Assembly: GCA_034520365.1 (NCBI GenBank)
Contig: JAXHNP010000007.1
Span: 930,001 to 994,000 of the forward strand
Direction: 5' to 3'
Source of the DNA: Desulfobacterales bacterium
Lineage (GTDB): Bacteria; Desulfobacterota; Desulfobacteria; Desulfobacterales; Desulfosalsimonadaceae
Length of the DNA stretch: 64,000 bases
In this document: piece by piece, positions 1 to 64,000 of the stretch
Numbering within the stretch: the stretch's first letter is position 1
Layout: every line of letters starts with the position of its first letter
Notes under the pieces: generated by a model
The model's input: the letters and a program-made list of their open reading frames with translations, nothing else
Databases searched by the model: none
What the model was told of the DNA's origin: nothing
Program-made: the position numbers and the translations under genes

Positions 1-465
1 GCGTTTAAAATTGGTTTTCGGCATTTTGAGCATCATGCAGGGGCTGGTGATCACCTGGGTCACCATGGCATCCGGATCCGGTATCATCCATTTAAGCACT
101 ACCGTGACGGTTTTACCGGAAATATGCGCGTGCCCGCTCACGTATTCGAGAGCGTAGCCGCCGGTGGGCTGCCGCCCCATGTGAACGAAAAGAATGCCGT
201 AATTTTTAAAATCAAAGTTTTCCGTCCATTCCGGAGCGCTGCCTCCGATCTGACGGCGATCCATCCGGTCAAAAACCCTCGTAAGCCGGGCTCTGTCCGC
301 AATCCACAAAGCAGTCGACATTGCCGCCGTGTTTTCGCAGTGCGTGCGTTCATGCATGACCTGTATATCTATGGATTTAAAATCCTGCGGCGTTTCGGCA
401 TGGGTGCAGCCGAACAGACCGATCCACAGAAGGCATATGAAGCTGGCTGCAAAAGACCGATTCAT
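1..465 (-). CDS. PrcB-like lipoprotein, partial (runs off left edge)
   Basis: The first 155 codons are visible with no stop, and the end lies beyond the window. The start is an ATG overlapping the stop of the upstream subtilase (ATGA), with AAGGTG just before it. The N-terminus is a lipoprotein signal ending in LFGC, so Cys20 is the likely lipidated residue and the product should sit in the cell envelope. Residues about 88-150 contain a segment with the motif QPTGGYALE (99-107), followed by alternating beta-strand-like sequence and MVTQVITSPC (134-143). I recognise this as the C-terminal PrcB domain, named after the lipoprotein of the Treponema denticola dentilisin protease complex. Coupling to an S8 protease matches that context. 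Binding to the protease is inferred. Confidence 0.75.
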   Translation of the reverse strand, partial: MNRSFAASFICLLWIGLFGCTHAETPQDFKSIDIQVMHERTHCENTAAMSTALWIADRARLTRVFDRMDRRQIGGSAPEWTENFDFKNYGILFVHMGRQPTGGYALEYVSGHAHISGKTVTVVLKWMIPDPDAMVTQVITSPCMMLKMPKTNFKR

Positions 466-3149
466 TGTTTCACCTTTTTAAGCGCCCTGTTATTGCTGCG
501 GCTGAGCGGGACGACCAGCCCGGAATTTTCTGCTTCCGGGATTTTTACATTGAATTCCGTGACAAAATCAAGTCCGGACCGGTCGCTGTCAAGATCTAAT
601 ATCGTGGGCTGGTCTGTAGACAGATACGCGCCGATGGCCTCTCCGGCATCACCGATATTGAAATCATTGTCCGAATCCGTGCCCGCGTATATTCGGTATT
701 TACCGGGTTCGACCCCGGTAAATTGATACTTGTACCGGCTGTCCGCGCCTGCCACGGATACCTGGTCCACGGTTTCATCGCTCTGACTGTCCACCAGCAG
801 CACATAATGAAATCCTGCATCCGGTGCCAGAGTGGTGCTGCTGATTCGAAGGCTCACCGGGACCTCCACGGTGTTTTCCGAAGACGCAAAGGTTATCACG
901 GCATTATAGGCCCCGTCTGACAGGCGCTCGCGGTCAGCGGTAACGGTATAGGTGCCCAGGCCGTTTTCATCGGTTTCCGCTGCGGATACGGTAAGCCACT
1001 GCGCGTCTGCCGTGACCTGGGTAATGGACAAATCTCCGGGGCCCATGCGGGCGGCGGCAAGCGTAGTGGATGAGAGGCTGCTGCCCAGGCTGATAGAGCC
1101 GGGACTGATATTTAGTACCGTGGGTGCCGAGTCGTCCCGGGCGGCACGGACCGCCAGGCTGGCATCGATTAACCCGTAGCCGTAACGGTCATCCCGGCCG
1201 GCCGGCCCGAGATCCCGGACAATCGCCCCGCTCTGGAGAAAGGCGTCCAGATCATCGGGGGTAAGATCCGGGCGCACCGATTTCATGAGGGCGGCCACAC
1301 CGGCCATATGCGGGGCAGCCATGGAGGTGCCCTGGAAAAACGTATAGACGTTCTGGATTTTTCCGTCGGAATCGTCCCCGCCCGTGCTGAGTACGCCGTC
1401 CACATACCCGTCGCCGTTTAGATCGCCGGAAAAATCCCCGCCCGGGGCAGCCACATCAATGCTTGGGCCGAAATTGGAATAGGGCGCCGGATTGGCATTA
1501 ATATCCACGGCGCTGACTGAAATGACCCCGTCATATGCGGCCGGATACGAGGGCGCGTTCTCCGCTGAGTTGCCGGCTGCGGCGACAATTATCACCCCGG
1601 CCGCCCGGGCCTGGGCAAGGACATCCTGCTCGGTCTGGGAGAAACTCCTGCCCCCGAGGCTTAAGTTGATAATATCCGCCGGTTCATCCGGGGTTGTGCC
1701 GGAATCGTTTTCAAGGCCGGCCGCATACCGGACCCCCTGCAGGATATCATAGGTGGTGCCGGAATCGCCTTTGCCGAGGGTGCGGATGGCCATAATCCGG
1801 CAATTCCAAGCGACACCCGCCACGCCGGTGTCGTTGTCCGTGGCTGCCGCCACGGTGCCGGCCACATGCGTGCCGTGAAAGGAGCTGCTTCCCTGAGTGT
1901 CGTCTCCCGTGTCATTCGGGTCGCTGTCAATACCATCCCCATCCATGGCCCGGTCGGGATCGCTGATAAAATCATAGCTGTCCGCTGTGATTTTGCCGGC
2001 GAGATCCGGATGGTCAACGATCACGCCCGTATCGATGACCGCGACTTTAACATTTTGTCTGCCCCGGGTTATTTCCCACGCGTCCGGCAGATTGATCAGA
2101 GGGTAATGCCATTGAAGCGGATAATATTCATCATTTGGGCTCTGGAGCGCCTGGTGGATATAGTTCGGGCAGGCAGCCGCGATATCCGAACGGCTGCGCA
2201 GGGTTTTGATTTTATATAGGGTCTCTAATTTTTCCCGCGTGCGGGCATTCATGGATGCGCCCGGCAAAAGCAAGCTTTGGGAATTCAGCCCGGCGGATTG
2301 GGACTGAATGGTTTGATCGCCAATATTATCGGCGGAAATGGCAAACAGCTGCGCCCGTCCGGGTCCGCCGGCGAGATGCCGCATGCCTGGGGCAGGGATT
2401 GCATTGGCGGTACCTGCGGCGATTGGCTGGGACTTACTCGATTTGACGATCACCTCGCCGGGCACGAAATTCTGGCTGAGGCGAAGGCTGGATCGGTTTT
2501 GGCTGTTTTGTGCCTGCCCGATGGTGAGTGTGTAATTGGAGGCGCCGAGTTCGGTGATGACCTGGATCAGGTAGGTGCCGGCATCCGGTGCGCTAAGGGA
2601 CTCGGTGCGGGCGAATCGATCGATGGCGGAGTCGATCAATTCAAGGCTTGCCGCATCATAGAGGTACAGATCCAGGTCGGCATCCAGGATCGGGGCGGCG
2701 ATATTTAGCACAATCCGCTCCCCGGCCAGCAGCTCCGCCCGGAATACGTCATTAATATCGCCCCGGTCAAACGAGCGGCCCTCTTGCCCGGTCTGCGGCT
2801 GGTTGACATAGCCGCCCAGGGTGACCGGGGTCGGGACTGTCTGGGCCTGTTCTGCACTGTCATTTGGCGTATAAGCGGCTTTGGGATCATTGACATCGCT
2901 GTCAATGGCTGTGTTGGAGGCTGCGGTGATGGTGCCGGATAAGGTGTATTTAGTGACGGTCGGCGGGGTGGTGTCCGCCTCATCCCCGTCGCTCCCGGAA
3001 TCACAGCCAAAGCCGAAAAAAATAATTAATCCCGTCATCAGAAGGAAAAAGAGCAGACGCCGCAAAGGATAAGGGGGTTTTGCTTCAGGGCAGCCGCTCT
3101 TGGGGATATTCGCAGGAAATATATTAAAAAAATATGTCATCAATCGCAT
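462..3149 (-). CDS. S8 family subtilisin-like serine protease, probable lipoprotein
   Basis: This 895-residue secreted protease has a hydrophobic segment at about 31-48 followed by GFGC, so Cys49 is a candidate lipid anchor. Residues about 125-210 resemble a bacterial pre-peptidase (PPC) beta-sandwich. The S8 catalytic domain spans about 345-670. It has Asp373 in AVIDTG, His425 in HGTHVAG, oxyanion Asn527 in AAAGNS and Ser609 in GTSMAAPHMAG, so the triad is complete. Two further beta-rich regions follow, about 675-770 (Ig or BACON-like) and 780-880, the latter with an Asp-rich DSDNDFNIGDAG stretch suggesting calcium binding. The next gene starts inside its stop codon. No clear ribosome-binding site precedes the annotated ATG, so the exact start is uncertain. 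Confidence 0.93.
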   Translation of the reverse strand: MRLMTYFFNIFPANIPKSGCPEAKPPYPLRRLLFFLLMTGLIIFFGFGCDSGSDGDEADTTPPTVTKYTLSGTITAASNTAIDSDVNDPKAAYTPNDSAEQAQTVPTPVTLGGYVNQPQTGQEGRSFDRGDINDVFRAELLAGERIVLNIAAPILDADLDLYLYDAASLELIDSAIDRFARTESLSAPDAGTYLIQVITELGASNYTLTIGQAQNSQNRSSLRLSQNFVPGEVIVKSSKSQPIAAGTANAIPAPGMRHLAGGPGRAQLFAISADNIGDQTIQSQSAGLNSQSLLLPGASMNARTREKLETLYKIKTLRSRSDIAAACPNYIHQALQSPNDEYYPLQWHYPLINLPDAWEITRGRQNVKVAVIDTGVIVDHPDLAGKITADSYDFISDPDRAMDGDGIDSDPNDTGDDTQGSSSFHGTHVAGTVAAATDNDTGVAGVAWNCRIMAIRTLGKGDSGTTYDILQGVRYAAGLENDSGTTPDEPADIINLSLGGRSFSQTEQDVLAQARAAGVIIVAAAGNSAENAPSYPAAYDGVISVSAVDINANPAPYSNFGPSIDVAAPGGDFSGDLNGDGYVDGVLSTGGDDSDGKIQNVYTFFQGTSMAAPHMAGVAALMKSVRPDLTPDDLDAFLQSGAIVRDLGPAGRDDRYGYGLIDASLAVRAARDDSAPTVLNISPGSISLGSSLSSTTLAAARMGPGDLSITQVTADAQWLTVSAAETDENGLGTYTVTADRERLSDGAYNAVITFASSENTVEVPVSLRISSTTLAPDAGFHYVLLVDSQSDETVDQVSVAGADSRYKYQFTGVEPGKYRIYAGTDSDNDFNIGDAGEAIGAYLSTDQPTILDLDSDRSGLDFVTEFNVKIPEAENSGLVVPLSRSNNRALKKVKQ

Positions 3150-3227
3150 CGCATGATTATTTTAATAAATAATCCTTAATGTAGAAGTTTCATCTAAAAT
3201 TTCAAATTCAAGCAGGGAGGGAGACCC

Positions 3228-3425
3228 ATGATTTGTTCATTCTCAAATCTGACCGATCAGGAGCTTAAAGCCATCCAGGAACTGGAAGGCAGCCTTAAAA
3301 CGTCACTTCTGGCTTTTTCCTGTCAAAATCTTAAAATTTCGGACTTATCCCAGGAAGACCTCTCCCGGATCCAGGAGCTGGAAACCCGGATGGGCATCAG
3401 CCTGGTCGCGGTAGATGCGGGTTGA
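3228..3425 (+). CDS. Small hypothetical protein, 65 aa
   Basis: A short gene with a good ribosome-binding site (GGGAGG, about 8 bases before the ATG). The product is predicted mostly helical, and its two halves resemble each other: LSDQEL-type and LSQEDL segments are each followed by IQELE (residues 18-22 and 47-51). It therefore looks like an internal duplication of a roughly 30-residue helix-turn-helix unit. No signal peptide, membrane segment or metal motif is visible. It is divergent from the protease and convergent with the lactate operon. I do not recognise the family. The evidence that it is real is the ribosome-binding site and the regular amphipathic pattern. Confidence 0.6.
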   Translation: MICSFSNLTDQELKAIQELEGSLKTSLLAFSCQNLKISDLSQEDLSRIQELETRMGISLVAVDAG

Positions 3426-3447
3426 CAGCCCCTTTCCTGCGGTGCAT

Positions 3448-5598
3448 TCATTTTAGCGCCCTGGCCAGGGCTTCGGCTATATGCAGCACCTCAAAGGGCA
3501 ATTTCTGCTGAATGGCCCCGCCCCTTAGCTGCATCACGCACCCCGGGCAGTCTGTGGCGAGAATTTCCGCGCCCGTGTCGCCGACCGCCGCCAGTTTTTT
3601 ATTCAAAATTTCCGCGGATATTTCCGGAAATTTGAATGAATAGGTGCCGCCCAGCCCGCAGCAGGTTTCCTCTTCGCCGTGGGGCACGTAGTCATATCCG
3701 GCGCTTTCGAGCACCTGCCGCGGGGCTTCGGTCACCCCCAATCCCCGGCACAAGTGGCAGGGGGCGTGATACGCGGCTTTCACCGGTTGTTCAGGCCGGC
3801 CGGCATCGGAGGCATCCAGCACGAAATGGGCAAATGAGCTGAAATCAATAATTTTCCGGGCAAATTGGGCGGCCTTGACCGTTCGGCCGGCGGCGGTCCC
3901 CAGCAGAAACGGGTAGTTCTCCCGCATGTGCGAGCCGCAGGAGGCGCAGAAGGTCAGGATGAAATCATACTCCGCCGGATCCATATGGCTGATATTGTAT
4001 TCGGCCACTTCGGCGGCGGCTTTGCGCTCGCCCAGCATATACAGGGGAAGGCCGCAGCAGCCCTGGGCATAGGGAAAGTCAATGCGGATGTTTTTGCCGG
4101 TAAACAGGCGCAGGCCGGCTTCGAGCTGTTCCGGATAGACAAAATCCTGCAGGCACCCGGAAAAAAGCGCCACCCGGTATTCCGGATGTGTCGGTCGGTG
4201 GGGCGCCGGATTCCAGCGGTCCCTGAAGGGTTTTTTGGAAAGGGCCGGCAGCGCCTTGAACGCATGCTCTTTGACCAGGGCATGGGGCAGATGCCGCATA
4301 TAGGGTGTGCCGCCGGTGACCGGCGTCTGGGCATAGCGGCCCGCGCGCAGCAGGGTGTGAAAGCGCCGGCGGTTTTTGATCACCGGCACGGCCAAAGCGT
4401 TTAGCACCGGTTTCCGGCCGTCTTCCTGGATCAGGGTGTGGACCTCCTTGATCAGCCGGGGCAGATCAATCCCCGCCACGCAGACCTCCTTGCAGGCCTG
4501 ACAGTTCAGGCAGTTCTGAACCAGGTTCTTGTCCCGGTTCTTGCCGTGAAAGAAATAGGTGAGGATGAGTCCGATCGCCCCGATATAGATGTGGCCGTAA
4601 GTGTGGCCGCCCACCATGCGATAGATGGGGCAGACATTGGCGCAGGCCCCGCAGCGCACGCAGCGAAGCGCCTCGGAGAAGACCGGGTCCCTGGCCAGCG
4701 CGCTTCGGCCGTTGTCCAGGAACACAATGTGCATCTGTTTCTGCCCGTCTGGGGCGGCAGCCGAGGGGGTTGCGCCGGTAATCCAGGTGACGTAGGAGGT
4801 CATGGCCTGGCCGGTGGCATTTCTGGGCAGGCCTTTTAGAATCTGCAGGGCCTCATGAAGCGTGGGGGTCAGCTTGTCCAGGCCCACCAGGGCCACATGC
4901 ACCCGGGGCAGGGTCGTCACCAGCCGGGCGTTTCCCTCGTTGGTGATCAGACCCAGCGTGCCGGTTTCGGCAATGGCGAAATTGGCGCCGGAGATCCCCA
5001 TATCCGCTTGCACAAACCGCTGCCGCAGTTCGCGGCGGGCCACCTTGACGAGCCGCTCAATATCGGTATCCTGGGGTTTTCCGGTGACTTCGGTAAACAG
5101 GCGGCTCACCTCGTTTCTGGAGAGATGAATGGCTGGCATGACCATATGGGAGGGCCCCTCGTGTCGCAGCTGGATAATCCATTCGCCCAGGTCGGTTTCA
5201 ATCACCTCATAGCCCTTGTTCTCCAGAAAATGATTGAGAAGGGTCTCCTCTGCGGTCATGGATTTGGCCTTGACGATTTTTTGGCAGCCGTTTTCTTCCG
5301 CGATCCGGGCGATAATGGCATTGGCTGCCGAATCGGAGTCGGCCATATGCACCGTGGCACCAGCCGCCTCCGCGGCATTCTTGAATTGGGCATACAGCTC
5401 ATCCATCCGGCCCATGGCCGCATCCTTGGCGGAAGCGATCTGCCGGATAAGCTCGGCCCGGTCAATCCCGGCGAAATTTTTGGCGCGTCCCTCGCGGTAG
5501 GCTACAGCGAAGTTGTCCAGGGCGGTTTTCTGGAATTTATTGTCAAGCGCCTCGCGAAGCTCTTTGCGGTAGGCGTTAAGGGTGTCAGCGGTTTGCAT
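3448..5598 (-). CDS. lldEF: Fused L-lactate oxidation Fe-S protein (LldF-LldE / LutB-LutA fusion)
   Basis: This 716-residue protein is the last gene of the lactate operon. Residues about 60-290 form a LUD domain. A ferredoxin-like module follows with two 4Fe-4S motifs, CVRCGACANVCP starting near Cys313 and CLNCQACKEVC near Cys363. The C-terminal third is a pair of CCG domains (QGCCGLP with CASCG; HAPCH, ETCCGLGG, TDCPGC), which normally form a separate LldE/LutA subunit. The fusion and its length match the LldEF-type protein of Desulfovibrio lactate operons. It should act with LldG as a cytoplasmic L-lactate dehydrogenase passing electrons through Fe-S clusters towards the membrane pool. It starts 14 bases after lldG, with AGAGGAAC upstream of the ATG. 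Confidence 0.93.
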   Translation of the reverse strand: MQTADTLNAYRKELREALDNKFQKTALDNFAVAYREGRAKNFAGIDRAELIRQIASAKDAAMGRMDELYAQFKNAAEAAGATVHMADSDSAANAIIARIAEENGCQKIVKAKSMTAEETLLNHFLENKGYEVIETDLGEWIIQLRHEGPSHMVMPAIHLSRNEVSRLFTEVTGKPQDTDIERLVKVARRELRQRFVQADMGISGANFAIAETGTLGLITNEGNARLVTTLPRVHVALVGLDKLTPTLHEALQILKGLPRNATGQAMTSYVTWITGATPSAAAPDGQKQMHIVFLDNGRSALARDPVFSEALRCVRCGACANVCPIYRMVGGHTYGHIYIGAIGLILTYFFHGKNRDKNLVQNCLNCQACKEVCVAGIDLPRLIKEVHTLIQEDGRKPVLNALAVPVIKNRRRFHTLLRAGRYAQTPVTGGTPYMRHLPHALVKEHAFKALPALSKKPFRDRWNPAPHRPTHPEYRVALFSGCLQDFVYPEQLEAGLRLFTGKNIRIDFPYAQGCCGLPLYMLGERKAAAEVAEYNISHMDPAEYDFILTFCASCGSHMRENYPFLLGTAAGRTVKAAQFARKIIDFSSFAHFVLDASDAGRPEQPVKAAYHAPCHLCRGLGVTEAPRQVLESAGYDYVPHGEEETCCGLGGTYSFKFPEISAEILNKKLAAVGDTGAEILATDCPGCVMQLRGGAIQQKLPFEVLHIAEALARALK

Positions 5599-5612
5599 CC
5601 GTCCGTTCCTCT

Positions 5613-6245
5613 TTAAGTGTCTTCTTTAAGGATTAGCACGTGCAGGGCAAGCGGGCCGTGCACACCCAATGTCAGCACCCGCTCGATATCCGCCGTGCGG
5701 CTGGCGCCGGTAATGAAGGCGGTATAACCGGGCCGTGCCGAAAGGCTTTTTAAGAGCAGGGGTTCCAGATCTTCCGTATCAGCAAGGATGTCCGCTGCCC
5801 GGAGGATGGCGATGTGCACTTCACTGATCATTGTAGCCAGGCGCAGATCTTCACTGGTGCAGTTTAGGACAAGGGTGCCGGTATCGGCAATCCCGGCAGT
5901 TGCTGTGGTCAAACCCACGTCAATGCCGCCGGTATAGGCGTGCATCCCGCGGTCGATCAGACCGATGCCGGCCTCCCGGCAAAGCGGGGTGAGTGCCGAT
6001 ATCGCATCTTCCCCCAAATCAGGTACGGCCATTAGCCTCTCCCATTGTTTCAGCCCGCAGAGTTCTTCTGCCGGATCGGACAAGGGGAATTCACAGCCTG
6101 AGGAGAGAATCTGACAGGCCGCCTTATCCCGGCAGATGGTGACGGCATAGTCATAGGCCGCCTCGATTGTGTCCACCAACTGGACCTCAGTGGAAACCGC
6201 ACGGGCCTTTTCGGTAAATTTTTCGATTAACGCATGCTGGCTCAT
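5613..6245 (-). CDS. lldG: LUD-domain lactate utilization protein (LldG/LutC)
   Basis: A 210-residue single LUD domain protein of the LutC/LldG family, the third component of the Fe-S L-lactate dehydrogenase. Characteristic segments are TISEVHIA-like MISEVHIAIL in the middle and the closing ITGASRTADIERVLTLGVHGP region, which reads as ITGASRTADIE followed by GVHGP. Its ATG overlaps the stop of the upstream HdrD-like gene (ATGA), suggesting translational coupling, and it is followed closely by the fused lldEF gene. There are no signal peptides or membrane segments, so it is cytoplasmic. Function is assigned from family and operon. The gene pair resembles the adjacent small and large lactate-oxidation genes of Desulfovibrio. 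Confidence 0.92.
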   Translation of the reverse strand: MSQHALIEKFTEKARAVSTEVQLVDTIEAAYDYAVTICRDKAACQILSSGCEFPLSDPAEELCGLKQWERLMAVPDLGEDAISALTPLCREAGIGLIDRGMHAYTGGIDVGLTTATAGIADTGTLVLNCTSEDLRLATMISEVHIAILRAADILADTEDLEPLLLKSLSARPGYTAFITGASRTADIERVLTLGVHGPLALHVLILKEDT

Positions 6246-7594
6246 TTAGCTTTTGCCTCGCTGGCGGGTGTATGGGCGGCGGCCTCTGTTTCACCCATTT
6301 TATCAAGGGCCTCCGCATAGAGTTCCACCGGGTGTTTGACCGCAATGCCGCAGCCGGCGTGGGATAACAGATCGGTAATCTGCATCATGCAGGCCGGACA
6401 TCCCGTGGCCACGACATCCGCCCCGGATTCAATGATGCGGCTTGATTTTTTCTGACCGATTTTCCGGGAGATATCATAGTGCTGGAGGTTAAAGCTCCCG
6501 CCCATGCCGCAGCAGCGGTCCGCCTCGCGCATCTCCACAAACTCCCGGTCAGGCAGGGCGGAAAGCACGGCCCGTGGCTGGGAGAAAATGCCCAGAGATT
6601 TCTTGAGGTGGCAGGGATCGTGATAGGTGACCCGTTTTTCCGAAATCGGCTGATCCCCTATGGGCTGGATGTTTACGACATCCACCAGAAATTCGTTGAT
6701 ATCCCGGGTTTTTTCCGAGATGGCCAGAACCTTTTCGCGAAGCGCGGCCGGGAAATTTTCTGTCATCAGGGGCCATAGTTTTTTGATGGTGGATGTGCAG
6801 GTGGCGCAGGGGGTGATCAGGTAATCATAATCCACGCTTTCAAATATTTGGATGTTTTTTCTTACCAGCTGCTCAAATGTCTGGCGGTCGCCGGCGGCAA
6901 GGGCGGGGATGCCGCAGCAGGGCACCTGATCGGCGACAAACACATCCACCTGATGGTAATCAAACACCCGCATGGCCGCATCGCCGACTCTGGGCAGGAC
7001 TTTGTCAATCAGGCATCCGGGATAAAAGGCGACTTTGGGGCCTGAATGATTCGGCCTCTTAAACCGCCGGTGCGCGTGCTTGTGCCAGGCTGTTTTGGCC
7101 AGCGGCAGGTAATGGCGGTCCCCGATGACGGGGGACATGAACCGGGCACATGAGGAACCCAGGGTCTCGTCGATCTGTTTGGAAAAAGGCCCCTGGATCC
7201 TGGCCATCCAGCGGAGCAGGCGATCGAATCGGTCCGGATTGGAGAGAAAGCCCCGGAAAATGGCTTTTTTAACCGGCGACAAACCGAGGTAGCCGGTGAT
7301 AATCGCCCGGGCTTTTAAAAAGATATCCAGGATTTTGACCCCGCTGGGGCAGGCGGCTTCGCAGGAGCCGCACAAGAGGCAGCGGTCCAGGCGCTCCTTG
7401 ACCGCCTCGGGGTTATCGAGGATTTCCTTGCTTAGGTTTTCCACCAGCACGAGTTTGCCGCGGGCCACGTCGGTTTCCCGGCCGGTTTCGCCGTAGAGCG
7501 GGCAGGCCGCCTGGCACATGCCGCAGCGGGTGCAGCAGACCAGTTCTTCGTCGAGTTCATTGAGCAATCGGACCAGTTTGCGAATATCTGCCAT
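6242..7594 (-). CDS. HdrD/GlcF-like iron-sulfur protein of D-lactate dehydrogenase
   Basis: A 450-residue (Fe-S)-binding protein. The N-terminus has two 4Fe-4S ferredoxin motifs, CTRCGMCQAACP (about 22-33) and CLLCGSCEAACP (about 72-83). Two CCG domains follow: GCLIDK, VPCCGIPA and TPCATC, then HDPCHLK, DRCCGMGG and TGCPACMMQ. This is the GlcF/HdrD architecture, which accepts electrons from the FAD subunit and relays them to menaquinone or a membrane complex. Its start directly abuts the stop of the FAD-subunit gene (0 bases between), and its own stop overlaps lldG. In Desulfovibrio the homologous protein sits next to the D-lactate dehydrogenase. D-lactate, rather than glycolate, is inferred from the adjacent permease. 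Confidence 0.9.
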   Translation of the reverse strand: MADIRKLVRLLNELDEELVCCTRCGMCQAACPLYGETGRETDVARGKLVLVENLSKEILDNPEAVKERLDRCLLCGSCEAACPSGVKILDIFLKARAIITGYLGLSPVKKAIFRGFLSNPDRFDRLLRWMARIQGPFSKQIDETLGSSCARFMSPVIGDRHYLPLAKTAWHKHAHRRFKRPNHSGPKVAFYPGCLIDKVLPRVGDAAMRVFDYHQVDVFVADQVPCCGIPALAAGDRQTFEQLVRKNIQIFESVDYDYLITPCATCTSTIKKLWPLMTENFPAALREKVLAISEKTRDINEFLVDVVNIQPIGDQPISEKRVTYHDPCHLKKSLGIFSQPRAVLSALPDREFVEMREADRCCGMGGSFNLQHYDISRKIGQKKSSRIIESGADVVATGCPACMMQITDLLSHAGCGIAVKHPVELYAEALDKMGETEAAAHTPASEAKAK

Positions 7595-8983
7595 TTACCC
7601 CTCTCCGATCATTTTGCCCGGATTTAAAATATTTTTGGGGTCCAGCGCCTTTTTTAACCGTCTGGAATACAGGATCGTTCCCCGGCTGGTTTCATTCTCC
7701 AGATACTTGCTTTTGGCAAGGCCGATGCCGTGCTCCCCGGAAAGGGTGCCGCCGAGCGACAGCGCGGTTTCAAAGATCTCGTCAATGGCCTGCTCCACCC
7801 GCGAAAATTCCTCATGGTTTCGTTTGTCGGTGAGAATCGTCGGATGGAGGTTGCCGTCGCCGGCATGGCCGAAGGTGCCGATGGTGATATGGTATTTTTT
7901 CCCGATTTCATTGATTCTTTTCACCATTTCCGGGATTTTGCTGCGCGGCACGGTGGCGTCTTCGAGCACCGTGGTGGGTTTTAAGCGGGCCAGGGCAGGG
8001 AGGGCGTCGCGCCGGGCCTGCCAGATGAGATCCTTTTCAGCAGCCGATTGGGCCATCTGGATTTTGGTCGCGCCCTGGCGGGTGCAGAGCTCTTTTATCT
8101 GCGCGGCATCATCTTCGACTTCCGCCGGATGGCCGTCCACCTCGATCAGCAGAAGCGCCTCGGCATCCACGGGAAGCCCGGCCTGCCGGAAGTCCTCCAC
8201 GGTCCGGATGGTGAAATTATCCAGAAATTCCAGAGTACAGGGGATGATCTGGCTGGCAATGATGGCGGAGACGGTTTCCGATGCCTTTTCCACGGAATCA
8301 AAGACCGCCATCATGGCCTGCTGGGCCTTGGGCGGCGGAATGAGCTTGAGCGTTATCTGGCTGTAAACGCCGAGCAGCCCCTCGGAGCCCACCATAAGAT
8401 CGGTTAAGTTAAACCCGGTGGCGCATTTGACGGTGCGGGAGCCGGATTTGACCAGCTCACCCGCGGCATCGAAGAATTCAATGCCCATCACATAGTCCTT
8501 GGTCACCCCGTATTTAAGCCCCCGCAAGCCGCCCGCATTTTCCGCCACATTGCCGCCGATGGTGGAGACAGTCTGGCTGCCCGGGTCCGGCGGATAGAAA
8601 AGGCCCTTTTCCGCCGCGGCTGCGGCAAAATTCGCGGTGATCACCCCGGGCTGGACCACGCCGTACATGTCTTGCGCGTTGATTTCGATGATCTCAGCCA
8701 GGGCGTTGGTCACAATCACCACCGATTCCGTGCTGCTGGGAATGGTGCCCCCGCTTAGGTTCGTGCCCGAGCCCCGCACGGTAAGCGGCAGCCCGTGCCG
8801 GTGGCACAGCCGGACGGTCTGCCCCAGCTCTTCCGTGGTCGTCGGCCGAATCACCAGGGCGGGCACCACGGCATCCAGCACGGCCGAATCGTAGGCATAG
8901 GCCTGCCGGTCGGCTTCCTCGGCCATGACGTTTTGCCGGCCGATCTGTTTTTCAAATTCTTTGATCAGGTGTTTATTTGGCAT
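7595..8983 (-). CDS. glcD: FAD-binding D-lactate dehydrogenase (GlcD family)
   Basis: About 462 residues with the start chosen here. The N-terminal PCMH-type FAD domain has VRPTTTEELG-like IRPTTTEELG, the PP-loop-like GSGTNLSGG and the segment DPGSQTVSTIGGNVAENAGG, here split as DPGSQ and IGGNVAENAGG. The C-terminal FAD-oxidase domain has GTFGHAGDGNLHP and SGEHGIG. It oxidises D-lactate (or a related 2-hydroxyacid) to pyruvate, passing electrons to the adjoining Fe-S subunit. An upstream in-frame ATG at 9043 would overlap the permease gene by 32 bases. The ATG at 8983 has AGGA about 10 bases before it and leaves a normal 28-base spacer, so I prefer it. Confidence 0.92.
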   Translation of the reverse strand: MPNKHLIKEFEKQIGRQNVMAEEADRQAYAYDSAVLDAVVPALVIRPTTTEELGQTVRLCHRHGLPLTVRGSGTNLSGGTIPSSTESVVIVTNALAEIIEINAQDMYGVVQPGVITANFAAAAAEKGLFYPPDPGSQTVSTIGGNVAENAGGLRGLKYGVTKDYVMGIEFFDAAGELVKSGSRTVKCATGFNLTDLMVGSEGLLGVYSQITLKLIPPPKAQQAMMAVFDSVEKASETVSAIIASQIIPCTLEFLDNFTIRTVEDFRQAGLPVDAEALLLIEVDGHPAEVEDDAAQIKELCTRQGATKIQMAQSAAEKDLIWQARRDALPALARLKPTTVLEDATVPRSKIPEMVKRINEIGKKYHITIGTFGHAGDGNLHPTILTDKRNHEEFSRVEQAIDEIFETALSLGGTLSGEHGIGLAKSKYLENETSRGTILYSRRLKKALDPKNILNPGKMIGEG

Positions 8984-9011
8984 AATGGATATTTCCTGCT
9001 GGCATAATTCA

Positions 9012-10709
9012 TCAAAAGACGCCTGGAAAAAGGACATAGGCAAAAAGCAGACCCAAAAGGCCCACCACCGCGGCGTAGAGCATCAGCGGGATCACGTTTC
9101 GCCTGAGGATCAGGCCCTCCATGCCCACCAGGCCCACCGTCGCCGATGCGGCCACAATGTTGTGAATGCAGACCATGTTCCCCATGGCCCCGCCCACGGC
9201 CTGAAGGGCGACGATAATCTGACGGGGCAGGTCCAGTGTGCCGGCAATGCCGTACTGGAACTGCGCAAAGAGGAGGTCTGAGACCGTATTGCTGCCGGTG
9301 ATAAATGATCCCAGGGCCCCGATGAGCGGCGCGAAAAACGGCCAGGAACCGCCGGCCACAAGGGCCACCGCTTCGGCCATGGAAAGCGGCATGGAGGCGT
9401 AGTCCATGGGATTCATCGTGGAATTTTTAAATATCTGGACCAGGGCCACGGCAAAAAGCAGGGCGATGGTCGGATTCTTCATCCGTTTGAATGCATCCGT
9501 CCAGGCCTTTTTCACATTTGCCGCGGGCATTTGATGGATAAACACGGTAAGCACCGCCACCAGGACAAAGGGGATAATCCCCGGATTGTAGAACGGCCGC
9601 AGGGCATAGTCGATGCCGGATTGGCCGAGAATGTCTGAAATTCCGAGTTCCAGGCTGGTGACCCATTGGCTGAACGGAAGGAACTTAAGACGGGTCAGCA
9701 CCAGGATGAGGCCGATTAAAATATAGGGCAGCCAGGCGCGGAACTGGCTCATCTGCTGCTTAAATTCAATGGTTTTCGCCGTGGCGATCTCACCGGTCCA
9801 ATCCGCTTCCCATTCGGACTGCGGGCCGAAATCCCAGCCGGTCTCAGGCAGAAACCAGCCTTTCTTGGCCCCGAACAAAACCACGCCAAGGCTGACCAGC
9901 CCGCCGATAAGCGCGGGGAATTCCTCGCCGATGAGAAAGGCCGAGCCCACATAGGGAATGACGAAGGCGGTGCTGGCGAACAGCGCGAACTTCCAGATGG
10001 CCAGGCCCTCCTTCCAGGATCGGTTCCGGCCGAAGAGCCGCGTCATGAAGCAGACCACGAATATGGGCAGGATAAAAGCCATGACTGTATGGAAAACGGC
10101 CGCCCATTTGCCCACCAGCATGTTGAATCCGTCCATGGAGGCAAACCCCAGATCCATTCCGGCCTCGGCTACGGCGGCCTCGATTTTTCCTTCAAGATTC
10201 TTCAGGCCGAACCAGATGGGTGTGCCCACCGCCCCGAATGTGACCGGCACGGTGTTTAGAATCAGGGCCACCAGTACGGCGGCAAGCGCTGGAAATCCCA
10301 GGCTTAAAAGCAGGGGGGCGGCAATGGCCGCCGGCGTGCCGAACCCGGCGGCGCCTTCCAGAAATGCCTCGAAAATAAATGCGATGATGATCACCTGGAC
10401 CCGGCGATCCGTGGAAATGCCATGGAACCCGTGGTTGATGGTTTCCATTCCGCCGCTCTCAGAAAGTGTATAGAGAATCAGCAGCGCGCCGAAAACGATC
10501 AGCAGCACGGTAATGGCGCTGCCGAACCCCTGAAGCGTGGAGGCTGCGACCACGATGAGATCCATCCGCCAGACAAAAATCGCCGTAAGGGCGGAAACCA
10601 GCCATGCGACCGGCATGGCCCGGGTCGCGGGCCAGCGGAATCCTACCATGAGAATCAGGGCCACAAGGATGGGCAGAAAGGCAAATCCGGCAAGCCATCC
10701 GATGGACAT
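9012..10709 (-). CDS. lctP: L-lactate permease, LctP family
   Basis: A 565-residue inner-membrane lactate/H+ symporter of the LctP family. It has about 12 or more hydrophobic segments throughout. The family signature is obvious: GAAGFGTPAAIAAPLL in the N-terminal half, followed by NTVPVTFGAVGTPIWFG, and near the C-terminus GSFITGSNTVSDLLF and GNMVCIHNIVAASATVG. It is the first gene of the lactate operon and has a near-perfect ribosome-binding site (AGAGGAGG, 6 bases before the ATG). Placement ahead of the D- and L-lactate dehydrogenase genes supports lactate as substrate. The same gene order occurs in Desulfovibrio, though there phosphotransacetylase and acetate kinase genes sit in the middle, and these are absent here. 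Confidence 0.95.
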   Translation of the reverse strand: MSIGWLAGFAFLPILVALILMVGFRWPATRAMPVAWLVSALTAIFVWRMDLIVVAASTLQGFGSAITVLLIVFGALLILYTLSESGGMETINHGFHGISTDRRVQVIIIAFIFEAFLEGAAGFGTPAAIAAPLLLSLGFPALAAVLVALILNTVPVTFGAVGTPIWFGLKNLEGKIEAAVAEAGMDLGFASMDGFNMLVGKWAAVFHTVMAFILPIFVVCFMTRLFGRNRSWKEGLAIWKFALFASTAFVIPYVGSAFLIGEEFPALIGGLVSLGVVLFGAKKGWFLPETGWDFGPQSEWEADWTGEIATAKTIEFKQQMSQFRAWLPYILIGLILVLTRLKFLPFSQWVTSLELGISDILGQSGIDYALRPFYNPGIIPFVLVAVLTVFIHQMPAANVKKAWTDAFKRMKNPTIALLFAVALVQIFKNSTMNPMDYASMPLSMAEAVALVAGGSWPFFAPLIGALGSFITGSNTVSDLLFAQFQYGIAGTLDLPRQIIVALQAVGGAMGNMVCIHNIVAASATVGLVGMEGLILRRNVIPLMLYAAVVGLLGLLFAYVLFPGVF

Positions 10710-10809
10710 AGGACACCTCCTCTAAAATGTTTGTTTACGGGTGCAGCCTGAAACAGTCGGGATCGGCCCGGATGCCAGGCGGCATTTGACAAAGGGCGGA
10801 CAGAAGCAA

Positions 10810-11580
10810 TTACTTGCGGATGGTGAATCCGGGCTCTACGCCGACGGCCCGGCAAACCGCCTCGTCCTGTGCGGTCAGCACCTCCATGTAGTCTCCGGAA
10901 AGCCATTTTTTTTCAGCCGTCCAGTAATAAGGCCGGGGCTTTTGCTTGATCACCTCATTGGCGGCAAGGGTCAGCAGAATGGCCTGATGGCGCTGGCTTG
11001 CATAGCAGTCCGTGGACAGGGCAAACCATTCATAAACCGTATCCAGCTCTTCCCCGTCCGCGTCTTGTTCATAGGGGGTATAGAATTTCATATCTCTCTG
11101 GCTCAGCGTGCGTTTTTCAGACGGATTCTGCTTGTCATATACCTCCATATACGCGTACGGACGGTAAACCGCGGCAAAAAGGGTAAAATCTTCATCTTCC
11201 GGGGCCGGGATGCTGGTGAGATAGTAATGATCTGCGTTTTTTACATTGTTTCCGGACAATATCCGCTGGAAATATCCGGTGGCATCTTTCATATTGCCGA
11301 TTACCTGGCCGGTTTCACCGTCCGGCAGCACCTTGCTGAACAGTTTTCCGTAGGCCATTTCATAGGTCTCGCTGATCGTGACCGGCATGTCGGCTTCCTG
11401 CATTCGCTGATTCAGGGTCTGCAGGCTCAAATCCGAATACGCATAGTAGGGAAGCGCAGAGGTTCCCACATCCAGCGCCTTGCCCACCGAATAGGTGGCG
11501 GCAATCGGCACCTCCACCAGCTGGCAGCCGGCAGTGGAAAGTATCATGGCAAAAATAAGCAGGCCGGCAAATGGTTTCAT
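10810..11580 (-). CDS. Hypothetical envelope lipoprotein, 256 aa
   Basis: The N-terminus is a textbook lipoprotein signal (positive start, hydrophobic core, LSTAGC with Cys19). The mature protein has no transmembrane segment. Residues about 35-60 (VGKALDVGTSALPYYAYSD) resemble the start of small periplasmic proteins with a helical hairpin, but I cannot assign a family. The rest is mixed alpha/beta with many charged and aromatic residues, including a YRPYAYMEVYDKQ strand. GAGGATTGCC precedes the ATG, and a good sigma70-type promoter lies about 75-100 bases upstream. It is divergent from the next gene. It lies downstream of the lactate operon's promoter region but reads in the same direction, so it is probably a separate unit. 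Confidence 0.8.
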   Translation of the reverse strand: MKPFAGLLIFAMILSTAGCQLVEVPIAATYSVGKALDVGTSALPYYAYSDLSLQTLNQRMQEADMPVTISETYEMAYGKLFSKVLPDGETGQVIGNMKDATGYFQRILSGNNVKNADHYYLTSIPAPEDEDFTLFAAVYRPYAYMEVYDKQNPSEKRTLSQRDMKFYTPYEQDADGEELDTVYEWFALSTDCYASQRHQAILLTLAANEVIKQKPRPYYWTAEKKWLSGDYMEVLTAQDEAVCRAVGVEPGFTIRK

Positions 11581-11654
11581 GGCAATCCTCGTCTTTGTTT
11601 ATCGAAAAGTTGGGTTTTAAGGTTCCGGTTTCCTGTGGCTGAACCATTTCATTT

Positions 11655-11683
11655 ATAATATACTTTAATTGAGTGATTTTCAA
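11655..11683 (-). promoter_or_regulatory. Sigma70-type promoter for the 256-aa lipoprotein gene
   Basis: On the minus strand the sequence reads TTGAAA, 17 bases, then TATTAT. Both hexamers are one mismatch or so from consensus and the spacing is ideal. The likely transcript start lies about 65 bases before the lipoprotein ATG. The surrounding DNA is AT-rich, in contrast to its neighbours. Confidence 0.6.
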
Positions 11684-11718
11684 GTTTGGCGCAGACACAA
11701 TAAAAAGGAGGTCTCTTT

Positions 11719-12192
11719 ATGCTAAAAAGAGTTGTTTTGTTTCCGGTTGTATTGATGATTGTTTTTTCCGTCGCGGTTTCAACATCCGCCCGGGCGGAAG
11801 AGGATGTGGAAGGAAGCAGGGATCATCCCATGATTTCCCGGTATGAGGGTTCGGTCATTAAAAGGTACGAGCATGTTGATTATGACCGAATCGAGTTCCC
11901 TTCGGGCGTGGAAGATGATGAGCTGCAAGTCGCCACGGTGGAAGGTGAGGTCACAAAAATTATTTATGCGGCGCCTGAAGGACTTTCCGTTTTACAGGTA
12001 CAGAGAAAGTACCAGATGGCATTGAAAGAAGCCGGTTTTGAAATTGTCTATGAATGTTTTGGAGGAATGGATAAAATTCCGCGGGATATTTACACAGATT
12101 ATGATCCCGGCAGGCTTGGTATCCCGGGTAAAAGTCCGTATTATGAAAAAGATAACAGCTATTTTCTGGCCAAAAAGCCCGAAGATGACTAG
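11719..12192 (+). CDS. Periplasmic protein like the N-terminal domain of OmpA-family/DUF4892 proteins
   Basis: A 157-residue secreted protein. The signal peptide is clear, with a likely cleavage after ARA (residues about 24-26). The mature part begins EEDVEGSRDHPMISRYEGS and continues to a segment with KIIYAAPEGLSVLQVQRKY and AGFEIVYECFGG. This resembles the domain that precedes OmpA in many proteobacterial outer-membrane proteins (DUF4892-like), where GSxDHPxxxRYxGS is the hallmark. Here the peptidoglycan-binding OmpA half is absent and the gene ends in a normal stop after PEDD, so it is either a stand-alone version or a truncated one. AAAGGAGG lies 7 bases before the ATG. Confidence 0.75.
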   Translation: MLKRVVLFPVVLMIVFSVAVSTSARAEEDVEGSRDHPMISRYEGSVIKRYEHVDYDRIEFPSGVEDDELQVATVEGEVTKIIYAAPEGLSVLQVQRKYQMALKEAGFEIVYECFGGMDKIPRDIYTDYDPGRLGIPGKSPYYEKDNSYFLAKKPEDD

Positions 12193-12431
12193 GAGATTTA
12201 TGTTTCGGCCCATACCCTGTTAAGTGAAAGGTTTGACGACCGTGCTGCCACCGCCCTTCAGGCCCTTTCAATTTTATATCAGCTGATATGTTCATAATTT
12301 AAGAATCCAACATGCTTGCCAAAGTCTTGCCTGACATTTAGCTTTGGCAACTGCACATTTGAAAAAGCTAAACTCATCGCCTCTTTCAAAATAAGCAGTA
12401 CAAGATCTTGCAGCTACCCGGCATTTTTTTT
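12193..12431. other. Stretch without a supported gene
   Basis: No convincing gene is present here. Short frames exist on both strands, but none has a ribosome-binding site or recognisable protein sequence. It lies next to the remains of a DJ-1/PfpI gene, so some of it may be decayed coding DNA. Confidence 0.5.
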
Positions 12432-12641
12432 CTATGCCGCAACCTTTGAGCCCAAAAGCTCTAAAAACTTCTTCATCCATTCCGGACGTGCGGGCCATGC
12501 CGCGGCTGTTACTAAATTGCCGTCAACATACGCATTGGTTAGGGTTTCATTGGGTTCCCCCCATTTGCCGCCAGCCATTTCCACGTCCGGTTTAACCGCC
12601 GGTTTCATTGTTATCGTTAGCATTTTTATTGTCATCCGCAA
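12432..12641 (-). pseudogene. Remnant of a DJ-1/PfpI-family gene (C-terminal end only)
   Basis: The minus strand encodes about 55 residues that read like the extreme C-terminus of a DJ-1/ThiJ/PfpI protein. They include VKPDVEMAGGKW, then AYVDGNLVTAAAWPARPEW and KFLELLG before the stop. In that family the VDGNLVT and AWPAHP segments close the glutaminase-like fold. The nucleophile elbow cysteine and the first two thirds of the protein are missing. Upstream DNA in all frames runs directly into the end of the ferredoxin gene without homologous sequence. I call it a fossil left by deletion. The family assignment rests on motif memory only. Confidence 0.6.
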
Positions 12642-12700
12642 TAATGTTAACCGTGAAATTGGAAACCGTCTGGGGTCCTGCTGCCCCCGGTTCTGTCTGA

Positions 12701-12940
12701 TTAACTGCCGATCTCCTTTATGTATATCGCCCCCAGGGGACAGACATCAATGCACTCCCAGCAGCCCTGGCACAGGTCATGAAATATCATGGGCGGCTCA
12801 AAAGGGCCGTCCATCTGCTTGATCACCTTATGGGGGCAGGCTGCCACCGGCGCACAAATTCCGTTTTCCGGGTCACATTGCCGGGGATCGCAACTTTCAA
12901 AGTCCACCATGGCAAAGGTCTTTTTTCCCTGTGGGCCCAT
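12701..12940 (-). CDS. Small ferredoxin-like 4Fe-4S protein, 79 aa
   Basis: A soluble ferredoxin-type protein. It has an N-terminal cysteine cluster, DPRQCDPENGICAPVAACP (residues about 18-36), and a classical CQGCWECIDVCP motif near the C-terminus. It can therefore hold one or two 4Fe-4S clusters. The segment FESCDPRQCDPENG resembles the N-terminal ferredoxin region of ABCE1/RNase L inhibitor-type proteins and of stand-alone archaeal and deltaproteobacterial ferredoxins. The reading frame is open upstream to 13054, but the ATG at 12940 has an excellent AAGGAG five bases away and is clearly the start. It is probably an electron carrier. Partner unknown. Confidence 0.85.
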   Translation of the reverse strand: MGPQGKKTFAMVDFESCDPRQCDPENGICAPVAACPHKVIKQMDGPFEPPMIFHDLCQGCWECIDVCPLGAIYIKEIGS

Positions 12941-13165
12941 ATTTTCTCCTTTAAAGCTTTCTGTTTGAGGAATCCTGACTGATATTGAAGGCTTGGTCAA
13001 GGTGGAAAGTCTCGGGGTTATTTGCCCCTTGCCTTTCTGATTTTTCGCGCACATCCCGCTTTCCGTTTTGAGGTTTGAAGTTTTTCAAAATTTTGTATAA
13101 ATACGAAACTGTTTTCAGGCCAGTGAATTTCAGATAATGTGGATTTTATTTTAAAAGGCGATGGC

Positions 13166-14251
13166 ATGGATCTGACAGGGTATCGAATAAGAATTACAAA
13201 TGCGGCTAACTGTCCGGCTTTTAAAGCGGATGAGATTTTGAATTTTTCCGGTCATTCGTTGGTACTGCCAATGGAGATCCATTTGTGTCTCGGGTTTGTG
13301 GAAAGCTTGTCATCCGTTCTGCCGGAAACTGCCAATGTCAGTGCGCTGGCTTTTGAATTTAACTGCAGCGGCGACAGCATCGGCAAGTCCTGCAGTTTAA
13401 CCTATCTTATTGAGAAGTCGGATATTGAAACAAAGATTTTCGCCGGGGCCATGCCGGGGAAAAATATTGAAGCCATATCCCGTCTGCTTCTGAATTTACC
13501 CATGTTTCGGTCTTTTGACAAATACAGCATAACCCGGTTTTTGTCATACTTCCAAGTGGAGCATATCTATGACCTGGGGTTTAAATCCTACCGCAGCGGG
13601 GATGTTTTTATTAAAAAGGGCGAACCGGGCAGAAATCTCTATATCATTATTGCCGGCCGGGCGGAAGTTATTGATGAAGAGGGCAACTCCATCGCATTTC
13701 TCGCCAACGGCGAAGTGTTCGGGGAAATGAGTCTGATCAGCGGAAACCCGATCAGCGCAACGGTTCGAGCTGCCGCCCCAACAACGGTGATTCGTCTGTC
13801 AAGCAGGGATTTTATCCGCATACTGCCGAAATTTCCGGCCCTGCAAACCTATTTTGCCCGATTGCTCACCCAGCGGCTAAGCCAAAGCAACACTGAACGG
13901 ACCAGGGATCTGTCAGCTGTCATGGCCGGTGATTTAAGAGAGATGCCGCCAGAGGACGTGATGCAGACGATGCATATTAATCAGAAAACCGGCGTGCTTA
14001 ATTTCTGGATGGGAGGCGTTAACGCCAGGGTCTTTTTCAATCAGGGGGAAATCATTCAGGCCGAATATGGCCGGGAAACCGGAAGGCATGTAATTGCAAA
14101 AATTTGCCAAAACCGGACCGGCAAATTTAACTATTCCCCGAAGCTCCCGCCAGAGGCGGAAAAAATGGAGACTTTGGGCAGCTTTATGGCTATTCTGATA
14201 AGCGCCCTAAAGGATCTTGATGATCACCAAAACAGGATTTCAACCCAATGA
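13166..14251 (+). CDS. Cyclic-nucleotide-binding domain protein with C-terminal DUF4388
   Basis: About 361 residues. Residues 1-100 are an unrecognised N-terminal region. Residues about 115-235 form a cNMP-binding fold: FIKKGEPGRNLYIIIAGRAEV, then NGEVFGEMSLISGNPISATVRA, the phosphate-binding cassette region. The consensus arginine is replaced around GNPISATV, which often means the domain no longer binds cAMP tightly. After a linker, residues about 255-350 match DUF4388, a module found in deltaproteobacterial signalling proteins: MQTMHINQKTGVLNF and FNQGEIIQAEYG. There is no DNA-binding domain, so it is probably a cytoplasmic signalling adaptor. A GTG at 13139 is in frame, but the ATG at 13166 has a better upstream sequence. 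Confidence 0.85.
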   Translation: MDLTGYRIRITNAANCPAFKADEILNFSGHSLVLPMEIHLCLGFVESLSSVLPETANVSALAFEFNCSGDSIGKSCSLTYLIEKSDIETKIFAGAMPGKNIEAISRLLLNLPMFRSFDKYSITRFLSYFQVEHIYDLGFKSYRSGDVFIKKGEPGRNLYIIIAGRAEVIDEEGNSIAFLANGEVFGEMSLISGNPISATVRAAAPTTVIRLSSRDFIRILPKFPALQTYFARLLTQRLSQSNTERTRDLSAVMAGDLREMPPEDVMQTMHINQKTGVLNFWMGGVNARVFFNQGEIIQAEYGRETGRHVIAKICQNRTGKFNYSPKLPPEAEKMETLGSFMAILISALKDLDDHQNRISTQ

Positions 14252-14259
14252 GCGGCTTT

Positions 14260-14454
14260 TTAATGCTCCCCGTCAGCCGGACCTGCCGCTTCTTCATCGT
14301 CTAAATTCAATTTATGCGCGGTAAAGACCGCTGCTGCTGTTGAAAAAAGCCCCAGGGCATTGGGCCAGGGGAATGCGGGGCTGTCCGATCCGGTGAGCAG
14401 AATGCCGGAAATGAGCAGAATGCCGGTAATGGGAATAAGGATGCGCTCTTTCAT
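14260..14454 (-). CDS. Small membrane protein, 64 aa
   Basis: A small protein with one or two hydrophobic segments: residues about 4-22 (ILIPITGILLISGILLTG) and about 31-48 (NALGLFSTAAAVFTAHKL). The C-terminus is acidic (LDDEEAAGPADGEH). AGGAGG lies 11 bases before the ATG, and an upstream in-frame TTG is also possible. The gene is divergent from the S24 repressor gene and shares its AT-rich, repeat-bearing control region, so that repressor may control it. It converges on the cNMP-binding gene with only 8 bases between them. I do not recognise the family. Confidence 0.65.
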   Translation of the reverse strand: MKERILIPITGILLISGILLTGSDSPAFPWPNALGLFSTAAAVFTAHKLNLDDEEAAGPADGEH

Positions 14455-14505
14455 TTGATTTTCACCCTCCTGAAGCAAATGCCTTAAATTTTTTTGCCTT
14501 AAGCG

Positions 14506-14570
14506 ATATTTATTGCAAAATTTATTGCATTATGCTATTTAAGTCAAGCAAAAACTAAAATATTTATTGC
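14506..14570. promoter_or_regulatory. Repeated ATATTTATTGC boxes, candidate operators
   Basis: Two identical 11-base boxes, ATATTTATTGC at 14506-14516 and 14560-14570, with a third near-copy AATTTATTGC at 14519-14528. They sit in an AT-rich divergent region between the small membrane gene and the S24 repressor gene. The first two are 13 bases apart start to start, just over one helical turn. They are good candidates for repressor sites that autoregulate. No binding data. Confidence 0.45.
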
Positions 14571-14643
14571 TTTTTGAAATAATTTAAGGCTTTGAATATG
14601 GCTAATTTTTATGTATTATCAATAAAAAAAGGAGGTTTATAAA

Positions 14644-15381
14644 ATTCGCCCGGACAAAGAAATATTTTTTCAAAAAGCGCTAAATTATTTGCTTGAGCGA
14701 AAAGGGCGGGGGGCGCAAACCGAAGTCGCCATCGAGGCCGGCATCTCGCAGTCCTATCTCAATCAGATCAAGACGGGTTCCCGAATCGGCAGCGTTAAAA
14801 CCCTGCATTTGATTGCCGGTGCGCTGGGTACGAGCTATGAGGACATGCTGAGGCTGGGCGAGAGTATTTCTTTGTCGGATACGCATCCGGAATCCGCGCC
14901 CCACCAGCCCTCTCTTGCCCGGGCCGGGCGGGAGGGGCTGCCAAAACCCTTCAACCACCAGGGGGATTTTGATTTTGTGCCCATGGCTGAGGCCAAGCTG
15001 AATGCCGGTGGCGGCCATGTGGTGATATCAGAGCAGTACGGCGAGCTCTATGCCTTTAGAAAGGACTGGCTCAGGCAGGTGGCGACGGCTGCGCACAACA
15101 TCGTGTTGATGATGGTCGAGGGCGAGAGCATGACGCCCACCATTTCAGACGGGGACACGGTCATGATCGATATGGGCCGCACCCGTATCAAGTCGGGCAG
15201 CATTTTTGCCATCGGCATAGAAGACACCATTATTATCAAGCGTCTGGAATACCTGGTAGACGGCAGAATCCGCATTATCAGCGATAACCGCCAGGAATAC
15301 GCCCCCTATGAGGCGGACAGCAAAGAAATCCGCATTATCGGCGAGGTTATCTGGTGTGCCAAGCAGTTTATTAAGACCTGA
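14644..15381 (+). CDS. S24/LexA-like self-cleaving repressor with N-terminal helix-turn-helix, apparent ATT start
   Basis: A CI-type repressor of about 245 residues. The N-terminal helix-turn-helix spans about 1-65, with the helix ALNYLLERKGRGAQTEVA and the recognition segment AGISQSYLNQIKTGSR. The S24 peptidase domain has Ser162 in EGESM and Lys199 in IIIKRL, and an Ala121-Gly122 pair in LNAGGGH suits autocleavage. The first ATG or TTG codon after the upstream stop is TTG at 14689, but that would delete helix 1 and has no ribosome-binding site. AAAAGGAGG at 14627-14635 sits 8 bases before an in-frame ATT at 14644, so I start there. It probably controls its own region and may respond to RecA or other stress. 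A sequencing error (ATG read as ATT) is possible. Confidence 0.85.
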   Translation: MRPDKEIFFQKALNYLLERKGRGAQTEVAIEAGISQSYLNQIKTGSRIGSVKTLHLIAGALGTSYEDMLRLGESISLSDTHPESAPHQPSLARAGREGLPKPFNHQGDFDFVPMAEAKLNAGGGHVVISEQYGELYAFRKDWLRQVATAAHNIVLMMVEGESMTPTISDGDTVMIDMGRTRIKSGSIFAIGIEDTIIIKRLEYLVDGRIRIISDNRQEYAPYEADSKEIRIIGEVIWCAKQFIKT

Positions 15382-15477
15382 ATTGAGCATATGAAAAATG
15401 GCATTGTCTTGTCTTGTTTTGCGGTTCGGGTTTTGCTAATTTACCGGGAAAATTTTGGGAGGTAGCCTTTTAAACCG

Positions 15478-17013
15478 ATGAAAAATTCGGATTCCGAACA
15501 AAAGCAGACCCTGAAACGCTCGGATGCGTTTCTGCAGAAACTGATCCAGAGTGCGGTGGACGGCGTCATTGCTGCGGACATGAAGGGAAACATCATAATT
15601 TTTAATGATTCGGCCTCTGAGATCAGCGGATATACCGGCAGGGAGGTGTTCACGGAGATTAATATCCGGGATGTCTATCCGGGCGACGGGGCGCGGGAGG
15701 TGATGCAAAAGCTCCGTTCCGAGGATTACGGCGGGGTCGGCAAGCTCAAATCCCGCAAAATCGATGTCAAGCGCAAAGACGGCGAAATTATACCGATTCT
15801 CCTTAATGCGGCCATTATCTACGAGGATCAGCAGGAGGTGGCAACCATCGGGTTTTTCCATGATCTGCGGGAGGAGCTAAGAATCCGCGATGAACTGGAA
15901 AAAACCCAGGTGCAGCTTCTTCAGGCGGAAATCAGGGCTTCGCAAAGCCGGGAGCGGGCCATTATCGATGCTTTTCCCTCGGGCGCCCTGGTGGTGGATG
16001 AAAAAGGCCAGGTGGTCCTGATGAATCCGGCCTTTAAGAAACATCTGGAGCTGAATCCGGATACGCCGGCGGGTAAACCGATCGAGGAATATGTGGATAA
16101 CCGGAATTTCTGCCGGTTTGTGCGGAGCATTCCGGAGCAGGCGGCGATTGATCCGGATGAAGCGCCGACCTGTGAATTCGGCCGCTCCCAGGATAAATAT
16201 TTTCTGGCCAAGGCCCGGCCGGTCAGCGGCGAGCAGGAGGAGAATCTGGGGGCGGTGGTGATCCTTGTGGATATTACGGCCATCAAGCTCCTCGACCGCC
16301 TCAAATCCGAATTTGTGGCCAAAGTCTCCCATGAACTGAAATCCCCGCTCTCCACCATTCATGAGCAGTTGAGCATTGTACTGGAGGAGCTTACCGCCGA
16401 GCAGCAGAGTGACAACCAGCAGATCCTGTTCCGGGCCAGGGAGCGGACCAACAGCCTGATCTCCATGATCAGCGATTTGCTGGATATCTCCCGGATTGAG
16501 ACCGGCTTGATCTCCGGGGAGGGCCATACCCCGAATCTTGCCCGGGTCCTGACCGAAACCGTGGATTTTTACCAGTCAAAGGCCAGGGACAAGGGGCATA
16601 CGATGACCCTTGATCTGCCGGAAAAAGCGTTCCCGCCGGTGAAGGCCGATCCCATCGCCCTGCAGAGCATTTTTTCCAATTTGATCACCAATGCCATTAA
16701 TTATACCCCGCAGGAGGGCCGCATTGAAGTACGGGCCGGATTTGCCGGGGAATTTATATGTGTCGCCATCGCGGATAACGGCTTGGGGATTGCACCGGAA
16801 TATATGGATAAGATTTTTGAACGCTTCTATCGGGTGCAGACCGAAAAAACGCGGATGATTCCGGGCACCGGCCTGGGGCTTGCCATTGCCAAGGAGATGC
16901 TGACCTCCATTGGCGGACATGTTGAGGTCAGCAGCGAGCCTGACAAGGGCAGCGTGTTTACGGTGTATCTGCCGATCGAGGAAGCGGCGGCGGAAACTTC
17001 AGGGGATGCCTGA
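15478..17013 (+). CDS. PAS-PAS sensor histidine kinase
   Basis: A 511-residue soluble-looking kinase with no membrane segments. The first PAS domain spans about 15-130 (SAVDGVIAADMKGNIIIFN, closing with the PAC segment). A short coiled coil follows, then a second PAS at about 160-270 (DAFPSGALVVDEKGQVVLMN). The HisKA domain has His285 in VSHELKSPLS. The ATPase domain has the N box NLITNAINYTP, the G1 box ADNGLGI and the G2 box GTGLGLAI. It should autophosphorylate in response to a cytoplasmic or redox cue. A GGGAGG lies 15 bases upstream, which is long. A receiver gene converges on it from the other strand 14 bases downstream and is the obvious candidate partner. Confidence 0.92.
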   Translation: MKNSDSEQKQTLKRSDAFLQKLIQSAVDGVIAADMKGNIIIFNDSASEISGYTGREVFTEINIRDVYPGDGAREVMQKLRSEDYGGVGKLKSRKIDVKRKDGEIIPILLNAAIIYEDQQEVATIGFFHDLREELRIRDELEKTQVQLLQAEIRASQSRERAIIDAFPSGALVVDEKGQVVLMNPAFKKHLELNPDTPAGKPIEEYVDNRNFCRFVRSIPEQAAIDPDEAPTCEFGRSQDKYFLAKARPVSGEQEENLGAVVILVDITAIKLLDRLKSEFVAKVSHELKSPLSTIHEQLSIVLEELTAEQQSDNQQILFRARERTNSLISMISDLLDISRIETGLISGEGHTPNLARVLTETVDFYQSKARDKGHTMTLDLPEKAFPPVKADPIALQSIFSNLITNAINYTPQEGRIEVRAGFAGEFICVAIADNGLGIAPEYMDKIFERFYRVQTEKTRMIPGTGLGLAIAKEMLTSIGGHVEVSSEPDKGSVFTVYLPIEEAAAETSGDA

Positions 17014-17027
17014 ACGCGCCTTCGGGA

Positions 17028-17435
17028 TTATTCGTCTATCAGGCGGTTTATGGCCTCGGCGATCTGCTGGCCGGATGCCGGCTTTTCCAGGTAGTCGTCC
17101 GCCTCGGTGCACATGCTGTCATAATGGGAATAATTGGTGGGCGGGACATCGACATCCGCCGAGGTGACCCGGCCGCCCACGCAGGTCAGCAGTATCACCG
17201 GGATATCGGAAAGCTCGGGGTCCTGTTTGAGCTCCCGGCACACTTCATGGCCGTTTTTCTCCGGCATCATCACATCCAGCACAATGGCATCCGGGGGATG
17301 CTGCCGGATTTTTTCCATCCCCTCCACCCCGTTATAGGCGGCTTCGACATCAAAGCCGCTTTTTTTCAGATATCTCTGGACCACCATATTAAAATCCGGA
17401 TCATCATCAATGACCAAAACCCTTTTCTTGTCCAT
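17028..17435 (-). CDS. Single-domain response regulator (CheY-like) with an insert
   Basis: About 135 residues: an isolated receiver domain with acidic residues Asp10-Asp12 and the phosphoacceptor Asp54 in VLDVMMPEKNG. The conserved Lys is in YLEKPASG near the C-terminus. Between the usual ILLT strand and that Lys there is an extra stretch of about 20 residues (GGRVTSADVDVPPTNYSHY), longer than in CheY. There is no output domain. The ATG chosen has AAAGGGA 7 bases upstream, and the frame is open five codons further. It is convergent with the PAS kinase gene, probably its phosphorylation target. Confidence 0.88.
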   Translation of the reverse strand: MDKKRVLVIDDDPDFNMVVQRYLKKSGFDVEAAYNGVEGMEKIRQHPPDAIVLDVMMPEKNGHEVCRELKQDPELSDIPVILLTCVGGRVTSADVDVPPTNYSHYDSMCTEADDYLEKPASGQQIAEAINRLIDE

Positions 17436-17622
17436 ATAAATCCCTTTCAAATGGGTTACGCTTGTTTTTTTCTTTTTTATAGCAGCCCGGGCGGGCGGGG
17501 ATCAAGCTTGAAACGCAGGATTCTGGTTTGCATAAACGGCGGCGGTGTTATAAGGAGAGATGGGAGATGATTGCCGAAAGCCAACCATGATTGATAACTA
17601 TATTTAAGGACGAGCCGGCCGA

Positions 17623-18324
17623 ATGATACAGCAGACCATTGTTTCCTGTGATGAGATCCAGTGCTTCATGGTAGCGGAGCACTTTTTCGAGTATTTCAGT
17701 GATGAGGCGGGGGTGACCACCTTTGACCGGGCGCTGCTGGATCTGGCCCGGGTCTATGACGATGCGGTTCTGGTGGGGGCGATCGCGGTTTCCAAATACG
17801 TGCAGCCGCCGATTGAGCCGCGGGTCACCTTTGATATCGACGTGATCCTAAAGGAGCCGGATTTTGAAGATTTTTTAAACGATGAAATTCCTTTTGAAAA
17901 AAATCAAATCCTGGACACCTATTTTGAAACCTCGGATTCGGTCAGCCACAGCATTAAACACAAGAAAACCCATATTTATGTGGATTTTCTCTCGGTTCAG
18001 AGCGAACCGGTACGAAAAAAGCTCGTCCGGCACATTCTTGAGAACCCGGATGCGGCCACCAATCTTCTCTCCATGGATGAGCATCGGCTTTTGATTGCCA
18101 AGCCGGAGCTTGTGATCGCCCTGAAGCTAAACCGCTATGCCAAGAACCCGGGATCCGAAAAAGGGCTGGCGGATCGGCTGGATATTGTCAAGATGCTGAA
18201 GTCCTATTATGGGCAGACCGATCTTCTGGATCCGGATAAGATCCGGGCAATAAGCAACCGCCGGGAGGTAAAATGTCTGGATGAAATTTCAGAAGATGTA
18301 AACCGCGAAATGGGCGATATCTGA
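17623..18324 (+). CDS. Nucleotidyltransferase-fold protein (AbiEii/MNT-like)
   Basis: A 233-residue protein. Residues about 45-80 contain DDAVLVGAIAVSKYV and RVTFDIDVILKEPDF. The alanine/glycine-rich turn followed about 20 residues later by a DxD pair (DIDV) is the core of the nucleotidyltransferase fold used by AbiEii toxins and related MNT proteins. The C-terminal half (LIAKPELVIALKLNRYAKN, KGLADRLDIVKML) is the matching helical region with a Lys-rich segment and DRLDI. The first active-site loop has GAIAVS in place of the usual GGxA(L)xxH. No cognate HEPN or AbiEi antitoxin gene is beside it. Whether it is a toxin, an orphan or a housekeeping enzyme cannot be told. Confidence 0.7.
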   Translation: MIQQTIVSCDEIQCFMVAEHFFEYFSDEAGVTTFDRALLDLARVYDDAVLVGAIAVSKYVQPPIEPRVTFDIDVILKEPDFEDFLNDEIPFEKNQILDTYFETSDSVSHSIKHKKTHIYVDFLSVQSEPVRKKLVRHILENPDAATNLLSMDEHRLLIAKPELVIALKLNRYAKNPGSEKGLADRLDIVKMLKSYYGQTDLLDPDKIRAISNRREVKCLDEISEDVNREMGDI

Positions 18325-18373
18325 CCATGAAGCGGCTCTCCCATTCCCAATTTACCTGAGAATGATGAATTTG

Positions 18374-18401
18374 TTGACCAATCCCGGTATGTTATTATAT
18401 T
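18374..18401 (+). promoter_or_regulatory. Probable promoter for the following lipoprotein gene
   Basis: TTGACC, 16 bases, TATATT, about 75 bases before the chosen ATG at 18477. Good match to a sigma70 promoter in otherwise gene-free DNA. Confidence 0.5.
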
Positions 18402-18476
18402 TGTTGGTTAGAGGCATAATTAACATCCGTGTCAATGCGCATTTTAATCTCCGGGCTTGCGAGGTGGGGTATGGCG

Positions 18477-18980
18477 ATGGCAGATGGCAATTTTTTCCGG
18501 TGCCGGCAGAGGCGGGGGGCATTTTATTTGGCGGGCGTGACGGTGTTTTTGGCTGCTTTTCTATCCGCCTGCGGGCCGATGAAAGCCTATGACGGGGCGG
18601 TGCTGGCGCCTGAGGAAATTTCCGTCATCCGGCCGGATACGGAAAAAGCCTTCACCCATGTGAGAATTTTAAGAATTAACGATTACCCGGTAAATCGGTT
18701 TGATTCCGGGGTAGAGGTCATGCCCGGGGAGAATACGATTTTTGTCCAGGTTACCCTGGATTATCCCTATTTGCATGGTTTTTTCCATTTCTGCGAAACC
18801 CTTACCTTTGAAACTGCGCCGGGCCAAAGCTACACGGTTTACGCGCGGGTTTCCCCGCTGCTGGCAACAGGCTATATATGGGTGGAAACCGATTCATCGC
18901 CCGGCGGGGTGGTGGCGGAAAGCCTTGCCACGCCCGCCCGGACAGATTCCTATCCCCACTGCAAGAAAACCGGATCATAG
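18477..18980 (+). CDS. Hypothetical lipoprotein, about 167 aa
   Basis: A secreted lipoprotein with an arginine-rich N-terminus, a hydrophobic core and the lipobox LSAC. The mature part is mostly beta-strand. Residues about 65-125 contain RILRINDYPVN and MPGENTIFVQVTLDYP. This resembles small lipoproteins that carry a beta-sandwich fold with a GxxxIxVxV strand, but I cannot name the family. The frame is open from GTG at 18429. The ATG at 18477 is preceded by GAGGTGGGG at a proper distance and places the signal peptide normally, so I use it. It stands alone, in an area of scattered small envelope genes. Confidence 0.7.
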   Translation: MADGNFFRCRQRRGAFYLAGVTVFLAAFLSACGPMKAYDGAVLAPEEISVIRPDTEKAFTHVRILRINDYPVNRFDSGVEVMPGENTIFVQVTLDYPYLHGFFHFCETLTFETAPGQSYTVYARVSPLLATGYIWVETDSSPGGVVAESLATPARTDSYPHCKKTGS

Positions 18981-19028
18981 GGGAAAGGGCTGAGAATGCC
19001 CAGGGCTGTTTAAATTATAAAGGTTTGA

Positions 19029-19343
19029 CTAAACCCAGGCGGTGGTGTCAGGCATCACCGCATCCATTTTTTCGGATAGCTGATCAAATTCCTTTTGTAA
19101 CTCACTTAGATTGCTATCAATGGTTTTCTTCTGCGGTGACCAGTCCGCCGGGCATTCGTTGCGAAGTTGTTCCAGGTTTTTATTCAGCTCCGCCACAATG
19201 CCGTTTAGGCTGTCAATCAACGGCTGAACTTTTCCTTTGTCTGTTTCTTTAAGTTTTTCGGTGGCCAGGATAGCATCATAAATGTTTGCCTTCCAGCCGG
19301 TTAATTGCTGATTAATCGTGTCACAGTAAGATTTTGCGTCCAT
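19029..19343 (-). CDS. Small coiled-coil hypothetical protein, 104 aa
   Basis: An acidic, almost wholly helical protein with heptad-like spacing through residues about 10-95 (for example LIDSLNGIVAELNKNLEQL and NLSELQKEFDQLSEKM). There is no signal peptide, membrane segment or metal motif. AAAGGAGC lies 6 bases before the ATG, a good ribosome-binding site. It is convergent with the preceding lipoprotein gene. It probably forms a helical hairpin or coiled-coil bundle. I do not recognise it further. Confidence 0.7.
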   Translation of the reverse strand: MDAKSYCDTINQQLTGWKANIYDAILATEKLKETDKGKVQPLIDSLNGIVAELNKNLEQLRNECPADWSPQKKTIDSNLSELQKEFDQLSEKMDAVMPDTTAWV

Positions 19344-19569
19344 AACTGGCTCCTTTCCGTTGCGGTCTGTTGGGTAATTAATCTAGGAGTTAATATATAT
19401 GCAGAATCTGGCCTGTCAAATGAGGCGCCCGGCCATTCACACAGGAAATCCTCATTTTATCAGCTGAACAATAACGCCTCGGATGCGTGATATTCCATAT
19501 TGCCCGGATTTAGAATAAATGATAGATTATTTGACAAATGACATTTCAGATATGCAGAGAAAGGACGGC

Positions 19570-19920
19570 ATGATTATGAATAAACCGTTGTGGCTTATCA
19601 TTTTCCTTATTTCCGTGGGCCCGCTGATGGCTGGCTGCACCTCCAAACTGGTCCGCATTGATTCTTCCCCGGCATTTGCAAATATTGAAATTAATGATGA
19701 GCATATCGGGAAGACGCCGTTTTATTACCGGTTCAGGGACAACTGGTATCCCTGGCCGATAACAAAAACCGAGGATTATTCCGTGGTAGCGAAGCTGCCG
19801 GGGCATGAGCCGTCAGTTAAGGTTTTTAAGGACACCCCGCCCGCTTTGGATATCAGCTATGTTCCCGATGAAGTGGTTTTCGAACTGGAGGCGGCGGGAA
19901 GCGATAAGGCATCGAAATGA
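19570..19920 (+). CDS. PEGA-like domain lipoprotein, about 116 aa
   Basis: A lipoprotein signal ending in LMAGC is followed by TSKLVRIDSSPAFANIEIND and EHIGKTPFYYRF. This is the PEGA-type beta-sandwich pattern, with a small strand, a P and then a G-x-TP turn, common in envelope lipoproteins. A strand-rich tail follows (DYSVVAKLPGHEPSVKVF) and then a short acidic end. AAAGGA lies just before the ATG at 19570, with another ATG two codons later. Upstream in-frame starts exist, but the signal peptide fits best here. Possible role in binding surface carbohydrate or protein. Unproven. Confidence 0.72.
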   Translation: MIMNKPLWLIIFLISVGPLMAGCTSKLVRIDSSPAFANIEINDEHIGKTPFYYRFRDNWYPWPITKTEDYSVVAKLPGHEPSVKVFKDTPPALDISYVPDEVVFELEAAGSDKASK

Positions 19921-19982
19921 AATGCTCATGGCGACTGCTGCCTAATTTACAAGACCGTCAAGTTTGCCGCAATGGATGCGGC

Positions 19983-20078
19983 GGCTAATTTGTTCTATCT
20001 ATTTTTCAGGCGGGCCCGGTGGCACCGCCCTACGCAGCAAAGCCGATATTTTGTAGGGTCGGCCACCGTGCCGACCTG
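19983..20078 (+). repeat. Intergenic palindromic repeat, copy A
   Basis: Begins GGCTAATTTGTTCT, then contains GGCACCGCCCTAC and, about 25 bases on, GTCGGCCACCGTGCCGAC, a near-perfect 18-base palindrome. The same modules in the same order occur in reverse orientation in copy B at 23809-23949. This looks like a short non-coding mobile (MITE-like) or REP-type element. Copy A lacks the right-hand terminal repeat. Confidence 0.7.
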
Positions 20079-20146
20079 ACATGCTGAAATCGGCGGTTCC
20101 GCAATTTCGGTGCCATTGTCTTGGATGAATACGGAGGGATCTATCA

Positions 20147-20410
20147 ATGTCTGATGCGTGGAAGGAAGCATTAAGCTGCGCTCTGGAATGCAAGCGATGC
20201 GGCGCAATACTGGAATCCGGAGCCAAACGGATACTTTCCGTGTATGACCATCAGCCCATCTGCATGCCCTGCAAAAACGAGGAGGAGCGCCGTCCGGACT
20301 ATGAGGCGGTGGCCCAGCAGGTGATCGGGCAGTGCATGGCCGAAACCGAAGTCATGTACGGCGATCCCGCGGGATACTGCTATTTTCATTTCTATCCCTT
20401 CAAGTGCTGA
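20147..20410 (+). CDS. Small cysteine-rich (zinc-ribbon-like) protein, 87 aa
   Basis: Starts MSDAWKEALSCALECKRCGAIL and later has PICMPCKNEEERRPDY. The CxxC pair (residues about 15-18) and the second CMPC pair (about 39-42) are arranged like a treble-clef or zinc-ribbon metal site. The end has further aromatic and cysteine residues (GYCYFHFYPFKC). GGAGGG lies 9 bases before the ATG. It is convergent with the next gene and overlaps its 3' end by 11 bases. Possible role as a small DNA- or metal-binding protein. Not identified. Confidence 0.7.
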   Translation: MSDAWKEALSCALECKRCGAILESGAKRILSVYDHQPICMPCKNEEERRPDYEAVAQQVIGQCMAETEVMYGDPAGYCYFHFYPFKC

Positions 20411-20654
20411 CGTCTTTTTTTGAACGGGTTTTACAGTAAATTTTTTGCAGCCGGAAGATATCGGCCCGGTCTTCCGGGAGCTGCTGCTTTCTGGGACGGA
20501 TGAGGCTTACCCATAGGTTCTCCTTTTTGCAGAGGATCTGGGTCTCCTTGCCATGGTAGTGATAGGCATCCTTCGGGATGATGACCCCCCGGGATTTTCC
20601 CAGGCGCCTGAGGAGCCTGTCCAGCATATTGGGTTCAGGTACATTAACACTCAT
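20400..20654 (-). CDS. Small basic hypothetical protein, 84 aa
   Basis: The sequence has NMLDRLLRRLGKSRGVIIP near the start and LWVSLIRPRKQQLPE in the middle. Its pattern resembles small conserved deltaproteobacterial proteins that pair LDRLLRRLGK with a short beta hairpin. It is strongly basic with no signal peptide, so it may bind nucleic acid. No clear ribosome-binding site is present. Its 3' end overlaps the convergent zinc-ribbon gene by 11 bases. A real but low-information gene in my judgement. Confidence 0.55.
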   Translation of the reverse strand: MSVNVPEPNMLDRLLRRLGKSRGVIIPKDAYHYHGKETQILCKKENLWVSLIRPRKQQLPEDRADIFRLQKIYCKTRSKKDVST

Positions 20655-20687
20655 AGGCAGTGCCGGATATTGTAATATTCCGTTCCA

Positions 20688-20962
20688 TCAAAAGCTATAG
20701 ACCATTGTCAGTGCGGTTTCCGTGTCTGTCTTCTCTCTGCCCGCCGGTACGCTTGAGGTGTGTTCCAGGGTAAACGCCGCTTTCATGGAAAGGGCGCCGA
20801 TAACCTGGGCTTTCACCGAAGATCCGGATTTGGTGACGGTCTGATCCGCCCCGGTCTCCACGCTAAGCTCCTGCTTAAAGCTCGAATTCTGGGTGAGTTT
20901 AATGAGGCCATCCCCACAATGATGAGGATGGCGCATATAAGCCCAAGGGGTTTAAGTCTCAT
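20688..20962 (-). pseudogene. Deleted DUF481 (YdiY-like) outer-membrane protein gene
   Basis: The minus strand has two matching ends of one gene but not the middle. At 20962 an ATG preceded by GAAGGTGA opens a typical signal peptide (MRLKPLGLICAILIIVGMA). A short way on, in a different frame, come about 65 residues that read as the last beta-strands of a DUF481 barrel: ELSVETGADQTVTKSGSSV, then HTSSVPAG, and a closing MVYSF. About 150-200 residues of barrel expected between the two are missing and the frame is shifted at the join. The most likely cause is an internal deletion. A functional short gene is unlikely. Confidence 0.65.
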
Positions 20963-21014
20963 TCAGCTCACCTTCCGTCAGGTCTGGGCTCAGGGTTGAG
21001 TTGCTTAGAGTTTT

Positions 21015-21728
21015 TTACTTGTTTAATTTAGTCGGTTTAACTCCCACATGCAAGGTGGCAAGTCCCATTGTCAGCCGGCGCCACCGGATCTCCCGAAATC
21101 CGGCGGACCGCATGAGGCCCGCAAATACTTCCGGTTCCGGAAACCGAAGGACCGAGGCCGGAAGATACCGGTAGGCCATGCGGTTGCTTGTAAAAAAACC
21201 GCCCACAGCGGGCAGGATGCGTTCAAAATAGGTGGCATAAATGGTTTTCAAAAGCCGCTGCCGGGGGGTGGCCAGCTCCAGCACAGCCAGCTGGCCGCCG
21301 GGTTTTAAGTGCTCGTGAAATTGCCGGAGTGCGGCTTTTCGGTCCATGATATTGCGGATGCCAAAGGCGATGGTCACTGCGTCAAAAATCCCGGGCAGAA
21401 ACGGCAAGGCCAGAGTGTTGCCCGCGACCAAGCTGGTCTGTGCGTTTTCAGGCAAAGGCCCTATTTTGCGGCGGGCCACCGCCAGCATCTGCGGGGCAAA
21501 GTCAATGCCCACCATTCGGCGGCCGGTTTTTGATTGCCGGGCGAGTTCAATCAATACGTCCCCCGTGCCGCAGGCGGCATCCAGAATATATCCCCCCTCC
21601 GGTATGGAAAGCGCCTGTACCATCTCCCGCCGCCAATACACATCACGCCGCAGGCTAAGCAGCCGGTTTAAAAAATCGTAGCGGGGAGCAATGTGGTTGA
21701 ACATATCTTTGATAAAACCGAGTTCCAT
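21015..21728 (-). CDS. menG: Demethylmenaquinone methyltransferase (UbiE/MenG)
   Basis: A 237-residue class I SAM-dependent methyltransferase, the usual length for MenG/UbiE. The SAM-binding motif I is LDAACGTGD, followed by GIDFAPQML (motif post-I). The family signatures AFGIRNIMDR and LELATP are present, as is the C-terminal GLATLHVGVKP. It methylates demethylmenaquinone to menaquinone, the last step of quinone synthesis, at the membrane. This fits an anaerobe that feeds electrons through menaquinone to QmoABC. It stands alone, divergent from dnaJ with 186 bases between. Confidence 0.93.
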   Translation of the reverse strand: MELGFIKDMFNHIAPRYDFLNRLLSLRRDVYWRREMVQALSIPEGGYILDAACGTGDVLIELARQSKTGRRMVGIDFAPQMLAVARRKIGPLPENAQTSLVAGNTLALPFLPGIFDAVTIAFGIRNIMDRKAALRQFHEHLKPGGQLAVLELATPRQRLLKTIYATYFERILPAVGGFFTSNRMAYRYLPASVLRFPEPEVFAGLMRSAGFREIRWRRLTMGLATLHVGVKPTKLNK

Positions 21729-21914
21729 GTTGACATTCCGTATTTATGCATTAGTGTATCGCTAAAAGAAACAACGATTCCTATCCTCATATCACATGGC
21801 GGTCCGCTTTAAAATTTTATTTTGGATGGCATAACTGCCAGATTTCTGGTAAACATCGAAAATTGGCCGTCAAACGGTTTGAACATTTATATGCTTTAAT
21901 CAACAAGGAGATTC

Positions 21915-23036
21915 ATGAGTCCGAAACGCGATTATTACGAAATTCTCGGTGTAAATCGGGATGCAGACGCACAGGAACTCAAGTCCAAGTACCGAAAAAT
22001 CGCCATGCAAAACCATCCGGATCGAAACCCCGGCGATAAAGAGGCCGAAGAGCGTTTCAAAGAGGCGTCTCAAGCCTATAAAGTCTTATCCGATCCGGAA
22101 CAGCGGCGAATTTATGACCAGTTCGGCCATGAAGGGCTAAACGGCATGAACGGCGGCGGCGCTGGTGCCGCGGGATTTGAAGACATTTTTTCCAGTTTCG
22201 GCGACATCTTCGAGGAATTCTTCGGTTTCCGCAGCGGCCGGCGAGGCCAGAGCAGCGCCATGCGGGGCGCAGACCTGCGCTATGATCTTTCTGTTGAGTT
22301 CATGGACGCGGCCTTTGGGATGGATACGGAAATCGATGTGGAAAAGATGGTGAAGTGTCCGACCTGTAACGGATCCGGTGCCAAACCGGGAACAGAGCCG
22401 GAAATCTGCCGTCAGTGCCGGGGTACCGGGCAGTATGTCCGCCAGCAGGGATTTTTCTCGGTTAAAAGCACCTGCCCCAACTGCCGCGGCCAGGGAAAGA
22501 TCATTTCCGATCCGTGTTCCGAGTGCCGTGGCCGCCAGCAGGTGGTGGATACCAAACGGGTGGCGCTTAAAATCCCCGCCGGTGTGGACAACGGGTCCAA
22601 GCTGCGGCTGGCCGGAGAGGGCGAGCCCGGCGTAAACGGCGGGCCGCCCGGGGATCTGTATGTGTTTCTCCGGGTCAAACCCCACGAATATTTTGAGCGC
22701 CGAAACAATGACGTAATCTGCAAGGTGGAGCTCTCCTTTGTGCAGGCCGCGCTGGGCGATAAGGTGACCGTGCCCACATTGGAAGGCGAGGAAACCGTTA
22801 CCATCCCCCATGGCAGCCAGTACGGGGATACCTTTCGATTGGCCGGTCAGGGCATTCCCTCCCTGCGCACCAATATCCGGGGGGATCAAATTGTGCAGGT
22901 GGAGCTTAGAACCCCCAAGCATCTGAACAAGCGGCAGGAAGAGCTGCTCCGCGAGTTTTCCAAGATCGAGTCTGAAAAGTTCACCAGCCGGATTAAAAAG
23001 CTGTTTAAGAGCGGCAATGCCAAGGCTGCCAAGTAA
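21915..23036 (+). CDS. dnaJ: Chaperone DnaJ
   Basis: A 373-residue type I Hsp40, the standard length. The J domain spans 1-70 with the HPD motif in NHPDRNPGD. A Gly/Phe-rich segment follows (NGGGAGAAGFEDIF). The zinc region at about 140-225 has CPTCNGSG, CRQCRGTG, CPNCRGQG and CSECRGRQ. The last lacks the final Gly, as in some DnaJ proteins. The C-terminal client-binding domains are complete. AAGGAG lies 6 bases before the ATG. It acts with DnaK in the cytoplasm, but no dnaK or grpE is nearby in this window. Confidence 0.97.
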   Translation: MSPKRDYYEILGVNRDADAQELKSKYRKIAMQNHPDRNPGDKEAEERFKEASQAYKVLSDPEQRRIYDQFGHEGLNGMNGGGAGAAGFEDIFSSFGDIFEEFFGFRSGRRGQSSAMRGADLRYDLSVEFMDAAFGMDTEIDVEKMVKCPTCNGSGAKPGTEPEICRQCRGTGQYVRQQGFFSVKSTCPNCRGQGKIISDPCSECRGRQQVVDTKRVALKIPAGVDNGSKLRLAGEGEPGVNGGPPGDLYVFLRVKPHEYFERRNNDVICKVELSFVQAALGDKVTVPTLEGEETVTIPHGSQYGDTFRLAGQGIPSLRTNIRGDQIVQVELRTPKHLNKRQEELLREFSKIESEKFTSRIKKLFKSGNAKAAK

Positions 23037-23047
23037 GGGATGGACCC

Positions 23048-23431
23048 ATGTATGAACTGAAAGTGGTGACCCGGTTTGCCGCGGCGCACCAGTTGAAAAT
23101 GGTTACCGAGAAATGCGAGAATCTGCATGGCCATAACTGGCGGATCGAGGCCTTTGTGGCCGGCCCAAAATTGGAACATTCCGGCGTACTGATCGATTTC
23201 GGCGTAATTAAAACGTATCTGGCCGAAATTATCGATTCATTGGATCATAAGTTTTTAAATGAACTGGAATTTTTTAAAAGCGCCAATCCCTCCTCGGAAA
23301 ACATCGCCCGCTATATCGCGCAGACGCTTCAGTCCCGTTTAACGGAACATCCCACGATCCGGGTCTCCCGGGTTAGCGTCTGGGAGTCAGATGACGCCTG
23401 TGCCACCTTTTACAATTCGGATGCCGCCTGA
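23048..23431 (+). CDS. queD: 6-carboxy-5,6,7,8-tetrahydropterin synthase (QueD)
   Basis: A 127-residue protein of the PTPS/QueD family. It has the zinc-binding histidines in FAAAHQL and LHGHNW, the catalytic Cys in EKCENLHGHNW, and the downstream LDHKFLNE, NPSSENIARYI and VSVWES signatures. It makes 6-carboxytetrahydropterin, a step of queuosine and 7-deazaguanine synthesis. It starts 11 bases after dnaJ and probably shares its transcript. The other deazaguanine genes are not in this window, so the pathway assignment rests on family alone. The length is normal for QueD. Confidence 0.9.
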   Translation: MYELKVVTRFAAAHQLKMVTEKCENLHGHNWRIEAFVAGPKLEHSGVLIDFGVIKTYLAEIIDSLDHKFLNELEFFKSANPSSENIARYIAQTLQSRLTEHPTIRVSRVSVWESDDACATFYNSDAA

Positions 23432-23478
23432 AACCCTGCACCCAATGCCATTAGCTTAAGATTGAAAATTGGCTCGGT

Positions 23479-23561
23479 TGTCATTTCGAGCGCCAGCGAG
23501 AAATCTTATAATTAAATGATTTTTTTTAGATTTCTCGTCACTTTCGTTCCTCGAAATGACA
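23479..23561. repeat. Palindromic repeat with TGTCATTTCGAG termini
   Basis: TGTCATTTCGAG at 23479-23490 is matched by its exact inverse CTCGAAATGACA at 23550-23561. Inside, GCGAGAAATCT is mirrored by AGATTTCTCG, around an AT-rich centre. Such TCATTTCGAG/CTCGAAATGA palindromes are recurrent intergenic repeats in many bacteria. Transcribed, it forms a long hairpin. Confidence 0.7.
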
Positions 23562-23808
23562 GCGGCGGAAGGCTGAAGTTAATGACGTTGACCCTGCACC
23601 CTAAACCTTATACCCTGCATCTTTCATTCTGTGCGCCAAGAAACGGTTGATCCGCTCGCCAAATTCGGATAAAAAAACCCCCACTGATTGGAAGAAGCCG
23701 AAGTTTTTTGGGATCAGCGGGGGGAGCAAGAAAAACTGGAAACAGCACTCCTTGAACTCATTTGGATAAATAGCAGATGGCTGTGGATAAGGTCAAATGT
23801 AAACCCAC

Positions 23809-23949
23809 GGCTAATTTGTTCTAACCGCAAAACCCATAACCACGGTCCTGTTAACTTACAATTAGTCGGCACGGTGGCCGACGCTACGACGCATGTGGCC
23901 GTAGGGCAGGCCACCGTGCCTGCCTAAGAAAAGACAGAACAAATTTGCC
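23809..23949 (-). repeat. Intergenic palindromic repeat, copy B (with inverted termini)
   Basis: Bounded by GGCTAATTTGTTCT (23809-23822) and the inverse of GGCAAATTTGTTCT (23936-23949), 13 of 14 bases matching. Inside are the GTCGGC-GGTGGC-GAC and GGCAGGCACGGTGGCCTGCC type palindromes. Read on the minus strand, the first 85 or so bases align module by module with copy A at 19983-20078. It is a candidate non-autonomous mobile element. Confidence 0.7.
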
Positions 23950-24000
23950 CTGAATGTAAAGCGTTTTTTGCAGACGCCGGATAAGGGAGGTATGGATCCC

Positions 24001-24714
24001 ATGAAAAGCAGGCCTTCGGCAATGACAAAGTCAGAAGGGCTTCCCTTTTTAGATGATGCGGCCATCCGGATGTTCCGGGTTGGCAAGCAATACGGGGATA
24101 TTGCGGCATTAAAGGATATTTCCCTGCTGATTCATGAAAATGATTTCGTATTTATCACCGGGGCCAGCGGAGCCGGCAAATCCACACTGATTAAGCTGCT
24201 GTATATGGGTGAGGCCGTTACGGAAGGCGCCATTCTGGTGGACGGGGTTAACCTTGCCCGGGTCCCGCGCCGGCAGATTCCCTGGATGCGCCGCAAATTC
24301 GGCGTCATTTTTCAGGATTTTAAACTGATCCCCACGCGCACGGTATTTGAAAATGTGGCGCTGGTTCTGGAGGTGGCCCGGACCCGGCCGGATGAAATCA
24401 AGGATCGGGTTTATTCGGTGCTTGAGCGGGCGGGGATCGCGGATCGGGCCAGGGATTATCCGCCGGTGCTTTCCGGCGGGGAGCAGCAGCGCGTGGCCGT
24501 TGCCCGGGCCATGGTGGGCGAACCCAGGTTCATTCTGGCCGATGAACCCACAGGCAGCCTGGATCCGGATTCCGCAAGCCGCATATTCGAATTGTTGGAA
24601 GGGGCGTACAGCCGGGGCGCCACCATCATTATTGCGACCCATGACAGCGAGTTGATCCGCGCCCATTCCGGCCCCCTCATTCAGCTGGCTGGCGGTCGGA
24701 TGGCCGCGAATTAA
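24001..24714 (+). CDS. ftsE: Cell division ATP-binding protein FtsE
   Basis: An ABC ATPase of 237 residues with the start chosen. Walker A is GASGAGKST, the Q loop is [14 protein letters not shown], the signature is [14 protein letters not shown], Walker B is [12 protein letters not shown] and the H loop is IATHDSE. The [14 protein letters not shown] segment is typical of FtsE. With FtsX it forms the membrane complex that controls peptidoglycan hydrolases at the septum. A GGGAGG 10 bases before the ATG at 24001 decides the start over upstream ATGs. The tail carries about 25 extra N-terminal residues before the ABC fold. ftsX follows after 17 bases. Confidence 0.95.
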
Positions 24715-24731
24715 AGGCGGCGGGTGAGCCA

Positions 24732-25613
24732 ATGATCAGGTTTACGTTCAAGCGCGCACTCCGGGATATCCGGAATAATTTCTATCTGCACGGGCTCTGC
24801 GTGGTGACCATTTCCCTGGCGGTGTTTATCCTGAGCGCCTTTGCGCTTTTCTATATCAATGCCACCGAACTCCTGGATGCCTGGAAACAGGGTGTCCGGG
24901 TGATCGCCTATGTGGGCGGAGATCTTTCCGATACCCGCCGCCATGCCATCATGGCAGAGATTGAGTCCATGGACGGGGTGGCCGGCGTTGATTTTGTCCC
25001 AAAAGAGTCGGCTTTTGCCGCTTTAAAGGCAGATATCGGGGATCAATCCTCGCTGCTCGAGGGCTTAAACGAGAATCCCCTGCCGGATGCCTTTGAGGTA
25101 AGGCTGTCCGAATCGTTTATCAATCTCGATGCCATCGGCCGCCTGGCCGCCAATATCGGGGCCATTGAAGGCATTGATGATGTGGAATACGCCCAGAAGT
25201 GGCTCAGCCGGTTTGCCGGGGTGTACAACCTGTTTAAGATCACCGGCCTGGTGCTGGTGGCCATGTTTTTTCTGGCCACGCTTTTTATTGTGGCCAATAC
25301 CATCCGGCTGATTCTCTACTCCCGCCGGGAGGAAATCGAGATTATGCGGATTGTGGGGGCGGATGAGGCGTTTATCAAACATCCGTTTTATGTTGAAGGT
25401 CTGCTGCTGGGGTTTACGGGGGCCGGTATCGGCATGGGGTTTCTTTACCTGGCCTATTTGGCCACGGTCCCTGGTTTTGCGCCGGATATCCTGGTGTCGT
25501 TTTTTGAGCTCCGGTTTATTCCAGGCCCTTTGCTGGCGGGTCTTGTTTTGTGCAGCATGATGATCGGATGGGCGGGATGCCATTTTTCAATCAAGCGGTT
25601 TTTAAAAATATAA
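24732..25613 (+). CDS. ftsX: Cell division permease FtsX
   Basis: A 293-residue membrane protein of the FtsX family. A first transmembrane helix lies at about 20-42, followed by an extracytoplasmic loop of about 120 residues with the typical ESMDGVAGVDFVPKESAF and DAFEVRL segments. Three more helices occupy about 170-280. It transmits FtsE ATP hydrolysis to the periplasmic amidase activator. It is tightly placed between ftsE and the EnvC-like gene, which begins inside its 3' end. Confidence 0.93.
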   Translation: MIRFTFKRALRDIRNNFYLHGLCVVTISLAVFILSAFALFYINATELLDAWKQGVRVIAYVGGDLSDTRRHAIMAEIESMDGVAGVDFVPKESAFAALKADIGDQSSLLEGLNENPLPDAFEVRLSESFINLDAIGRLAANIGAIEGIDDVEYAQKWLSRFAGVYNLFKITGLVLVAMFFLATLFIVANTIRLILYSRREEIEIMRIVGADEAFIKHPFYVEGLLLGFTGAGIGMGFLYLAYLATVPGFAPDILVSFFELRFIPGPLLAGLVLCSMMIGWAGCHFSIKRFLKI

Positions 25614-26980
25614 TCCGGCTTTTTCTGATCCTTTCGGGGCTGTTTGCGGCTTCCGCCGCATTCGGTATGGAGGTCCGGGAGGTGGGCGTGATCATGGTGC
25701 CCGGTTTGAATATGCGGACCGGCCCCGGCCTGGATCATCCGGTGATTAAAGTTTTGGAGAAGGATACGCGTGTTCAGGTGCTCGCCCATCATACGGGGTG
25801 GCTGCGGGTAAGCCATGACGGGGATGTGGGTTTTATCGCAGAACGGGATAAATTCGTTACCCTGTATAAGATCCATACGGTCAAGGATAAAAAGCGCACA
25901 GATATTCAGGCCGCCCGGGAGAAAGCCCGAAATATCCGGCAGAAGATAAAAGCCCGCCAGGCGGAAATTGTGGATTACACCCGCCGTGAGGAAAGGATTG
26001 TGGCGGCGCTTGAAGACACCGAGCAGGCGCTGGCTGAAACCCGGAAAAAGCTTCGGGGGATACAGTCCGATATCGCCCGGGTCAATATGGAGATCAAAGA
26101 GACCCGCAAGCAGGCGGATGCGCTGGAAAAGGCGGTGGCCCGGGAGAAAAAATACGCCATGCAGCGGCTGTCCGCCCTTTATAAGATAAAACGGGTCGGG
26201 GCCATGAATCTGTTGGCCTCCGCCGAATCCATGCATGAGCTGCTGACCCGTAAAGCGGCTATGGAAAAAATTCTGGCCCATGATCAGCAGCTGGTGGCGG
26301 ATCTACTGGATAAGCAGGGCCAGCTGGCGGCCGCCATTGATAGCCTTGCCGGAAAAAGGAGGCAAAAGCGCGAATTGGAAGCCGAACATGCCGAAACCCT
26401 GGCCCGCCTGAAACAAAAAAAAGTCGAGCGGGAGCGGATTCTGTCCGAAATCCGCAGCAAAAAAGCCAACCGGATGGCTACATTGAAATATTTGGAAAAT
26501 GCGGCCGCCCGGCTCGATCAGACGGTATCGGATCTTCAGGAGCGTTCAGCGCAGGAGGCGGGGACGGGAAAATCCTTTGCTGCATATCAGGGCTTGCTAA
26601 ATAAACCGGTACGAGGTAGAATCACCGCGGATTTTGGCAAATACACGGAACCCCGCTCCGGGGTGGTCAATTTCAGAAACGGCATTGAGATTGCCTCATC
26701 GCCGGGCACCCCGATCCGGGCGGTATTCCCCGGAAAAGCCATCTATGCGGATTGGCTGAAAGGCTACGGCAATGTGGTCATTCTGGCCCATGGCAATGCC
26801 TATCATACGGTGTATGCCCATGCGGAAGAGCTTTTTTTAAAAAAAGGGGATCAAGTGGATACCGGTGACGTTATCGGTACGGTCGGGGATTCCGGCGCAC
26901 TTTCCGGCCCCGCCCTTTATTTCGAGATCCGGCATCAGGGTGATCCCGTAAATCCATCCGATTGGATCGATAATACATAA
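25577..26980 (+). CDS. EnvC-like murein hydrolase activator (SH3, coiled coil, LytM)
   Basis: About 467 residues. A signal peptide is followed by an SH3-like domain (about 30-95, GLNMRTGPGLDHPV and GWLRVSHDG). A long coiled coil spans about 105-340, then a C-terminal LytM/M23 domain about 350-465. The LytM fold carries changes at two zinc-ligand positions: FRNGIEI where active M23 enzymes have HxGxD, and LYFEIR where they have LHFEIR. It therefore should not cut peptidoglycan itself but activate an amidase, as EnvC does. It overlaps the 3' end of ftsX by about 37 bases, and the in-frame ATGs at 25550 and 25568 are alternatives. The coiled coil should dock on FtsX. Confidence 0.88.
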   Translation: MPFFNQAVFKNIIRLFLILSGLFAASAAFGMEVREVGVIMVPGLNMRTGPGLDHPVIKVLEKDTRVQVLAHHTGWLRVSHDGDVGFIAERDKFVTLYKIHTVKDKKRTDIQAAREKARNIRQKIKARQAEIVDYTRREERIVAALEDTEQALAETRKKLRGIQSDIARVNMEIKETRKQADALEKAVAREKKYAMQRLSALYKIKRVGAMNLLASAESMHELLTRKAAMEKILAHDQQLVADLLDKQGQLAAAIDSLAGKRRQKRELEAEHAETLARLKQKKVERERILSEIRSKKANRMATLKYLENAAARLDQTVSDLQERSAQEAGTGKSFAAYQGLLNKPVRGRITADFGKYTEPRSGVVNFRNGIEIASSPGTPIRAVFPGKAIYADWLKGYGNVVILAHGNAYHTVYAHAEELFLKKGDQVDTGDVIGTVGDSGALSGPALYFEIRHQGDPVNPSDWIDNT

Positions 26981-26995
26981 AAGGAGAAATCGTAT

Positions 26996-28444
26996 ATGGC
27001 CTTCAAATACAGACCAACAGTCAAGAGCGGCATTCTGGTGCTTATCACCGTTTTTATCGTGGCCTCTGCCACCTGTGTTTACGGGGATAGCAACCGGTCC
27101 GAGGAAACCTATAAAGGGCTGAAGCTTTTCAGCGACGTAATCGAGGAAATCGAAAAAAATTATGTGGAGGATGTGGATACCGCCGAACTCATTGAAAAGG
27201 CGATAAACGGGATGGTGGACAGCCTGGATCCGCATTCTTCCTTTTTGCCGCCAGAGGCCTATGAGGATCTTCAGGTGGAGACCAAAGGCGAATTCGGCGG
27301 CATCGGCATTGTGATCACCAAGCGTGACGGCCAGCTGACGGTGATCTCGCCCATCGAGGGAACCCCCGCCTATAAAGCCGGGGTTCATGCCCAGGACATT
27401 ATCGTCAAAGTCGACGGCCAGCGGACCAAGGACATGATGCTCTGGGAGGCGGTTAAGCTGATGCGCGGCGAACCCGGGACCAGCGTTGACATTACGGTCT
27501 ATCGGGAGGGTAATTCGGAAACCCTGGATTTTACATTAAAGCGGGCGGTCATTCCTTTGGAAAGCGTCCGGTACCTGACATTGAAGCCCGGCTATGGGTA
27601 TTTGTGGATCACCAATTTCAGGGAAAATACCGAAAGTGAGGTCAGGGACGCCATGGCCGCATTAGAAGCGGAGAACGACACGCTGAAGGGGCTGATCGTT
27701 GACCTGCGGGACTGTCCCGGCGGGCTTCTGGATCAGTCAATCAAGGTATCGGATATTTTTCTGGAAGAGGGTAAAATTGTCTCCATTAAGGGCCGTGAGG
27801 CGAATGGCGAGTCCTATTCCGCCCATCCCAACGACGAGAAACGCAATTATCCGATTGTGCTGCTGATAAACGGCGGCAGCGCCAGTGCGGCGGAAATTGT
27901 GGCCGGTGCGCTGCAGGACAATAAGCGGGCCCTGGTGCTGGGCACCACCTCGTTTGGCAAGGGATCGGTCCAGACGGTCAAGCCCCTGCGGGACGGCTAT
28001 GCCCTGAAATATACCATCGCCCGGTATTATACCCCCAGCGGCCGCTCCATTCAGGCAGAGGGAATTCATCCGGATCTGGTGGTTAAGCGCCGGCTGCTGG
28101 ATGAATCCTCGGTCGAGGGGTTTGATGCCAGCCGGATTAAAGAAGAGGATCTGCTGAACCATCTGAAGCCGGAGGGCGAAAATACGGAAGCAGAAGAAAA
28201 GGAGCCGTCCGCGGATGACAAACAAACGGATGCCGGTCAGAACGATGATAGCTCCGCTGCTGATAAAAAAACGAAAACAAAGCAAGAAAAAAAGGCCGAG
28301 ATCCAGCAGTTGATGCGGATACGGGACGCGGTTTACAAACACAGCGACCGGGACGCCTCGGCCATGCTGCTTGACTCCCAGATCAACCGGGCATATGAAC
28401 TGTTGAAAGGCTATCAGATTTTCAGCCGGATATCGAAAAACTAG
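26996..28444 (+). CDS. ctpA: S41 C-terminal processing peptidase (CtpA/Prc)
   Basis: A 482-residue periplasmic serine protease. It has an N-terminal signal anchor at about 12-30, then helices, a PDZ domain at about 85-185 (GEFGGIGIVITKRDG, with the GxxA region), and the S41 catalytic core. The nucleophile Ser lies in the GGSASAAE motif (about 293-300) and the general base Lys in TSFGKGSVQ. The C-terminal 90 residues include an unusual low-complexity Lys/Glu/Asp-rich stretch around 390-435. It follows envC-like by 15 bases with AAAGGAG upstream. It trims periplasmic proteins, probably cell-wall hydrolases of the same operon. Confidence 0.93.
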   Translation: MAFKYRPTVKSGILVLITVFIVASATCVYGDSNRSEETYKGLKLFSDVIEEIEKNYVEDVDTAELIEKAINGMVDSLDPHSSFLPPEAYEDLQVETKGEFGGIGIVITKRDGQLTVISPIEGTPAYKAGVHAQDIIVKVDGQRTKDMMLWEAVKLMRGEPGTSVDITVYREGNSETLDFTLKRAVIPLESVRYLTLKPGYGYLWITNFRENTESEVRDAMAALEAENDTLKGLIVDLRDCPGGLLDQSIKVSDIFLEEGKIVSIKGREANGESYSAHPNDEKRNYPIVLLINGGSASAAEIVAGALQDNKRALVLGTTSFGKGSVQTVKPLRDGYALKYTIARYYTPSGRSIQAEGIHPDLVVKRRLLDESSVEGFDASRIKEEDLLNHLKPEGENTEAEEKEPSADDKQTDAGQNDDSSAADKKTKTKQEKKAEIQQLMRIRDAVYKHSDRDASAMLLDSQINRAYELLKGYQIFSRISKN

Positions 28445-28476
28445 ATATTTCTGAACAGTCACCGGAATAGTCCTTG

Positions 28477-28510
28477 AAAGGCGCAGTAAACCACTATTTG
28501 CTGCGCCTTT
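28477..28510 (+). terminator. Weak rho-independent-like hairpin after ctpA
   Basis: AAAGGCGCAG and CTGCGCCTTT form a perfect 10-base stem with a 14-base loop, starting 33 bases after the ctpA stop. The T run is only three long, so termination is probably partial and some read-through into the next gene is expected. Confidence 0.4.
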
Positions 28511-28532
28511 CTGCGTCGATCAGTTTGGCTTA

Positions 28533-28566
28533 AATTGAGCGTTTCAAATTTTTGAAACGCTCAATT
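28533..28566. repeat. Perfect 15-base inverted repeat
   Basis: AATTGAGCGTTTCAA is followed by ATTT and the exact inverse TTGAAACGCTCAATT. No U-tract follows on the + strand. It lies 44 bases before the deacetylase-like gene and could be a regulator site, a processing hairpin or a terminator remnant. Confidence 0.6.
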
Positions 28567-28609
28567 CAGGTTTGGGTACGTGCTCCAATTGATTCGGAAA
28601 ACAGGTTAA

Positions 28610-29905
28610 ATGGACAAGACAAAGAAAAATACCGCCGGCACGCAAAAAGGCAAATCAACGGCCAGAAAGCCGGCGGCGAAAAAAGCTTCGGCGAAGAAGC
28701 CCGCTGCCAAGAAGCCCGCTGCCAAGAAGCCGGCGGCTAAGAAACCGGCGGCCAAAAAGTCGGCAGCCAAGCGGCCGGCGGGCAAATCCGCAAGCGCCAA
28801 AAAGGTTCCCTCCAAACGGACGCCGGCAAAGAAATCCACGGCATCCGCAAATTCCACTGCGAAAAAAAGCGCGGGTTCGAAAAAAACGCCGGCCCGAAAA
28901 TCCAGCAGCAGCCGGCCGGCTTCCCGAAAGCCCGCCAAGAAGCCCGCGTCTGGTCCGTCTGGGCGGTTTGCCGGCATCTATGGCGTGCTTTTGTTTGTTC
29001 TGCTCGCCGCTGGATTAAGCGGCGGGATTTACGGCTGGTTACAGGGGGGCAGGGCCGGGGATGCGCCCTCCATAAGCGAGGAAGCCTCTCAAAAGGCGGG
29101 TCTTCCGAAAAAGGTCAAGCAGTTTGAAAAAAGCAGCGGCCAGGCAGCCCCGCCAGCTCAGCCCAAAACCGGGTCCAAACCTGTCGAAACCGCCCGGGCC
29201 AAAGTACTTCCCGCCCCTGAACCGGAGCCGGCGGCTTCGGACGGCCGTCCGAAAGTGGCCATTATCATCGATGATATCGGCCACCGAAAGGATATGGCGG
29301 AAAAATTTTTCAACCTGGAGGCGCGGCTCACGTATGCGATTCTCCCCTATAGCCGGTATCAGAGAGAAATTGCCGAAGCCGCCAACCGCCGGGGGTATCA
29401 GGTCATGCTGCACCTGCCCATGGAACCTGATGAGTATCCAAACATCGACCCCGGCCCGGGGGCCCTGCTCACCAGCATGACGCCCGATAAGCGGATCCGC
29501 CAGTTAAAGAGCGATCTGGCGGCGGTGCCCCATATAAAAGGGGTGAACAATCATATGGGATCAAAAATGACCGCCATGGCAGATCAGATGAATCAGGTGT
29601 TTACGGTATTAAAAAAACAGGGGCTTTTTTTTATTGACAGCCGGACCACCTCGGCCAGTCAGTGCCGCTCTTCGGCCCGCCTGTTTAAACTTCCGTTTGC
29701 CGAGCGGGATGTGTTTTTAGACCACGTGCAGACCCGTCAGGCGATTGCCCAAAAGATCGACGAATTGATCAATATTGCCGAAATTAACGGCTCAGCCATT
29801 GGTATCGGCCACCCCCATGAGATCACCTATGCCGTGCTCTCAGATAAGCTCCCCGAACTAAACCGCCGGGTCCGGCTGGTGTCCGCTTCGGCATTGGTCA
29901 ATTAA
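28610..29905 (+). CDS. Divergent polysaccharide deacetylase (YibQ/DUF610) with a histone H1-like Lys/Ala tail
   Basis: A 431-residue membrane-anchored protein. Residues 1-118 are almost only Lys, Ala, Pro, Ser and Arg, with PAAKK pentapeptides in tandem at about 31-50, as in histone H1-like or nucleoid proteins. One transmembrane helix lies at about 121-143. A Pro/Ala linker precedes the deacetylase-like domain, about 205-431, with VAIIIDDIG, LPYSRYQ, MLHLPMEP, VNNHMGSKMTA and GIGHPH, the YibQ pattern. The tail should stay in the cytoplasm and the catalytic domain in the periplasm. Placement after ftsEX-envC-ctpA supports a role in cell-wall remodelling. No ribosome-binding site is obvious. 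Confidence 0.88.
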   Translation: MDKTKKNTAGTQKGKSTARKPAAKKASAKKPAAKKPAAKKPAAKKPAAKKSAAKRPAGKSASAKKVPSKRTPAKKSTASANSTAKKSAGSKKTPARKSSSSRPASRKPAKKPASGPSGRFAGIYGVLLFVLLAAGLSGGIYGWLQGGRAGDAPSISEEASQKAGLPKKVKQFEKSSGQAAPPAQPKTGSKPVETARAKVLPAPEPEPAASDGRPKVAIIIDDIGHRKDMAEKFFNLEARLTYAILPYSRYQREIAEAANRRGYQVMLHLPMEPDEYPNIDPGPGALLTSMTPDKRIRQLKSDLAAVPHIKGVNNHMGSKMTAMADQMNQVFTVLKKQGLFFIDSRTTSASQCRSSARLFKLPFAERDVFLDHVQTRQAIAQKIDELINIAEINGSAIGIGHPHEITYAVLSDKLPELNRRVRLVSASALVN

Positions 29906-29923
29906 TTTTGGCAAATATTGACC

Positions 29924-30457
29924 ATGCCTAATACCTCGATATTTGGTGACCCGCGCTCCGCCCTCCAGCAGTTCGATCATCTCTTTCAGGCCATCATTGA
30001 TACGTCATCATTGATTTATTTGCAAGAAATTGCCCTTTTAGCCGAAACCAGCCAATGGATCCGGCTATTTACGATTCCGGGCGTTATCCGCGAATTCGGT
30101 ACCGAAGAGGTTGAGTGCCCGATTCGTATTATTGACATAACAAACCGGAAGGACTGTGCGGATTCGACCGATGAGATGCTTTTCCGCACCGCCGTCGGCT
30201 TTCGGCTGCCGATTATATCCGAGGATAGGCAGATCTTGATGAGGGCGAGAAAGGCGAATTTGCCATATTTCAATACCCTGATGGTGCTCAATTTTTTACT
30301 ATACAAAAACGCATTAAATTTATTAGAATATCAATCCGCTCTTGATCGGCTTAAAGCTACCGCCCGTTACTCGGATGAGATTTATGAATTCGGCGGCCAA
30401 GTCTTTGCCGAAATTCGCCGCGGAAAAGGTTACGACCCGGGTCAAGGAGCGGATTAG
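29924..30457 (+). CDS. PIN-like domain protein
   Basis: About 177 residues. FQAIIDTSSLIYLQE opens a Rossmann-like strand with the first conserved Asp. GVIREFG supplies the Glu of the second motif, and DCADSTDEMLFRTAV and LPIISEDRQILMRARK give later conserved acids. That order (D, E, D, D) is the PIN nuclease signature. It starts 18 bases after the deacetylase gene. The upstream TTG at 29918 is also possible. No VapB-type antitoxin is next to it. It may be an orphan PIN nuclease or a nucleic-acid-binding relative. Assignment is from motif order only. Confidence 0.65.
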   Translation: MPNTSIFGDPRSALQQFDHLFQAIIDTSSLIYLQEIALLAETSQWIRLFTIPGVIREFGTEEVECPIRIIDITNRKDCADSTDEMLFRTAVGFRLPIISEDRQILMRARKANLPYFNTLMVLNFLLYKNALNLLEYQSALDRLKATARYSDEIYEFGGQVFAEIRRGKGYDPGQGAD

Positions 30458-30530
30458 GCTAATCGGAAAGTTTTATGGATTTCATGTGATGAACTTTTAT
30501 CCATAGCAAAGCTTTAAAGAGAATCGTATT

Positions 30531-31577
30531 ATGACAAGTGACACACCCGAAGAATCCACCCAACACCTCTACCAGAAGATCAAAGACCTTCTCATTCAAT
30601 CCAGGTCCAGGGCGCTACAGGCGGTCAATGCCGAGATGGTTGCCTGCTACTGGAATATTGGCCGACTGATTGTTGAAGAAGAACAGCGGGGAAAAGAGCG
30701 GGCAGAATATGGTAAAAGATTGATTAAGGAACTTTCAAGGAGACTTTCGGCTGAGTTTGGCAGGGGCTTTGATAAGTCCAACTTATGGAATATGCGCGCT
30801 TTTTATCTCGGTTATCCAAAAATCGACGCAGTGCGTCGAGAATTGACCTGGACACATTACCGCATACTGTTGCGCGTGGAAGATCCTTCTGCCCGCGCCT
30901 TTTATGAGAACGAAGCGGTGAATGCCCGCTGGTCAACCCGTGAGCTGGAACGGCAGATCAATTCATTGCTGTTCGAGCGGCTGGTGCTCTCAAGGGACAA
31001 AGACGGTGTCAGGGAACTGGCTGAAAAAGGACACGATGTTCAGCAGGCCGCCGATTTGGTCAAAGATCCTTATGTGTTGGAATTTGTGGGGCTCCCGCAG
31101 CAAAGCCGGCTTCTGGAGAAAGACCTTGAAGGTGCGCTGATTGACAAGTTGCAGCAGTTTCTTTTGGAACTTGGTAAGGGTTTCGCGTTTATGGCCCGGC
31201 AGCAGCGGATCACCCTGGATGAAAACCATTTTTATATTGACCTGGTATTTTACAATCGCCTGACCCGAAGCTTTGTGTTGATCGATTTGAAAGTGGGGGC
31301 GTTGAAACATCAGGATATCGGCCAGATGCAGATGTATGTGAATTATTACCAGCGTGAGATTACCGATGAAAGCGAAAATCCGCCCATTGGCATTATCTTG
31401 TGTTCGGATAAAAGTGATGCCGTGGTTCGATACACGTTGCCGGAGGATAATAAACAGATTTTCGCTTCCCGATATAAGCTCTATCTGCCGACCGAAGAGG
31501 AATTGGCGGCGGAAATCCAGAAGGAGCGTCAATACATAGAAATGGAAAAGCGCTTATCCGGCGATGAGGAAAGTTGA
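30531..31577 (+). CDS. DUF1016 / YhcG-family PDDEXK nuclease
   Basis: A 348-residue protein with the two-part YhcG architecture. An N-terminal helical DUF1016 region spans about 10-160 (YWNIGRLIVEEEQRG, YGKRLIKELS, LRVEDPSARAFYENEA). The C-terminal PDDEXK-like nuclease domain is at about 200-320, with FYIDLVFYNRLTRSFVLIDLKVG supplying the Asp and the D-x-K core. GQMQMYVNYY follows. The family is widespread and variably linked to mobile DNA and phage defence, but its function is not firmly known. There is no restriction-modification gene nearby. It lies between the PIN-like gene and prmA. Confidence 0.85.
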   Translation: MTSDTPEESTQHLYQKIKDLLIQSRSRALQAVNAEMVACYWNIGRLIVEEEQRGKERAEYGKRLIKELSRRLSAEFGRGFDKSNLWNMRAFYLGYPKIDAVRRELTWTHYRILLRVEDPSARAFYENEAVNARWSTRELERQINSLLFERLVLSRDKDGVRELAEKGHDVQQAADLVKDPYVLEFVGLPQQSRLLEKDLEGALIDKLQQFLLELGKGFAFMARQQRITLDENHFYIDLVFYNRLTRSFVLIDLKVGALKHQDIGQMQMYVNYYQREITDESENPPIGIILCSDKSDAVVRYTLPEDNKQIFASRYKLYLPTEEELAAEIQKERQYIEMEKRLSGDEES

Positions 31578-31631
31578 TATGCCTTCATCACATTTTGTAC
31601 TCTCCAAGGAGGCGGGGATGAAGCGCTGAAG

Positions 31632-32576
31632 TTATGCCCGTGCGGTCCGGGCCAGTCCGGCGGCAAAAGCGATCCAGTCCTCCTCGGCCCTGGATTCATA
31701 GACGGTCAGGCCTTTTTTAAGCATTTCATCCAATACCCATTGCCGCTTGTCGCCGATAATGCCCGAGCAGATGAAAATTCCATCCGGTTTCAGCAGCCCG
31801 GGAATATCCGAGAGCAGGGTGAGAATCACTTCGGTCAGGATGTTGGCAGCGATAAAATCAAACTGACCGGATACCTTGTTCGCCAGGTGGCCGGTTTTTA
31901 GGGTGTATTTTTCCGGGGCAATCCGGTTTTGGGAAAGATTTTCCATGGCCACGGCCACCGCGTCCTCATCCTTGTCAATGCCGGTCATCGGCCCGGCGCC
32001 CAGCCGGTCCGCGGCAATCATCAGGATGCCCGAGCCGGTGCCCACATCCAGAAAGGTGTCGCCCGGCTTTAAATAGGATTCCAGGAGTTGAATGCAAAGC
32101 CTGGTGGTGGGATGCGTCCCGGTGCCAAAGGCCATGCCCGGATCGATTTCAAGGATGGTTTCCCCGGGATTGGCTTGATACTCGCGCCAGGTGGGCTTAA
32201 TCACAAACCGATCCGATATTTTGCGCGGATAGAAAAACTTCTTCCAGGACTCGGCCCAGTCCTCTTCGTCGACATCCGTGTAGATGACCCGGGTGACAAT
32301 GCCGTCATTTTCGTTGATCCGGGCAAGGGCGGCCTCAAGGTGGCGGCAGTTCTCTTCCAGCCGCGAGTTTTTTGAAAAATAGCCGATCACGGAATGGTGA
32401 TCCGGCATGGGCGCCGCATCCTGGGCCCAGTCGGCGCTCGGATCATACTCCGGGGTTTCCACGCTCACCCCGTTTAGCCCGATGTCATAATAAATATCTG
32501 AGATCAGGGAAATGGCGGTATCCATATCCTGATACAGGGAATAGTCGATAATCACTTTGGCTTCAATCCACTTCAT
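31632..32576 (-). CDS. prmA: Ribosomal protein L11 methyltransferase (PrmA)
   Basis: A 314-residue SAM methyltransferase. The family hallmark GMAFGTGTHPTTR lies at about 150-162, motif I is FLDVGTGSGILMIA and the catalytic NI/L motif is ANILTEVIL. It trimethylates lysines of ribosomal protein L11. The length is slightly above the E. coli protein, with a longer N-terminal substrate-recognition domain. It is divergent from pcm. Confidence 0.93.
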   Translation of the reverse strand: MKWIEAKVIIDYSLYQDMDTAISLISDIYYDIGLNGVSVETPEYDPSADWAQDAAPMPDHHSVIGYFSKNSRLEENCRHLEAALARINENDGIVTRVIYTDVDEEDWAESWKKFFYPRKISDRFVIKPTWREYQANPGETILEIDPGMAFGTGTHPTTRLCIQLLESYLKPGDTFLDVGTGSGILMIAADRLGAGPMTGIDKDEDAVAVAMENLSQNRIAPEKYTLKTGHLANKVSGQFDFIAANILTEVILTLLSDIPGLLKPDGIFICSGIIGDKRQWVLDEMLKKGLTVYESRAEEDWIAFAAGLARTARA

Positions 32577-32737
32577 TTATCCACTCTTCTTCTAAAAGGT
32601 TGGGCCCAAGGTAAGCCGAATGATGGCGAAAAACAAGAAGATTTTAAAGCGCCGGGCCAAGCAAGTCACGCTTTGTTGGGCCCGCCCCTTTATTCGCTTG
32701 ACGGGTGCGGGGGGAGTTGATAGTTTCCTTCATCATT

Positions 32738-33397
32738 ATGGAATTTGACTCAAGAAAATACCAGCGCCTGCGGGAATCCATGGTGAAAAATCAGATTGAG
32801 GCCCGCGGGATTAATGATCCGGGGGTGTTTGCGGCCATGCGCCGGGTGCCCAGGCATATGTTCGTCAGCGAGGCGCTGATGGACCAGGCCTATGCGGATC
32901 ACCCCCTGCCTATCGGCGAGCAGCAGACCATATCCCAGCCCTATATCGTGGCCCACATGACCCAGGCGCTGCAGGTGGATGGTGAGGACCGGGTGCTTGA
33001 GATCGGCACCGGCTCCGGCTATCAGGCGGCGGTTTTGGCGGAAATCGCCTATAAAGTCTATACCATCGAAAAAAAGCGCAACCTCTATATCCGGGCGCGC
33101 AAAATCTTTGATCAATTGAAGTATATGAATATCGTGACCCGATACTCGGACGGCACCATGGGCTGGCGGGAGGAAAGCCCGTTTGATGCCATACTAGTTA
33201 CCGCGGGCGCCCCGGAAATCCCCAAAACCCTGGTGAATCAGCTGGCCATGGGCGGCCGGATGGTGATTCCCGTGGGACAGTCCTTCTCCCAGGAGCTGAT
33301 CAAGCTGTTTCGGGATGAAAACGGCATTCATAAAACCCGGCTTGGCGGGTGCCGGTTTGTTAAACTGGTAGGCGAGCACGGGTGGGGCGAAGAGTGA
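32738..33397 (+). CDS. pcm: Protein-L-isoaspartate O-methyltransferase
   Basis: About 219 residues. RRVPRHMFVSEA and QQTISQPYIVAHMTQAL are signatures of the isoaspartyl repair enzyme, and motif I is VLEIGTGSGYQAAVLAE. The later LVNQLAMGGRMVIPVG segment also fits. It methylates isoaspartyl residues in damaged cytoplasmic proteins. An in-frame GTG at 32705 lies upstream, but the ATG at 32738 gives the normal family length. Its stop overlaps the start of the next gene (GTGA). Confidence 0.92.
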   Translation: MEFDSRKYQRLRESMVKNQIEARGINDPGVFAAMRRVPRHMFVSEALMDQAYADHPLPIGEQQTISQPYIVAHMTQALQVDGEDRVLEIGTGSGYQAAVLAEIAYKVYTIEKKRNLYIRARKIFDQLKYMNIVTRYSDGTMGWREESPFDAILVTAGAPEIPKTLVNQLAMGGRMVIPVGQSFSQELIKLFRDENGIHKTRLGGCRFVKLVGEHGWGEE

Positions 33398-34374
33398 GGC
33401 AGACGGCGCCTAAATCCTGGGCGGAGGCCTTTTTCAGCAGTCCGGGCCCCCGTTCCTTTAAGAGCGCGGTTTTTCTGGCGGTCAAAGGGGTGTGTATGGG
33501 GGCGGCGGACACGGTGCCCGGGGTGTCGGGGGGCACCATCGCCCTGATTACCGGGATATACGAGGACCTGCTGGCAGCGGTGAAATCCGCAAACGCCAGG
33601 GTAATCGGCCGCCTGGCAGTCCTGGATATCAAGACCGCGCTGGCCGAGCTTCACATCCGGTTTCTCCTCTCGCTTTTTTTGGGGATCGGGCTGGCGGTGG
33701 TTACGCTGGCCCGGATCATGAATTATCTGCTTCATCACCACCCGCAGCTGACCTGGAGCCTGTTTTTCGGTCTGATTGCCGCCTCGATCTGGGTGGTGGG
33801 GAAAAAAATCGACCGGTGGCATGCGGGCACCGCAATAACCTTTCTCATCGGGGCGGCCGCGGCCTTTCAGGTCGTCCATCTGGTGCCGGCCACCACCCCG
33901 GAGACCCTTTGGTTTATCTTTCTGTCCGGGTTTATCGCCATCTGTGCGATGATTCTCCCCGGGCTAAGCGGGGCATTTATCCTGCTCATCCTGGGCAAGT
34001 ATGAGTTCATCACCGCAACGCTCAAAAATCCGTTCGATCCGGTCAATGCCGGCATTATCCTGGTTTTTGTGGCCGGCTGCGGCCTGGGGCTGGCCGGATT
34101 TTCCCGGGTATTGAAGTATCTGCTGGATGCCTATCACAATCTGACCCTGGCGTTTCTCACCGGCCTGATGGTGGGGTCCATGCGCAAAATCTGGCCCTGG
34201 AAGGAAACTTTGGAAGCCAAAATGGTCGGCGGGGAGCTTCGGGTGCTGCGCGAGAAAAACGTTATGCCCGGGGCGTTTGATACGGATCTGCTGTTTGCCG
34301 TGGCGCTGATGCTCGCGGGCTTTATTTTTGTGATCTGCCTGGAATGGTTCTCCCGCGAGAAAGCCGTGGGGTAG
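33394..34374 (+). CDS. DUF368 membrane protein (polyprenyl-phosphate transporter-like, PopT)
   Basis: About 326 residues with eight or so hydrophobic segments. The characteristic repeats are GAADTVPGVSGGTIALITGIY near the N-terminus, split here as TVPGVSGGTIALI, and MILPGLSGAFILLILGKY in the second half. DUF368 proteins have recently been linked to recycling of undecaprenyl phosphate across the membrane. This one starts at GTGA, overlapping the pcm stop by 4 bases. A GTG at 33382 is the alternative. An imperfect repeat of its last codons lies just downstream. Confidence 0.88.
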   Translation: MRQTAPKSWAEAFFSSPGPRSFKSAVFLAVKGVCMGAADTVPGVSGGTIALITGIYEDLLAAVKSANARVIGRLAVLDIKTALAELHIRFLLSLFLGIGLAVVTLARIMNYLLHHHPQLTWSLFFGLIAASIWVVGKKIDRWHAGTAITFLIGAAAAFQVVHLVPATTPETLWFIFLSGFIAICAMILPGLSGAFILLILGKYEFITATLKNPFDPVNAGIILVFVAGCGLGLAGFSRVLKYLLDAYHNLTLAFLTGLMVGSMRKIWPWKETLEAKMVGGELRVLREKNVMPGAFDTDLLFAVALMLAGFIFVICLEWFSREKAVG

Positions 34375-34443
34375 CATTTGGCGGATGCGCTGGCGCTTAT
34401 CCGCCCTCCGGATTACTCCTGCCGAGATAAAGCCGTGGGTTAG
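34351..34443. repeat. REP-like hairpin flanked by an imperfect copy of the DUF368 gene's last codons
   Basis: GGCGGAT-GCGC and GCGC-TT-ATCCGCC form a strong hairpin at 34380-34405. On either side lie similar sequences, CGCGAGAAAGCCGTGGGGTAG ending at 34374 and CCGAGATAAAGCCGTGGGTTAG ending at 34443; each is described here in parts: GAGAAAGCCGTGGGGTAG and GAGATAAAGCCGTGGGTTAG. The second one ends inside the coaD stop codon. It looks like an insertion with a duplicated target or a local duplication. Confidence 0.6.
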
Positions 34444-34928
34444 GCCAGGGCGGCGAATTTTTCCTGAAGCTGTTTCTGGACCACCGGCGGCACCATGCTT
34501 TCAATGTTTCCGCCAAACCGCGCGGCCTCCTTGATGATGGAGGAGCTGGTGAATATCCAGCGAAGCCCGGTCATAAGGAATACGGTCTGGATCTCCCGGT
34601 TCAGCCGCCGGTTCATGAGCGCCATCTGGAATTCATATTCAAAATCCGATACCGCCCGCATGCCCCGCAGGATGGCATTGGCCTGCCGGCGCTGGGCATA
34701 GTCCACGAGCAGGCCCTTATAAGAGTCTATCTCGATATTCTCAACGTCCTTTAGGGACTCCCGCAGAAGGGCGACGCGTTCATCAACGGAAAAGAGCGTT
34801 TGCTTGGCGGGGTTGTCCAGAATGGTGATGATAATTCGGTCAAAAATTTTCAGGCCGCGCTGGATAATATCCAGGTGCCCGTTGGTGACCGGATCAAATG
34901 AACCGGGGTATACCGCCGTACGTTCCAT
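34440..34928 (-). CDS. coaD: Phosphopantetheine adenylyltransferase
   Basis: A 162-residue nucleotidyltransferase of the CoaD family, the usual length. The nucleotide-binding motif PGSFDPVTNGHLD lies at residues 7-19, and the C-terminal signature SSSIIKEAARFGG follows. It transfers AMP to 4'-phosphopantetheine in coenzyme A synthesis. It follows rsmD by 33 bases on the minus strand, a pairing seen in many bacteria. AAGGATGGCCCT upstream of the ATG gives a weak ribosome-binding site. Confidence 0.95.
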   Translation of the reverse strand: MERTAVYPGSFDPVTNGHLDIIQRGLKIFDRIIITILDNPAKQTLFSVDERVALLRESLKDVENIEIDSYKGLLVDYAQRRQANAILRGMRAVSDFEYEFQMALMNRRLNREIQTVFLMTGLRWIFTSSSIIKEAARFGGNIESMVPPVVQKQLQEKFAALA

Positions 34929-34961
34929 AGGGCCATCCTTGTCACATGTTATTTTCGGGTT

Positions 34962-35561
34962 CTATTGGTCTGATACCGTCTCCGAGGGGGATTGCGGCAA
35001 CGCCCTCTCTATCATAAAATTTAAAAAGGTTACAAGGGTTTTTCCATACCTGCGGCGGTCCGTGACGTAAAACGGGGGATGGATTTCGGGCAGAGGGGCT
35101 TTGGCTGAATGTTCGATGGCAATGACGGCCCCGTTTTCAAGCCCGTTGCTTTCCGCCAGGTTTTTAAGGGCTGGCGCTATAAAATCGCCCTGGTAGGGTG
35201 GATCCATAAATGCCACGTCAAAACCGGGCCGAAGGGATCGGATGCAGTTCAGATCCCGGGTGATATCCCATTTGATGCACTGGGCCTGCTTTTCCGCCCG
35301 GCAGAGGCGGATGTTTTTTTTTATCGCCGCAATGGCCCGGTCATCGGACTCAATAAATACCGCGCGCGCCGCCCCCCGGCTTAGGGCTTCCAGACCGAAT
35401 GCGCCGGTGCCGGCAAACAGATCCAAAATCCGGGCGTGCGCTATATCCCGGGCCAGAATGCTGAATATGGCCTCTCTGACTTTCCCGCCGGTGGGTCGGA
35501 TCTCTTTGCCGCGGACCGGCATGAGTTTTCTGCCTTTATATAAGCCGCTGATAATTCGCAT
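34962..35561 (-). CDS. rsmD: 16S rRNA (guanine966-N2)-methyltransferase RsmD
   Basis: A 199-residue SAM methyltransferase. It starts MRIISGLYKGRKL, and the REAIFSIL segment marks the family. Motif I is ILDLFAGTGAFGLEALSRG, and the catalytic motif is AFMDPPY. It methylates G966 in the small-subunit rRNA. It lies 4 bases after the response regulator gene and ahead of coaD, consistent with the conserved rsmD-coaD pair. Confidence 0.94.
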   Translation of the reverse strand: MRIISGLYKGRKLMPVRGKEIRPTGGKVREAIFSILARDIAHARILDLFAGTGAFGLEALSRGAARAVFIESDDRAIAAIKKNIRLCRAEKQAQCIKWDITRDLNCIRSLRPGFDVAFMDPPYQGDFIAPALKNLAESNGLENGAVIAIEHSAKAPLPEIHPPFYVTDRRRYGKTLVTFLNFMIERALPQSPSETVSDQ

Positions 35562-35565
35562 GGGA

Positions 35566-36918
35566 TTATTTCATCTTTCTGGCGATCTTTTGAACCTGCG
35601 ATTTGTCCGCACCGATGCGTTTGGCGGTTTTTGAGATATCGAATTCATACTGCCTGAGTTTTTGACGGATAAAGGCCTGCTCAAAGGCCTGCTGGGCCTC
35701 TTTCAAACGGTCAAAGGCAAACAGGGCGGGGTCTGCTTCTTTACTCTCGCCTGATTTCGGATTATACGGCGGCGGGATATCCGATGCCTCGATGGTCTCC
35801 TTGGTTGTGCTAATCACCAGCCGCTCCAGCAGATTTTTTAACTCCCGCACATTGCCGGGCCAGGAATACTGCTGCAGCATTGTGAGGGCGGATTCGGAAA
35901 GGGTTTTGAGTGCCAGCGCGTTATTTTCGGCAATTTGGGTTAAAAATAATCCGGCCAGCTCCGGAATGTCCGCTTGGCGCTCCCGCAGCGGGGGAACTTC
36001 GATCGGTATCACATTGATGCGATAATACAGATCCTCCCGGAACCGGCCGGCTTCGATTTCCCCGGCCAGATCCTTGTTGCTCGAGGCGATGATCCGCACG
36101 TCTACGGAGAGTGTCCGGTCTCCGCCGATGCGCTGGTATTTTTTTTCCTGCAGGACCCGGAGCAGGGTGGCCTGGGTCTTTAAGTCCATATCCCCGATTT
36201 CGTCAAAAAACAGGGTGCCCTGATCCGCCAGTTCAAATTTTCCCTTCTTTTTTGCCGTGGCCTCGGTAAAGGCGCCTTTTTCATGGCCTAAGAGTTCGCT
36301 CTCGAAAAGTTCATGCGAGATGGCTGCGCAGTTGACATCAATCAAGGGCTTATCCGCCCGGTGGCTGAACTGATGGATCATGCGGGCGACCAGCTCTTTG
36401 CCGGTGCCGTGTTCGCCGGAGATCAATACCCAGGCATCCGTGGGCGCGGCAATGCTGATCTGTTTTTTTAGTTCCTGGATCGGGGGGCTGCTGCCGGTGA
36501 TGGCGTTTCGCTCAATGGTTTTTTTCCGCAGATACTGATTCTCTTCCTCCAGCCGGCGGAAGTTTAGGGCGTTATTAATGGCCACGATGACCTTGTCGAT
36601 GGAGATGGGCTTTTCGATAAAATCATAGGCGCCCATTTTGGTGGCATTCACCGCGGTTTCAATGGTGCCGTGGCCGGTGATCATCACGACCTGGGTGCTG
36701 GGATGGTGTATCTTGATCTCTTTTAGGGTGTCAATCCCGTCAATGCCCGGCATCCAGATATCGAGCAGCACCAGATCCGGCAGTTCCTTTTCAAGGATTT
36801 TAAGCGCCTCATACCCATTGGTGGCGGTCAGGGTCTCAAACCCTTCGTCAGCCAGGATCCCGCTCAATGATTTGAGTATGGACGCTTCATCATCAACAAT
36901 CAGAATCGATGGAAACAT
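35566..36918 (-). CDS. NtrC/NtrX-family sigma-54 response regulator with a GAFTEA loop
   Basis: About 450 residues. The receiver has Asp9-Asp10 and phosphoacceptor Asp53 in VLLDIWMPG. The AAA+ domain has Walker A GEHGTGKE, the sigma-54 contact loop GHEKGAFTEATAKKKG, and Walker B LFFDEIGDM. The loop reads GAFTEA instead of the usual GAFTGA. The C-terminus ends in a short helix-turn-helix (DISKTAKRIGADKSQVQKI). AAGGAG six bases before the ATG at 36918 fixes the start, although the frame is open to 37215 inside the kinase gene. It sits 10 bases after the kinase gene, making an NtrYX-type pair. Confidence 0.93.
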   Translation of the reverse strand: MFPSILIVDDEASILKSLSGILADEGFETLTATNGYEALKILEKELPDLVLLDIWMPGIDGIDTLKEIKIHHPSTQVVMITGHGTIETAVNATKMGAYDFIEKPISIDKVIVAINNALNFRRLEEENQYLRKKTIERNAITGSSPPIQELKKQISIAAPTDAWVLISGEHGTGKELVARMIHQFSHRADKPLIDVNCAAISHELFESELLGHEKGAFTEATAKKKGKFELADQGTLFFDEIGDMDLKTQATLLRVLQEKKYQRIGGDRTLSVDVRIIASSNKDLAGEIEAGRFREDLYYRINVIPIEVPPLRERQADIPELAGLFLTQIAENNALALKTLSESALTMLQQYSWPGNVRELKNLLERLVISTTKETIEASDIPPPYNPKSGESKEADPALFAFDRLKEAQQAFEQAFIRQKLRQYEFDISKTAKRIGADKSQVQKIARKMK

Positions 36919-36928
36919 AAATGCTCCT

Positions 36929-39166
36929 TCAGGTGCCGTTAACCGGCAGTTCGACCACAAACCGGGCCCCCCGGGGCGGGTTGTCCGCCGCCCAGATGCG
37001 GCCGTTGTGATCGGACACGATAGTGCTGACAATGGCCAGCCCCAGGCCCATGCCCGTTTTTTTGGTGGTAAAATCCGGTTCAAACAGAAACGGTTTGTCT
37101 TTGTCGGAAATGCCTTCGCCCGTGTCCGCGACAGCCAGGTAAACTTTGTCCCGCCGGGCATTGCAGGAAACCTCCACGGTGATCTGTCCCTTGGTTTTAA
37201 TAGAGGAGATCGCATTGTCGATAAGGTTGATCAGGCTTTGTTTAATCTGCTGCCGGTCAAGCCGCAGCATCGGGATATTATCCTGGATTTGTGTATGAAA
37301 CTCAATATTGGGGTACCCATCCTCGTACAAAGCCACCGATTCCTTAACGATCGGGGGCAGTTCACACGGGGTCGGGTTGGCGGTCGGGAATTTGGCGAAT
37401 GTAGAGAATTCGTTGACCAGGTTGCGGATCAACTCCGTATGCTCGGCAATGGTCTGGATGCATTCGTCAAAGACCGGATCATCGATCGCGGATTTGTATT
37501 TGCGCTTCAGCCGCTGCGCGGAAAGCGATATCGGGGTGAGCGGATTTTTAACCTCATGGGCGATCCGCCGGGCGACTTCCCGCCAGGCGGCCATCCGCTG
37601 GGCTTTCTCGATTTCGGTCATGTCGTCAAAGACCATCACCAGCCCGATCTGGCGGCCGTTGTCATCTTTTAAGGCGTTGAAGGTCACCTTGAAGCTTCGC
37701 GATTTGCCCTGAATGGTCATATTGACCGACTTAATGAGGCTCTCCTCCCGTTTTTCCCAGAACCGGTCCCGGATCTCCTGGATCAGGGCATTGTCTTCCT
37801 CCTTAAGCAGATGTTTATAGCTCTTGTTTATCACATCCTCGGCACTGATATTTAACATCCGCTCGGCCGAATCGTTGATGGTGGTGATGAGACCATGGGA
37901 GTCAAGGGAGATCACGCCGGTGGACACATTGTTTAACACGATTTCCATGTACCGCCGGCGCTCCTCGATTTCGATGTTCTGCTCATAGAGCTTTTTGGCC
38001 GAGAATTCGAGTTCTTTTCGGTTAAAGCGCAGATCCCGGGTCATTTTATTAAAGGAGTCCACCAGGGTTTTGATTTCATCGTCGGCAATGACATCGATCC
38101 GGTAGGAGAGGTCACCCTCCGCGACCCGGCGCGTGCCCTCGGCCAGCTCCATGATCGGCACGGTAATGTTTCGGGATAGATACATCCCGAACCAGATGGC
38201 GCAGAAAACCACCAGCAGGGAGACAATCGAAAGGGTAATATAATAGGATATCCGAATGGGGCGCTTTAACATTTTCATCTGCTGGTATTCTTCAAACCCC
38301 TTGGAGATGGAGCCCAGATTTTTTTCCAAATCCGGCGGCAAAATAATACTGATCACGACAAAGCCGTCAATATCCGGGCCCTGCGCCCCATAGGGGATGG
38401 CGGAGATATTTCGGATGATTTCGCCGCCCGCCATATGCTCGGAGACAGACCATGTCTTTTTGGAATCGGCCATGCCTTTTTGCAGGGCATCCGCATCCAC
38501 CGGTTCGAAGGTGTGGTTTTTGAGATTTTCGGAAACCGACTGGGTGAGCCGCTTAAAATTCGAGTTATAAAATTCCACGGCGTTTAAATTAAAGGCGCGC
38601 TGGACCACCTGGGTATAGTTGCCCAGTTCGGAGCGGTTTTTGGGCGCCAGCAGGTCCCGGGAGTCGACCTGATAGGCGGCTTTATCCAGGAAAAAGGTAT
38701 TGTTTTCCTCCACCAGTTTGTACAGATTCTGCCCCACCTCCAGAGAGTTTTCCAGGGCCTGTTCAATGGGGATTTTAAACCAGAACTCGATGCTGGTGGT
38801 GATGAACTGGATGGAGAAAAAGAACAGCACAACGGTGGGCAAAAGGGTAAGCCCGATAAATGCGGCTATCAGCTTGGTCCTGAGCTTGCTGCCGGCCACC
38901 CGGTTTCTGCGTTCATGATAGAGCTTGATCACATTTCGGAAAATAAGGAAAAAAAGCGTGATCAAAAGCAGCATGTTGATATTCATCAAAATGAACATCA
39001 ACGCCATATTGGCCGGCGGGATCTGGGAGCCGGAGCCAAAGGCGCGGACCGTGATATAGCTTAAAACCGAGATCAGCGCAACGACCCCGATGATAATAAT
39101 GACCTCGCGCTTGCGGCGTTTGCGATCCATTGCAGTGCTCGGCGCTTTGTATCGGTTAGGTTTCAT
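36929..39166 (-). CDS. NtrY-like membrane sensor histidine kinase
   Basis: About 745 residues. N-terminal transmembrane helices occupy about 20-110, with a periplasmic sensory loop of about 170 residues and a further helix near 290. HAMP follows (about 310-365, with PIMELAEGTRRVAEGDLSYRI), then a PAS domain about 400-510, and HisKA with His in IAHEVKNPLTPISLS. The ATPase domain has the N box NLIDNAI, G1 ADTGEGI and G2 TGMGLGLAI. The arrangement is NtrY. The frame is open to 39283. The ATG at 39166 and one at 39130 are both possible starts, neither with a strong ribosome-binding site. It partners the adjacent regulator. Confidence 0.92.
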   Translation of the reverse strand: MKPNRYKAPSTAMDRKRRKREVIIIIGVVALISVLSYITVRAFGSGSQIPPANMALMFILMNINMLLLITLFFLIFRNVIKLYHERRNRVAGSKLRTKLIAAFIGLTLLPTVVLFFFSIQFITTSIEFWFKIPIEQALENSLEVGQNLYKLVEENNTFFLDKAAYQVDSRDLLAPKNRSELGNYTQVVQRAFNLNAVEFYNSNFKRLTQSVSENLKNHTFEPVDADALQKGMADSKKTWSVSEHMAGGEIIRNISAIPYGAQGPDIDGFVVISIILPPDLEKNLGSISKGFEEYQQMKMLKRPIRISYYITLSIVSLLVVFCAIWFGMYLSRNITVPIMELAEGTRRVAEGDLSYRIDVIADDEIKTLVDSFNKMTRDLRFNRKELEFSAKKLYEQNIEIEERRRYMEIVLNNVSTGVISLDSHGLITTINDSAERMLNISAEDVINKSYKHLLKEEDNALIQEIRDRFWEKREESLIKSVNMTIQGKSRSFKVTFNALKDDNGRQIGLVMVFDDMTEIEKAQRMAAWREVARRIAHEVKNPLTPISLSAQRLKRKYKSAIDDPVFDECIQTIAEHTELIRNLVNEFSTFAKFPTANPTPCELPPIVKESVALYEDGYPNIEFHTQIQDNIPMLRLDRQQIKQSLINLIDNAISSIKTKGQITVEVSCNARRDKVYLAVADTGEGISDKDKPFLFEPDFTTKKTGMGLGLAIVSTIVSDHNGRIWAADNPPRGARFVVELPVNGT

Positions 39167-39182
39167 GGTTCTGGGGCGGGGG

Positions 39183-39758
39183 TTAGTATTTAAACTTAAA
39201 CGAATGCCAGCTTGTTTCAAAATCCCACAGGGCGGTGAAAAAAAGGATGTAATGCAGCTTAAACGGCAGTGTGACTTTGTCAAGTTCGGCTTTGGCCCGG
39301 ATTATGTAGCGGTGCTCTTTTTCCAAAGGATCAAGATCGGTCAGGCGAAAGCTTTTGATTTCAGCCATGAGGGATTTGGCCTGCTCAAAGGATTTGGTGG
39401 TGATGGCCTTGTCAGCATCCCAGGAGCGCTTGATCACATACTCATCCTTCATATTATTGTATTTAATCGTGTGGGTAAAGCTTTTGGCCGCGATTTTTTT
39501 CTTAAACCACAGGATCTTATCTTCCTCCAGGCGCACGAAATAGGAGAAGGTCGTGGGGATGCCGTTTTGGATCGCCTCGACCATTTCCCGGGTAAAGGCC
39601 CCCTTGACCGAAAAAAAAACAAGCAGGTCATCCCGGTTGTTGGTGACCGCAAAATCAGCGATTTTTACCTCTTTGGCCATCACTGGGGATGAGAGGGCGA
39701 GCAGCAAACATGCGGCGACCAGCAGAATTTTAAGTATTACGCCATCCGGTTTTTTCAT
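39183..39758 (-). CDS. DUF4390 periplasmic protein
   Basis: About 191 residues with a signal peptide (cleavage likely after VMA, about 28). The mature protein is beta-rich: EVKIADFAVTNNRDDLLVFF, then VKGAFTREMVEAIQNGIPT and TFSYFVRLEEDKILWF. This is the DUF4390 pattern, whose genes often precede NtrYX-like pairs in deltaproteobacteria. The ATG at 39758 has GGAGG 11 bases away. An upstream TTG at 39776 is possible. Function unknown. It may form part of a signal-sensing or envelope stress unit with the kinase. Confidence 0.85.
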   Translation of the reverse strand: MKKPDGVILKILLVAACLLLALSSPVMAKEVKIADFAVTNNRDDLLVFFSVKGAFTREMVEAIQNGIPTTFSYFVRLEEDKILWFKKKIAAKSFTHTIKYNNMKDEYVIKRSWDADKAITTKSFEQAKSLMAEIKSFRLTDLDPLEKEHRYIIRAKAELDKVTLPFKLHYILFFTALWDFETSWHSFKFKY

Positions 39759-39789
39759 AAGCGTTTCGGCCTCCAAAATCTCGCCGGCC

Positions 39790-40761
39790 TCAGATGATCA
39801 CCGAGGTCTGATCCGCCCCGGGTCGTTCAAACATATCCTGGGCATTCAGCGATGCCGTCTCCCATGCTGATTTTTGATCAAAAAAGGTTTTCAGGAATTC
39901 ATGGTTAAAATTGTGGCCGGATTTGTATAAAACAAGATGGCCCAGAATCGGCATACCAAGTAAAGAAAAATCCCCGATCGCGTCAAGTATTTTATGCCGC
40001 ACGAATTCATCCGGGTGCCGTAAACCGCCTTCATTCATGACCCCGTTTTCATCAATGACCACTGAGTTGTCAAGCGATCCGCCTTTGGCCAGCCCGAAAA
40101 ACTGCATGTATTCGACTTCCTTAAGAAAGCCGAATGTCCGGGCATCACTGATTTCCCGGACGAAATTTTCCTCCGAGAGGAGTACCGAAAAAGTCTGCTC
40201 GCCGATGGCCGGGTGGTCGAATTTAATGGTGCTGGTCAGCCGGCGTTCCCGGGACGGATACAGGTGCACGGATTTGTCTTCGCCGACCAATTTTATGGGC
40301 GATTTGACCACAAAGTACATCCGCGGCGCATCCTGTTTGACAATGCCTGCCTCGCGGATGGCCCGGGTAAATTCGCCGGTGCTGCCGTCCATGATCGGGG
40401 GCTCGTAATTGTCAAGTTCACATATGGCATTGTCAATCATCAGGCCCGCAAAACAGGCCATCAAGTGCTCGATCGTTGAGACAATGCAGCCGCCTTCGCC
40501 GATGACCGTGGCCAGGCTCGTATCCACCACCCGGCTGAAAGTGGCCTTAACGAGCGGGGCCGTGGGCAGATCGATCCGCCTGAAATTAATGCCGAAATTT
40601 GTGGGCGCGGGTTTGATGGTGAGATTTACCGACTGGCCCGAATGCACCCCGACCCCGGAAAAATGGACCGGCTTTGCCAGGGTCCGCTGATGAAGGGGGC
40701 AGGATTCGCAAATCGCGACGGTATTCTCATTTTTAGAATTTTTCGGGTGATTGCTGTCCAT
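39790..40761 (-). CDS. lpxC: UDP-3-O-acyl-N-acetylglucosamine deacetylase (LpxC)
   Basis: About 323 residues of the zinc-dependent LpxC family, catalysing the committed step of lipid A synthesis. Metal and active-site motifs are visible: STIEHLMA, KGGSLDNSVV, EFVRHKILDAIGD and the closing KSGHNFNHEF. PVHFSGVGVHSGQSV marks the N-terminus of the fold. The frame is open well upstream to 41325, but the region before 40761 shows no homologous sequence, and the ATG at 40761 is the best start though its ribosome-binding site is weak. An unusual leader of about 18 residues with two Cys precedes the fold. It shows the host is Gram-negative with LPS. Confidence 0.94.
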   Translation of the reverse strand: MDSNHPKNSKNENTVAICESCPLHQRTLAKPVHFSGVGVHSGQSVNLTIKPAPTNFGINFRRIDLPTAPLVKATFSRVVDTSLATVIGEGGCIVSTIEHLMACFAGLMIDNAICELDNYEPPIMDGSTGEFTRAIREAGIVKQDAPRMYFVVKSPIKLVGEDKSVHLYPSRERRLTSTIKFDHPAIGEQTFSVLLSEENFVREISDARTFGFLKEVEYMQFFGLAKGGSLDNSVVIDENGVMNEGGLRHPDEFVRHKILDAIGDFSLLGMPILGHLVLYKSGHNFNHEFLKTFFDQKSAWETASLNAQDMFERPGADQTSVII

Positions 40762-40900
40762 GTAGAACGGATATAACTGATGTGAAAAAAAAATGCAAAC
40801 ACATGCGTGGCAAAAGCGATTGTCCTCTTTTGTATGCTTTGTTATAACCCTTGTCCATAACCGGGGGACATACGCCTGAAAACATGAATGAGGAGGCGAT

Positions 40901-42427
40901 TTGCTGTCAAAAATTGTAAGCGGGGCGGTCGTCGGGATTGACGGATACCTGATGGAGGTGGAGGTCGATATTGCCCGGGGGCTGCCCGCGTTTACCACTG
41001 TCGGGCTGCCTGAAATAAGCGTCCGGGAAAGCCGGGAGCGGGTCAAGGCGGCGATTACCAACTGCGGATATCGGTTTCCGGATGACCGCATCACGGTCAA
41101 TCTCGCCCCGGCCCATATTAAAAAGGGCGGGACCGGTTTTGATCTGCCCATCGCATTGGGCATTTTGGCGGCTACCGGCATAATTGCAAACAATGGCATC
41201 AGCCATATGCCGATTATCGGCGAGCTTGCGCTGGATGGCCGGGTTAAGCCCATAAACGGCTGCCTGCCCATGGCCATTGCCGCAAGGGATGGGGGGTATG
41301 GGGGCATTATGGTCCCTTTTGCCAACCGCCGGGAGGCGGCTGTGGTAAAAGATATCCCGGTATATCCGGTGAAAAATTTGGCGGAAGCCGTGGATTTTTT
41401 TACCGGTGCCCGCGAGATCAGCCCGGAGCCCTGCGAGCTCGATCATTTATTTAATGATGCGGGCGAAATCACCGATGATTTCGCCGAAGTCGCCGGCCAG
41501 GCCCATGTCAAGCGGGCCATGGAGGTCGCCGCAGCCGGCGGGCACAATCTTCTTATGATCGGTCCGCCGGGATCCGGGAAAACCATGCTGGCCAAAAGAT
41601 TTGCCGGCATCATGCCGGCGATCACCTTTGAGGAGGCGATTGAGACCACCAAAATTTTCAGCGTGGCGGGTCTGATGAATGGACATCCGGGCCTTGTGAC
41701 TAAGCGGCCCTTCCGGGGGCCCCACCATACCATATCCGATGCCGGAATGATCGGGGGCGGGGCAAACCCCAAACCGGGAGAGGTGAGCCTCGCGCATAAC
41801 GGGGTTCTGTTTCTGGATGAACTGCCGGAGTTTAAAAAGCCGGTCCTGGAGGTTCTCAGGCAGCCGCTGGAGGGGTATGAAGTCACGATTTCAAGGGCGG
41901 CCAGCGCCATTACCTATCCCGCCTGTTTTATCCTGATCGGTGCGCTAAATCCCTGCCCGTGCGGCTATTATACGGATTCCCATCATGCCTGCACCTGTTC
42001 CGCCGCTCAGATACAGAAATACCGGCAAAAAATTTCCGGTCCCCTGCTTGACCGGATTGATATTCATATCGAGGTGCCCCGCCTTTCTTATCAGGAGTTG
42101 GCCGGGGAGCGGGCCGAAGAGAGCAGCCGGGCGATCCGTGAACGGGTGGCTGCGGCCAGAGGCCGGCAGGCGCAGCGGTTTAATGCAGCCGGCGGAGATG
42201 TGAATGCCCGGATGAAGGACCGGCATATCAAGCGCTTCTGTCAGGTAAGCCGGGACTCGGCCGCGCTTCTGGAATCCGCGGTCGAGCGGCTCGGCCTGTC
42301 TGCCCGCGCGTATAACCGCGTTTTAAAGATCGCCCGAACCATTGCGGATCTGGCGGGTTCTGAATCCATCGGCACGGATCACCTGGCCGAGGCGATCCAA
42401 TACCGGAGTTTGGATCGGGGGCTATGA
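40901..42427 (+). CDS. comM: Mg-chelatase-like AAA ATPase (ComM/YifB)
   Basis: A 508-residue protein of the YifB/ComM family. It begins LSKIVSGAVVGIDGYLMEVEV and has an N-terminal Lon-like domain, then the AAA domain with Walker A IGPPGSGKTML, Walker B LFLDELPEF and the YYTDSHHACTCS zinc-binding insert. The C-terminus is helical. ComM assists branch migration during natural transformation in Gammaproteobacteria. In Desulfobacterota its role is not known. The start codon is TTG with AGGAGG 4 bases before it. No in-frame ATG lies upstream. Confidence 0.92.
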   Translation: MLSKIVSGAVVGIDGYLMEVEVDIARGLPAFTTVGLPEISVRESRERVKAAITNCGYRFPDDRITVNLAPAHIKKGGTGFDLPIALGILAATGIIANNGISHMPIIGELALDGRVKPINGCLPMAIAARDGGYGGIMVPFANRREAAVVKDIPVYPVKNLAEAVDFFTGAREISPEPCELDHLFNDAGEITDDFAEVAGQAHVKRAMEVAAAGGHNLLMIGPPGSGKTMLAKRFAGIMPAITFEEAIETTKIFSVAGLMNGHPGLVTKRPFRGPHHTISDAGMIGGGANPKPGEVSLAHNGVLFLDELPEFKKPVLEVLRQPLEGYEVTISRAASAITYPACFILIGALNPCPCGYYTDSHHACTCSAAQIQKYRQKISGPLLDRIDIHIEVPRLSYQELAGERAEESSRAIRERVAAARGRQAQRFNAAGGDVNARMKDRHIKRFCQVSRDSAALLESAVERLGLSARAYNRVLKIARTIADLAGSESIGTDHLAEAIQYRSLDRGL

Positions 42428-42491
42428 TGGGTCTGTCCCAAAGGAAAGGCGCCGTTTTTGCCAATAATGGGTGCGGCTGCGGGAGTTTTTC

Positions 42492-43703
42492 ATGGCTGAA
42501 GAGATCGTAGGCAAGACGGAGGCGGGTGACGGTGCCGGTGATGTGTGGGCGGAAATCGATTTGTCGGCGATCCGTCATAACGTCAAACAACTGCGGTCGA
42601 TTTTAACGCCGGGCACCCGGCTGATGATCGTGGTCAAGGCCAACGCTTACGGCCACGGCATTGTGCCGGTGGCCAGACAGGCTTTGGCGGCCGGGGCGGA
42701 TTATCTGGGGGTTGCCCGGTATCCCGAAGCGCTGTGTCTCCGCCAGGCAGGCATCAGGGCGCCGATTTTGATTTTCGGCTACACCCCGCCTGAGTTTACC
42801 TGCGAGCTGCTGGCGCACAATCTTATCCAGACCGTCTATTCCTATCAGACGGCCGGGCAGATGGCCGGGCAGGCCGGGCATTCGGACAATCCTCTGCCTG
42901 TCCATGTAAAAGTGGATACCGGCATGGGGCGGCTGGGGGTGATGGCGGCGGCGCCTGGCTCCGAAAACGGCAGCGGGGAAGAGGGTGTGAATCAGGCGGC
43001 GCTGGATGAGATTGCGGCGATCAAAAACCTTCCCGGCCTGCGGGTCGAAGGTCTATACACGCATTTTGCCACCGCCGACCATCAGGACAAGCGTTTTGCC
43101 CGCCGCCAGTTTGCGCGTTTCCAGCGGTTAAAATCCGCCCTTGCGGATGCCGGAATTACATTTGATCTGTGCCATGCGGCAAACAGCGCGGCGATTATCG
43201 ATATGCCGGAGACCCACATGGATATGGTCCGGGCCGGCATATCGGTTTACGGGCTCTATCCGTCCGACCAGGTAAGCCGCACCCGGATGGCGCTCAAGCC
43301 GGCCATGACCCTTAAATCCCGGATCATTCACCTGAAAACCGTTGGCGCCGGATTTCCCGTGAGCTACGGCGCCACGGCCGAGACAAAGGCGCCCACGACG
43401 ATTGCCACCGTCTCCATCGGGTATGCGGACGGCTATAACCGGCTGCTTTCCTCCAAAGGCCGGATGCTGGTCCGGGGCCAATCCGCCCCTGTGATCGGCC
43501 GGGTCTGCATGGATCAGAGCATGCTGGATGTGGGACACATTGCCAATGTGGAAATGGGCGATGAGGTGGTGGCTTTCGGTCCGGATGATACAGGCGGGCT
43601 GCCCGTGGCAGAGGTGGCGGATCAGCTCGGGACCATCACCTATGAAGTGGTAACCGGGGTTTCCGATCGGGTGGAGCGGCGGTACCCGGAGCGGCGCCGA
43701 TAA
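42492..43703 (+). CDS. alr: Alanine racemase
   Basis: About 403 residues, a fold-type III PLP enzyme. The PLP Lys is in VVKANAYGHG (about residues 35-44), and the second catalytic Tyr in the C-terminal domain is in SIGYADGYNR. VKVDTGMGRLG, with the usual MGR sequence, and VGRVCMDQSM-like IGRVCMDQSMLD are also present. It makes D-alanine for peptidoglycan. The ATG at 42492 has GGGAG six bases upstream. An ATG at 42471 is also in frame. It follows comM after about 65 bases, suggesting cotranscription. Confidence 0.94.
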   Translation: MAEEIVGKTEAGDGAGDVWAEIDLSAIRHNVKQLRSILTPGTRLMIVVKANAYGHGIVPVARQALAAGADYLGVARYPEALCLRQAGIRAPILIFGYTPPEFTCELLAHNLIQTVYSYQTAGQMAGQAGHSDNPLPVHVKVDTGMGRLGVMAAAPGSENGSGEEGVNQAALDEIAAIKNLPGLRVEGLYTHFATADHQDKRFARRQFARFQRLKSALADAGITFDLCHAANSAAIIDMPETHMDMVRAGISVYGLYPSDQVSRTRMALKPAMTLKSRIIHLKTVGAGFPVSYGATAETKAPTTIATVSIGYADGYNRLLSSKGRMLVRGQSAPVIGRVCMDQSMLDVGHIANVEMGDEVVAFGPDDTGGLPVAEVADQLGTITYEVVTGVSDRVERRYPERRR

Positions 43704-43808
43704 ATGCACAATATATTGTATGCGTGCTTCGGATAAACCGCCTATGTTGAAAATTAATGTTTTTGTAACCCCCTGTATCTGCATGAAAAACAGGCAGATC
43801 AAAATTTC

Positions 43809-43837
43809 TTGACAAGTGTTTTGGGGGGTGTTAAATA
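43809..43837 (+). promoter_or_regulatory. Promoter of aprBA
   Basis: TTGACA, 17 bases including a G-rich run, then TAAATA. The match at -35 is perfect. It precedes aprB by about 235 bases, so the transcript carries a long leader. It lies in the gap between alr and aprB. Confidence 0.65.
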
Positions 43838-44071
43838 ATTTACTTTGCAAATGGACAAACATATCCTTTTGATTTATTTGGGAATTTTTGTTTCAGCGAT
43901 TTTGTAGATTAAGGCAGGATCACCGTTAATTGCCTGAAAAATAGATTGAAAATGTTTGAAGGGAATCTGGAGAAAGGAGGTGTCGGCAACCTAAACCTGA
44001 CAAAAAATAGTACATTTAAGTGGATTTCAGAATCCACTGTCATTAAACCGTAAACAAGTAGGAGGTAGATA
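43838..44071 (+). promoter_or_regulatory. Long aprB leader with a 7-base hairpin
   Basis: The predicted leader is about 225 bases long. It holds no convincing gene. Near the start codon, GTGGATT (44020-44026) and AATCCAC (44031-44037) form a perfect hairpin with a 4-base loop, 34 bases before the aprB ATG. AGGAGG six bases before the ATG is the ribosome-binding site. An AAAGGAGG at 43976 has no gene after it. Confidence 0.45.
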
Positions 44072-44509
44072 ATGCCGAGTTTCGTAGTCACAGAAAAGTG
44101 CGATGGTTGCAAGGGCGGCGATAAGACCGCGTGCCAGTACATCTGTCCGAACGACTTGATGGTGCTTGAACCCAACACCATGAAGGCTTACAACCAAGAA
44201 CCGGATCAATGCTGGGAATGTTTTTCCTGCGTCAAGATCTGCCCGACTCAGGCCATTGAAGTAAGGGGCTATTCGGACTTTGTTCCCCTGGGGAGCAGCA
44301 TCTATCCGATGATGGGTACCGAGGATATCATGTGGACCTGCAAATTCCGAAACGGCACCATTAAGCGCTTCAAGTTCCCCATCCGGACCACCCCCGAAGG
44401 TTCCGCCAATGCTTATGCGGACCTGAAAGGCAAGGATCTCGAGAGCGAACTGCTTTCAACCGAGGAATCAGAAGGGTATCAGATTCCGAAACCGCAGGCG
44501 ACTGTTTAG
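44072..44509 (+). CDS. aprB: Adenylylsulfate reductase beta subunit (AprB)
   Basis: A 145-residue iron-sulfur protein. The N-terminus binds two 4Fe-4S clusters with CDGCKGGDKTACQYICP (residues about 11-27) and CWECFSCVKICPTQAIEV (about 47-64). The C-terminal tail wraps around AprA in known structures and is present here (GTEDIMWTCKFRNG and after). It carries electrons to the FAD of AprA for reduction of APS to sulfite and AMP. Followed by aprA after 76 bases. The length matches sulfate-reducer AprB. Confidence 0.97.
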   Translation: MPSFVVTEKCDGCKGGDKTACQYICPNDLMVLEPNTMKAYNQEPDQCWECFSCVKICPTQAIEVRGYSDFVPLGSSIYPMMGTEDIMWTCKFRNGTIKRFKFPIRTTPEGSANAYADLKGKDLESELLSTEESEGYQIPKPQATV

Positions 44510-44585
44510 CTTGCGCGGGCGAACGAAGATTAATTTTCTTCGATCACAATGTGTCAATTTTTTATATAAGTTAGGAGGATAACAC

Positions 44586-46565
44586 ATGGCATTACCGAAT
44601 AAACCGCGGGGAGAGCTGAAAGCGGTAAGGGATCCCGAAGTTGAAGAAAGAGAAGTTGATGTTCTGATCGTAGGCGGCGGTATGGCGGCCTGCGGATCAG
44701 CATTTGAGGTTAAAAAATGGCTGGGCGATGACCAGAGCGTGCTGCTGGTTGACAAAGCCGCCATGGAAAGAAGCGGTGCGGTGGCCCAGGGCCTTTCCGC
44801 CATCAATACCTACCTTGGCGACAATACTCCGGACGACTATGTCCGCATGGTCCGAAACGACCTCATGGGCATTGTCCGCGAAGACCTGATTTTCGACCTG
44901 GGTACCCATGTCGATGACTCGGTTCACCTGTTCGAGGAATGGGGCCTGCCGGTATGGAAAAAGACCGACGAAGGCAAAAACATGGACGGTAAGAAGGGCC
45001 TCAAGCTGGGAACCCTGAAGTCTGGCGCTTCCCCGGTCCGCACGGGTAAATGGCAGATCATGATCAATGGTGAATCCTATAAGAGAATCGTTGCTGAAGC
45101 CGCCAAGCTGGCATTGGGCGAAGACAACATTCTGGAGCGGGTTTTCATCGTTGAGCTGCTGCTGGACAAAAACAAAGAAAACCAGATCGCTGGTGCGGTC
45201 GGATTCTCCGTGCGCGAGAACAAGGTCTTCATCATCAAGGCCAAGACCATGATGGTGGCTTGCGGCGGCGCTGTTAATATTTATCAGCCGCGCTCCGTTG
45301 GTGAAGGTAAGGGGCGTGCCTGGTATCCGGTATGGAACGCTGGCTCCACCTACACCATGTGCATGAAGGTCGGTGCGGAACTTTCCATGATGGAAAACCG
45401 ATTCACCCCGGCCCGTTTCAAAGACGGCTACGGCCCGGTCGGCGCCTGGTTCCTGCTGTTCAAAGCCAAGGCATTGAACGGTCTGGGCGAAGTCTACGTG
45501 ACCGGCGACGCGGCCAAGAAAGAGCTGGAAAATTATGCGCCGTACGGCACCGCAGCCATTACCCCCACCTGTCTGCGGAACCATCTCATGCTCTTTGAGA
45601 TGAAAGAAGGCCGCGGTCCGATCCAGATGGATACGGTCACCGCGCTGGCCGAAATCGGGAAGAGTCTGGACAAAAAAGAGCTCAAGCACCTCGAATCCGA
45701 AGCTTGGGAAGACTTCCTGGATATGACCTGCGGCCAGGCCAACCTGTGGTGCGCCACCAACACCGAGCCGGAAAAGAAAAACTCCGAGATTATGCCGACC
45801 GAACCGTACCTGCTCGGCTCTCACTCCGGCTGCTGCGGTCTGTGGACTTCCGGTCCGGACTATGACTGGGTTCCGGATTCCTACAAGATCAAGGCGGACA
45901 ACGGCAAGGTCTACAACCGGATGACCACGGTCGACGGTCTGTTCACCGCCGGTGACGGCGTCGGCTGCTCCGGGCATAAGTTCTCCTCCGGCTCCCATGC
46001 GGAAGGCCGGATGGCGGCAAAGCAGATGGTCCGCTACGCCAAGGACCATGCGGACTTCAAGCCGGAACTGCCCATGAGCAAGGAAGAAATCGTGGACATG
46101 GTGTACAAACCGGTACGGACCTTCCTGGATAACTACGAATACACCACGGATATCGACGTCAACCCGGCCTACATCAAGCCCTCCGGAATGGCGCTGCGTC
46201 TCATGAAAGCCACCAACGAATACGGTGCCGGTCATCAGACCTACTATGAGACGACCTCCAAGATGCTTGAAGTTGTCATGGATCTGCTCCAGGTCATGCG
46301 CGAAGACTGTGAAAAACTGGCTGCCGGCGATCTTCATGAGCTGATGCGCGCCTGGGAAATCTACCATCGTATCTGGACGGTGGAATCCCACCTGCGCCAC
46401 ATTCAGTTCCGGAAAGAAACCCGGTATCCGGGCTTTTACTACCAGGCGGATTATCCGAAACAGGATGACGAGAACTGGTTCTGCTTCACCAACTCCAAGT
46501 ACGATCCCAAGAGCGGTGAATGGGACACCTTTAAACGCGATTATGTCCAGATCATTCCGAGCTAA
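44586..46565 (+). CDS. aprA: Adenylylsulfate reductase alpha subunit (AprA)
   Basis: A 659-residue FAD enzyme. It has the dinucleotide-binding motif VGGGMAACGSAFEVKKW near residue 24 and the succinate-dehydrogenase-like fold. The substrate region includes RSGAVAQGLSAINTY and KFSSGSHAEGRMAAKQMVRY. It is the normal length and complete, and its codon use is strongly biased, typical of a highly expressed gene. It reduces adenosine 5'-phosphosulfate in the cytoplasm. The operon aprB-aprA is the standard order in sulfate reducers, and qmoABC follows. Confidence 0.98.
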   Translation: MALPNKPRGELKAVRDPEVEEREVDVLIVGGGMAACGSAFEVKKWLGDDQSVLLVDKAAMERSGAVAQGLSAINTYLGDNTPDDYVRMVRNDLMGIVREDLIFDLGTHVDDSVHLFEEWGLPVWKKTDEGKNMDGKKGLKLGTLKSGASPVRTGKWQIMINGESYKRIVAEAAKLALGEDNILERVFIVELLLDKNKENQIAGAVGFSVRENKVFIIKAKTMMVACGGAVNIYQPRSVGEGKGRAWYPVWNAGSTYTMCMKVGAELSMMENRFTPARFKDGYGPVGAWFLLFKAKALNGLGEVYVTGDAAKKELENYAPYGTAAITPTCLRNHLMLFEMKEGRGPIQMDTVTALAEIGKSLDKKELKHLESEAWEDFLDMTCGQANLWCATNTEPEKKNSEIMPTEPYLLGSHSGCCGLWTSGPDYDWVPDSYKIKADNGKVYNRMTTVDGLFTAGDGVGCSGHKFSSGSHAEGRMAAKQMVRYAKDHADFKPELPMSKEEIVDMVYKPVRTFLDNYEYTTDIDVNPAYIKPSGMALRLMKATNEYGAGHQTYYETTSKMLEVVMDLLQVMREDCEKLAAGDLHELMRAWEIYHRIWTVESHLRHIQFRKETRYPGFYYQADYPKQDDENWFCFTNSKYDPKSGEWDTFKRDYVQIIPS

Positions 46566-46595
46566 ACCGGGATCTGTTGTGATGTAAGCGATACA

Positions 46596-46630
46596 CCTCC
46601 AGGTGCCTTCTCCGGCGCCTGGAGGTTTTT
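46596..46630 (+). terminator. Rho-independent terminator after aprA
   Basis: CCTCCAGGTGCC and GGCGCCTGGAGG pair over about 12 bases with a short loop, followed by TTTTT. It sits 31 bases after the aprA stop. It should separate aprBA from qmoABC, leaving aprBA more abundant. Confidence 0.8.
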
Positions 46631-46685
46631 ATTAATCCTTGCGGCCCGCTGGCTGCTCATAGACGGCGCTCGCGCCTGTGCGAGA

Positions 46686-46750
46686 AAAACTTAAAAACTG
46701 GGCACCGGATAAACCCGGTGGGTCGGGCCGGTATCGAGTTTTTAAGTTTT
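46686..46750. promoter_or_regulatory. Long inverted repeat ahead of qmoA
   Basis: AAAACTTAAAAACT at 46686-46699 and its exact inverse AGTTTTTAAGTTTT at 46737-46750 flank 37 bases. The spacer has its own hairpin, CACCGG (46703-46708) against CCGGTG (46715-46720). It is a candidate regulatory site or structured leader before qmoA. I see no match to a known operator. Confidence 0.6.
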
Positions 46751-46860
46751 GCGTCAAGCCTTGGAGGATTGTGCGGATTCAGACAGCATTAGGATGGCAC
46801 GAGGCGTCTACCTGAAGCACAAACCAGCAAGTCCAACAATTTAATGTACGGAGGGTTAGG

Positions 46861-48138
46861 ATGACTGAAGGAACAGGAGCCCCGTTTAGCGGAAGCATAA
46901 TGGTCGTCGGGGGTGGTATCAGCGGGTTGACAACGGCCCTCGAAGCCGCCGAGGTGGGGTACGAAGTCTTCATTATTGAAAAAAATCCCTATTTGGGCGG
47001 ACGAGTGGCTCAGCTGAAACAGTATTTTCCGAAACTCTGTCCTCCCACCTGCGGCCTGGAGATCAATTTTCAGCGGATCAAGAACAATCCGAACATCCAT
47101 GTCTACACCATGGCCGAGGTCGAGAAGGTGGACGGCGGACCCGGCAACTACAATGTGAGCATTAAGAAAAATCCCCGGTATGTGAATGAAAACTGCACAT
47201 GCTGCAACGCCTGTGCAGAGGCCTGCCAGATGGATATTCCCAATGAGTTCAATTTCGGGATGGATAAGATGAAAGGGGCCTATCTGCCGCACGAAATGGC
47301 CTTTCCGGCCCGTTACGTGATATCCCCGCAGATCATCGGCACCGAGGACGCCAACCGCGCCAAAGAGGCCTGCCCCTATGATGCCGTCGATCTGGACATG
47401 CAGCCGGAGACATTTGATCTGCCGGTGGGCGCCGTTGTCTGGTCCACCGGGTGGGAGCCCTATGATGCCGCCAAACTGGATCATCTGGGCTACGGGCGGT
47501 TCTCGAATGTGATTACCAATATGATGATGGAGCGGCTGGCCGCACCCAACGGTCCAACCAAGGGCCAGATCCTGCGGCCGTCGGATGACAAGGCGCCTGA
47601 GACGATCGCGTTTGTCCAGTGCGCGGGCTCCCGGGATGAAAATCACCTCCCCTATTGCTCCTATATCTGCTGCATGGCCTCGCTTAAGCATGCAACCTAT
47701 ATCCGGGAGCAGTATCCGGATGCCAAGATCTATATTTTCTACATAGACATCCGCTCACCGGGATACCGGTATGAACGGTTCTATAAACAGATCAAGGAAG
47801 ATGAAAACGTCATCTTTATCAAAGGGAAGGTCGCCGAGGTCGAAGAGGGCCCGGATAGCCAGCAGGTGACGATGGTGGCCGAAGATACCCTGTCCGGTGA
47901 AAAAATCCGCCAGACGGTGGATATGGCGGTGCTGGCCACCGGCATGCAGCCCACCGCTGCCAAGGCGAAGCTGCCGGCTGACTTAAAGTATACGGAAGAC
48001 GGATTTATCATCAATGATTTTGAGAAAGGCGGCATGTTCGCCGCTGGATGTGCCAATAAACCGGCCGATGTGGTTTCATCCAACCAGAACGCAACCGGTA
48101 TGGCTCTCAAGGCGATTCAAACCCTGGTGAAGCGGTAG
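46861..48138 (+). CDS. qmoA: QmoA, FAD subunit of the quinone-interacting APS-reductase complex
   Basis: A 425-residue HdrA-like flavoprotein. FAD binds at VVGGGISGLTTALEAAEVGYE, here noted as VVGGGISGLTTAL near residue 16, followed by the LGGRVAQL motif. CTCCNACAEACQ supplies cysteines in the middle. With QmoB and QmoC it takes electrons from quinol and delivers them to AprBA. GGAGGG lies 6 bases before the ATG. The 9-base spacer to qmoB shows a shared operon. Confidence 0.96.
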   Translation: MTEGTGAPFSGSIMVVGGGISGLTTALEAAEVGYEVFIIEKNPYLGGRVAQLKQYFPKLCPPTCGLEINFQRIKNNPNIHVYTMAEVEKVDGGPGNYNVSIKKNPRYVNENCTCCNACAEACQMDIPNEFNFGMDKMKGAYLPHEMAFPARYVISPQIIGTEDANRAKEACPYDAVDLDMQPETFDLPVGAVVWSTGWEPYDAAKLDHLGYGRFSNVITNMMMERLAAPNGPTKGQILRPSDDKAPETIAFVQCAGSRDENHLPYCSYICCMASLKHATYIREQYPDAKIYIFYIDIRSPGYRYERFYKQIKEDENVIFIKGKVAEVEEGPDSQQVTMVAEDTLSGEKIRQTVDMAVLATGMQPTAAKAKLPADLKYTEDGFIINDFEKGGMFAAGCANKPADVVSSNQNATGMALKAIQTLVKR

Positions 48139-48147
48139 GAGGTAACC

Positions 48148-50484
48148 ATGAGTAAAAAATATGGTGTGTATATCTGCACAGGCTGCGGCATCGGCGATGC
48201 CCTGGATATAAAAAGTATCTGTGATGTCGTGGATGAAGAGGGGCTTTCCTGCAAGACCCATGAATTTCTGTGCAGCAAAGACGGGGCGGAGCTCATCCAG
48301 AAGGATGTGGATGAGGGAACGAATACCATCGTGATCGGCGCCTGTTCCAGGCGCCTCAACCATGATGTCTTTAATTTTCCCGGCTGTATCGTCGAGCGGG
48401 CCAACCTCCGCGAGGGCGTGGTCTGGTCCCATCCGCGCTCGGAATTTCCGGCGCTGACGGAAGAGGAAAAAGAGGACGAGGAAAATTTCGACCGGGTCCA
48501 GATGATGGCCGAAGATTATATCCGCATGGGCATGGCCCGGGTGGAAAAGGTCAATCTTCCGGAGCCCTATGTACCGGAAACCTTTTCCCGCAAAATTCTG
48601 GTTCTGGGCGGCGGGGTCACAGGTATGTCCGCGGCGCTGGATGCGGCAAGCCTCGGCTATGAGGTTACCATTGTGGAAAAAACCGACAAGCTCGGCGGCA
48701 ACTCCGCCAAATGGCGCAAGCAGCTGCCGGTACAGCCACCCTATGATGCCCTGATTCCGTTCAAGGTGGCGGATATGATCGAGAAGGTGGAGTCCAATCC
48801 AAAGATCACGGTGAAAACCGAAACCGCGGTGGCCCGGATTGCCGGCCAGCCGGGCGAGTTTACGGTAACCCTGAAAAATCCCGGCGAAAAAATCGAGTTT
48901 GATGTCCCCTATCCCCTGCCGGAGGAAATGAAATACGATGAAAACGGCAAGGAACTGGATAATGAAACCCTGATGGAGAAATACCTGGAATACAATCAGG
49001 GGCGAAAAGACATCCTGACCATAGATCCCAACGGCGAGCAGTTCGGGGCGGTCATCCTGGCGGCCGGCTGGCGGCCGTATGAGCCCAGGGATGATGAATT
49101 CGCCCATCTGGGCTACGGCCAGATGCCGGACGTGGTTACCAATTATCAGTTTGAGGAACTGGCGGCCAAGGGTAAAATCGTTCGGCCCTCAGACGGCAAG
49201 GAGGCCAAGTCCGTGGTCTTTGTCCAGAGCCCGGGCGGCGCGGAGGATGACAGTGATTTTTCCTATACCGGTGCGGTGACCAGCATGGTGGCCTTAAAGC
49301 AGGCCAAGTACCTGCGCGAAGATTATCCGGACGGAAAAGCCTATATCGTCTACCAGCATATGCGGACCCCCGGCCTTTCTGAGAATTTCTACAAGGCGCT
49401 ACAGCAGGATCCGGGCATTTTCATGACCAAGGGCCAGGTTGTCGGAGTTTCTAAAAACGGAGACGGCATGCTTGTGGATGCCAGTAATACGCTTTTGGGC
49501 GAGGCCATTCAAATGAAGGCGGATATGGTGGTACTGGCTACCGGTATGGTGCCGGTGACGAGAGATAATCCGACGGTTAACCTGGCGTATCGGCAGGGCC
49601 CGGGCTTTCGGGATAACGAGATTTTCGACTGGTACGCGGATTCCAATTTCATCTGTTTTCCCTATGAAACCCAGCGGACCGGCATATATGCCGCCGGCGC
49701 GATCCGGCGCGGCATGACCATCGATGAATCCATCGAGGATGCCTCCGGGGCGGCGCTTAAAGCGATCCAGTGTCTGGAGTCCGCTAATCGCGGGGTGTCG
49801 GTCCATCCCCGCTACGGGGACATGACCTATCCCGACTTTTTCTTCCAGCGCTGCACCCAGTGCAAACGGTGCACGGACGAATGCCCGTTCGGCGCACTTG
49901 ACGATGATGAAAAGGGGACGCCCAAGCCCAACATCACCCGCTGCCGCCGCTGCGGAACCTGCATGGGCGCCTGTCCGGAACGGATCATCGGGTTTGCGGA
50001 CTACAACATTGACAGCATCGGCTCCCAGGTCAAATCCATTGCGGTCCCTTCGGAGGATGACTATGATGAGCCGCCGCTTCGGATTCTGGGTCTGGTCTGT
50101 GAAAACGATGCCTATCCGGCCATGGATGTGGTGGGGCTGCATAATAAGTCCTTCTCAGCCGATGTGCGCATCATTCCGGTGCGCTGTCTGGGTTCGGTCA
50201 ACGTGATCTGGATCAAAGACGCCATGTCCCAGGGGATGGACGGTGTGTTCCTTCTGGGCTGTAAAAAGGGCGATGATTATCAGTGCCATTTTGTCAAAGG
50301 CAGTGAACTGGCCAGCATCCGGATGCAGAAGATCGGGGATGCGCTTGCCAGTCTCGCCCTTGAGGAAGAACGGGTGGCCCAGTACGAAGTGGCCATTGAC
50401 GATTATGATAAGATTCCGGGGATTATCAACCAGTTTGTCGAAGACATCGAGGAACTCGGCCCCAATCCGTTCAAAGGCTTCTAA
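48148..50484 (+). CDS. qmoB: QmoB, FAD/Fe-S subunit of the Qmo complex
   Basis: A 778-residue HdrA/MvhD-like fusion. Near residue 150 there is the FAD motif LGGGVTGMSAALDAASLGYE, with the conserved LGGNSAKW after it. Two 4Fe-4S motifs follow: CTQCKRCTDECP near Cys569 and CRRCGTCMGACP near Cys599. The C-terminal MvhD-type domain (LGLVCENDAYP, VRCLGSVNVIWIKDAMSQ, LGCKKGDDY) spans about 645-778. It works between QmoA and the membrane subunit QmoC. AGGAGG lies 6 bases before the ATG. Confidence 0.97.
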   Translation: MSKKYGVYICTGCGIGDALDIKSICDVVDEEGLSCKTHEFLCSKDGAELIQKDVDEGTNTIVIGACSRRLNHDVFNFPGCIVERANLREGVVWSHPRSEFPALTEEEKEDEENFDRVQMMAEDYIRMGMARVEKVNLPEPYVPETFSRKILVLGGGVTGMSAALDAASLGYEVTIVEKTDKLGGNSAKWRKQLPVQPPYDALIPFKVADMIEKVESNPKITVKTETAVARIAGQPGEFTVTLKNPGEKIEFDVPYPLPEEMKYDENGKELDNETLMEKYLEYNQGRKDILTIDPNGEQFGAVILAAGWRPYEPRDDEFAHLGYGQMPDVVTNYQFEELAAKGKIVRPSDGKEAKSVVFVQSPGGAEDDSDFSYTGAVTSMVALKQAKYLREDYPDGKAYIVYQHMRTPGLSENFYKALQQDPGIFMTKGQVVGVSKNGDGMLVDASNTLLGEAIQMKADMVVLATGMVPVTRDNPTVNLAYRQGPGFRDNEIFDWYADSNFICFPYETQRTGIYAAGAIRRGMTIDESIEDASGAALKAIQCLESANRGVSVHPRYGDMTYPDFFFQRCTQCKRCTDECPFGALDDDEKGTPKPNITRCRRCGTCMGACPERIIGFADYNIDSIGSQVKSIAVPSEDDYDEPPLRILGLVCENDAYPAMDVVGLHNKSFSADVRIIPVRCLGSVNVIWIKDAMSQGMDGVFLLGCKKGDDYQCHFVKGSELASIRMQKIGDALASLALEEERVAQYEVAIDDYDKIPGIINQFVEDIEELGPNPFKGF

Positions 50485-50492
50485 ATATGGAT

Positions 50493-50521
50493 TCCGGCCG
50501 GCGCCTCTCGCGCCGGCCGGA
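50493..50521 (+). promoter_or_regulatory. Perfect GC-rich hairpin between qmoB and qmoC
   Basis: TCCGGCCGGCGC and GCGCCGGCCGGA form a perfect 12-base stem with a CTCTC loop, 9 bases after the qmoB stop. There is no following U-tract, so it is probably an mRNA-stabilising or processing hairpin and not a terminator. Confidence 0.6.
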
Positions 50522-50574
50522 TCACCGATATATAATTAAGATAATGGCGGAAACAGCCAAGGCCAATAGGAGGT

Positions 50575-51750
50575 ATGGAAATGGCGGAGAAAATTCTGGT
50601 CGAACCAGATGTTGATTTTATAAAGCAGCTTGGCGAACTCGGCGGCGAATCATTGAAAAAATGCTATCAGTGCGCCACCTGTTCGGTTGCCTGCCCGATT
50701 TCCCCGGATAAGCGGCCGTTCCCCAGAAAAGAAATGATCGCCGCGTCATGGGGGTTAAAAGATAAAGTGGTTAAAAACGGCGATATATGGCTTTGCCACA
50801 ACTGCGGCGACTGCACCACCCAGTGTCCGCGGGGCGCAAATCCCGGGGATGTACTGGCAGCCGCGCGCACTTATGCAATTGCCGAATACGGCACACCGAA
50901 ATCGCTCGGCATGGCGATTAATGATCCGAAGAAGCTGCCCGCTTTCGCAGCCCTTCCGGCTGTCGTATTCCTTGTGCTCGGTATTGTGCTAAAGCTCTTC
51001 GGCGTTCATTGGCTTAATTTCAGTCCGGAACTCAATGCCCATGGTGAGATTGCCCATGCCCAGTTTTTTTCTACCTGGCTGGTGGATCTGATTTTTATCC
51101 CGCTATCCATCTGGGTGGTGGCGATATTCGCTTTGGGCCTAAAGCGATTCATCTCGGATATCCACGAAAATGCCCTTGCCGAGGGTAAAACGCAAAAGCA
51201 GACCATTGAACCGGTGGAATTCATAAAATCCATCGGCCTTGCCATTCCCAAGATTCTGAAGCATAAACAGTTCTCCGAATGCGGGGAGAACAATGAGCGG
51301 GCCACCCCGCATATGATGGTGCTGTTTTCGTTTATCGGGCTTTTCATCGTAACATCCATATTTTTTGTGGTGCTTTACGGATTCGGCGTGCATGGGCCAT
51401 ACTCCCAGCTCAACCCGGTCAAGATTCTGGCCAATGTCAGCGGCATCGCCCTGATTATCGGCACCATCCTGCTCATGCGCCAGCGCGCGGCCAAACCCGA
51501 TCAGGTGTCCACTTACAAAGACTGGTACCTGCTGTGGATGATTCTGGGCGTGGCTGCCACCGGCATGCTGGCAGAGCTGACCCGGCTGGCGGATGCGGCC
51601 TTTTTGACCTATCTGATTTATTTTATCCACCTCATGTTTGTTTTTAATCTGATTGCCTTTCTGCCGTTTTCCAAACTGGCCCATTTGGTTTACCGAACCG
51701 TTGCCATGGGCTATGATGTATACTCCGGAAGGGAATCGAAAACAGCTTAA
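50575..51750 (+). CDS. qmoC: QmoC, membrane subunit (HdrC-HdrE fusion)
   Basis: A 391-residue protein. The N-terminus is HdrC-like with CYQCATCSVACPI near Cys30 and CHNCGDCTTQCPRGAN near Cys75, so it carries two 4Fe-4S clusters. The C-terminal half has about six transmembrane helices and resembles the HdrE cytochrome b-like subunit. It links the menaquinone pool to QmoAB. Preceded by AGGAGG 8 bases before the ATG. In Desulfovibrio qmoABC sits beside aprBA in the same order. Confidence 0.97.
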   Translation: MEMAEKILVEPDVDFIKQLGELGGESLKKCYQCATCSVACPISPDKRPFPRKEMIAASWGLKDKVVKNGDIWLCHNCGDCTTQCPRGANPGDVLAAARTYAIAEYGTPKSLGMAINDPKKLPAFAALPAVVFLVLGIVLKLFGVHWLNFSPELNAHGEIAHAQFFSTWLVDLIFIPLSIWVVAIFALGLKRFISDIHENALAEGKTQKQTIEPVEFIKSIGLAIPKILKHKQFSECGENNERATPHMMVLFSFIGLFIVTSIFFVVLYGFGVHGPYSQLNPVKILANVSGIALIIGTILLMRQRAAKPDQVSTYKDWYLLWMILGVAATGMLAELTRLADAAFLTYLIYFIHLMFVFNLIAFLPFSKLAHLVYRTVAMGYDVYSGRESKTA

Positions 51751-51780
51751 ATTAACGCTTACGCTTAACGTCTCCCCCCC

Positions 51781-51828
51781 AAAAAGGCCCCGAAAAGCCG
51801 GAAATCCGGCATTTCGGGGCCTTTTTTT
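51781..51828. terminator. Bidirectional terminator after qmoC
   Basis: AAAAAGGCCCCGAAA at 51781-51795 and TTTCGGGGCCTTTTTTT at 51812-51828 form a long stem around a smaller GCCGG/CCGGC hairpin, with A and T runs on both sides. It is a strong rho-independent terminator. Confidence 0.85.
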
Positions 51829-51943
51829 GGGGGCCCGCGTTCTGCTGCCAGATCCTACAGCCATTTTCATCTCCCTCTGACATGCGGGCGGCCGTTAAAT
51901 GTAGAAAAAGCTTGTCTTGCCATCGGGTTTATGCAAGAAAATT

Positions 51944-51973
51944 TTGACAACCCCACAGGTATGTTTTTAATAT
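51944..51973 (+). promoter_or_regulatory. Promoter of the ADP-ribosylglycohydrolase gene
   Basis: TTGACA, 18 bases, TAATAT. Both hexamers are close to consensus. It lies about 70 bases before the gene's ATG and after the qmo terminator, so the gene is transcribed separately. Confidence 0.65.
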
Positions 51974-52043
51974 AGTCGTGCGCTTTAAGCGGGCAGTTAA
52001 CGGCCCAACCGATAATATTTTAAAAAAAGGATGGTGATGTCTG

Positions 52044-52820
52044 ATGCTGGGTGCGATTGCCGGTGATATAATTGGCTCTGTATACGAGCATCGGCCGATA
52101 AAGACGACGGATTTTCCGCTTTTCCAAAGCAAATCCCGGTTTACGGATGACACCGTGCTGACCGTGGCGGTGGCGGATGCGATTGCCAAAAATAACGACT
52201 ACAAGAGCGCATTAAAGACCTATGGCCAGGCGTATCCGGATGCCGGCTTCGGGATGCTTTTTTTTAACTGGCTTTATTCCGCGGACAGCCGGCCGTATAA
52301 CAGCTTTGGCAACGGCTCGGCCATGCGGGTGAGTCCGGTGGGGTTTGCCTTTGAAACACGTGAGGAAGTCCTGGCTGAAGCGGAAAAGTCGGCGGCCGTG
52401 ACACACAACCATCCGCAAGGGATCGCCGGCGCCCAGGCCGCGGCCCTGGCGGTATGGATGGCGCGGCAGGATGCGTCCAGGGAGGATATCAAAGGGGAAA
52501 TTGAAACCCGATTCAACTATGACTTAAGCCGCCGGCTGGATGACATCCGGCCGGGCTATCAGTTTGACGTGACCTGTCAGGGCTCGGTGCCGGAGGCCCT
52601 GATTGCGTTTTACGAATCCGAAAATTTTGAAGATGCCATCCGAAAGGCCATATCCCTTGGCGGGGACAGCGACACTTTGGCCTGTATCACCGGCGGCATC
52701 GCCCAAGCCTATTATAAAAAAATCCCTGAAGATATCGTGAATAAAGTTTTTGCCCGGCTGCCCGAGCCGTTCGTGCCGGTGATTGAAAATTTTAACCGCC
52801 AGTTTAGCGTCCAGCTTTAG
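52044..52820 (+). CDS. ADP-ribosylglycohydrolase family protein (DraG-like)
   Basis: A 258-residue protein of the ADP-ribosylglycohydrolase superfamily. Metal-site motifs are in order: GAIAGDIIGS at the start, SRFTDDTVLTVAVADA (TDDT) at about 31-46, NGSAMRVSPVGF, VTHNHPQG, and SLGGDSDTLACITGGIAQ near 214-231. Family members remove ADP-ribose from arginines or from other targets, as DraG does on nitrogenase reductase. No draT-type ADP-ribosyltransferase lies nearby. It lies between qmoC and sat and has its own promoter. The link to sulfate metabolism is only positional. Confidence 0.9.
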   Translation: MLGAIAGDIIGSVYEHRPIKTTDFPLFQSKSRFTDDTVLTVAVADAIAKNNDYKSALKTYGQAYPDAGFGMLFFNWLYSADSRPYNSFGNGSAMRVSPVGFAFETREEVLAEAEKSAAVTHNHPQGIAGAQAAALAVWMARQDASREDIKGEIETRFNYDLSRRLDDIRPGYQFDVTCQGSVPEALIAFYESENFEDAIRKAISLGGDSDTLACITGGIAQAYYKKIPEDIVNKVFARLPEPFVPVIENFNRQFSVQL

Positions 52821-52839
52821 GCCGTGGAGCGATTTCCAA

Positions 52840-52921
52840 TTTTACCGCATCTGCTGTGTCAAATGATGTCTCGCATAGTGGACTATAGCTCGACATCATT
52901 TTCCTTGCATCTGCGGCAAAC
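52840..52921. repeat. Intergenic palindromic element
   Basis: AATGATGTC at 52862-52870 and GACATCATT at 52892-52900 flank a nested palindrome (CATAGT-GGACTATAG). GCATCTGC is repeated on both sides. I recall similar units recurring between genes in deltaproteobacteria. Between the glycohydrolase and the terminator. Confidence 0.5.
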
Positions 52922-52963
52922 TTGAAAATCTAGTCAACTGGGAATACCCGATTTACTAAATAT

Positions 52964-53010
52964 AAAAGGTCTTAAATTTTTCTTTTCAGAAAAATTTAAG
53001 ACCTTTTTTT
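52964..53010. terminator. Bidirectional terminator between the glycohydrolase gene and sat
   Basis: AAAAGGTCTTAAATTTTTC and GAAAAATTTAAGACCTTTT form a nearly perfect 19-base stem with a 6-base loop and A and T runs at both ends. It serves the two convergent genes. Confidence 0.85.
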
Positions 53011-53048
53011 AATTAGTTATTTCGGCAGGGAACAGTTGCCGAAACTAT

Positions 53049-54332
53049 TTACTTCTTCTCATCACCGGTGGCGGCGCCGTGAAGCTTAACTTCGACTTTG
53101 TCTGTCAGGCCTCCATAGTACTCCCGCAGGATGTCGAGAACTTCTTCCCGGCCAAAGTGGTCCGGAATCGGGGTGCCTTCGGAAAGGCCCTTTCGCAGCA
53201 TGGTGCCGGAAAGGATGACCCGGTCTTCCTTGGTGTGCGGGCAGGTTTTAAGAGAGGCCATGCCGTCGCACTTATGGCAGTAAAAGGTCCAGTCAATTTT
53301 TAAGGGCTTGCAGAGCAGGGCCTTGCCGGGTTCTTCCGGGTACGGGATTTTGTCAAAAATGGTCTGTGCCTCGAACATGCCGTAGAAGTCGCCCACGCCG
53401 GCGTGGTCGCGGCCGATAATCATGTGGCTGCAGCCGTAGTTCTGGCGGAAGGTGGCATGAAGCAGGGCTTCCCGGGGACCGGCATATCGCATATCCAGCG
53501 GGTAGCCGCCCTGTACGACCTTATCTTCGACAAAGTAATTTTTAACCAGTACGTCAATGCAACGGACCCGCACATCCGCCGGAATGTCGCCGGGTTTTAA
53601 GTTGCCGACCAGGGAGTGAATAAAAACGCCGTCGCTTACCTCGATGGCAATTTTGGCCAGGTATTCGTGGGAACGGTGCATGGGGTTTCTGAGCTGCATG
53701 GCCGGAATTCTTGACCAGCCTTTGTCCTCGAAAATTTTGCGGGATTCCGAGGGGCGCAGGTAAATTCCCTTGTAAGCGGTCGGAAAATCAGCTTCGCTTA
53801 ACACCTTGACGGGCCCGGCCAGGTTGAACTGTTTCTGGTTCATTACCATCTGGACACCCGGATGTTCTTCCTTGGCAATCTTCCAGAACTCTTCCGGGGT
53901 CGGCGTGCCTTCGCCCATGAAGGTTTTTTCGCATTGGTAAATTTTGTTTTCCTCGGTCATTTCGTATTTTTCCGTGACCTTCATGGTGGCCATGATCTCA
54001 TCGCCTTCCGGATCGTATAGCGCGACCTCTTCGCCCTCGCTGATGCTGTCCGCATCTTCCTTTGTGGCTGAGAGTGTCACCGGAATGGGCCAGAAAGTGC
54101 CGTCTGCGAGCAGGTAATTGTCGCATACGCTCTTCCAGTCGGCTTTGTTCATGAAGCCGCCCAGCGGGCTGAAGCCGCCGGTGCCGATCATGATCAGATC
54201 GCCGCGTTCATTCGGGGTAATCGGGATCTGTTTAAGACCCTTGGCTTTTTTCTTCTCTTCTTCCAGTTCTGCGCCCTCGAGCAGGCAGATGGTCAGGCCT
54301 TTGCCGCCATGTGGGGGGATCAAGTTTGACAT
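53049..54332 (-). CDS. sat: Sulfate adenylyltransferase (ATP sulfurylase)
   Basis: A 427-residue enzyme, the length expected for the dissimilatory single-domain form. The nucleotide-binding HxxH motif is in [14 protein letters not shown], and the [12 protein letters not shown] segment marks the active site. A cysteine-rich stretch ([17 protein letters not shown]) suggests a structural zinc site as in Sat of other sulfate reducers. It makes APS from ATP and sulfate. AAAGGAGACGG precedes the ATG. It is convergent with the rest of the cluster and has its own promoter. Confidence 0.97.
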
Positions 54333-54421
54333 GTTTTCCGTCTCCTTTCAGTCATTGATGGTATTCAATGGTTATTTGCCCATAATTGTTGGGAAGTTCC
54401 TTTTATTCTTTAGAAAAATTG

Positions 54422-54450
54422 TTTTTAATAGGGAATAATAGATTTGTCAA
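54422..54450 (-). promoter_or_regulatory. Promoter of sat
   Basis: On the minus strand TTGACA is followed by 17 bases and TAAAAA. The -35 is perfect and the -10 weak. It predicts a leader of about 80 bases before the ATG. The DNA here is AT-rich. Confidence 0.5.
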
Positions 54451-54475
54451 GCCCAATCGAACCGCATCTATAATT

Positions 54476-55315
54476 TTAAATATCTGAAATTTGGCCCCAT
54501 ACATCGGGTTTATCCAGATAGCGGATACTTGACCGGAAATCCGCCTTGCGGTGGGGTTCCAGGGTAATAATCGGTTTGGTTTCATTGCCGGCAGCAAAGT
54601 CAAACACGGGCTTGAAATCGATGTTTCCGGCCCCCATCGGCAGGTGGGCGTCAAAGTCGCCGTGGTTGTCATGCAAGTGGAATTGCCCGATCCATGGGGA
54701 GAGTATCTTTATCCATCGGGAAAGGGGCTCGCGGCTGAAAACAGACAGATGGCCGACATCCAGGCAGCATCCCGCATGATCCGGATCAAATTGGGATAAG
54801 AGCCGCAAAAGATCCTCAGGATATCTTTCATATACGTTTTCAAGCATCAGCCGGGCGCCGCAGCGCTTTACCGAGTCTGCCACCCATTGCCAGGTTTCAG
54901 TGCTTCTGGCATACCATACGTCCCGGCAGAAATCGTAGCGAAAGGTGTCATAGGCAGCATGGCAGACAATCGTTTTGGGTTGGAAGACGGCGGCCGCATC
55001 GATCATTTGCTGGAAGCGTCCGCAGGTGGTCTCATGAATCGCCGGATCCGGTGACCCCGGGGAAAGATCCAGGAACGGGCCGTGTATTGTCACCGAAAGC
55101 CCATGGGCGTGGAGCCTACCCGCCATTGCGGAAAAGTCCGACGGGGAAAACCGGTCAAGCGCCGCGGCATCCAGCCCGATCTCCGGATTCAAATCCAGTG
55201 CAAAGACCAGCTCCTGCCAGTCTTCGGCCGCAAGCATAACAAAGGGCAGGTTCACCTGCACCCGCCGGATGATTTCCTGCTGAGAGGGGGTATAGATCTG
55301 ATCTTTCAGGGTCAT
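54476..55315 (-). CDS. TIM-barrel protein of the sugar isomerase/AP endonuclease 2 superfamily
   Basis: A 279-residue barrel enzyme. Metal-ligand residues of the Nfo/xylose isomerase-like fold are visible: TIHGPF, IVCHAAYD, LMLENVYERYPED, CCLDVGHL, QFHLHDNHGDFDAHLPMG and TLEPH. It is the last gene of the cobT operon, 81 bases after cobT. Superfamily members include sugar-phosphate isomerases, endonuclease IV and CbiR phosphodiesterases, so the reaction cannot be fixed. Given its neighbours, a role on an alpha-ribazole or cobamide intermediate is my inference. The ribosome-binding site is weak. Confidence 0.8.
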   Translation of the reverse strand: MTLKDQIYTPSQQEIIRRVQVNLPFVMLAAEDWQELVFALDLNPEIGLDAAALDRFSPSDFSAMAGRLHAHGLSVTIHGPFLDLSPGSPDPAIHETTCGRFQQMIDAAAVFQPKTIVCHAAYDTFRYDFCRDVWYARSTETWQWVADSVKRCGARLMLENVYERYPEDLLRLLSQFDPDHAGCCLDVGHLSVFSREPLSRWIKILSPWIGQFHLHDNHGDFDAHLPMGAGNIDFKPVFDFAAGNETKPIITLEPHRKADFRSSIRYLDKPDVWGQISDI

Positions 55316-55396
55316 TGGCCTAAATCCCGCAAAAAGTTAATAAAGGCTTTATTTTTTTACCCGTATCCCCAAACTGTCAAGGAAAAACCGATTCGT

Positions 55397-56461
55397 TCAG
55401 CCGGTATGCGCGTTTTCGATGTTTACCTCGTCAAAGGTCTTGATTTCAGCCAGCACCCGGGTGGCGGCATCCAGAATTTCCATGGCAAGCGCCGCCCCCG
55501 TGCCTTCGCCCAGCCGCATGTTGAGATGGAGCAGCGGCTCTATTCCGATCCGCGCCAGCATATACTGATGGCCGATTTCCATGGACTGGTGCGCCGCAAA
55601 CAGGTAGGGCCTGACCGCGGGCGAGAGCTCGGCGGCAATCAGGGTGCCGGCGGTTGATATCAGGCCGTCGGATAGCACCGGTATCCCCCGGGCCGCCGCG
55701 CCAATGACAATACCGGCGATACCGCCAATTTCAAATCCTCCCACCTTGGCCAGCACATCAATGGGGTCATTCGGGTCCGGAACATGCTTTTTCAGGGCGG
55801 CTTCAATCACCGCCGTCTTGCGGGAAAGTCCCTGATCATCAAGCCCGGTTCCCCGGCCGGTCAGCTTTTCGGGGGAAATCCCGGAAAAGGCCGCAATAAT
55901 GGCGGAAGAGGGCGTAGTGTTGCCGATGCCCATGTCGCCGGTACCGAGCAAATCGACATCAGCGGCCGCGCATAGATCGTTTACGGTTTCAATGCCCGCT
56001 TCAATGGCGGAGACCGCCTGATCCCGCTGCATTGCCGGTTCTTTATAAAAGTTTTTGGTGCCCTTGGCGATCTTTTTATGGAATATGGGCAGATCCGGAG
56101 CAAAATCGTAGTTCACCCCAAAGTCCGCCACCCGGACCTCTGCGCCCGCATGCCTTGCCAGCACATTGATCGAGGCCCCGCCGGAGGTGAAATTATAAAC
56201 CATCTGGGCGGTTACCTCCTGGGGAAAGAGGCTCACGCCTTCCGCGACCACGCCGTGATCACCGGCGCAGGTCAGGATATATTTATGCGGCAGCCTGACA
56301 TCCAGGTCTTTTTTGATCGCCGCCAGCCGGGCTGAAGCTTCCTCGAGCATTCCCAAACTTCCGGCCGGCCGGGCCTGATTGGCCAGCCGGTCCAGGGCCT
56401 TTTCATAAACGGTTTGATCAATGGCCGGGATTTTTCGAATGGTATCTTTCAGTAATGACAT
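55397..56461 (-). CDS. cobT: Nicotinate-nucleotide-dimethylbenzimidazole phosphoribosyltransferase (CobT)
   Basis: About 354 residues, the family length. The signatures ARPAGSLG and GTGDMGIGNTTPSSAI are present, with the NVLARHAGAEV segment. The catalytic Glu lies in RLGEGTGAALAM near the C-terminus. CobT activates the lower ligand of cobamides by making its alpha-ribotide. AAAGGAGAAAC six bases before the ATG at 56461 fixes the start. The frame is open to 56590 but that part is overlapped by cbiR. In this operon it follows a CbiR homologue by 31 bases. Confidence 0.95.
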   Translation of the reverse strand: MSLLKDTIRKIPAIDQTVYEKALDRLANQARPAGSLGMLEEASARLAAIKKDLDVRLPHKYILTCAGDHGVVAEGVSLFPQEVTAQMVYNFTSGGASINVLARHAGAEVRVADFGVNYDFAPDLPIFHKKIAKGTKNFYKEPAMQRDQAVSAIEAGIETVNDLCAAADVDLLGTGDMGIGNTTPSSAIIAAFSGISPEKLTGRGTGLDDQGLSRKTAVIEAALKKHVPDPNDPIDVLAKVGGFEIGGIAGIVIGAAARGIPVLSDGLISTAGTLIAAELSPAVRPYLFAAHQSMEIGHQYMLARIGIEPLLHLNMRLGEGTGAALAMEILDAATRVLAEIKTFDEVNIENAHTG

Positions 56462-56492
56462 CTGTTTCTCCTTTAAAAAAATTTTGCGGCGG

Positions 56493-57305
56493 TCAAGCCA
56501 ATTGGGAAAGAATTTTAAGCGAGGCCTCGAGACGGTTAAATGAGAAGACTTCCAGGCATAGGGTGCCGGTAAACTGGCCCAGGATATCACTTAGGCCCTG
56601 GCGGATATCAAGCGGCATCTGATCAAGGCCCAGGTGCTCATGCGCCTTCTGAAAGCCGTATAAATGGATGATCGGAATTTTATGGGTGAAATTTTCATAA
56701 AAACGGATCCAATCCATGTCGTGGACCGCCATGTGGCCGATATCCAGGCAAACGGAAAGGTCGAATGCGGCCAAAAGATCGGAGATCCAATCAAGCGGGT
56801 AGGACAGGGTCTCGACGGATATAAGCGAGCCCTTTATATGCGACGGGCATAGCTCGGCAAGGCTCTTTTGGGTGCGGTCCCGCCAGTGATTAAAATTTTC
56901 AGCATCTTCTTCCCCATAGGGCAGGTGCAGCGTCCAGGTGGTGGGCGATAGGGGCCCGGCCAGATCTATGCAGTATTTGATCGTATCCACGGCCTGCTGC
57001 CGCTCTTTAGCCCCGGCTGCGGTGAGTGAAATGTCTAAGGGGAGATGCACATTATAGGTGATGCCGAATGATTCAGACAGCCGGACGAGCTCCCGGATTT
57101 CATCAGGCTGGGGCAGGCTTTCCGGATAGGTGCTTTCAAAAAACAGCAGTTCGATTTCATCCACAAAGGGGGCAAGCATCCGGACATTGGGCGCCATAAA
57201 ATCCGGATAGATAAACGAGGTGGTGGCCAGCCGAAAATGATAGGCCTTTTTATAAGATTGGGACAGGCTCGGCCAGGGTTTTTTCAGGCTATCTGATCCG
57301 GTCAA
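56493..57305 (-). CDS. cbiR: CbiR-like cobamide remodelling phosphodiesterase
   Basis: A 270-residue TIM-barrel protein. Residues about 26-57 (LATTSFIYPDFMAPNVRML, then FVDEIELLFFES) resemble the start of CbiR, the enzyme that hydrolyses the phosphodiester in the nucleotide loop of cobamides and so removes the lower ligand for replacement. Metal-binding residues of the superfamily follow: NVHLPLD, LHLPYGEED, SVETLSY, CLDIGHMAV and IHLYGF. Location right before cobT, which installs a new ligand, supports the call. It overlaps the upstream radical SAM gene by 17 bases. Confidence is moderate because I rely on sequence memory. Confidence 0.75.
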   Translation of the reverse strand: MTGSDSLKKPWPSLSQSYKKAYHFRLATTSFIYPDFMAPNVRMLAPFVDEIELLFFESTYPESLPQPDEIRELVRLSESFGITYNVHLPLDISLTAAGAKERQQAVDTIKYCIDLAGPLSPTTWTLHLPYGEEDAENFNHWRDRTQKSLAELCPSHIKGSLISVETLSYPLDWISDLLAAFDLSVCLDIGHMAVHDMDWIRFYENFTHKIPIIHLYGFQKAHEHLGLDQMPLDIRQGLSDILGQFTGTLCLEVFSFNRLEASLKILSQLA

Positions 57306-58206
57306 GTCGAATGATCCCTTCTTCCCGGGCGGCCTCGCGCGCTGCCTGGAATTCCGCTGAAGTTATCCGGCGGTCCAGGCCTTTTGCTTGATGAACATTG
57401 CCGCAGGGCCGATACTGGGGCATGATGTTTACATAGGTGTCTGGCGAGACATTATCATGGAGAAACCGCATGATGGGCCGGGAGCCGGCCAAATCTTGCG
57501 GCAGGACCAGGTGCCTGACCAAAAGTCCGGAGCGGGCGATACCGTGTTCATCGGTTTTAAGGTCGCCTGTCTGCCGGTGCATTTCCCTTATGGCGGCTTT
57601 GGCCGCATCCGGATAATCCGGCGCATCGCAGGCAGCCTCGGCAATGGCCGAATTCCAGAATTTGAAATCCGGCATGTAAATATCCACCACGCCCTCCAGC
57701 AGCCGCAAGGTTTCCACCCGGTCGTATCCGCCGGAGTTGTAGACAATGGGAAGGGTTAGGCCCGCGGCAATCGCTTTTTCCAGGGCGGAGAGGAATTGCG
57801 GAACCACGTGCGACGGGGTGACCAGGTTAATATTGTGGCAGCCTTCATCCTGAAGGGCGATCATGATGGCGGCCAACTCTTCGTCATTTACCCTGCTGCC
57901 CCAGCCTTCATGGCTGATGTCAAAATTCTGGCAGAAGCAGCACATCAGGTTGCAGTGGGTGAAAAATATCGTGCCCGAGCCGTTTCGCCCCACCAGGGGG
58001 GCTTCCTCGCCGAAGTGGGCGTTAAAGGAGGAGACTTGGGCTTCTTCGGGGGTTTTGCAGAGGCCGGTCTCGCCGGCGAGGCGGTTCACCCCGCATCGGC
58101 GGGGGCAGAGTTCGCAGTTTTCAAGAATCTGCCGGCTGTCCCGGATTTTTTCGGAAAGCGCGCCGGATGCGTGAGTTCGAATATAGGCGGGCTCGGTTTT
58201 TTCCAT
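57289..58206 (-). CDS. Radical SAM protein, PflX/pyruvate formate-lyase-activase-like
   Basis: A 305-residue radical SAM protein. The cluster-binding CxxxCxxC is in HCNLMCCFCQNFD. An N-terminal cysteine motif (CELCPRRCGVNRLAGETGLC, listed here as CELCPRRCG with LC at the end) precedes it. The rest follows the COG1313/PflX arrangement, with a C-terminal VNIMPQYRPCGN. It is tightly coupled to its neighbours: one base after the cNMP-binding gene and overlapping the CbiR gene by 17 bases. Its substrate is unknown. The operon suggests a role in cobamide or an adjacent radical process, which is inference. Confidence 0.85.
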   Translation of the reverse strand: MEKTEPAYIRTHASGALSEKIRDSRQILENCELCPRRCGVNRLAGETGLCKTPEEAQVSSFNAHFGEEAPLVGRNGSGTIFFTHCNLMCCFCQNFDISHEGWGSRVNDEELAAIMIALQDEGCHNINLVTPSHVVPQFLSALEKAIAAGLTLPIVYNSGGYDRVETLRLLEGVVDIYMPDFKFWNSAIAEAACDAPDYPDAAKAAIREMHRQTGDLKTDEHGIARSGLLVRHLVLPQDLAGSRPIMRFLHDNVSPDTYVNIMPQYRPCGNVHQAKGLDRRITSAEFQAAREAAREEGIIRLDRIR

Positions 58207-58207
58207 A

Positions 58208-58759
58208 TTATTCCGATGCGCCGGGCGGGCGTCCGGATTCCTGGATAAATTCCTGGATCAGATCGGCGGCCTGTCCGAAATCCACCACCGGCTGTTTCTC
58301 CAGCACCAGGTCCTCATTGGCATGCCGGAGCTTCTCCAACAGGCTTAAAACGATCAGCATCAGGAGCTTGTTGCCGGCATGCGGATGGGTTTTGAAAAAA
58401 TAGATGAGATCCTGGCGGCTGATCCGAATTACCGTGGTCTCTTTGGTGGAGGCAATATTGGCGGTGCGCTTGGAGGCCAGAAATATGGCGGCTTCCCCAA
58501 AAATTTCCCCTTCGCCGATATTGCAGATCACCACTTTCTTATCGTTTTTATCCCTTACGGAAACCTCCACTTCGCCTTTGAGGACCGCATAAATGTGGTT
58601 GCCCACATCACCCTGGTTGATGATGGTTTCGCCATCATCATAGTGGAGGATGGTTGAAATGATCAAAAGCTTTCGCAGTTCGGTCTCATGCAGCCAGTGA
58701 AAGATTTTAATGCTTTTGAGCTCCGGCAGAAATCTGTCGATTTGCGTCTCTTCCTTCAT
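58208..58759 (-). CDS. Cyclic-nucleotide-binding domain protein, 183 aa
   Basis: A single cNMP-binding domain: IINQGDVGNHIYAVLKGEVEV, then GEGEIFGEAAIFLASKRTANI, where the conserved Arg is present (KRTAN). It has no DNA-binding helix-turn-helix, so it is not a CRP-type regulator by itself. A helix of about 20 residues follows the domain. The ATG at 58759 has AGGTG upstream. It is the first gene of the cobT-cbiR operon and its stop is one base from the radical SAM start. Confidence 0.82.
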   Translation of the reverse strand: MKEETQIDRFLPELKSIKIFHWLHETELRKLLIISTILHYDDGETIINQGDVGNHIYAVLKGEVEVSVRDKNDKKVVICNIGEGEIFGEAAIFLASKRTANIASTKETTVIRISRQDLIYFFKTHPHAGNKLLMLIVLSLLEKLRHANEDLVLEKQPVVDFGQAADLIQEFIQESGRPPGASE

Positions 58760-59191
58760 GGTGGCACCTGCCTGGGGGTTAGGGGTTGGGCCAAGATTGT
58801 GCTTTTTCAACATAAAGGATCATATCGGCAGATCAATGGGCAGTCAATAGAAAGCTGTTTATTAAAGGCAGTTAGGCGGGAATAAACATTTACTGGCCTG
58901 TGGTTTTGTCCGGCAGGCGCTTGGCGTCTTCAAGATTTTTCGCATCCCGGGAGATCGCCTGCAGTCAGGATGGGCTGAGCCATTTTTGCCGTTGCGTTTT
59001 TTGGGATGCCTTGATATAGGGCTACTTGCGGTCTAACTCACCATTTTTATTAAGATTATTTTTTTTGCCGGCATGCTGCCCCATGGCATATGGCCGTTAC
59101 TGTGACCAGTTACATCATGTCGGTTTCGTCTCCACCCGGTTCATGGGAACCGATGGAATATCCATGGAAGCGGTCTGTTAAGGAGGGACGG
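58760..59191. other. Gap of about 430 bases without a supported gene
   Basis: The region is between the divergent cNMP-binding gene and the exonuclease III gene, so it should carry both promoters. I cannot identify a clear promoter, repeat or riboswitch. No cobalamin riboswitch-like element was recognised. Confidence 0.4.
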
Positions 59192-59980
59192 GTGACAATA
59201 AAGCTGGTTTCATGGAATGTGAACGGCCTGCGCGCGGTATTGAAAAAAAACTTCTGGGAGGCGTTTAAGGCGTTGGATGCGGATGTTTTTTGCATCCAGG
59301 AGACTAAACTCCAGGCCCCCCAGCTCGATGCAACCATGACGGAGATCCCCGGCTATACGGCCTATTGGTCACACTGCGGGGTTAAAAAGGGCTATTCCGG
59401 CGTGGGCGCCTGGACGAGGCTTGAGCCCAAATCCGTTTCCTATGGGATCGGTGTACCGGCCTATGACGCGGAGGGGCGGATTCTTGAGTTTGATTTTGGC
59501 AAGTTTGTGCTATTTAATATATATTTCCCCAACGGCCAGATGAGCGAGGAGCGCCTCCGGTATAAACTCGATTTTTACCGGGATTTCTTTGAATACGCCA
59601 ACCGCCTGAAAACCCGGGGCAGAAGCCTCATCATCACCGGGGATTACAACACGGCCCACAATGAAATTGACCTCAAAAATCCCAGGGCCAACGCCAATAC
59701 CTCCGGGTTTTTGCGTATAGAGCGGGACTGGCTGGATGCCATCGCCGCGGCCGGATATGTGGATACCTTCCGGTATCTGCATCCGGATCTTGTTAAATAT
59801 TCCTGGTGGAGCTACCGGTCCAGGGCCCGGGAGCGCAATGCCGGGTGGCGGATCGATTATTGTTGGGTCACCTCGGACCTGGTTGAAAACAATCAACTCC
59901 AAGCGGCATTTATTGCCGATGACATTCACGGCTCAGACCACTGTCCGGTGGGGCTGATTTTGGAGGTAAACCATGTATGA
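59192..59980 (+). CDS. xth: Exodeoxyribonuclease III
   Basis: About 262 residues, the family length. Signatures: LVSWNVNGLRAV, IQETKLQ, ITGDYNTAHNEIDL, RIDYCWVT and GSDHCPVG, so the metal-binding Glu, Asp-Asn and His residues are all present. It repairs abasic sites. The start is GTG with GGAGGGAC just before it, and the longer frame from 59090 lacks homology. Its 3' end overlaps the next gene by 8 bases. Confidence 0.95.
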   Translation: MTIKLVSWNVNGLRAVLKKNFWEAFKALDADVFCIQETKLQAPQLDATMTEIPGYTAYWSHCGVKKGYSGVGAWTRLEPKSVSYGIGVPAYDAEGRILEFDFGKFVLFNIYFPNGQMSEERLRYKLDFYRDFFEYANRLKTRGRSLIITGDYNTAHNEIDLKNPRANANTSGFLRIERDWLDAIAAAGYVDTFRYLHPDLVKYSWWSYRSRARERNAGWRIDYCWVTSDLVENNQLQAAFIADDIHGSDHCPVGLILEVNHV

Positions 59981-60566
59981 TATTGCGGCGGTATATGGCA
60001 GTCCCAGGCGGCAGGGCAATACCGCCACCCTTCTGAAACGGGCGGTCGAAGGTGCCAGAGCGGCCGGGGCGTCGGTGGATGAGATTGTTCTGCGGGACCA
60101 TAAAATTTCCCCCTGCCTTGAAATTTACGGATGCAAAAAGGACGGGGATTGTGTTATTAAAGATGATTTCCAGGCCGTTCGGGATCGGGTGCTGGCCTGC
60201 CGGGGGCTGATGGTTGCCACCCCGATATTTTTCTATACGGTCAGCGCCCATATGAAGATGTTCATGGACCGCTGCCAGTCGCTGTGGGTCAAAAAATACT
60301 GGATCGACCAGACCCCCTACAATCAGTGGACGCCGGTGCGGCAGGGGTTTTTGATTTCCGTGGGCGCGACCACGGGCAAAAAACTTTTTGACGGCATGCT
60401 TCTTTCCATGAAGTATTTTTTCGATGTGCTGGATATGAAACTTTGGGATTCTTTGCTGGTTCGCGGGCTGGATCTGGAGGGCGATGTGCTTTCCCATCCG
60501 GAATATATGGATACGGCCTTTGAGCGGGGCCGGGCCTTTGCCAAAGCAGTCCGGGAGGCGGCATGA
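59973..60566 (+). CDS. Iron-sulfur flavoprotein-like NAD(P)H-dependent FMN reductase
   Basis: A 197-residue flavodoxin-fold protein. The FMN-phosphate loop is GSPRRQGNTATLL (about 8-20). ISPCLEIYGCKKDGDCVIKDD has three of the cysteines that hold a 4Fe-4S cluster in iron-sulfur flavoproteins of this type. TPIFFYTVSAHMKMFMDRC is the second FMN region. It is likely to be a cytoplasmic redox protein acting on quinones or disulfides. It overlaps xth by 8 bases and the next gene by 4, so the three form one operon. Confidence 0.88.
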   Translation: MYDIAAVYGSPRRQGNTATLLKRAVEGARAAGASVDEIVLRDHKISPCLEIYGCKKDGDCVIKDDFQAVRDRVLACRGLMVATPIFFYTVSAHMKMFMDRCQSLWVKKYWIDQTPYNQWTPVRQGFLISVGATTGKKLFDGMLLSMKYFFDVLDMKLWDSLLVRGLDLEGDVLSHPEYMDTAFERGRAFAKAVREAA

Positions 60567-61441
60567 GGCTCTCCTTTGAACCCCTTGACCGCTCGCATCA
60601 GCGCGCCTATCAGGCCTGCCTGGCCCAATGCCCTGAGGTCGCCTCGGACTATGGGTTTATTAACCTGTTTGCCTGGGCGGATATATATGGCCTGGAAATC
60701 GCCTGGACCGGGGAGCTGGCCTTTATCCGTCAGCACCGGCCGGAGGCTGTTTTGTGGGCACCGGTCGGAGACTGGCATGGCGCGGACTGGGCGGCCTGGC
60801 AGGCGGATTATGCGGATGATTTCAAAACCTTTATCCGGGTGCCCGAGACCCTGGCGGATATCTGGCAGCAGAGCTTTGGCGACCGGGTGGTTACCGCCCA
60901 TGACCGGGATCTATGGGATTACCTCTATGATGCCCGGGAGTTAAGGGAGTTGAAGGGCAACAAGTTTCACAAGAAAAAGAACCTGGTCAATCAGTTTAAG
61001 AAAAAAAATACCTATACCTATGTGGAGATGACCGGCGAGTTTGCTGATCAGGCCATGGCGCTTCAGAATGACTGGTGTACCTGGCGGGCCTGTGAGTCAC
61101 TCAGGCAGCTTGAAGATGAAAACCAGGCGATCATGAAAACGCTGGGCAGCTGGGATAGTTTGGCCGGCATAAGGGGGGCCTGTATCTTTGTGGATGATTT
61201 GATTGTGGCCTATACCATCGGCGAGATGCTTTCGCCGGATACCCTGGCCATTCATTTTGAGAAAGGCTGCCCGGATTACAAGGGCAGTTATCAGGCCATC
61301 AATCAGTTGTTTCTGGCCCATCAGCCGGATACGGTGCGCTGGGTCAACCGTGAGGCGGATTTGGGGGATGAAGGGCTTAAGCAGGCCAAACTTTCCTATC
61401 AGCCGGTGGATTTTTTAAAGAAATACCGCATCCGGTTTTAA
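60563..61441 (+). CDS. DUF2156 protein (phosphatidylglycerol lysyltransferase C-terminal-like)
   Basis: A 292-residue protein with the DUF2156 GNAT-like fold. YGFINLFAWADIYGLEIAW near residue 32, GNKFHKKKNLVNQFKKKN in the middle, and WVNREADLGDEGLKQAKLSY near the end match the family. Its relatives transfer amino acids from tRNA to lipids. This protein lacks the membrane half, so the substrate is open. The ATG overlaps the previous stop (ATGA). It ends 57 bases before the PurF-like gene. Confidence 0.87.
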   Translation: MRLSFEPLDRSHQRAYQACLAQCPEVASDYGFINLFAWADIYGLEIAWTGELAFIRQHRPEAVLWAPVGDWHGADWAAWQADYADDFKTFIRVPETLADIWQQSFGDRVVTAHDRDLWDYLYDARELRELKGNKFHKKKNLVNQFKKKNTYTYVEMTGEFADQAMALQNDWCTWRACESLRQLEDENQAIMKTLGSWDSLAGIRGACIFVDDLIVAYTIGEMLSPDTLAIHFEKGCPDYKGSYQAINQLFLAHQPDTVRWVNREADLGDEGLKQAKLSYQPVDFLKKYRIRF

Positions 61442-61498
61442 GGATGACGGTCGGCAAAATTTGGCCCGACATGGCAGAGGGGCCGGAGGGAGTAGACT

Positions 61499-62902
61499 AT
61501 GGGCGGCTTTTTCGGGTGTGTGTCCAAGCAGGATTGTGTGACCGATGTTTTTTACGGGACGGATTATCATTCGCATCTTGGCACCAAGCGCGGGGGGCTT
61601 GCATTCCAGAACCGGCACGGAATCACCAAGTCGATTAAGAACATTGAAAATACTTACTTTCGGACAAAGCTTGAACCTGAGCTGCCGAATTTGAGTGGTA
61701 AAAAGGGGATCGGGGTGATCAGCGACACCGATGCCCAGCCGCTGATTATCGGTTCGCACCTGGGGACGTTCGGCATCGTCATGGTGGGCAAAATCAACAA
61801 TATGGCGGATATCGTCCGCTACGCCTTCAAGCAGGGCCATCATTTCTCCGAAGCCTCTGAAGGGGCGGTCAACCCCACGGAGCTGGTGGCCATGCTGATC
61901 AACCAGCAGGCGACGTTTAAGGAGGGGATTCTTTATGCCCAGAAAATCATCCAGGGCTCCTGTTCCCTGCTGCTTTTGACCAAGGACGGCATATATGCCG
62001 CCCGGGACCGGCTGGGGCGGACACCGATTGTGCTGGGCCGGCGGAACGGCACTTTTGCCGCCACTTCAGAATCCTGCGCGCTGTTTAACCTGGGCTATGA
62101 AATCGAGAAGTATCTGGGGCCGGGCGAGATCGTTTTTTTGACGGCAGACGGGCAGGAACAGATTTCCGCGCCGGGCGATGAGCTGCAGATCTGCTCGTTT
62201 CTCTGGGTCTATTACGGGTACCCGGCCTCCAGCTATGAGAATATCAATGTGGAAGAAGTCCGCTATCACTGCGGTTGGGCGCTTGCGGAGCGCGATGACA
62301 TCCCGATCGATTTTGTCAGCGGGATCCCGGATTCAGGCATCGCCCATGCCGTCGGCTATGCCAATAAAAAGCAGATTCCCTACCGCCGGCCGTTTGTCAA
62401 ATACACCCCCACCTGGCCCCGGAGCTTTATGCCACAGAATCAGCACTTGCGGGATCTGGTGGCCAAAATGAAGCTGATTCCCATTCCTGAGGTGATCAGA
62501 AAAAAACGGGTGATGTTCTGTGACGACTCCATCGTCCGGGGCACGCAGCTAAAGGACAATGTCCAGATTCTGTTCGACTTCGGCGCCAAAGAGGTCCATA
62601 TGCGGACCGCGTGCCCGACGCTGATCTACCCCTGCGAGTTTTTGAATTTTTCCGCCTCCCGGTCCACTCTGGATCTGATCGGCCGCAAGGTGATATACGG
62701 GCTTGAGGCCGGTAATATGGATGCCATAGAGGAATATGCGGTATCCGGGTCTGAAAAGAATCGGGCCATGGTGGAGAAAATCCGTAAGCAGCTGCTCTTG
62801 ACCTCGCTTAAATTCCAGCTGCTGGAGGATATGGTCAATGCCATCGGTTTGCCGAAATCACAACTATGTACTCACTGCTGGGATGGCTCCAGCCATTTTT
62901 AG
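61499..62902 (+). CDS. PurF-like amidophosphoribosyltransferase lacking the N-terminal nucleophile Cys
   Basis: A 467-residue homologue of glutamine PRPP amidotransferase. It begins MGGFFGCVSKQDCVTD, whereas true PurF begins with MCG, the Cys2 becoming the N-terminal nucleophile. Gly replaces it here, and the Cys at position 7 is not N-terminal. The glutaminase fold otherwise remains (HLGTKRGGLAF, AARDRLGRTPIVLG, ATSESCA). The PRTase half has the PRPP motif VMFCDDSIVRGTQ. The C-terminus ends CTHCWDGSSHF with a CxxC. Related proteins occur in Bacteroidetes. GGAGGG precedes the ATG. It lies ahead of carB. Confidence 0.9.
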   Translation: MGGFFGCVSKQDCVTDVFYGTDYHSHLGTKRGGLAFQNRHGITKSIKNIENTYFRTKLEPELPNLSGKKGIGVISDTDAQPLIIGSHLGTFGIVMVGKINNMADIVRYAFKQGHHFSEASEGAVNPTELVAMLINQQATFKEGILYAQKIIQGSCSLLLLTKDGIYAARDRLGRTPIVLGRRNGTFAATSESCALFNLGYEIEKYLGPGEIVFLTADGQEQISAPGDELQICSFLWVYYGYPASSYENINVEEVRYHCGWALAERDDIPIDFVSGIPDSGIAHAVGYANKKQIPYRRPFVKYTPTWPRSFMPQNQHLRDLVAKMKLIPIPEVIRKKRVMFCDDSIVRGTQLKDNVQILFDFGAKEVHMRTACPTLIYPCEFLNFSASRSTLDLIGRKVIYGLEAGNMDAIEEYAVSGSEKNRAMVEKIRKQLLLTSLKFQLLEDMVNAIGLPKSQLCTHCWDGSSHF

Positions 62903-62942
62903 GTATTAGGTATTAGTGGTGAACATCTAAATTCAGAATCAA

Positions 62943-63007
62943 GTCCAACACCCAATACCTAAAACCGAAAACCCAATACCGAAAACCCAATACCCAAAAC
63001 CCAATTT
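62943..63007. repeat. Short tandem repeat before carB
   Basis: AAAACCCAATACC-type units repeat about four times between the PurF-like gene and carB, and TAGGTATTAG at 62901-62920 is the inverse of parts of them. Probably the remnant of a low-complexity insertion. Confidence 0.5.
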
Positions 63008-63021
63008 ACAAAGGAGCATAT

Positions 63022-64000
63022 ATGCCCAAGCATGAAGATATCCACAAGGTCATGATCATCGGGTCCGGACCGATCATTATCGGCCAGGCCTGTGAATTTG
63101 ACTACTCCGGGACCCAGGCCTGTAAGGCGCTCAGGGCGCTGGGGTATAAAATCGTACTGGTCAATTCCAATCCGGCCACGATCATGACTGATCCGAACAT
63201 GGCGGATGTGACCTATGTTGAGCCCTTAAATCTCGTGACATTGAGCTGGATCATTGAAAAGGAGCGGCCGGATGCCCTGCTGCCGAACCTGGGGGGGCAA
63301 ACCGGACTGAATCTTACCTCAGAACTCCATCAGGCCGGGGTGCTGGATAAATACAATGTCCGGACCATCGGGGTGAGCCTTCATGCGATCGAGCGGGGCG
63401 AGGACCGGACGGCCTTTAAGGATACCATGGACCGCATCGGCATCGAGATGCCGGAGAGCAAGGCGGTAACCTCGGTGGCGGCGGCTGAAACAGTGGCCGA
63501 GGAGCTGGGCTATCCGGTGGTGATCCGGCCGGCCTATACCATGGGCGGCACCGGCGGCGGGCATGTCTATAACGTGGAGGAGCTTCGGGTGGTGGCGGCC
63601 CGGGGGCTGGCCGCAAGCCGGGTCAATCAGATTTTGGTTGAGGAGTCCGTTATGGGCTGGGAGGAGCTTGAGCTTGAGGTGGTCCGGGATGCCAGGAACC
63701 AGATTGTCACTGTCTGCTTTATCGAAAATGTGGATGCCATGGGCGTTCATACCGGGGACTCATACTGTACGGCCCCGATGCTGACCATCGATCCAAAGCT
63801 CCAGGAGCGCCTGGAAGCCTATTCATATGCCATTGTCGAGGCCATTGAGGTCATCGGCGGCACCAACATCCAGTTTGCCCATAATCCCGAGACCGGCCGG
63901 GTGGTGGTGATTGAAATCAACCCGCGCACCTCCCGGTCCTCAGCGCTGGCCTCCAAGGCCACCGGGTTTCCCATTGCCTACGTGTCCTCGCTTCTGGCCG
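63022..64000 (+). CDS. carB: Carbamoyl-phosphate synthase large subunit (CarB), 5' part
   Basis: The first 326 codons, running off the right edge. The first ATP-grasp half shows IGSGPIIIGQACEFDYSGTQ, VNSNPATIMTDP, RPAYTMGGTGGG, ECSVMGWEELELEVVRD-like EESVMGWEELELE and EINPRTSRSSALASKATG. This is the carboxyphosphate-forming domain. AAAGGAGC lies 7 bases before the ATG. It makes carbamoyl phosphate for arginine and pyrimidines. It may be cotranscribed with the PurF-like gene, although the small repeats lie between them. Confidence 0.96.
   Translation, partial: MPKHEDIHKVMIIGSGPIIIGQACEFDYSGTQACKALRALGYKIVLVNSNPATIMTDPNMADVTYVEPLNLVTLSWIIEKERPDALLPNLGGQTGLNLTSELHQAGVLDKYNVRTIGVSLHAIERGEDRTAFKDTMDRIGIEMPESKAVTSVAAAETVAEELGYPVVIRPAYTMGGTGGGHVYNVEELRVVAARGLAASRVNQILVEESVMGWEELELEVVRDARNQIVTVCFIENVDAMGVHTGDSYCTAPMLTIDPKLQERLEAYSYAIVEAIEVIGGTNIQFAHNPETGRVVVIEINPRTSRSSALASKATGFPIAYVSSLLA

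Follow-up and report, generated by a model that had tools for sequence, protein, structure and literature searches.

A compact five-gene locus of a Desulfobacterales bacterium with two cobamide genes is probably a composite neighbourhood

Five closely packed genes, all on the minus strand, lie in the window (the whole 64,000-nt stretch of DNA analysed here) and encode a cNMP-binding protein, a radical SAM protein, CbiR, CobT and a second TIM barrel (hereafter barrel2). A sequence-only reading had interpreted them as a cobamide remodelling operon with new partners. The locus raises the question of whether the five genes form one dedicated pathway. Gene calls and family profile scores upheld the order and the families, and the coordinates reproduce each of the spacings given. 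A single base (58207) separates the cNMP gene (58208..58759) from the radical SAM gene (57289..58206); the latter overlaps cbiR (56493..57305) by 17 bases (57289-57305); 31 bases (56462..56492) lie between cbiR and cobT (55397..56461, with the ATG at 56461), and 81 bases separate cobT from barrel2 (54476..55315). Beyond barrel2, the same strand continues with a gene that the earlier reading omitted; it encodes sulfate adenylyltransferase (Sat; 53049..54332; Pfam ATP-sulfurylase, 284 bits) and is a recurrent part of the neighbourhood through most of the family.

The cNMP gene is probably the first of the series. Its open reading frame extends to 58813; however, the ATG at 58759 is the more likely start because relatives begin there and because a promoter-like site (TTGACT-17-TATGAT, 10/12; 58819..58847, minus strand) ends at 58819. 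Two congeners likewise have a TTGACT box ahead of this gene. PF00027 (76 bits) was the sole Pfam family matched by the predicted protein, in which no DNA-binding domain was found; the tie to cell energy state, read from the name of the domain, may exist. The same motif scan placed a second promoter-like site in the interval between cobT and barrel2 (TTGACA-18-AAAAAT, 10/12; 55351..55380, minus strand), whose TTGACA box is common to the window and two congeners (G136 and G135). Over the region, 9 promoter-like sites were found versus 4.0 expected from shuffles (sd 1.8), and terminator-like sites were not above shuffles (9 versus 7.6; sd 2.8).

Two of the five genes can be assigned to cobamide metabolism. 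The cbiR frame begins with TTG, a start also read in relatives from two genera (L095, L097, L109). Its product scores 256.5 bits on the curated NCBIfam model NF041277 (cut-off, 105) and falls in the CbiR clade in quick trees. CobT, the lower-ligand base phosphoribosyltransferase, matches DBI_PRT of Pfam with 441 bits and TIGR03160 with 430.5 bits (cut-off, 319.3). Of the 116 order genomes, both genes are present in 69, CbiR alone in 12 and CobT alone in 13, a positive control in which, kinship ignored, co-occurrence was strong (odds ratio 9.7, p 8e-7). Since both proteins are genuine members of their families, a remodelling pair is a fair reading, as had been proposed. By homology, CbiR would release cobinamide phosphate and alpha-ribazole from a cobamide, CobT would activate a replacement base, and CobS, encoded elsewhere in the same genome (G000:C3), would rejoin the parts. 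A second CobT is encoded at G000:C8. Most likely, the predicted CbiR and CobT function as already known. A literature search on CbiR in Desulfo- taxa yielded no title on such a locus; cobalamin auxotrophy in syntrophic sulfate reducers is covered by PMC10553843, whose passages on this topic do not mention CbiR.

The radical SAM protein shows a different pattern. It scores 28.2 bits on the Pfam Radical_SAM model (cut-off, 29.5), has the CxxxCxxC cluster motif (Cys85-x3-Cys89-x2-Cys92) and carries four N-terminal cysteines (31, 34, 38 and 50); all seven residues are invariant in 13 of 13 aligned sequences. The PflX label once attached to the gene was the sequence-only reading's own, and searches for COG1313, or for PflX with radical SAM, found no paper giving the function of the family. 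At 20 loci from other families of the order, the neighbours include an FmdB-type zinc ribbon, an ApaH-like phosphatase, an SH3 protein and Fur-FeoA, the last in 12 loci by tblastn. CbiR, CobT, CobS, CobU, CobO and CbiB were found in none of the 20, and a role as a lower-ligand enzyme was rejected on this ground. Most likely, we infer, the protein acts outside cobamide metabolism, in an iron-linked housekeeping role.

Context loci were chosen by hand (20 for radical SAM, 20 for CbiR, 40 for barrel2 in the order and 57 distinct ones for barrel2 in the phylum; about 4 to 17 kb each), mostly from draft genomes. Genes in the fetched loci are the longest ORFs, names without a library scan were assigned by reading, and context counts come from tblastn. 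Co-occurrence was scored across the 116 order genomes, and in a quality subset of 81, taking radical SAM as present from about 300 bits upward and barrel2 from about 140; partial CobT sequences in G034 and G068 were counted as present.

Comparison within the family showed that the neighbourhood comes apart. Its 36 genomes include 26 with an orthologue of the radical SAM gene and 18 with barrel2. The radical SAM gene is followed by cbiR-cobT in 11 of the 26, which belong to two genera; it is followed directly by barrel2 in 7, and by Sat at 300-600 bases in another 7, with no other window gene between (only the query genes were sought there). In the remaining genome (G122), none of CbiR, barrel2 and Sat lies within 1.5 kb. 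The neighbourhood is shared with other genomes (uniqueness had been named beforehand as a refuting point), but among those examined these represent just two genera of a single family. There the order may be selected: the merged arrangement is present in all four genus-g1 genomes to the extent that their contigs cover it (that of G137 ends after cobT and that of G135 inside the radical SAM gene), and 7 of 9 genus-g2 genomes have radical SAM-CbiR.

The possibility that all five genes serve remodelling, with CbiR and CobT swapping the ligand, a new step in the synthesis, trimming or recycling of the ligand or its ribosyl phosphate contributed by the radical SAM protein and/or barrel2, and the cNMP protein sensing nucleotide state, would account for the tight packing, overlap included, for the radical SAM-CbiR order of g1 and g2, and for the fact that eight of nine invariant residues of metal-site type in barrel2 are common to CbiR. 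However, the cNMP, radical SAM and barrel2 genes occur together in two nearly complete genomes (G105, 99%; G140, 98%) in which no CbiR over cut-off, no CobT and no CobS were found, while G144, G147 and G148 carry cbiR, cobT and cobS on one contig and barrel2 on another. Co-occurrence with cobT, proposed beforehand as a check on both genes, came out negative: across the order genomes, kinship ignored, barrel2 gave p 0.83 with CbiR and 0.52 with CobT, and the radical SAM gene showed no association with either. Outside the family the two genes have separate contexts: in other families of the order, tblastn found neither CbiR nor CobT at any of 20 radical SAM loci or any of 40 barrel2 loci. The unit itself is split by a promoter-like site and, in relatives, by a riboswitch. 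A dedicated five-gene pathway is therefore highly unlikely, and the proposal that either gene adds a new step in lower-ligand choice found no support. The radical SAM gene and barrel2 may share a function of their own, given that they are tightly spaced in genus g3, with about 30 bases between them in L101 and in L103, and that they show a weak co-occurrence (p 0.03; 0.07 in the quality subset; kinship ignored).

No cobalamin riboswitch was detected in the window at the gathering score, nor around the locus up to E 5, and a B12-regulated operon was rejected for this reason. Such an element lies between cbiR and cobT in one congener (G137) and in all five of the genus-g2 genomes examined; none was found in the window, G135 and G136. 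In these three congeners the gap is closed to 31 bases, and a single loss of the riboswitch probably lies behind their common state. The compact look of the locus would thus result from the absent riboswitch and the closed gap, which cautions against inferring function from spacing alone.

The recurrence of Sat suggested another possible unit, in which the cNMP, radical SAM, barrel2 and Sat genes would act together in sulfate activation or dissimilatory sulfate reduction. Barrel2 is followed by Sat in 14 of 18 family genomes and immediately preceded by a divergent Sat in 2 more; the Sat of genus g3 is mostly only about 40% identical to that of the window, and in other parts of the order barrel2 has DsrM/K/O-type genes, named by reading and not by a family scan, close by at 5 of 40 loci. 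Yet Sat does not follow barrel2 in G133 (in G135 the contig ends there), it is found in 0 of 20 radical SAM and 0 of 40 barrel2 loci outside the family, and barrel2 is spread over a large part of the phylum, with many different neighbours. We consider such a sulfate unit improbable and retain the composite locus as the preferred reading.

By model score, barrel2 itself is not a second CbiR. Both barrels match AP_endonuc_2 of Pfam (46 and 107 bits), and the two align at H, H, E, D, H, H, H and E columns. Barrel2, however, reaches 71.5 bits on NF041277 against the cut-off of 105 (64 to 87 bits across 18 family orthologues), and quick trees place it in a Desulfobacterota clade of its own, separated from CbiR by a branch of 2.2 (SH-aLRT 100); the idea of a duplicate was rejected on both counts. 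Nine His, Asp and Glu residues (H78, H119, E159, D186, H189, H213, D222, H224 and E253) are invariant in 91 of 91 aligned rows, one place being counted twice (L093 and L099). As a reference set for these we used the nine metal ligands of endonuclease IV. Eight of the nine coincide with identical residues in E. coli Nfo; the column of E253 holds no Glu of Nfo, which has one three columns away. The window protein did not match any NCBIfam deoxyribonuclease IV model at E 0.001, nor any named isomerase or epimerase model, to which its relatives are weak matches far under cut-off. The predicted structure (AlphaFold2, pLDDT 91.6) shares its fold with sugar isomerases and epimerases (Z about 22-24). 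Grouping with these enzymes and not with CbiR-like proteins had been named as a point against a cobamide role: barrel2 indeed stays apart from CbiR in the quick trees, but its invariant residues follow endonuclease IV rather than hydroxypyruvate isomerase, so that clustering with sugar isomerases found no support. Matches with an E of 1e-15 or lower were obtained in 260 of 395 genomes of the phylum, a count that takes in weaker barrels. Most likely, barrel2 is a metal-dependent phosphodiesterase acting on a small molecule outside cobamide metabolism; a search of the C-P lyase/PhnP literature found no direct support. As a well-conserved, Desulfobacterota-wide family with endonuclease IV-like invariant residues, it is the part of the locus most worth biochemistry.

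A cobamide role for barrel2 alone, as a second, non-CbiR phosphodiesterase acting on cobamides or alpha-ribazole and drawn to cobT loci several times, has some points in its favour besides the nine invariant residues. A barrel2-like protein of Vescimonas (94 bits to barrel2, 20 to the window CbiR) overlaps cobT by 4 bases, with cobU and cobS following, and barrel2 precedes cobO-cobU-X-cobT-cobS in 5 of 5 genomes examined from family f128. But the Vescimonas protein is a long branch of unsure placement in the quick tree, and in all five f128 genomes a cobalamin riboswitch sits between barrel2 and cobO, so that barrel2 lies outside the cobalamin regulon; the notion that barrel2 is drawn to cob operons as a rule was rejected on this evidence. 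Moreover, barrel2 is present in genomes where CobS and CobT were not found, none of the 40 order loci holds a cob gene, and across the 57 distinct loci of the phylum cobT is confined to f128. At one phylum locus (L355), CbiB is encoded about 5 kb away. This role is unlikely. In its widest form, barrel2 would found a Desulfobacterota-wide group of endonuclease IV-type small-molecule phosphodiesterases with the cobamide ribosyl phosphodiester or an alpha-ribazole-type part as one substrate, a second cobamide-loop hydrolase with an origin apart from CbiR that would have been drawn to cobT loci on three or more occasions: in this locus, in f128 and, through a remote relative, in Vescimonas; we regard this as a long shot.

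Altogether, these data indicate that the locus is probably composite. The recurrent frame in the family would be (cNMP)-radical SAM ... Sat; some genera would carry the phylum-wide endonuclease IV-like barrel within it, and two genera would also hold cbiR and a cobT usually under riboswitch control. Because the other three genes often occur without CbiR and CobT, we regard the locus as a mostly ordinary stacked neighbourhood. A tightly packed, overlapping run can be a stack; here, two true cobamide genes sit with three others whose occurrence is independent.

The comparison with known systems follows the same division. The window CbiR belongs to the same NCBIfam equivalog as CbiR of Akkermansia muciniphila (Amuc_1679; PMC7733943), likewise an AP_endonuc_2 barrel with a cobamide gene adjoining; the same source places 80% of cbiR homologues beside such a gene. 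Barrel2 has eight invariant residues in common with endonuclease IV (E. coli Nfo) yet is only 20% identical to it, and a role on DNA is not implied. Its closest solved structures are TTHB071 (3ayt/3ayv; VIA Z 27.9, 2.2 A over 240 residues, 27% identity) and MJ1311 (3wqo, titled D-tagatose 3-epimerase-like; VIA Z 26.4, 2.6 A over 253, 22% identity), from both of which it stands apart in its own clade. The gene for TTHB071 has a cobalamin cluster at a distance of about 5 kb, which, like the f128 and Vescimonas cases, counts against the composite view; no paper was found on MJ1311. In the sibling genera g94 (G118) and g95 (G122) the cobamide locus reads riboswitch-CobS-CbiR-CobU-CobT (L084, L090). 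As in the window, CbiR and CobT are encoded within about 1 kb of each other; a cobalamin riboswitch stands in front. The CbiR is only 31% identical to that of the window. These stretches are without the radical SAM, barrel2 and Sat genes, and in G118 the radical SAM gene adjoins Sat on another contig.

The locus lies on the minus strand of the window, whose genome comprises 4.33 Mb in 8 contigs and is 99% complete. Its genes encode a cNMP-binding protein (58208-58759), a radical SAM protein (57289-58206), CbiR (56493-57305), CobT (55397-56461) and a second TIM barrel of the AP_endonuc_2 type (54476-55315); these five genes and their spacings, as claimed in the sequence-only reading, match the gene calls. 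Sulfate adenylyltransferase (Sat, 53049-54332; Pfam assignment) adjoins the locus beyond the second barrel, and is followed by genes that read as Qmo-like. On profile scores, the identities of CbiR (256.5 bits, cut-off 105) and CobT (430.5 bits, cut-off 319.3) are secure. With 71.5 bits on the CbiR model, below the cut-off of 105, the second barrel is not a CbiR by model score. Besides the cluster cysteines, the radical SAM protein carries four more invariant cysteines in its N-terminal portion; no named family reaches its cut-off, and solved structures searched by sequence gave no significant match. CobS is encoded elsewhere in the genome, as is a second CobT (G000:C8:134670-135671; 441 bits, versus 431 for the CobT of the locus). 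In the published account, CbiR splits the phosphoribosyl bond of cobamides, yielding cobinamide phosphate and alpha-ribazole, is active only without oxygen and is promiscuous (PMC7733943). The window's CbiR would hydrolyse cobamides in the same way, and its CobT would provide the activated replacement base.

The earlier reading had proposed that the second barrel or the radical SAM protein could add a new step to lower-ligand choice, and looked to their co-occurrence with cobT for support. Across 116 genomes (values uncorrected for relatedness) such support was not forthcoming: the second barrel and CobT occur together in 30 (odds ratio 1.38, p 0.52), and the radical SAM protein and CobT in 61 (odds ratio 1.58, p 0.37). 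Pairing with CbiR was equally unremarkable for the second barrel (27 genomes, odds ratio 0.85, p 0.83) and the radical SAM protein (61 genomes, odds ratio 1.80, p 0.19). The positive control, CbiR with CobT, gave 69 genomes, odds ratio 9.7 and p 8e-7, and the second barrel with the radical SAM protein gave 34, odds ratio 3.1 and p 0.03, a value that ignores relatedness. In an 81-genome quality subset, p values for the second barrel were 0.31 with CbiR, 0.42 with CobT and 0.07 with the radical SAM protein, the control remaining at 8e-7. The weak association between the second barrel and the radical SAM protein, together with their tight spacing in genus g3 of the family, is the best sign that they belong together.

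Among 36 genomes of the Desulfosalsimonadaceae, the radical SAM orthologue is found, whole or in pieces, in 26, CbiR and CobT above their cut-offs in 21 each, CobS in 20 and the second barrel (at least 241 bits) in 18. After the radical SAM gene comes CbiR in 11 genomes, drawn from two genera (the window's genus, g1: G000, G135, G136, G137; g2: G059, G123, G125, G126, G127, G129, G130), the second barrel directly in seven (G105, G132, G133, G140, G141, G144, G148), and Sat at 300-600 bases, with no other window gene between, in seven more (G116-G121, G138). G122 has it without CbiR, second barrel or Sat within 1.5 kb; G147 has the cNMP gene and second barrel with no radical SAM match, and in G146 a contig end falls within the second barrel. 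Sat follows the second barrel in 14 of the 18 genomes; G059 and G129 have a divergent Sat between CobT and the barrel, G133 has none after it, and in G135 the contig ends. The Sat that six g3 loci (L098, L100-L103, L106) carry after the barrel is divergent, with 39-42% identity to that of the window, while in a seventh (L112) the Sat in the same place is 79% identical; thus, the type of Sat changed and the neighbourhood stayed.

CbiR above cut-off accompanies the second barrel in 12 of the 18 genomes and is missing from six (G105, G132, G133, G140, G141, G146). CbiR above cut-off, CobT and CobS were all not found in G105 (99% complete), G140 (98%) and G133 (91%), which have the cNMP-radical SAM-barrel run, nor in G132 (60% complete), where radical SAM and barrel genes were seen. 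Hence, these two genes exist without detected lower-ligand assembly genes. Cobamide genes also exist apart from them, since in G144, G147 and G148 a single contig has CbiR, CobT and CobS together, and a different one has the second barrel.

No cobalamin riboswitch was found in the window or in the loci of its congeners G136 and G135. One lies between CbiR and CobT in G137 and in all five g2 genomes examined (G059, G123, G127, G129, G130), scoring 53-75 bits against a gathering threshold of 31.5, and one precedes CobS-CbiR-CobU-CobT in G118 (cut by a contig end) and G122. The window, G136 and G135 share a CbiR-CobT gap of 31 bases, against 357 for G137. The simplest reading is that the riboswitch would have been lost in the common ancestor of the first three, and that through this loss the gene run came to resemble one operon. 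A TTGACA box kept in the CobT-barrel gap of the same three genomes suggests that the second barrel may be served by a promoter of its own.

In other families of the order, none of 20 radical SAM loci has CbiR or CobT within the fetched stretches; Fur-FeoA occurs in 12 and FeoB in three (Pfam names). A run recurring in these loci (L113-L132) consists of an FmdB-type zinc ribbon, a Fur-FeoA fusion, sometimes FeoB, radical SAM, an ApaH-like phosphatase, SH3 and a PfkB kinase, and suggests an iron-linked role for the radical SAM family. The radical SAM gene is absent from all 20 CbiR loci of other families, 15 of which have at least one of CbiB, CobS, CobU and CobT nearby. None of 40 second-barrel loci in other families has CbiR, CobT, CobS, CobU, CobO or CbiB; a radical SAM paralogue and a cNMP relative appear in one each. 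Near five of them (L228, L233, L238, L248, L250), genes read as DsrM/K/O-type sulfite-reduction components.

We also considered that the second barrel could be a cobamide-loop hydrolase that arose apart from CbiR and was drawn to cobT loci several times. In Vescimonas fastidiosa (Clostridia), a related AP_endonuc_2 protein overlaps cobT by 4 bases (L273 4938-6784), with cobU, cobS and a transporter following; scoring 94 bits to the second barrel, 20 bits to the window's CbiR and 36.6 bits on the CbiR model, it is a candidate cobamide-linked barrel, not CbiR by model score. In all five genomes looked at from another family, f128, the barrel lies on the same strand immediately upstream of cobO-cobU-X-cobT-cobS (X of L328, about 160 aa, has no Pfam match), but a cobalamin riboswitch (100-119 bits) separates it from cobO in all five (L328 6296-7357, L311, L340, L345, L346). 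TTHB071, one of the two nearest solved folds, is encoded about 5 kb from the pTT27 cobalamin cluster, and other genes intervene. Against this, cobT appears only in f128 among 58 rows (57 distinct) of barrel loci from the phylum, with CbiB in one more. By rough arithmetic, the chance of a gene falling within 6 kb of cobT is about 0.4% for 3 Mb genomes; a single family among some tens is therefore close to what chance would give. Because there are three separate cases, including the overlapping pair, we retain the cobamide hydrolase as an improbable reading.

We infer that the second barrel would be a small-molecule phosphodiesterase. Its family is far wider than the locus, with matches at E 1e-15 or better for the order in 169 of 389 genomes and for the phylum in 260 of 395 (both counts including weaker barrels of other clades), and in quick trees it forms a single clade separate from CbiR. 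Two haloarchaeal relatives (L274 5920-6729, L275 5896-6678) come last in C-P lyase operons (phnGHIJ and on); within the stretches covered no gene carries the name phnP, so these barrels may stand in for the PhnP-type phosphodiesterase. An alphaproteobacterial relative (n = 1) adjoins a glycerophosphodiester phosphodiesterase and a HAD hydrolase. All 91 aligned rows keep the same nine residues (H78, H119, E159, D186, H189, H213, D222, H224, E253), and AlphaFold2 gives a good model (pLDDT 91.6). CbiR (two sequences, alignment A3) shares eight of the nine columns, lacking D222; hydroxypyruvate isomerase is without several of the nine. E. coli endonuclease IV has identical residues at eight of these positions, which are metal ligands in that enzyme; it has no Glu aligned with E253, although one lies three columns off. 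The solved folds nearest the second barrel are TTHB071 and MJ1311.
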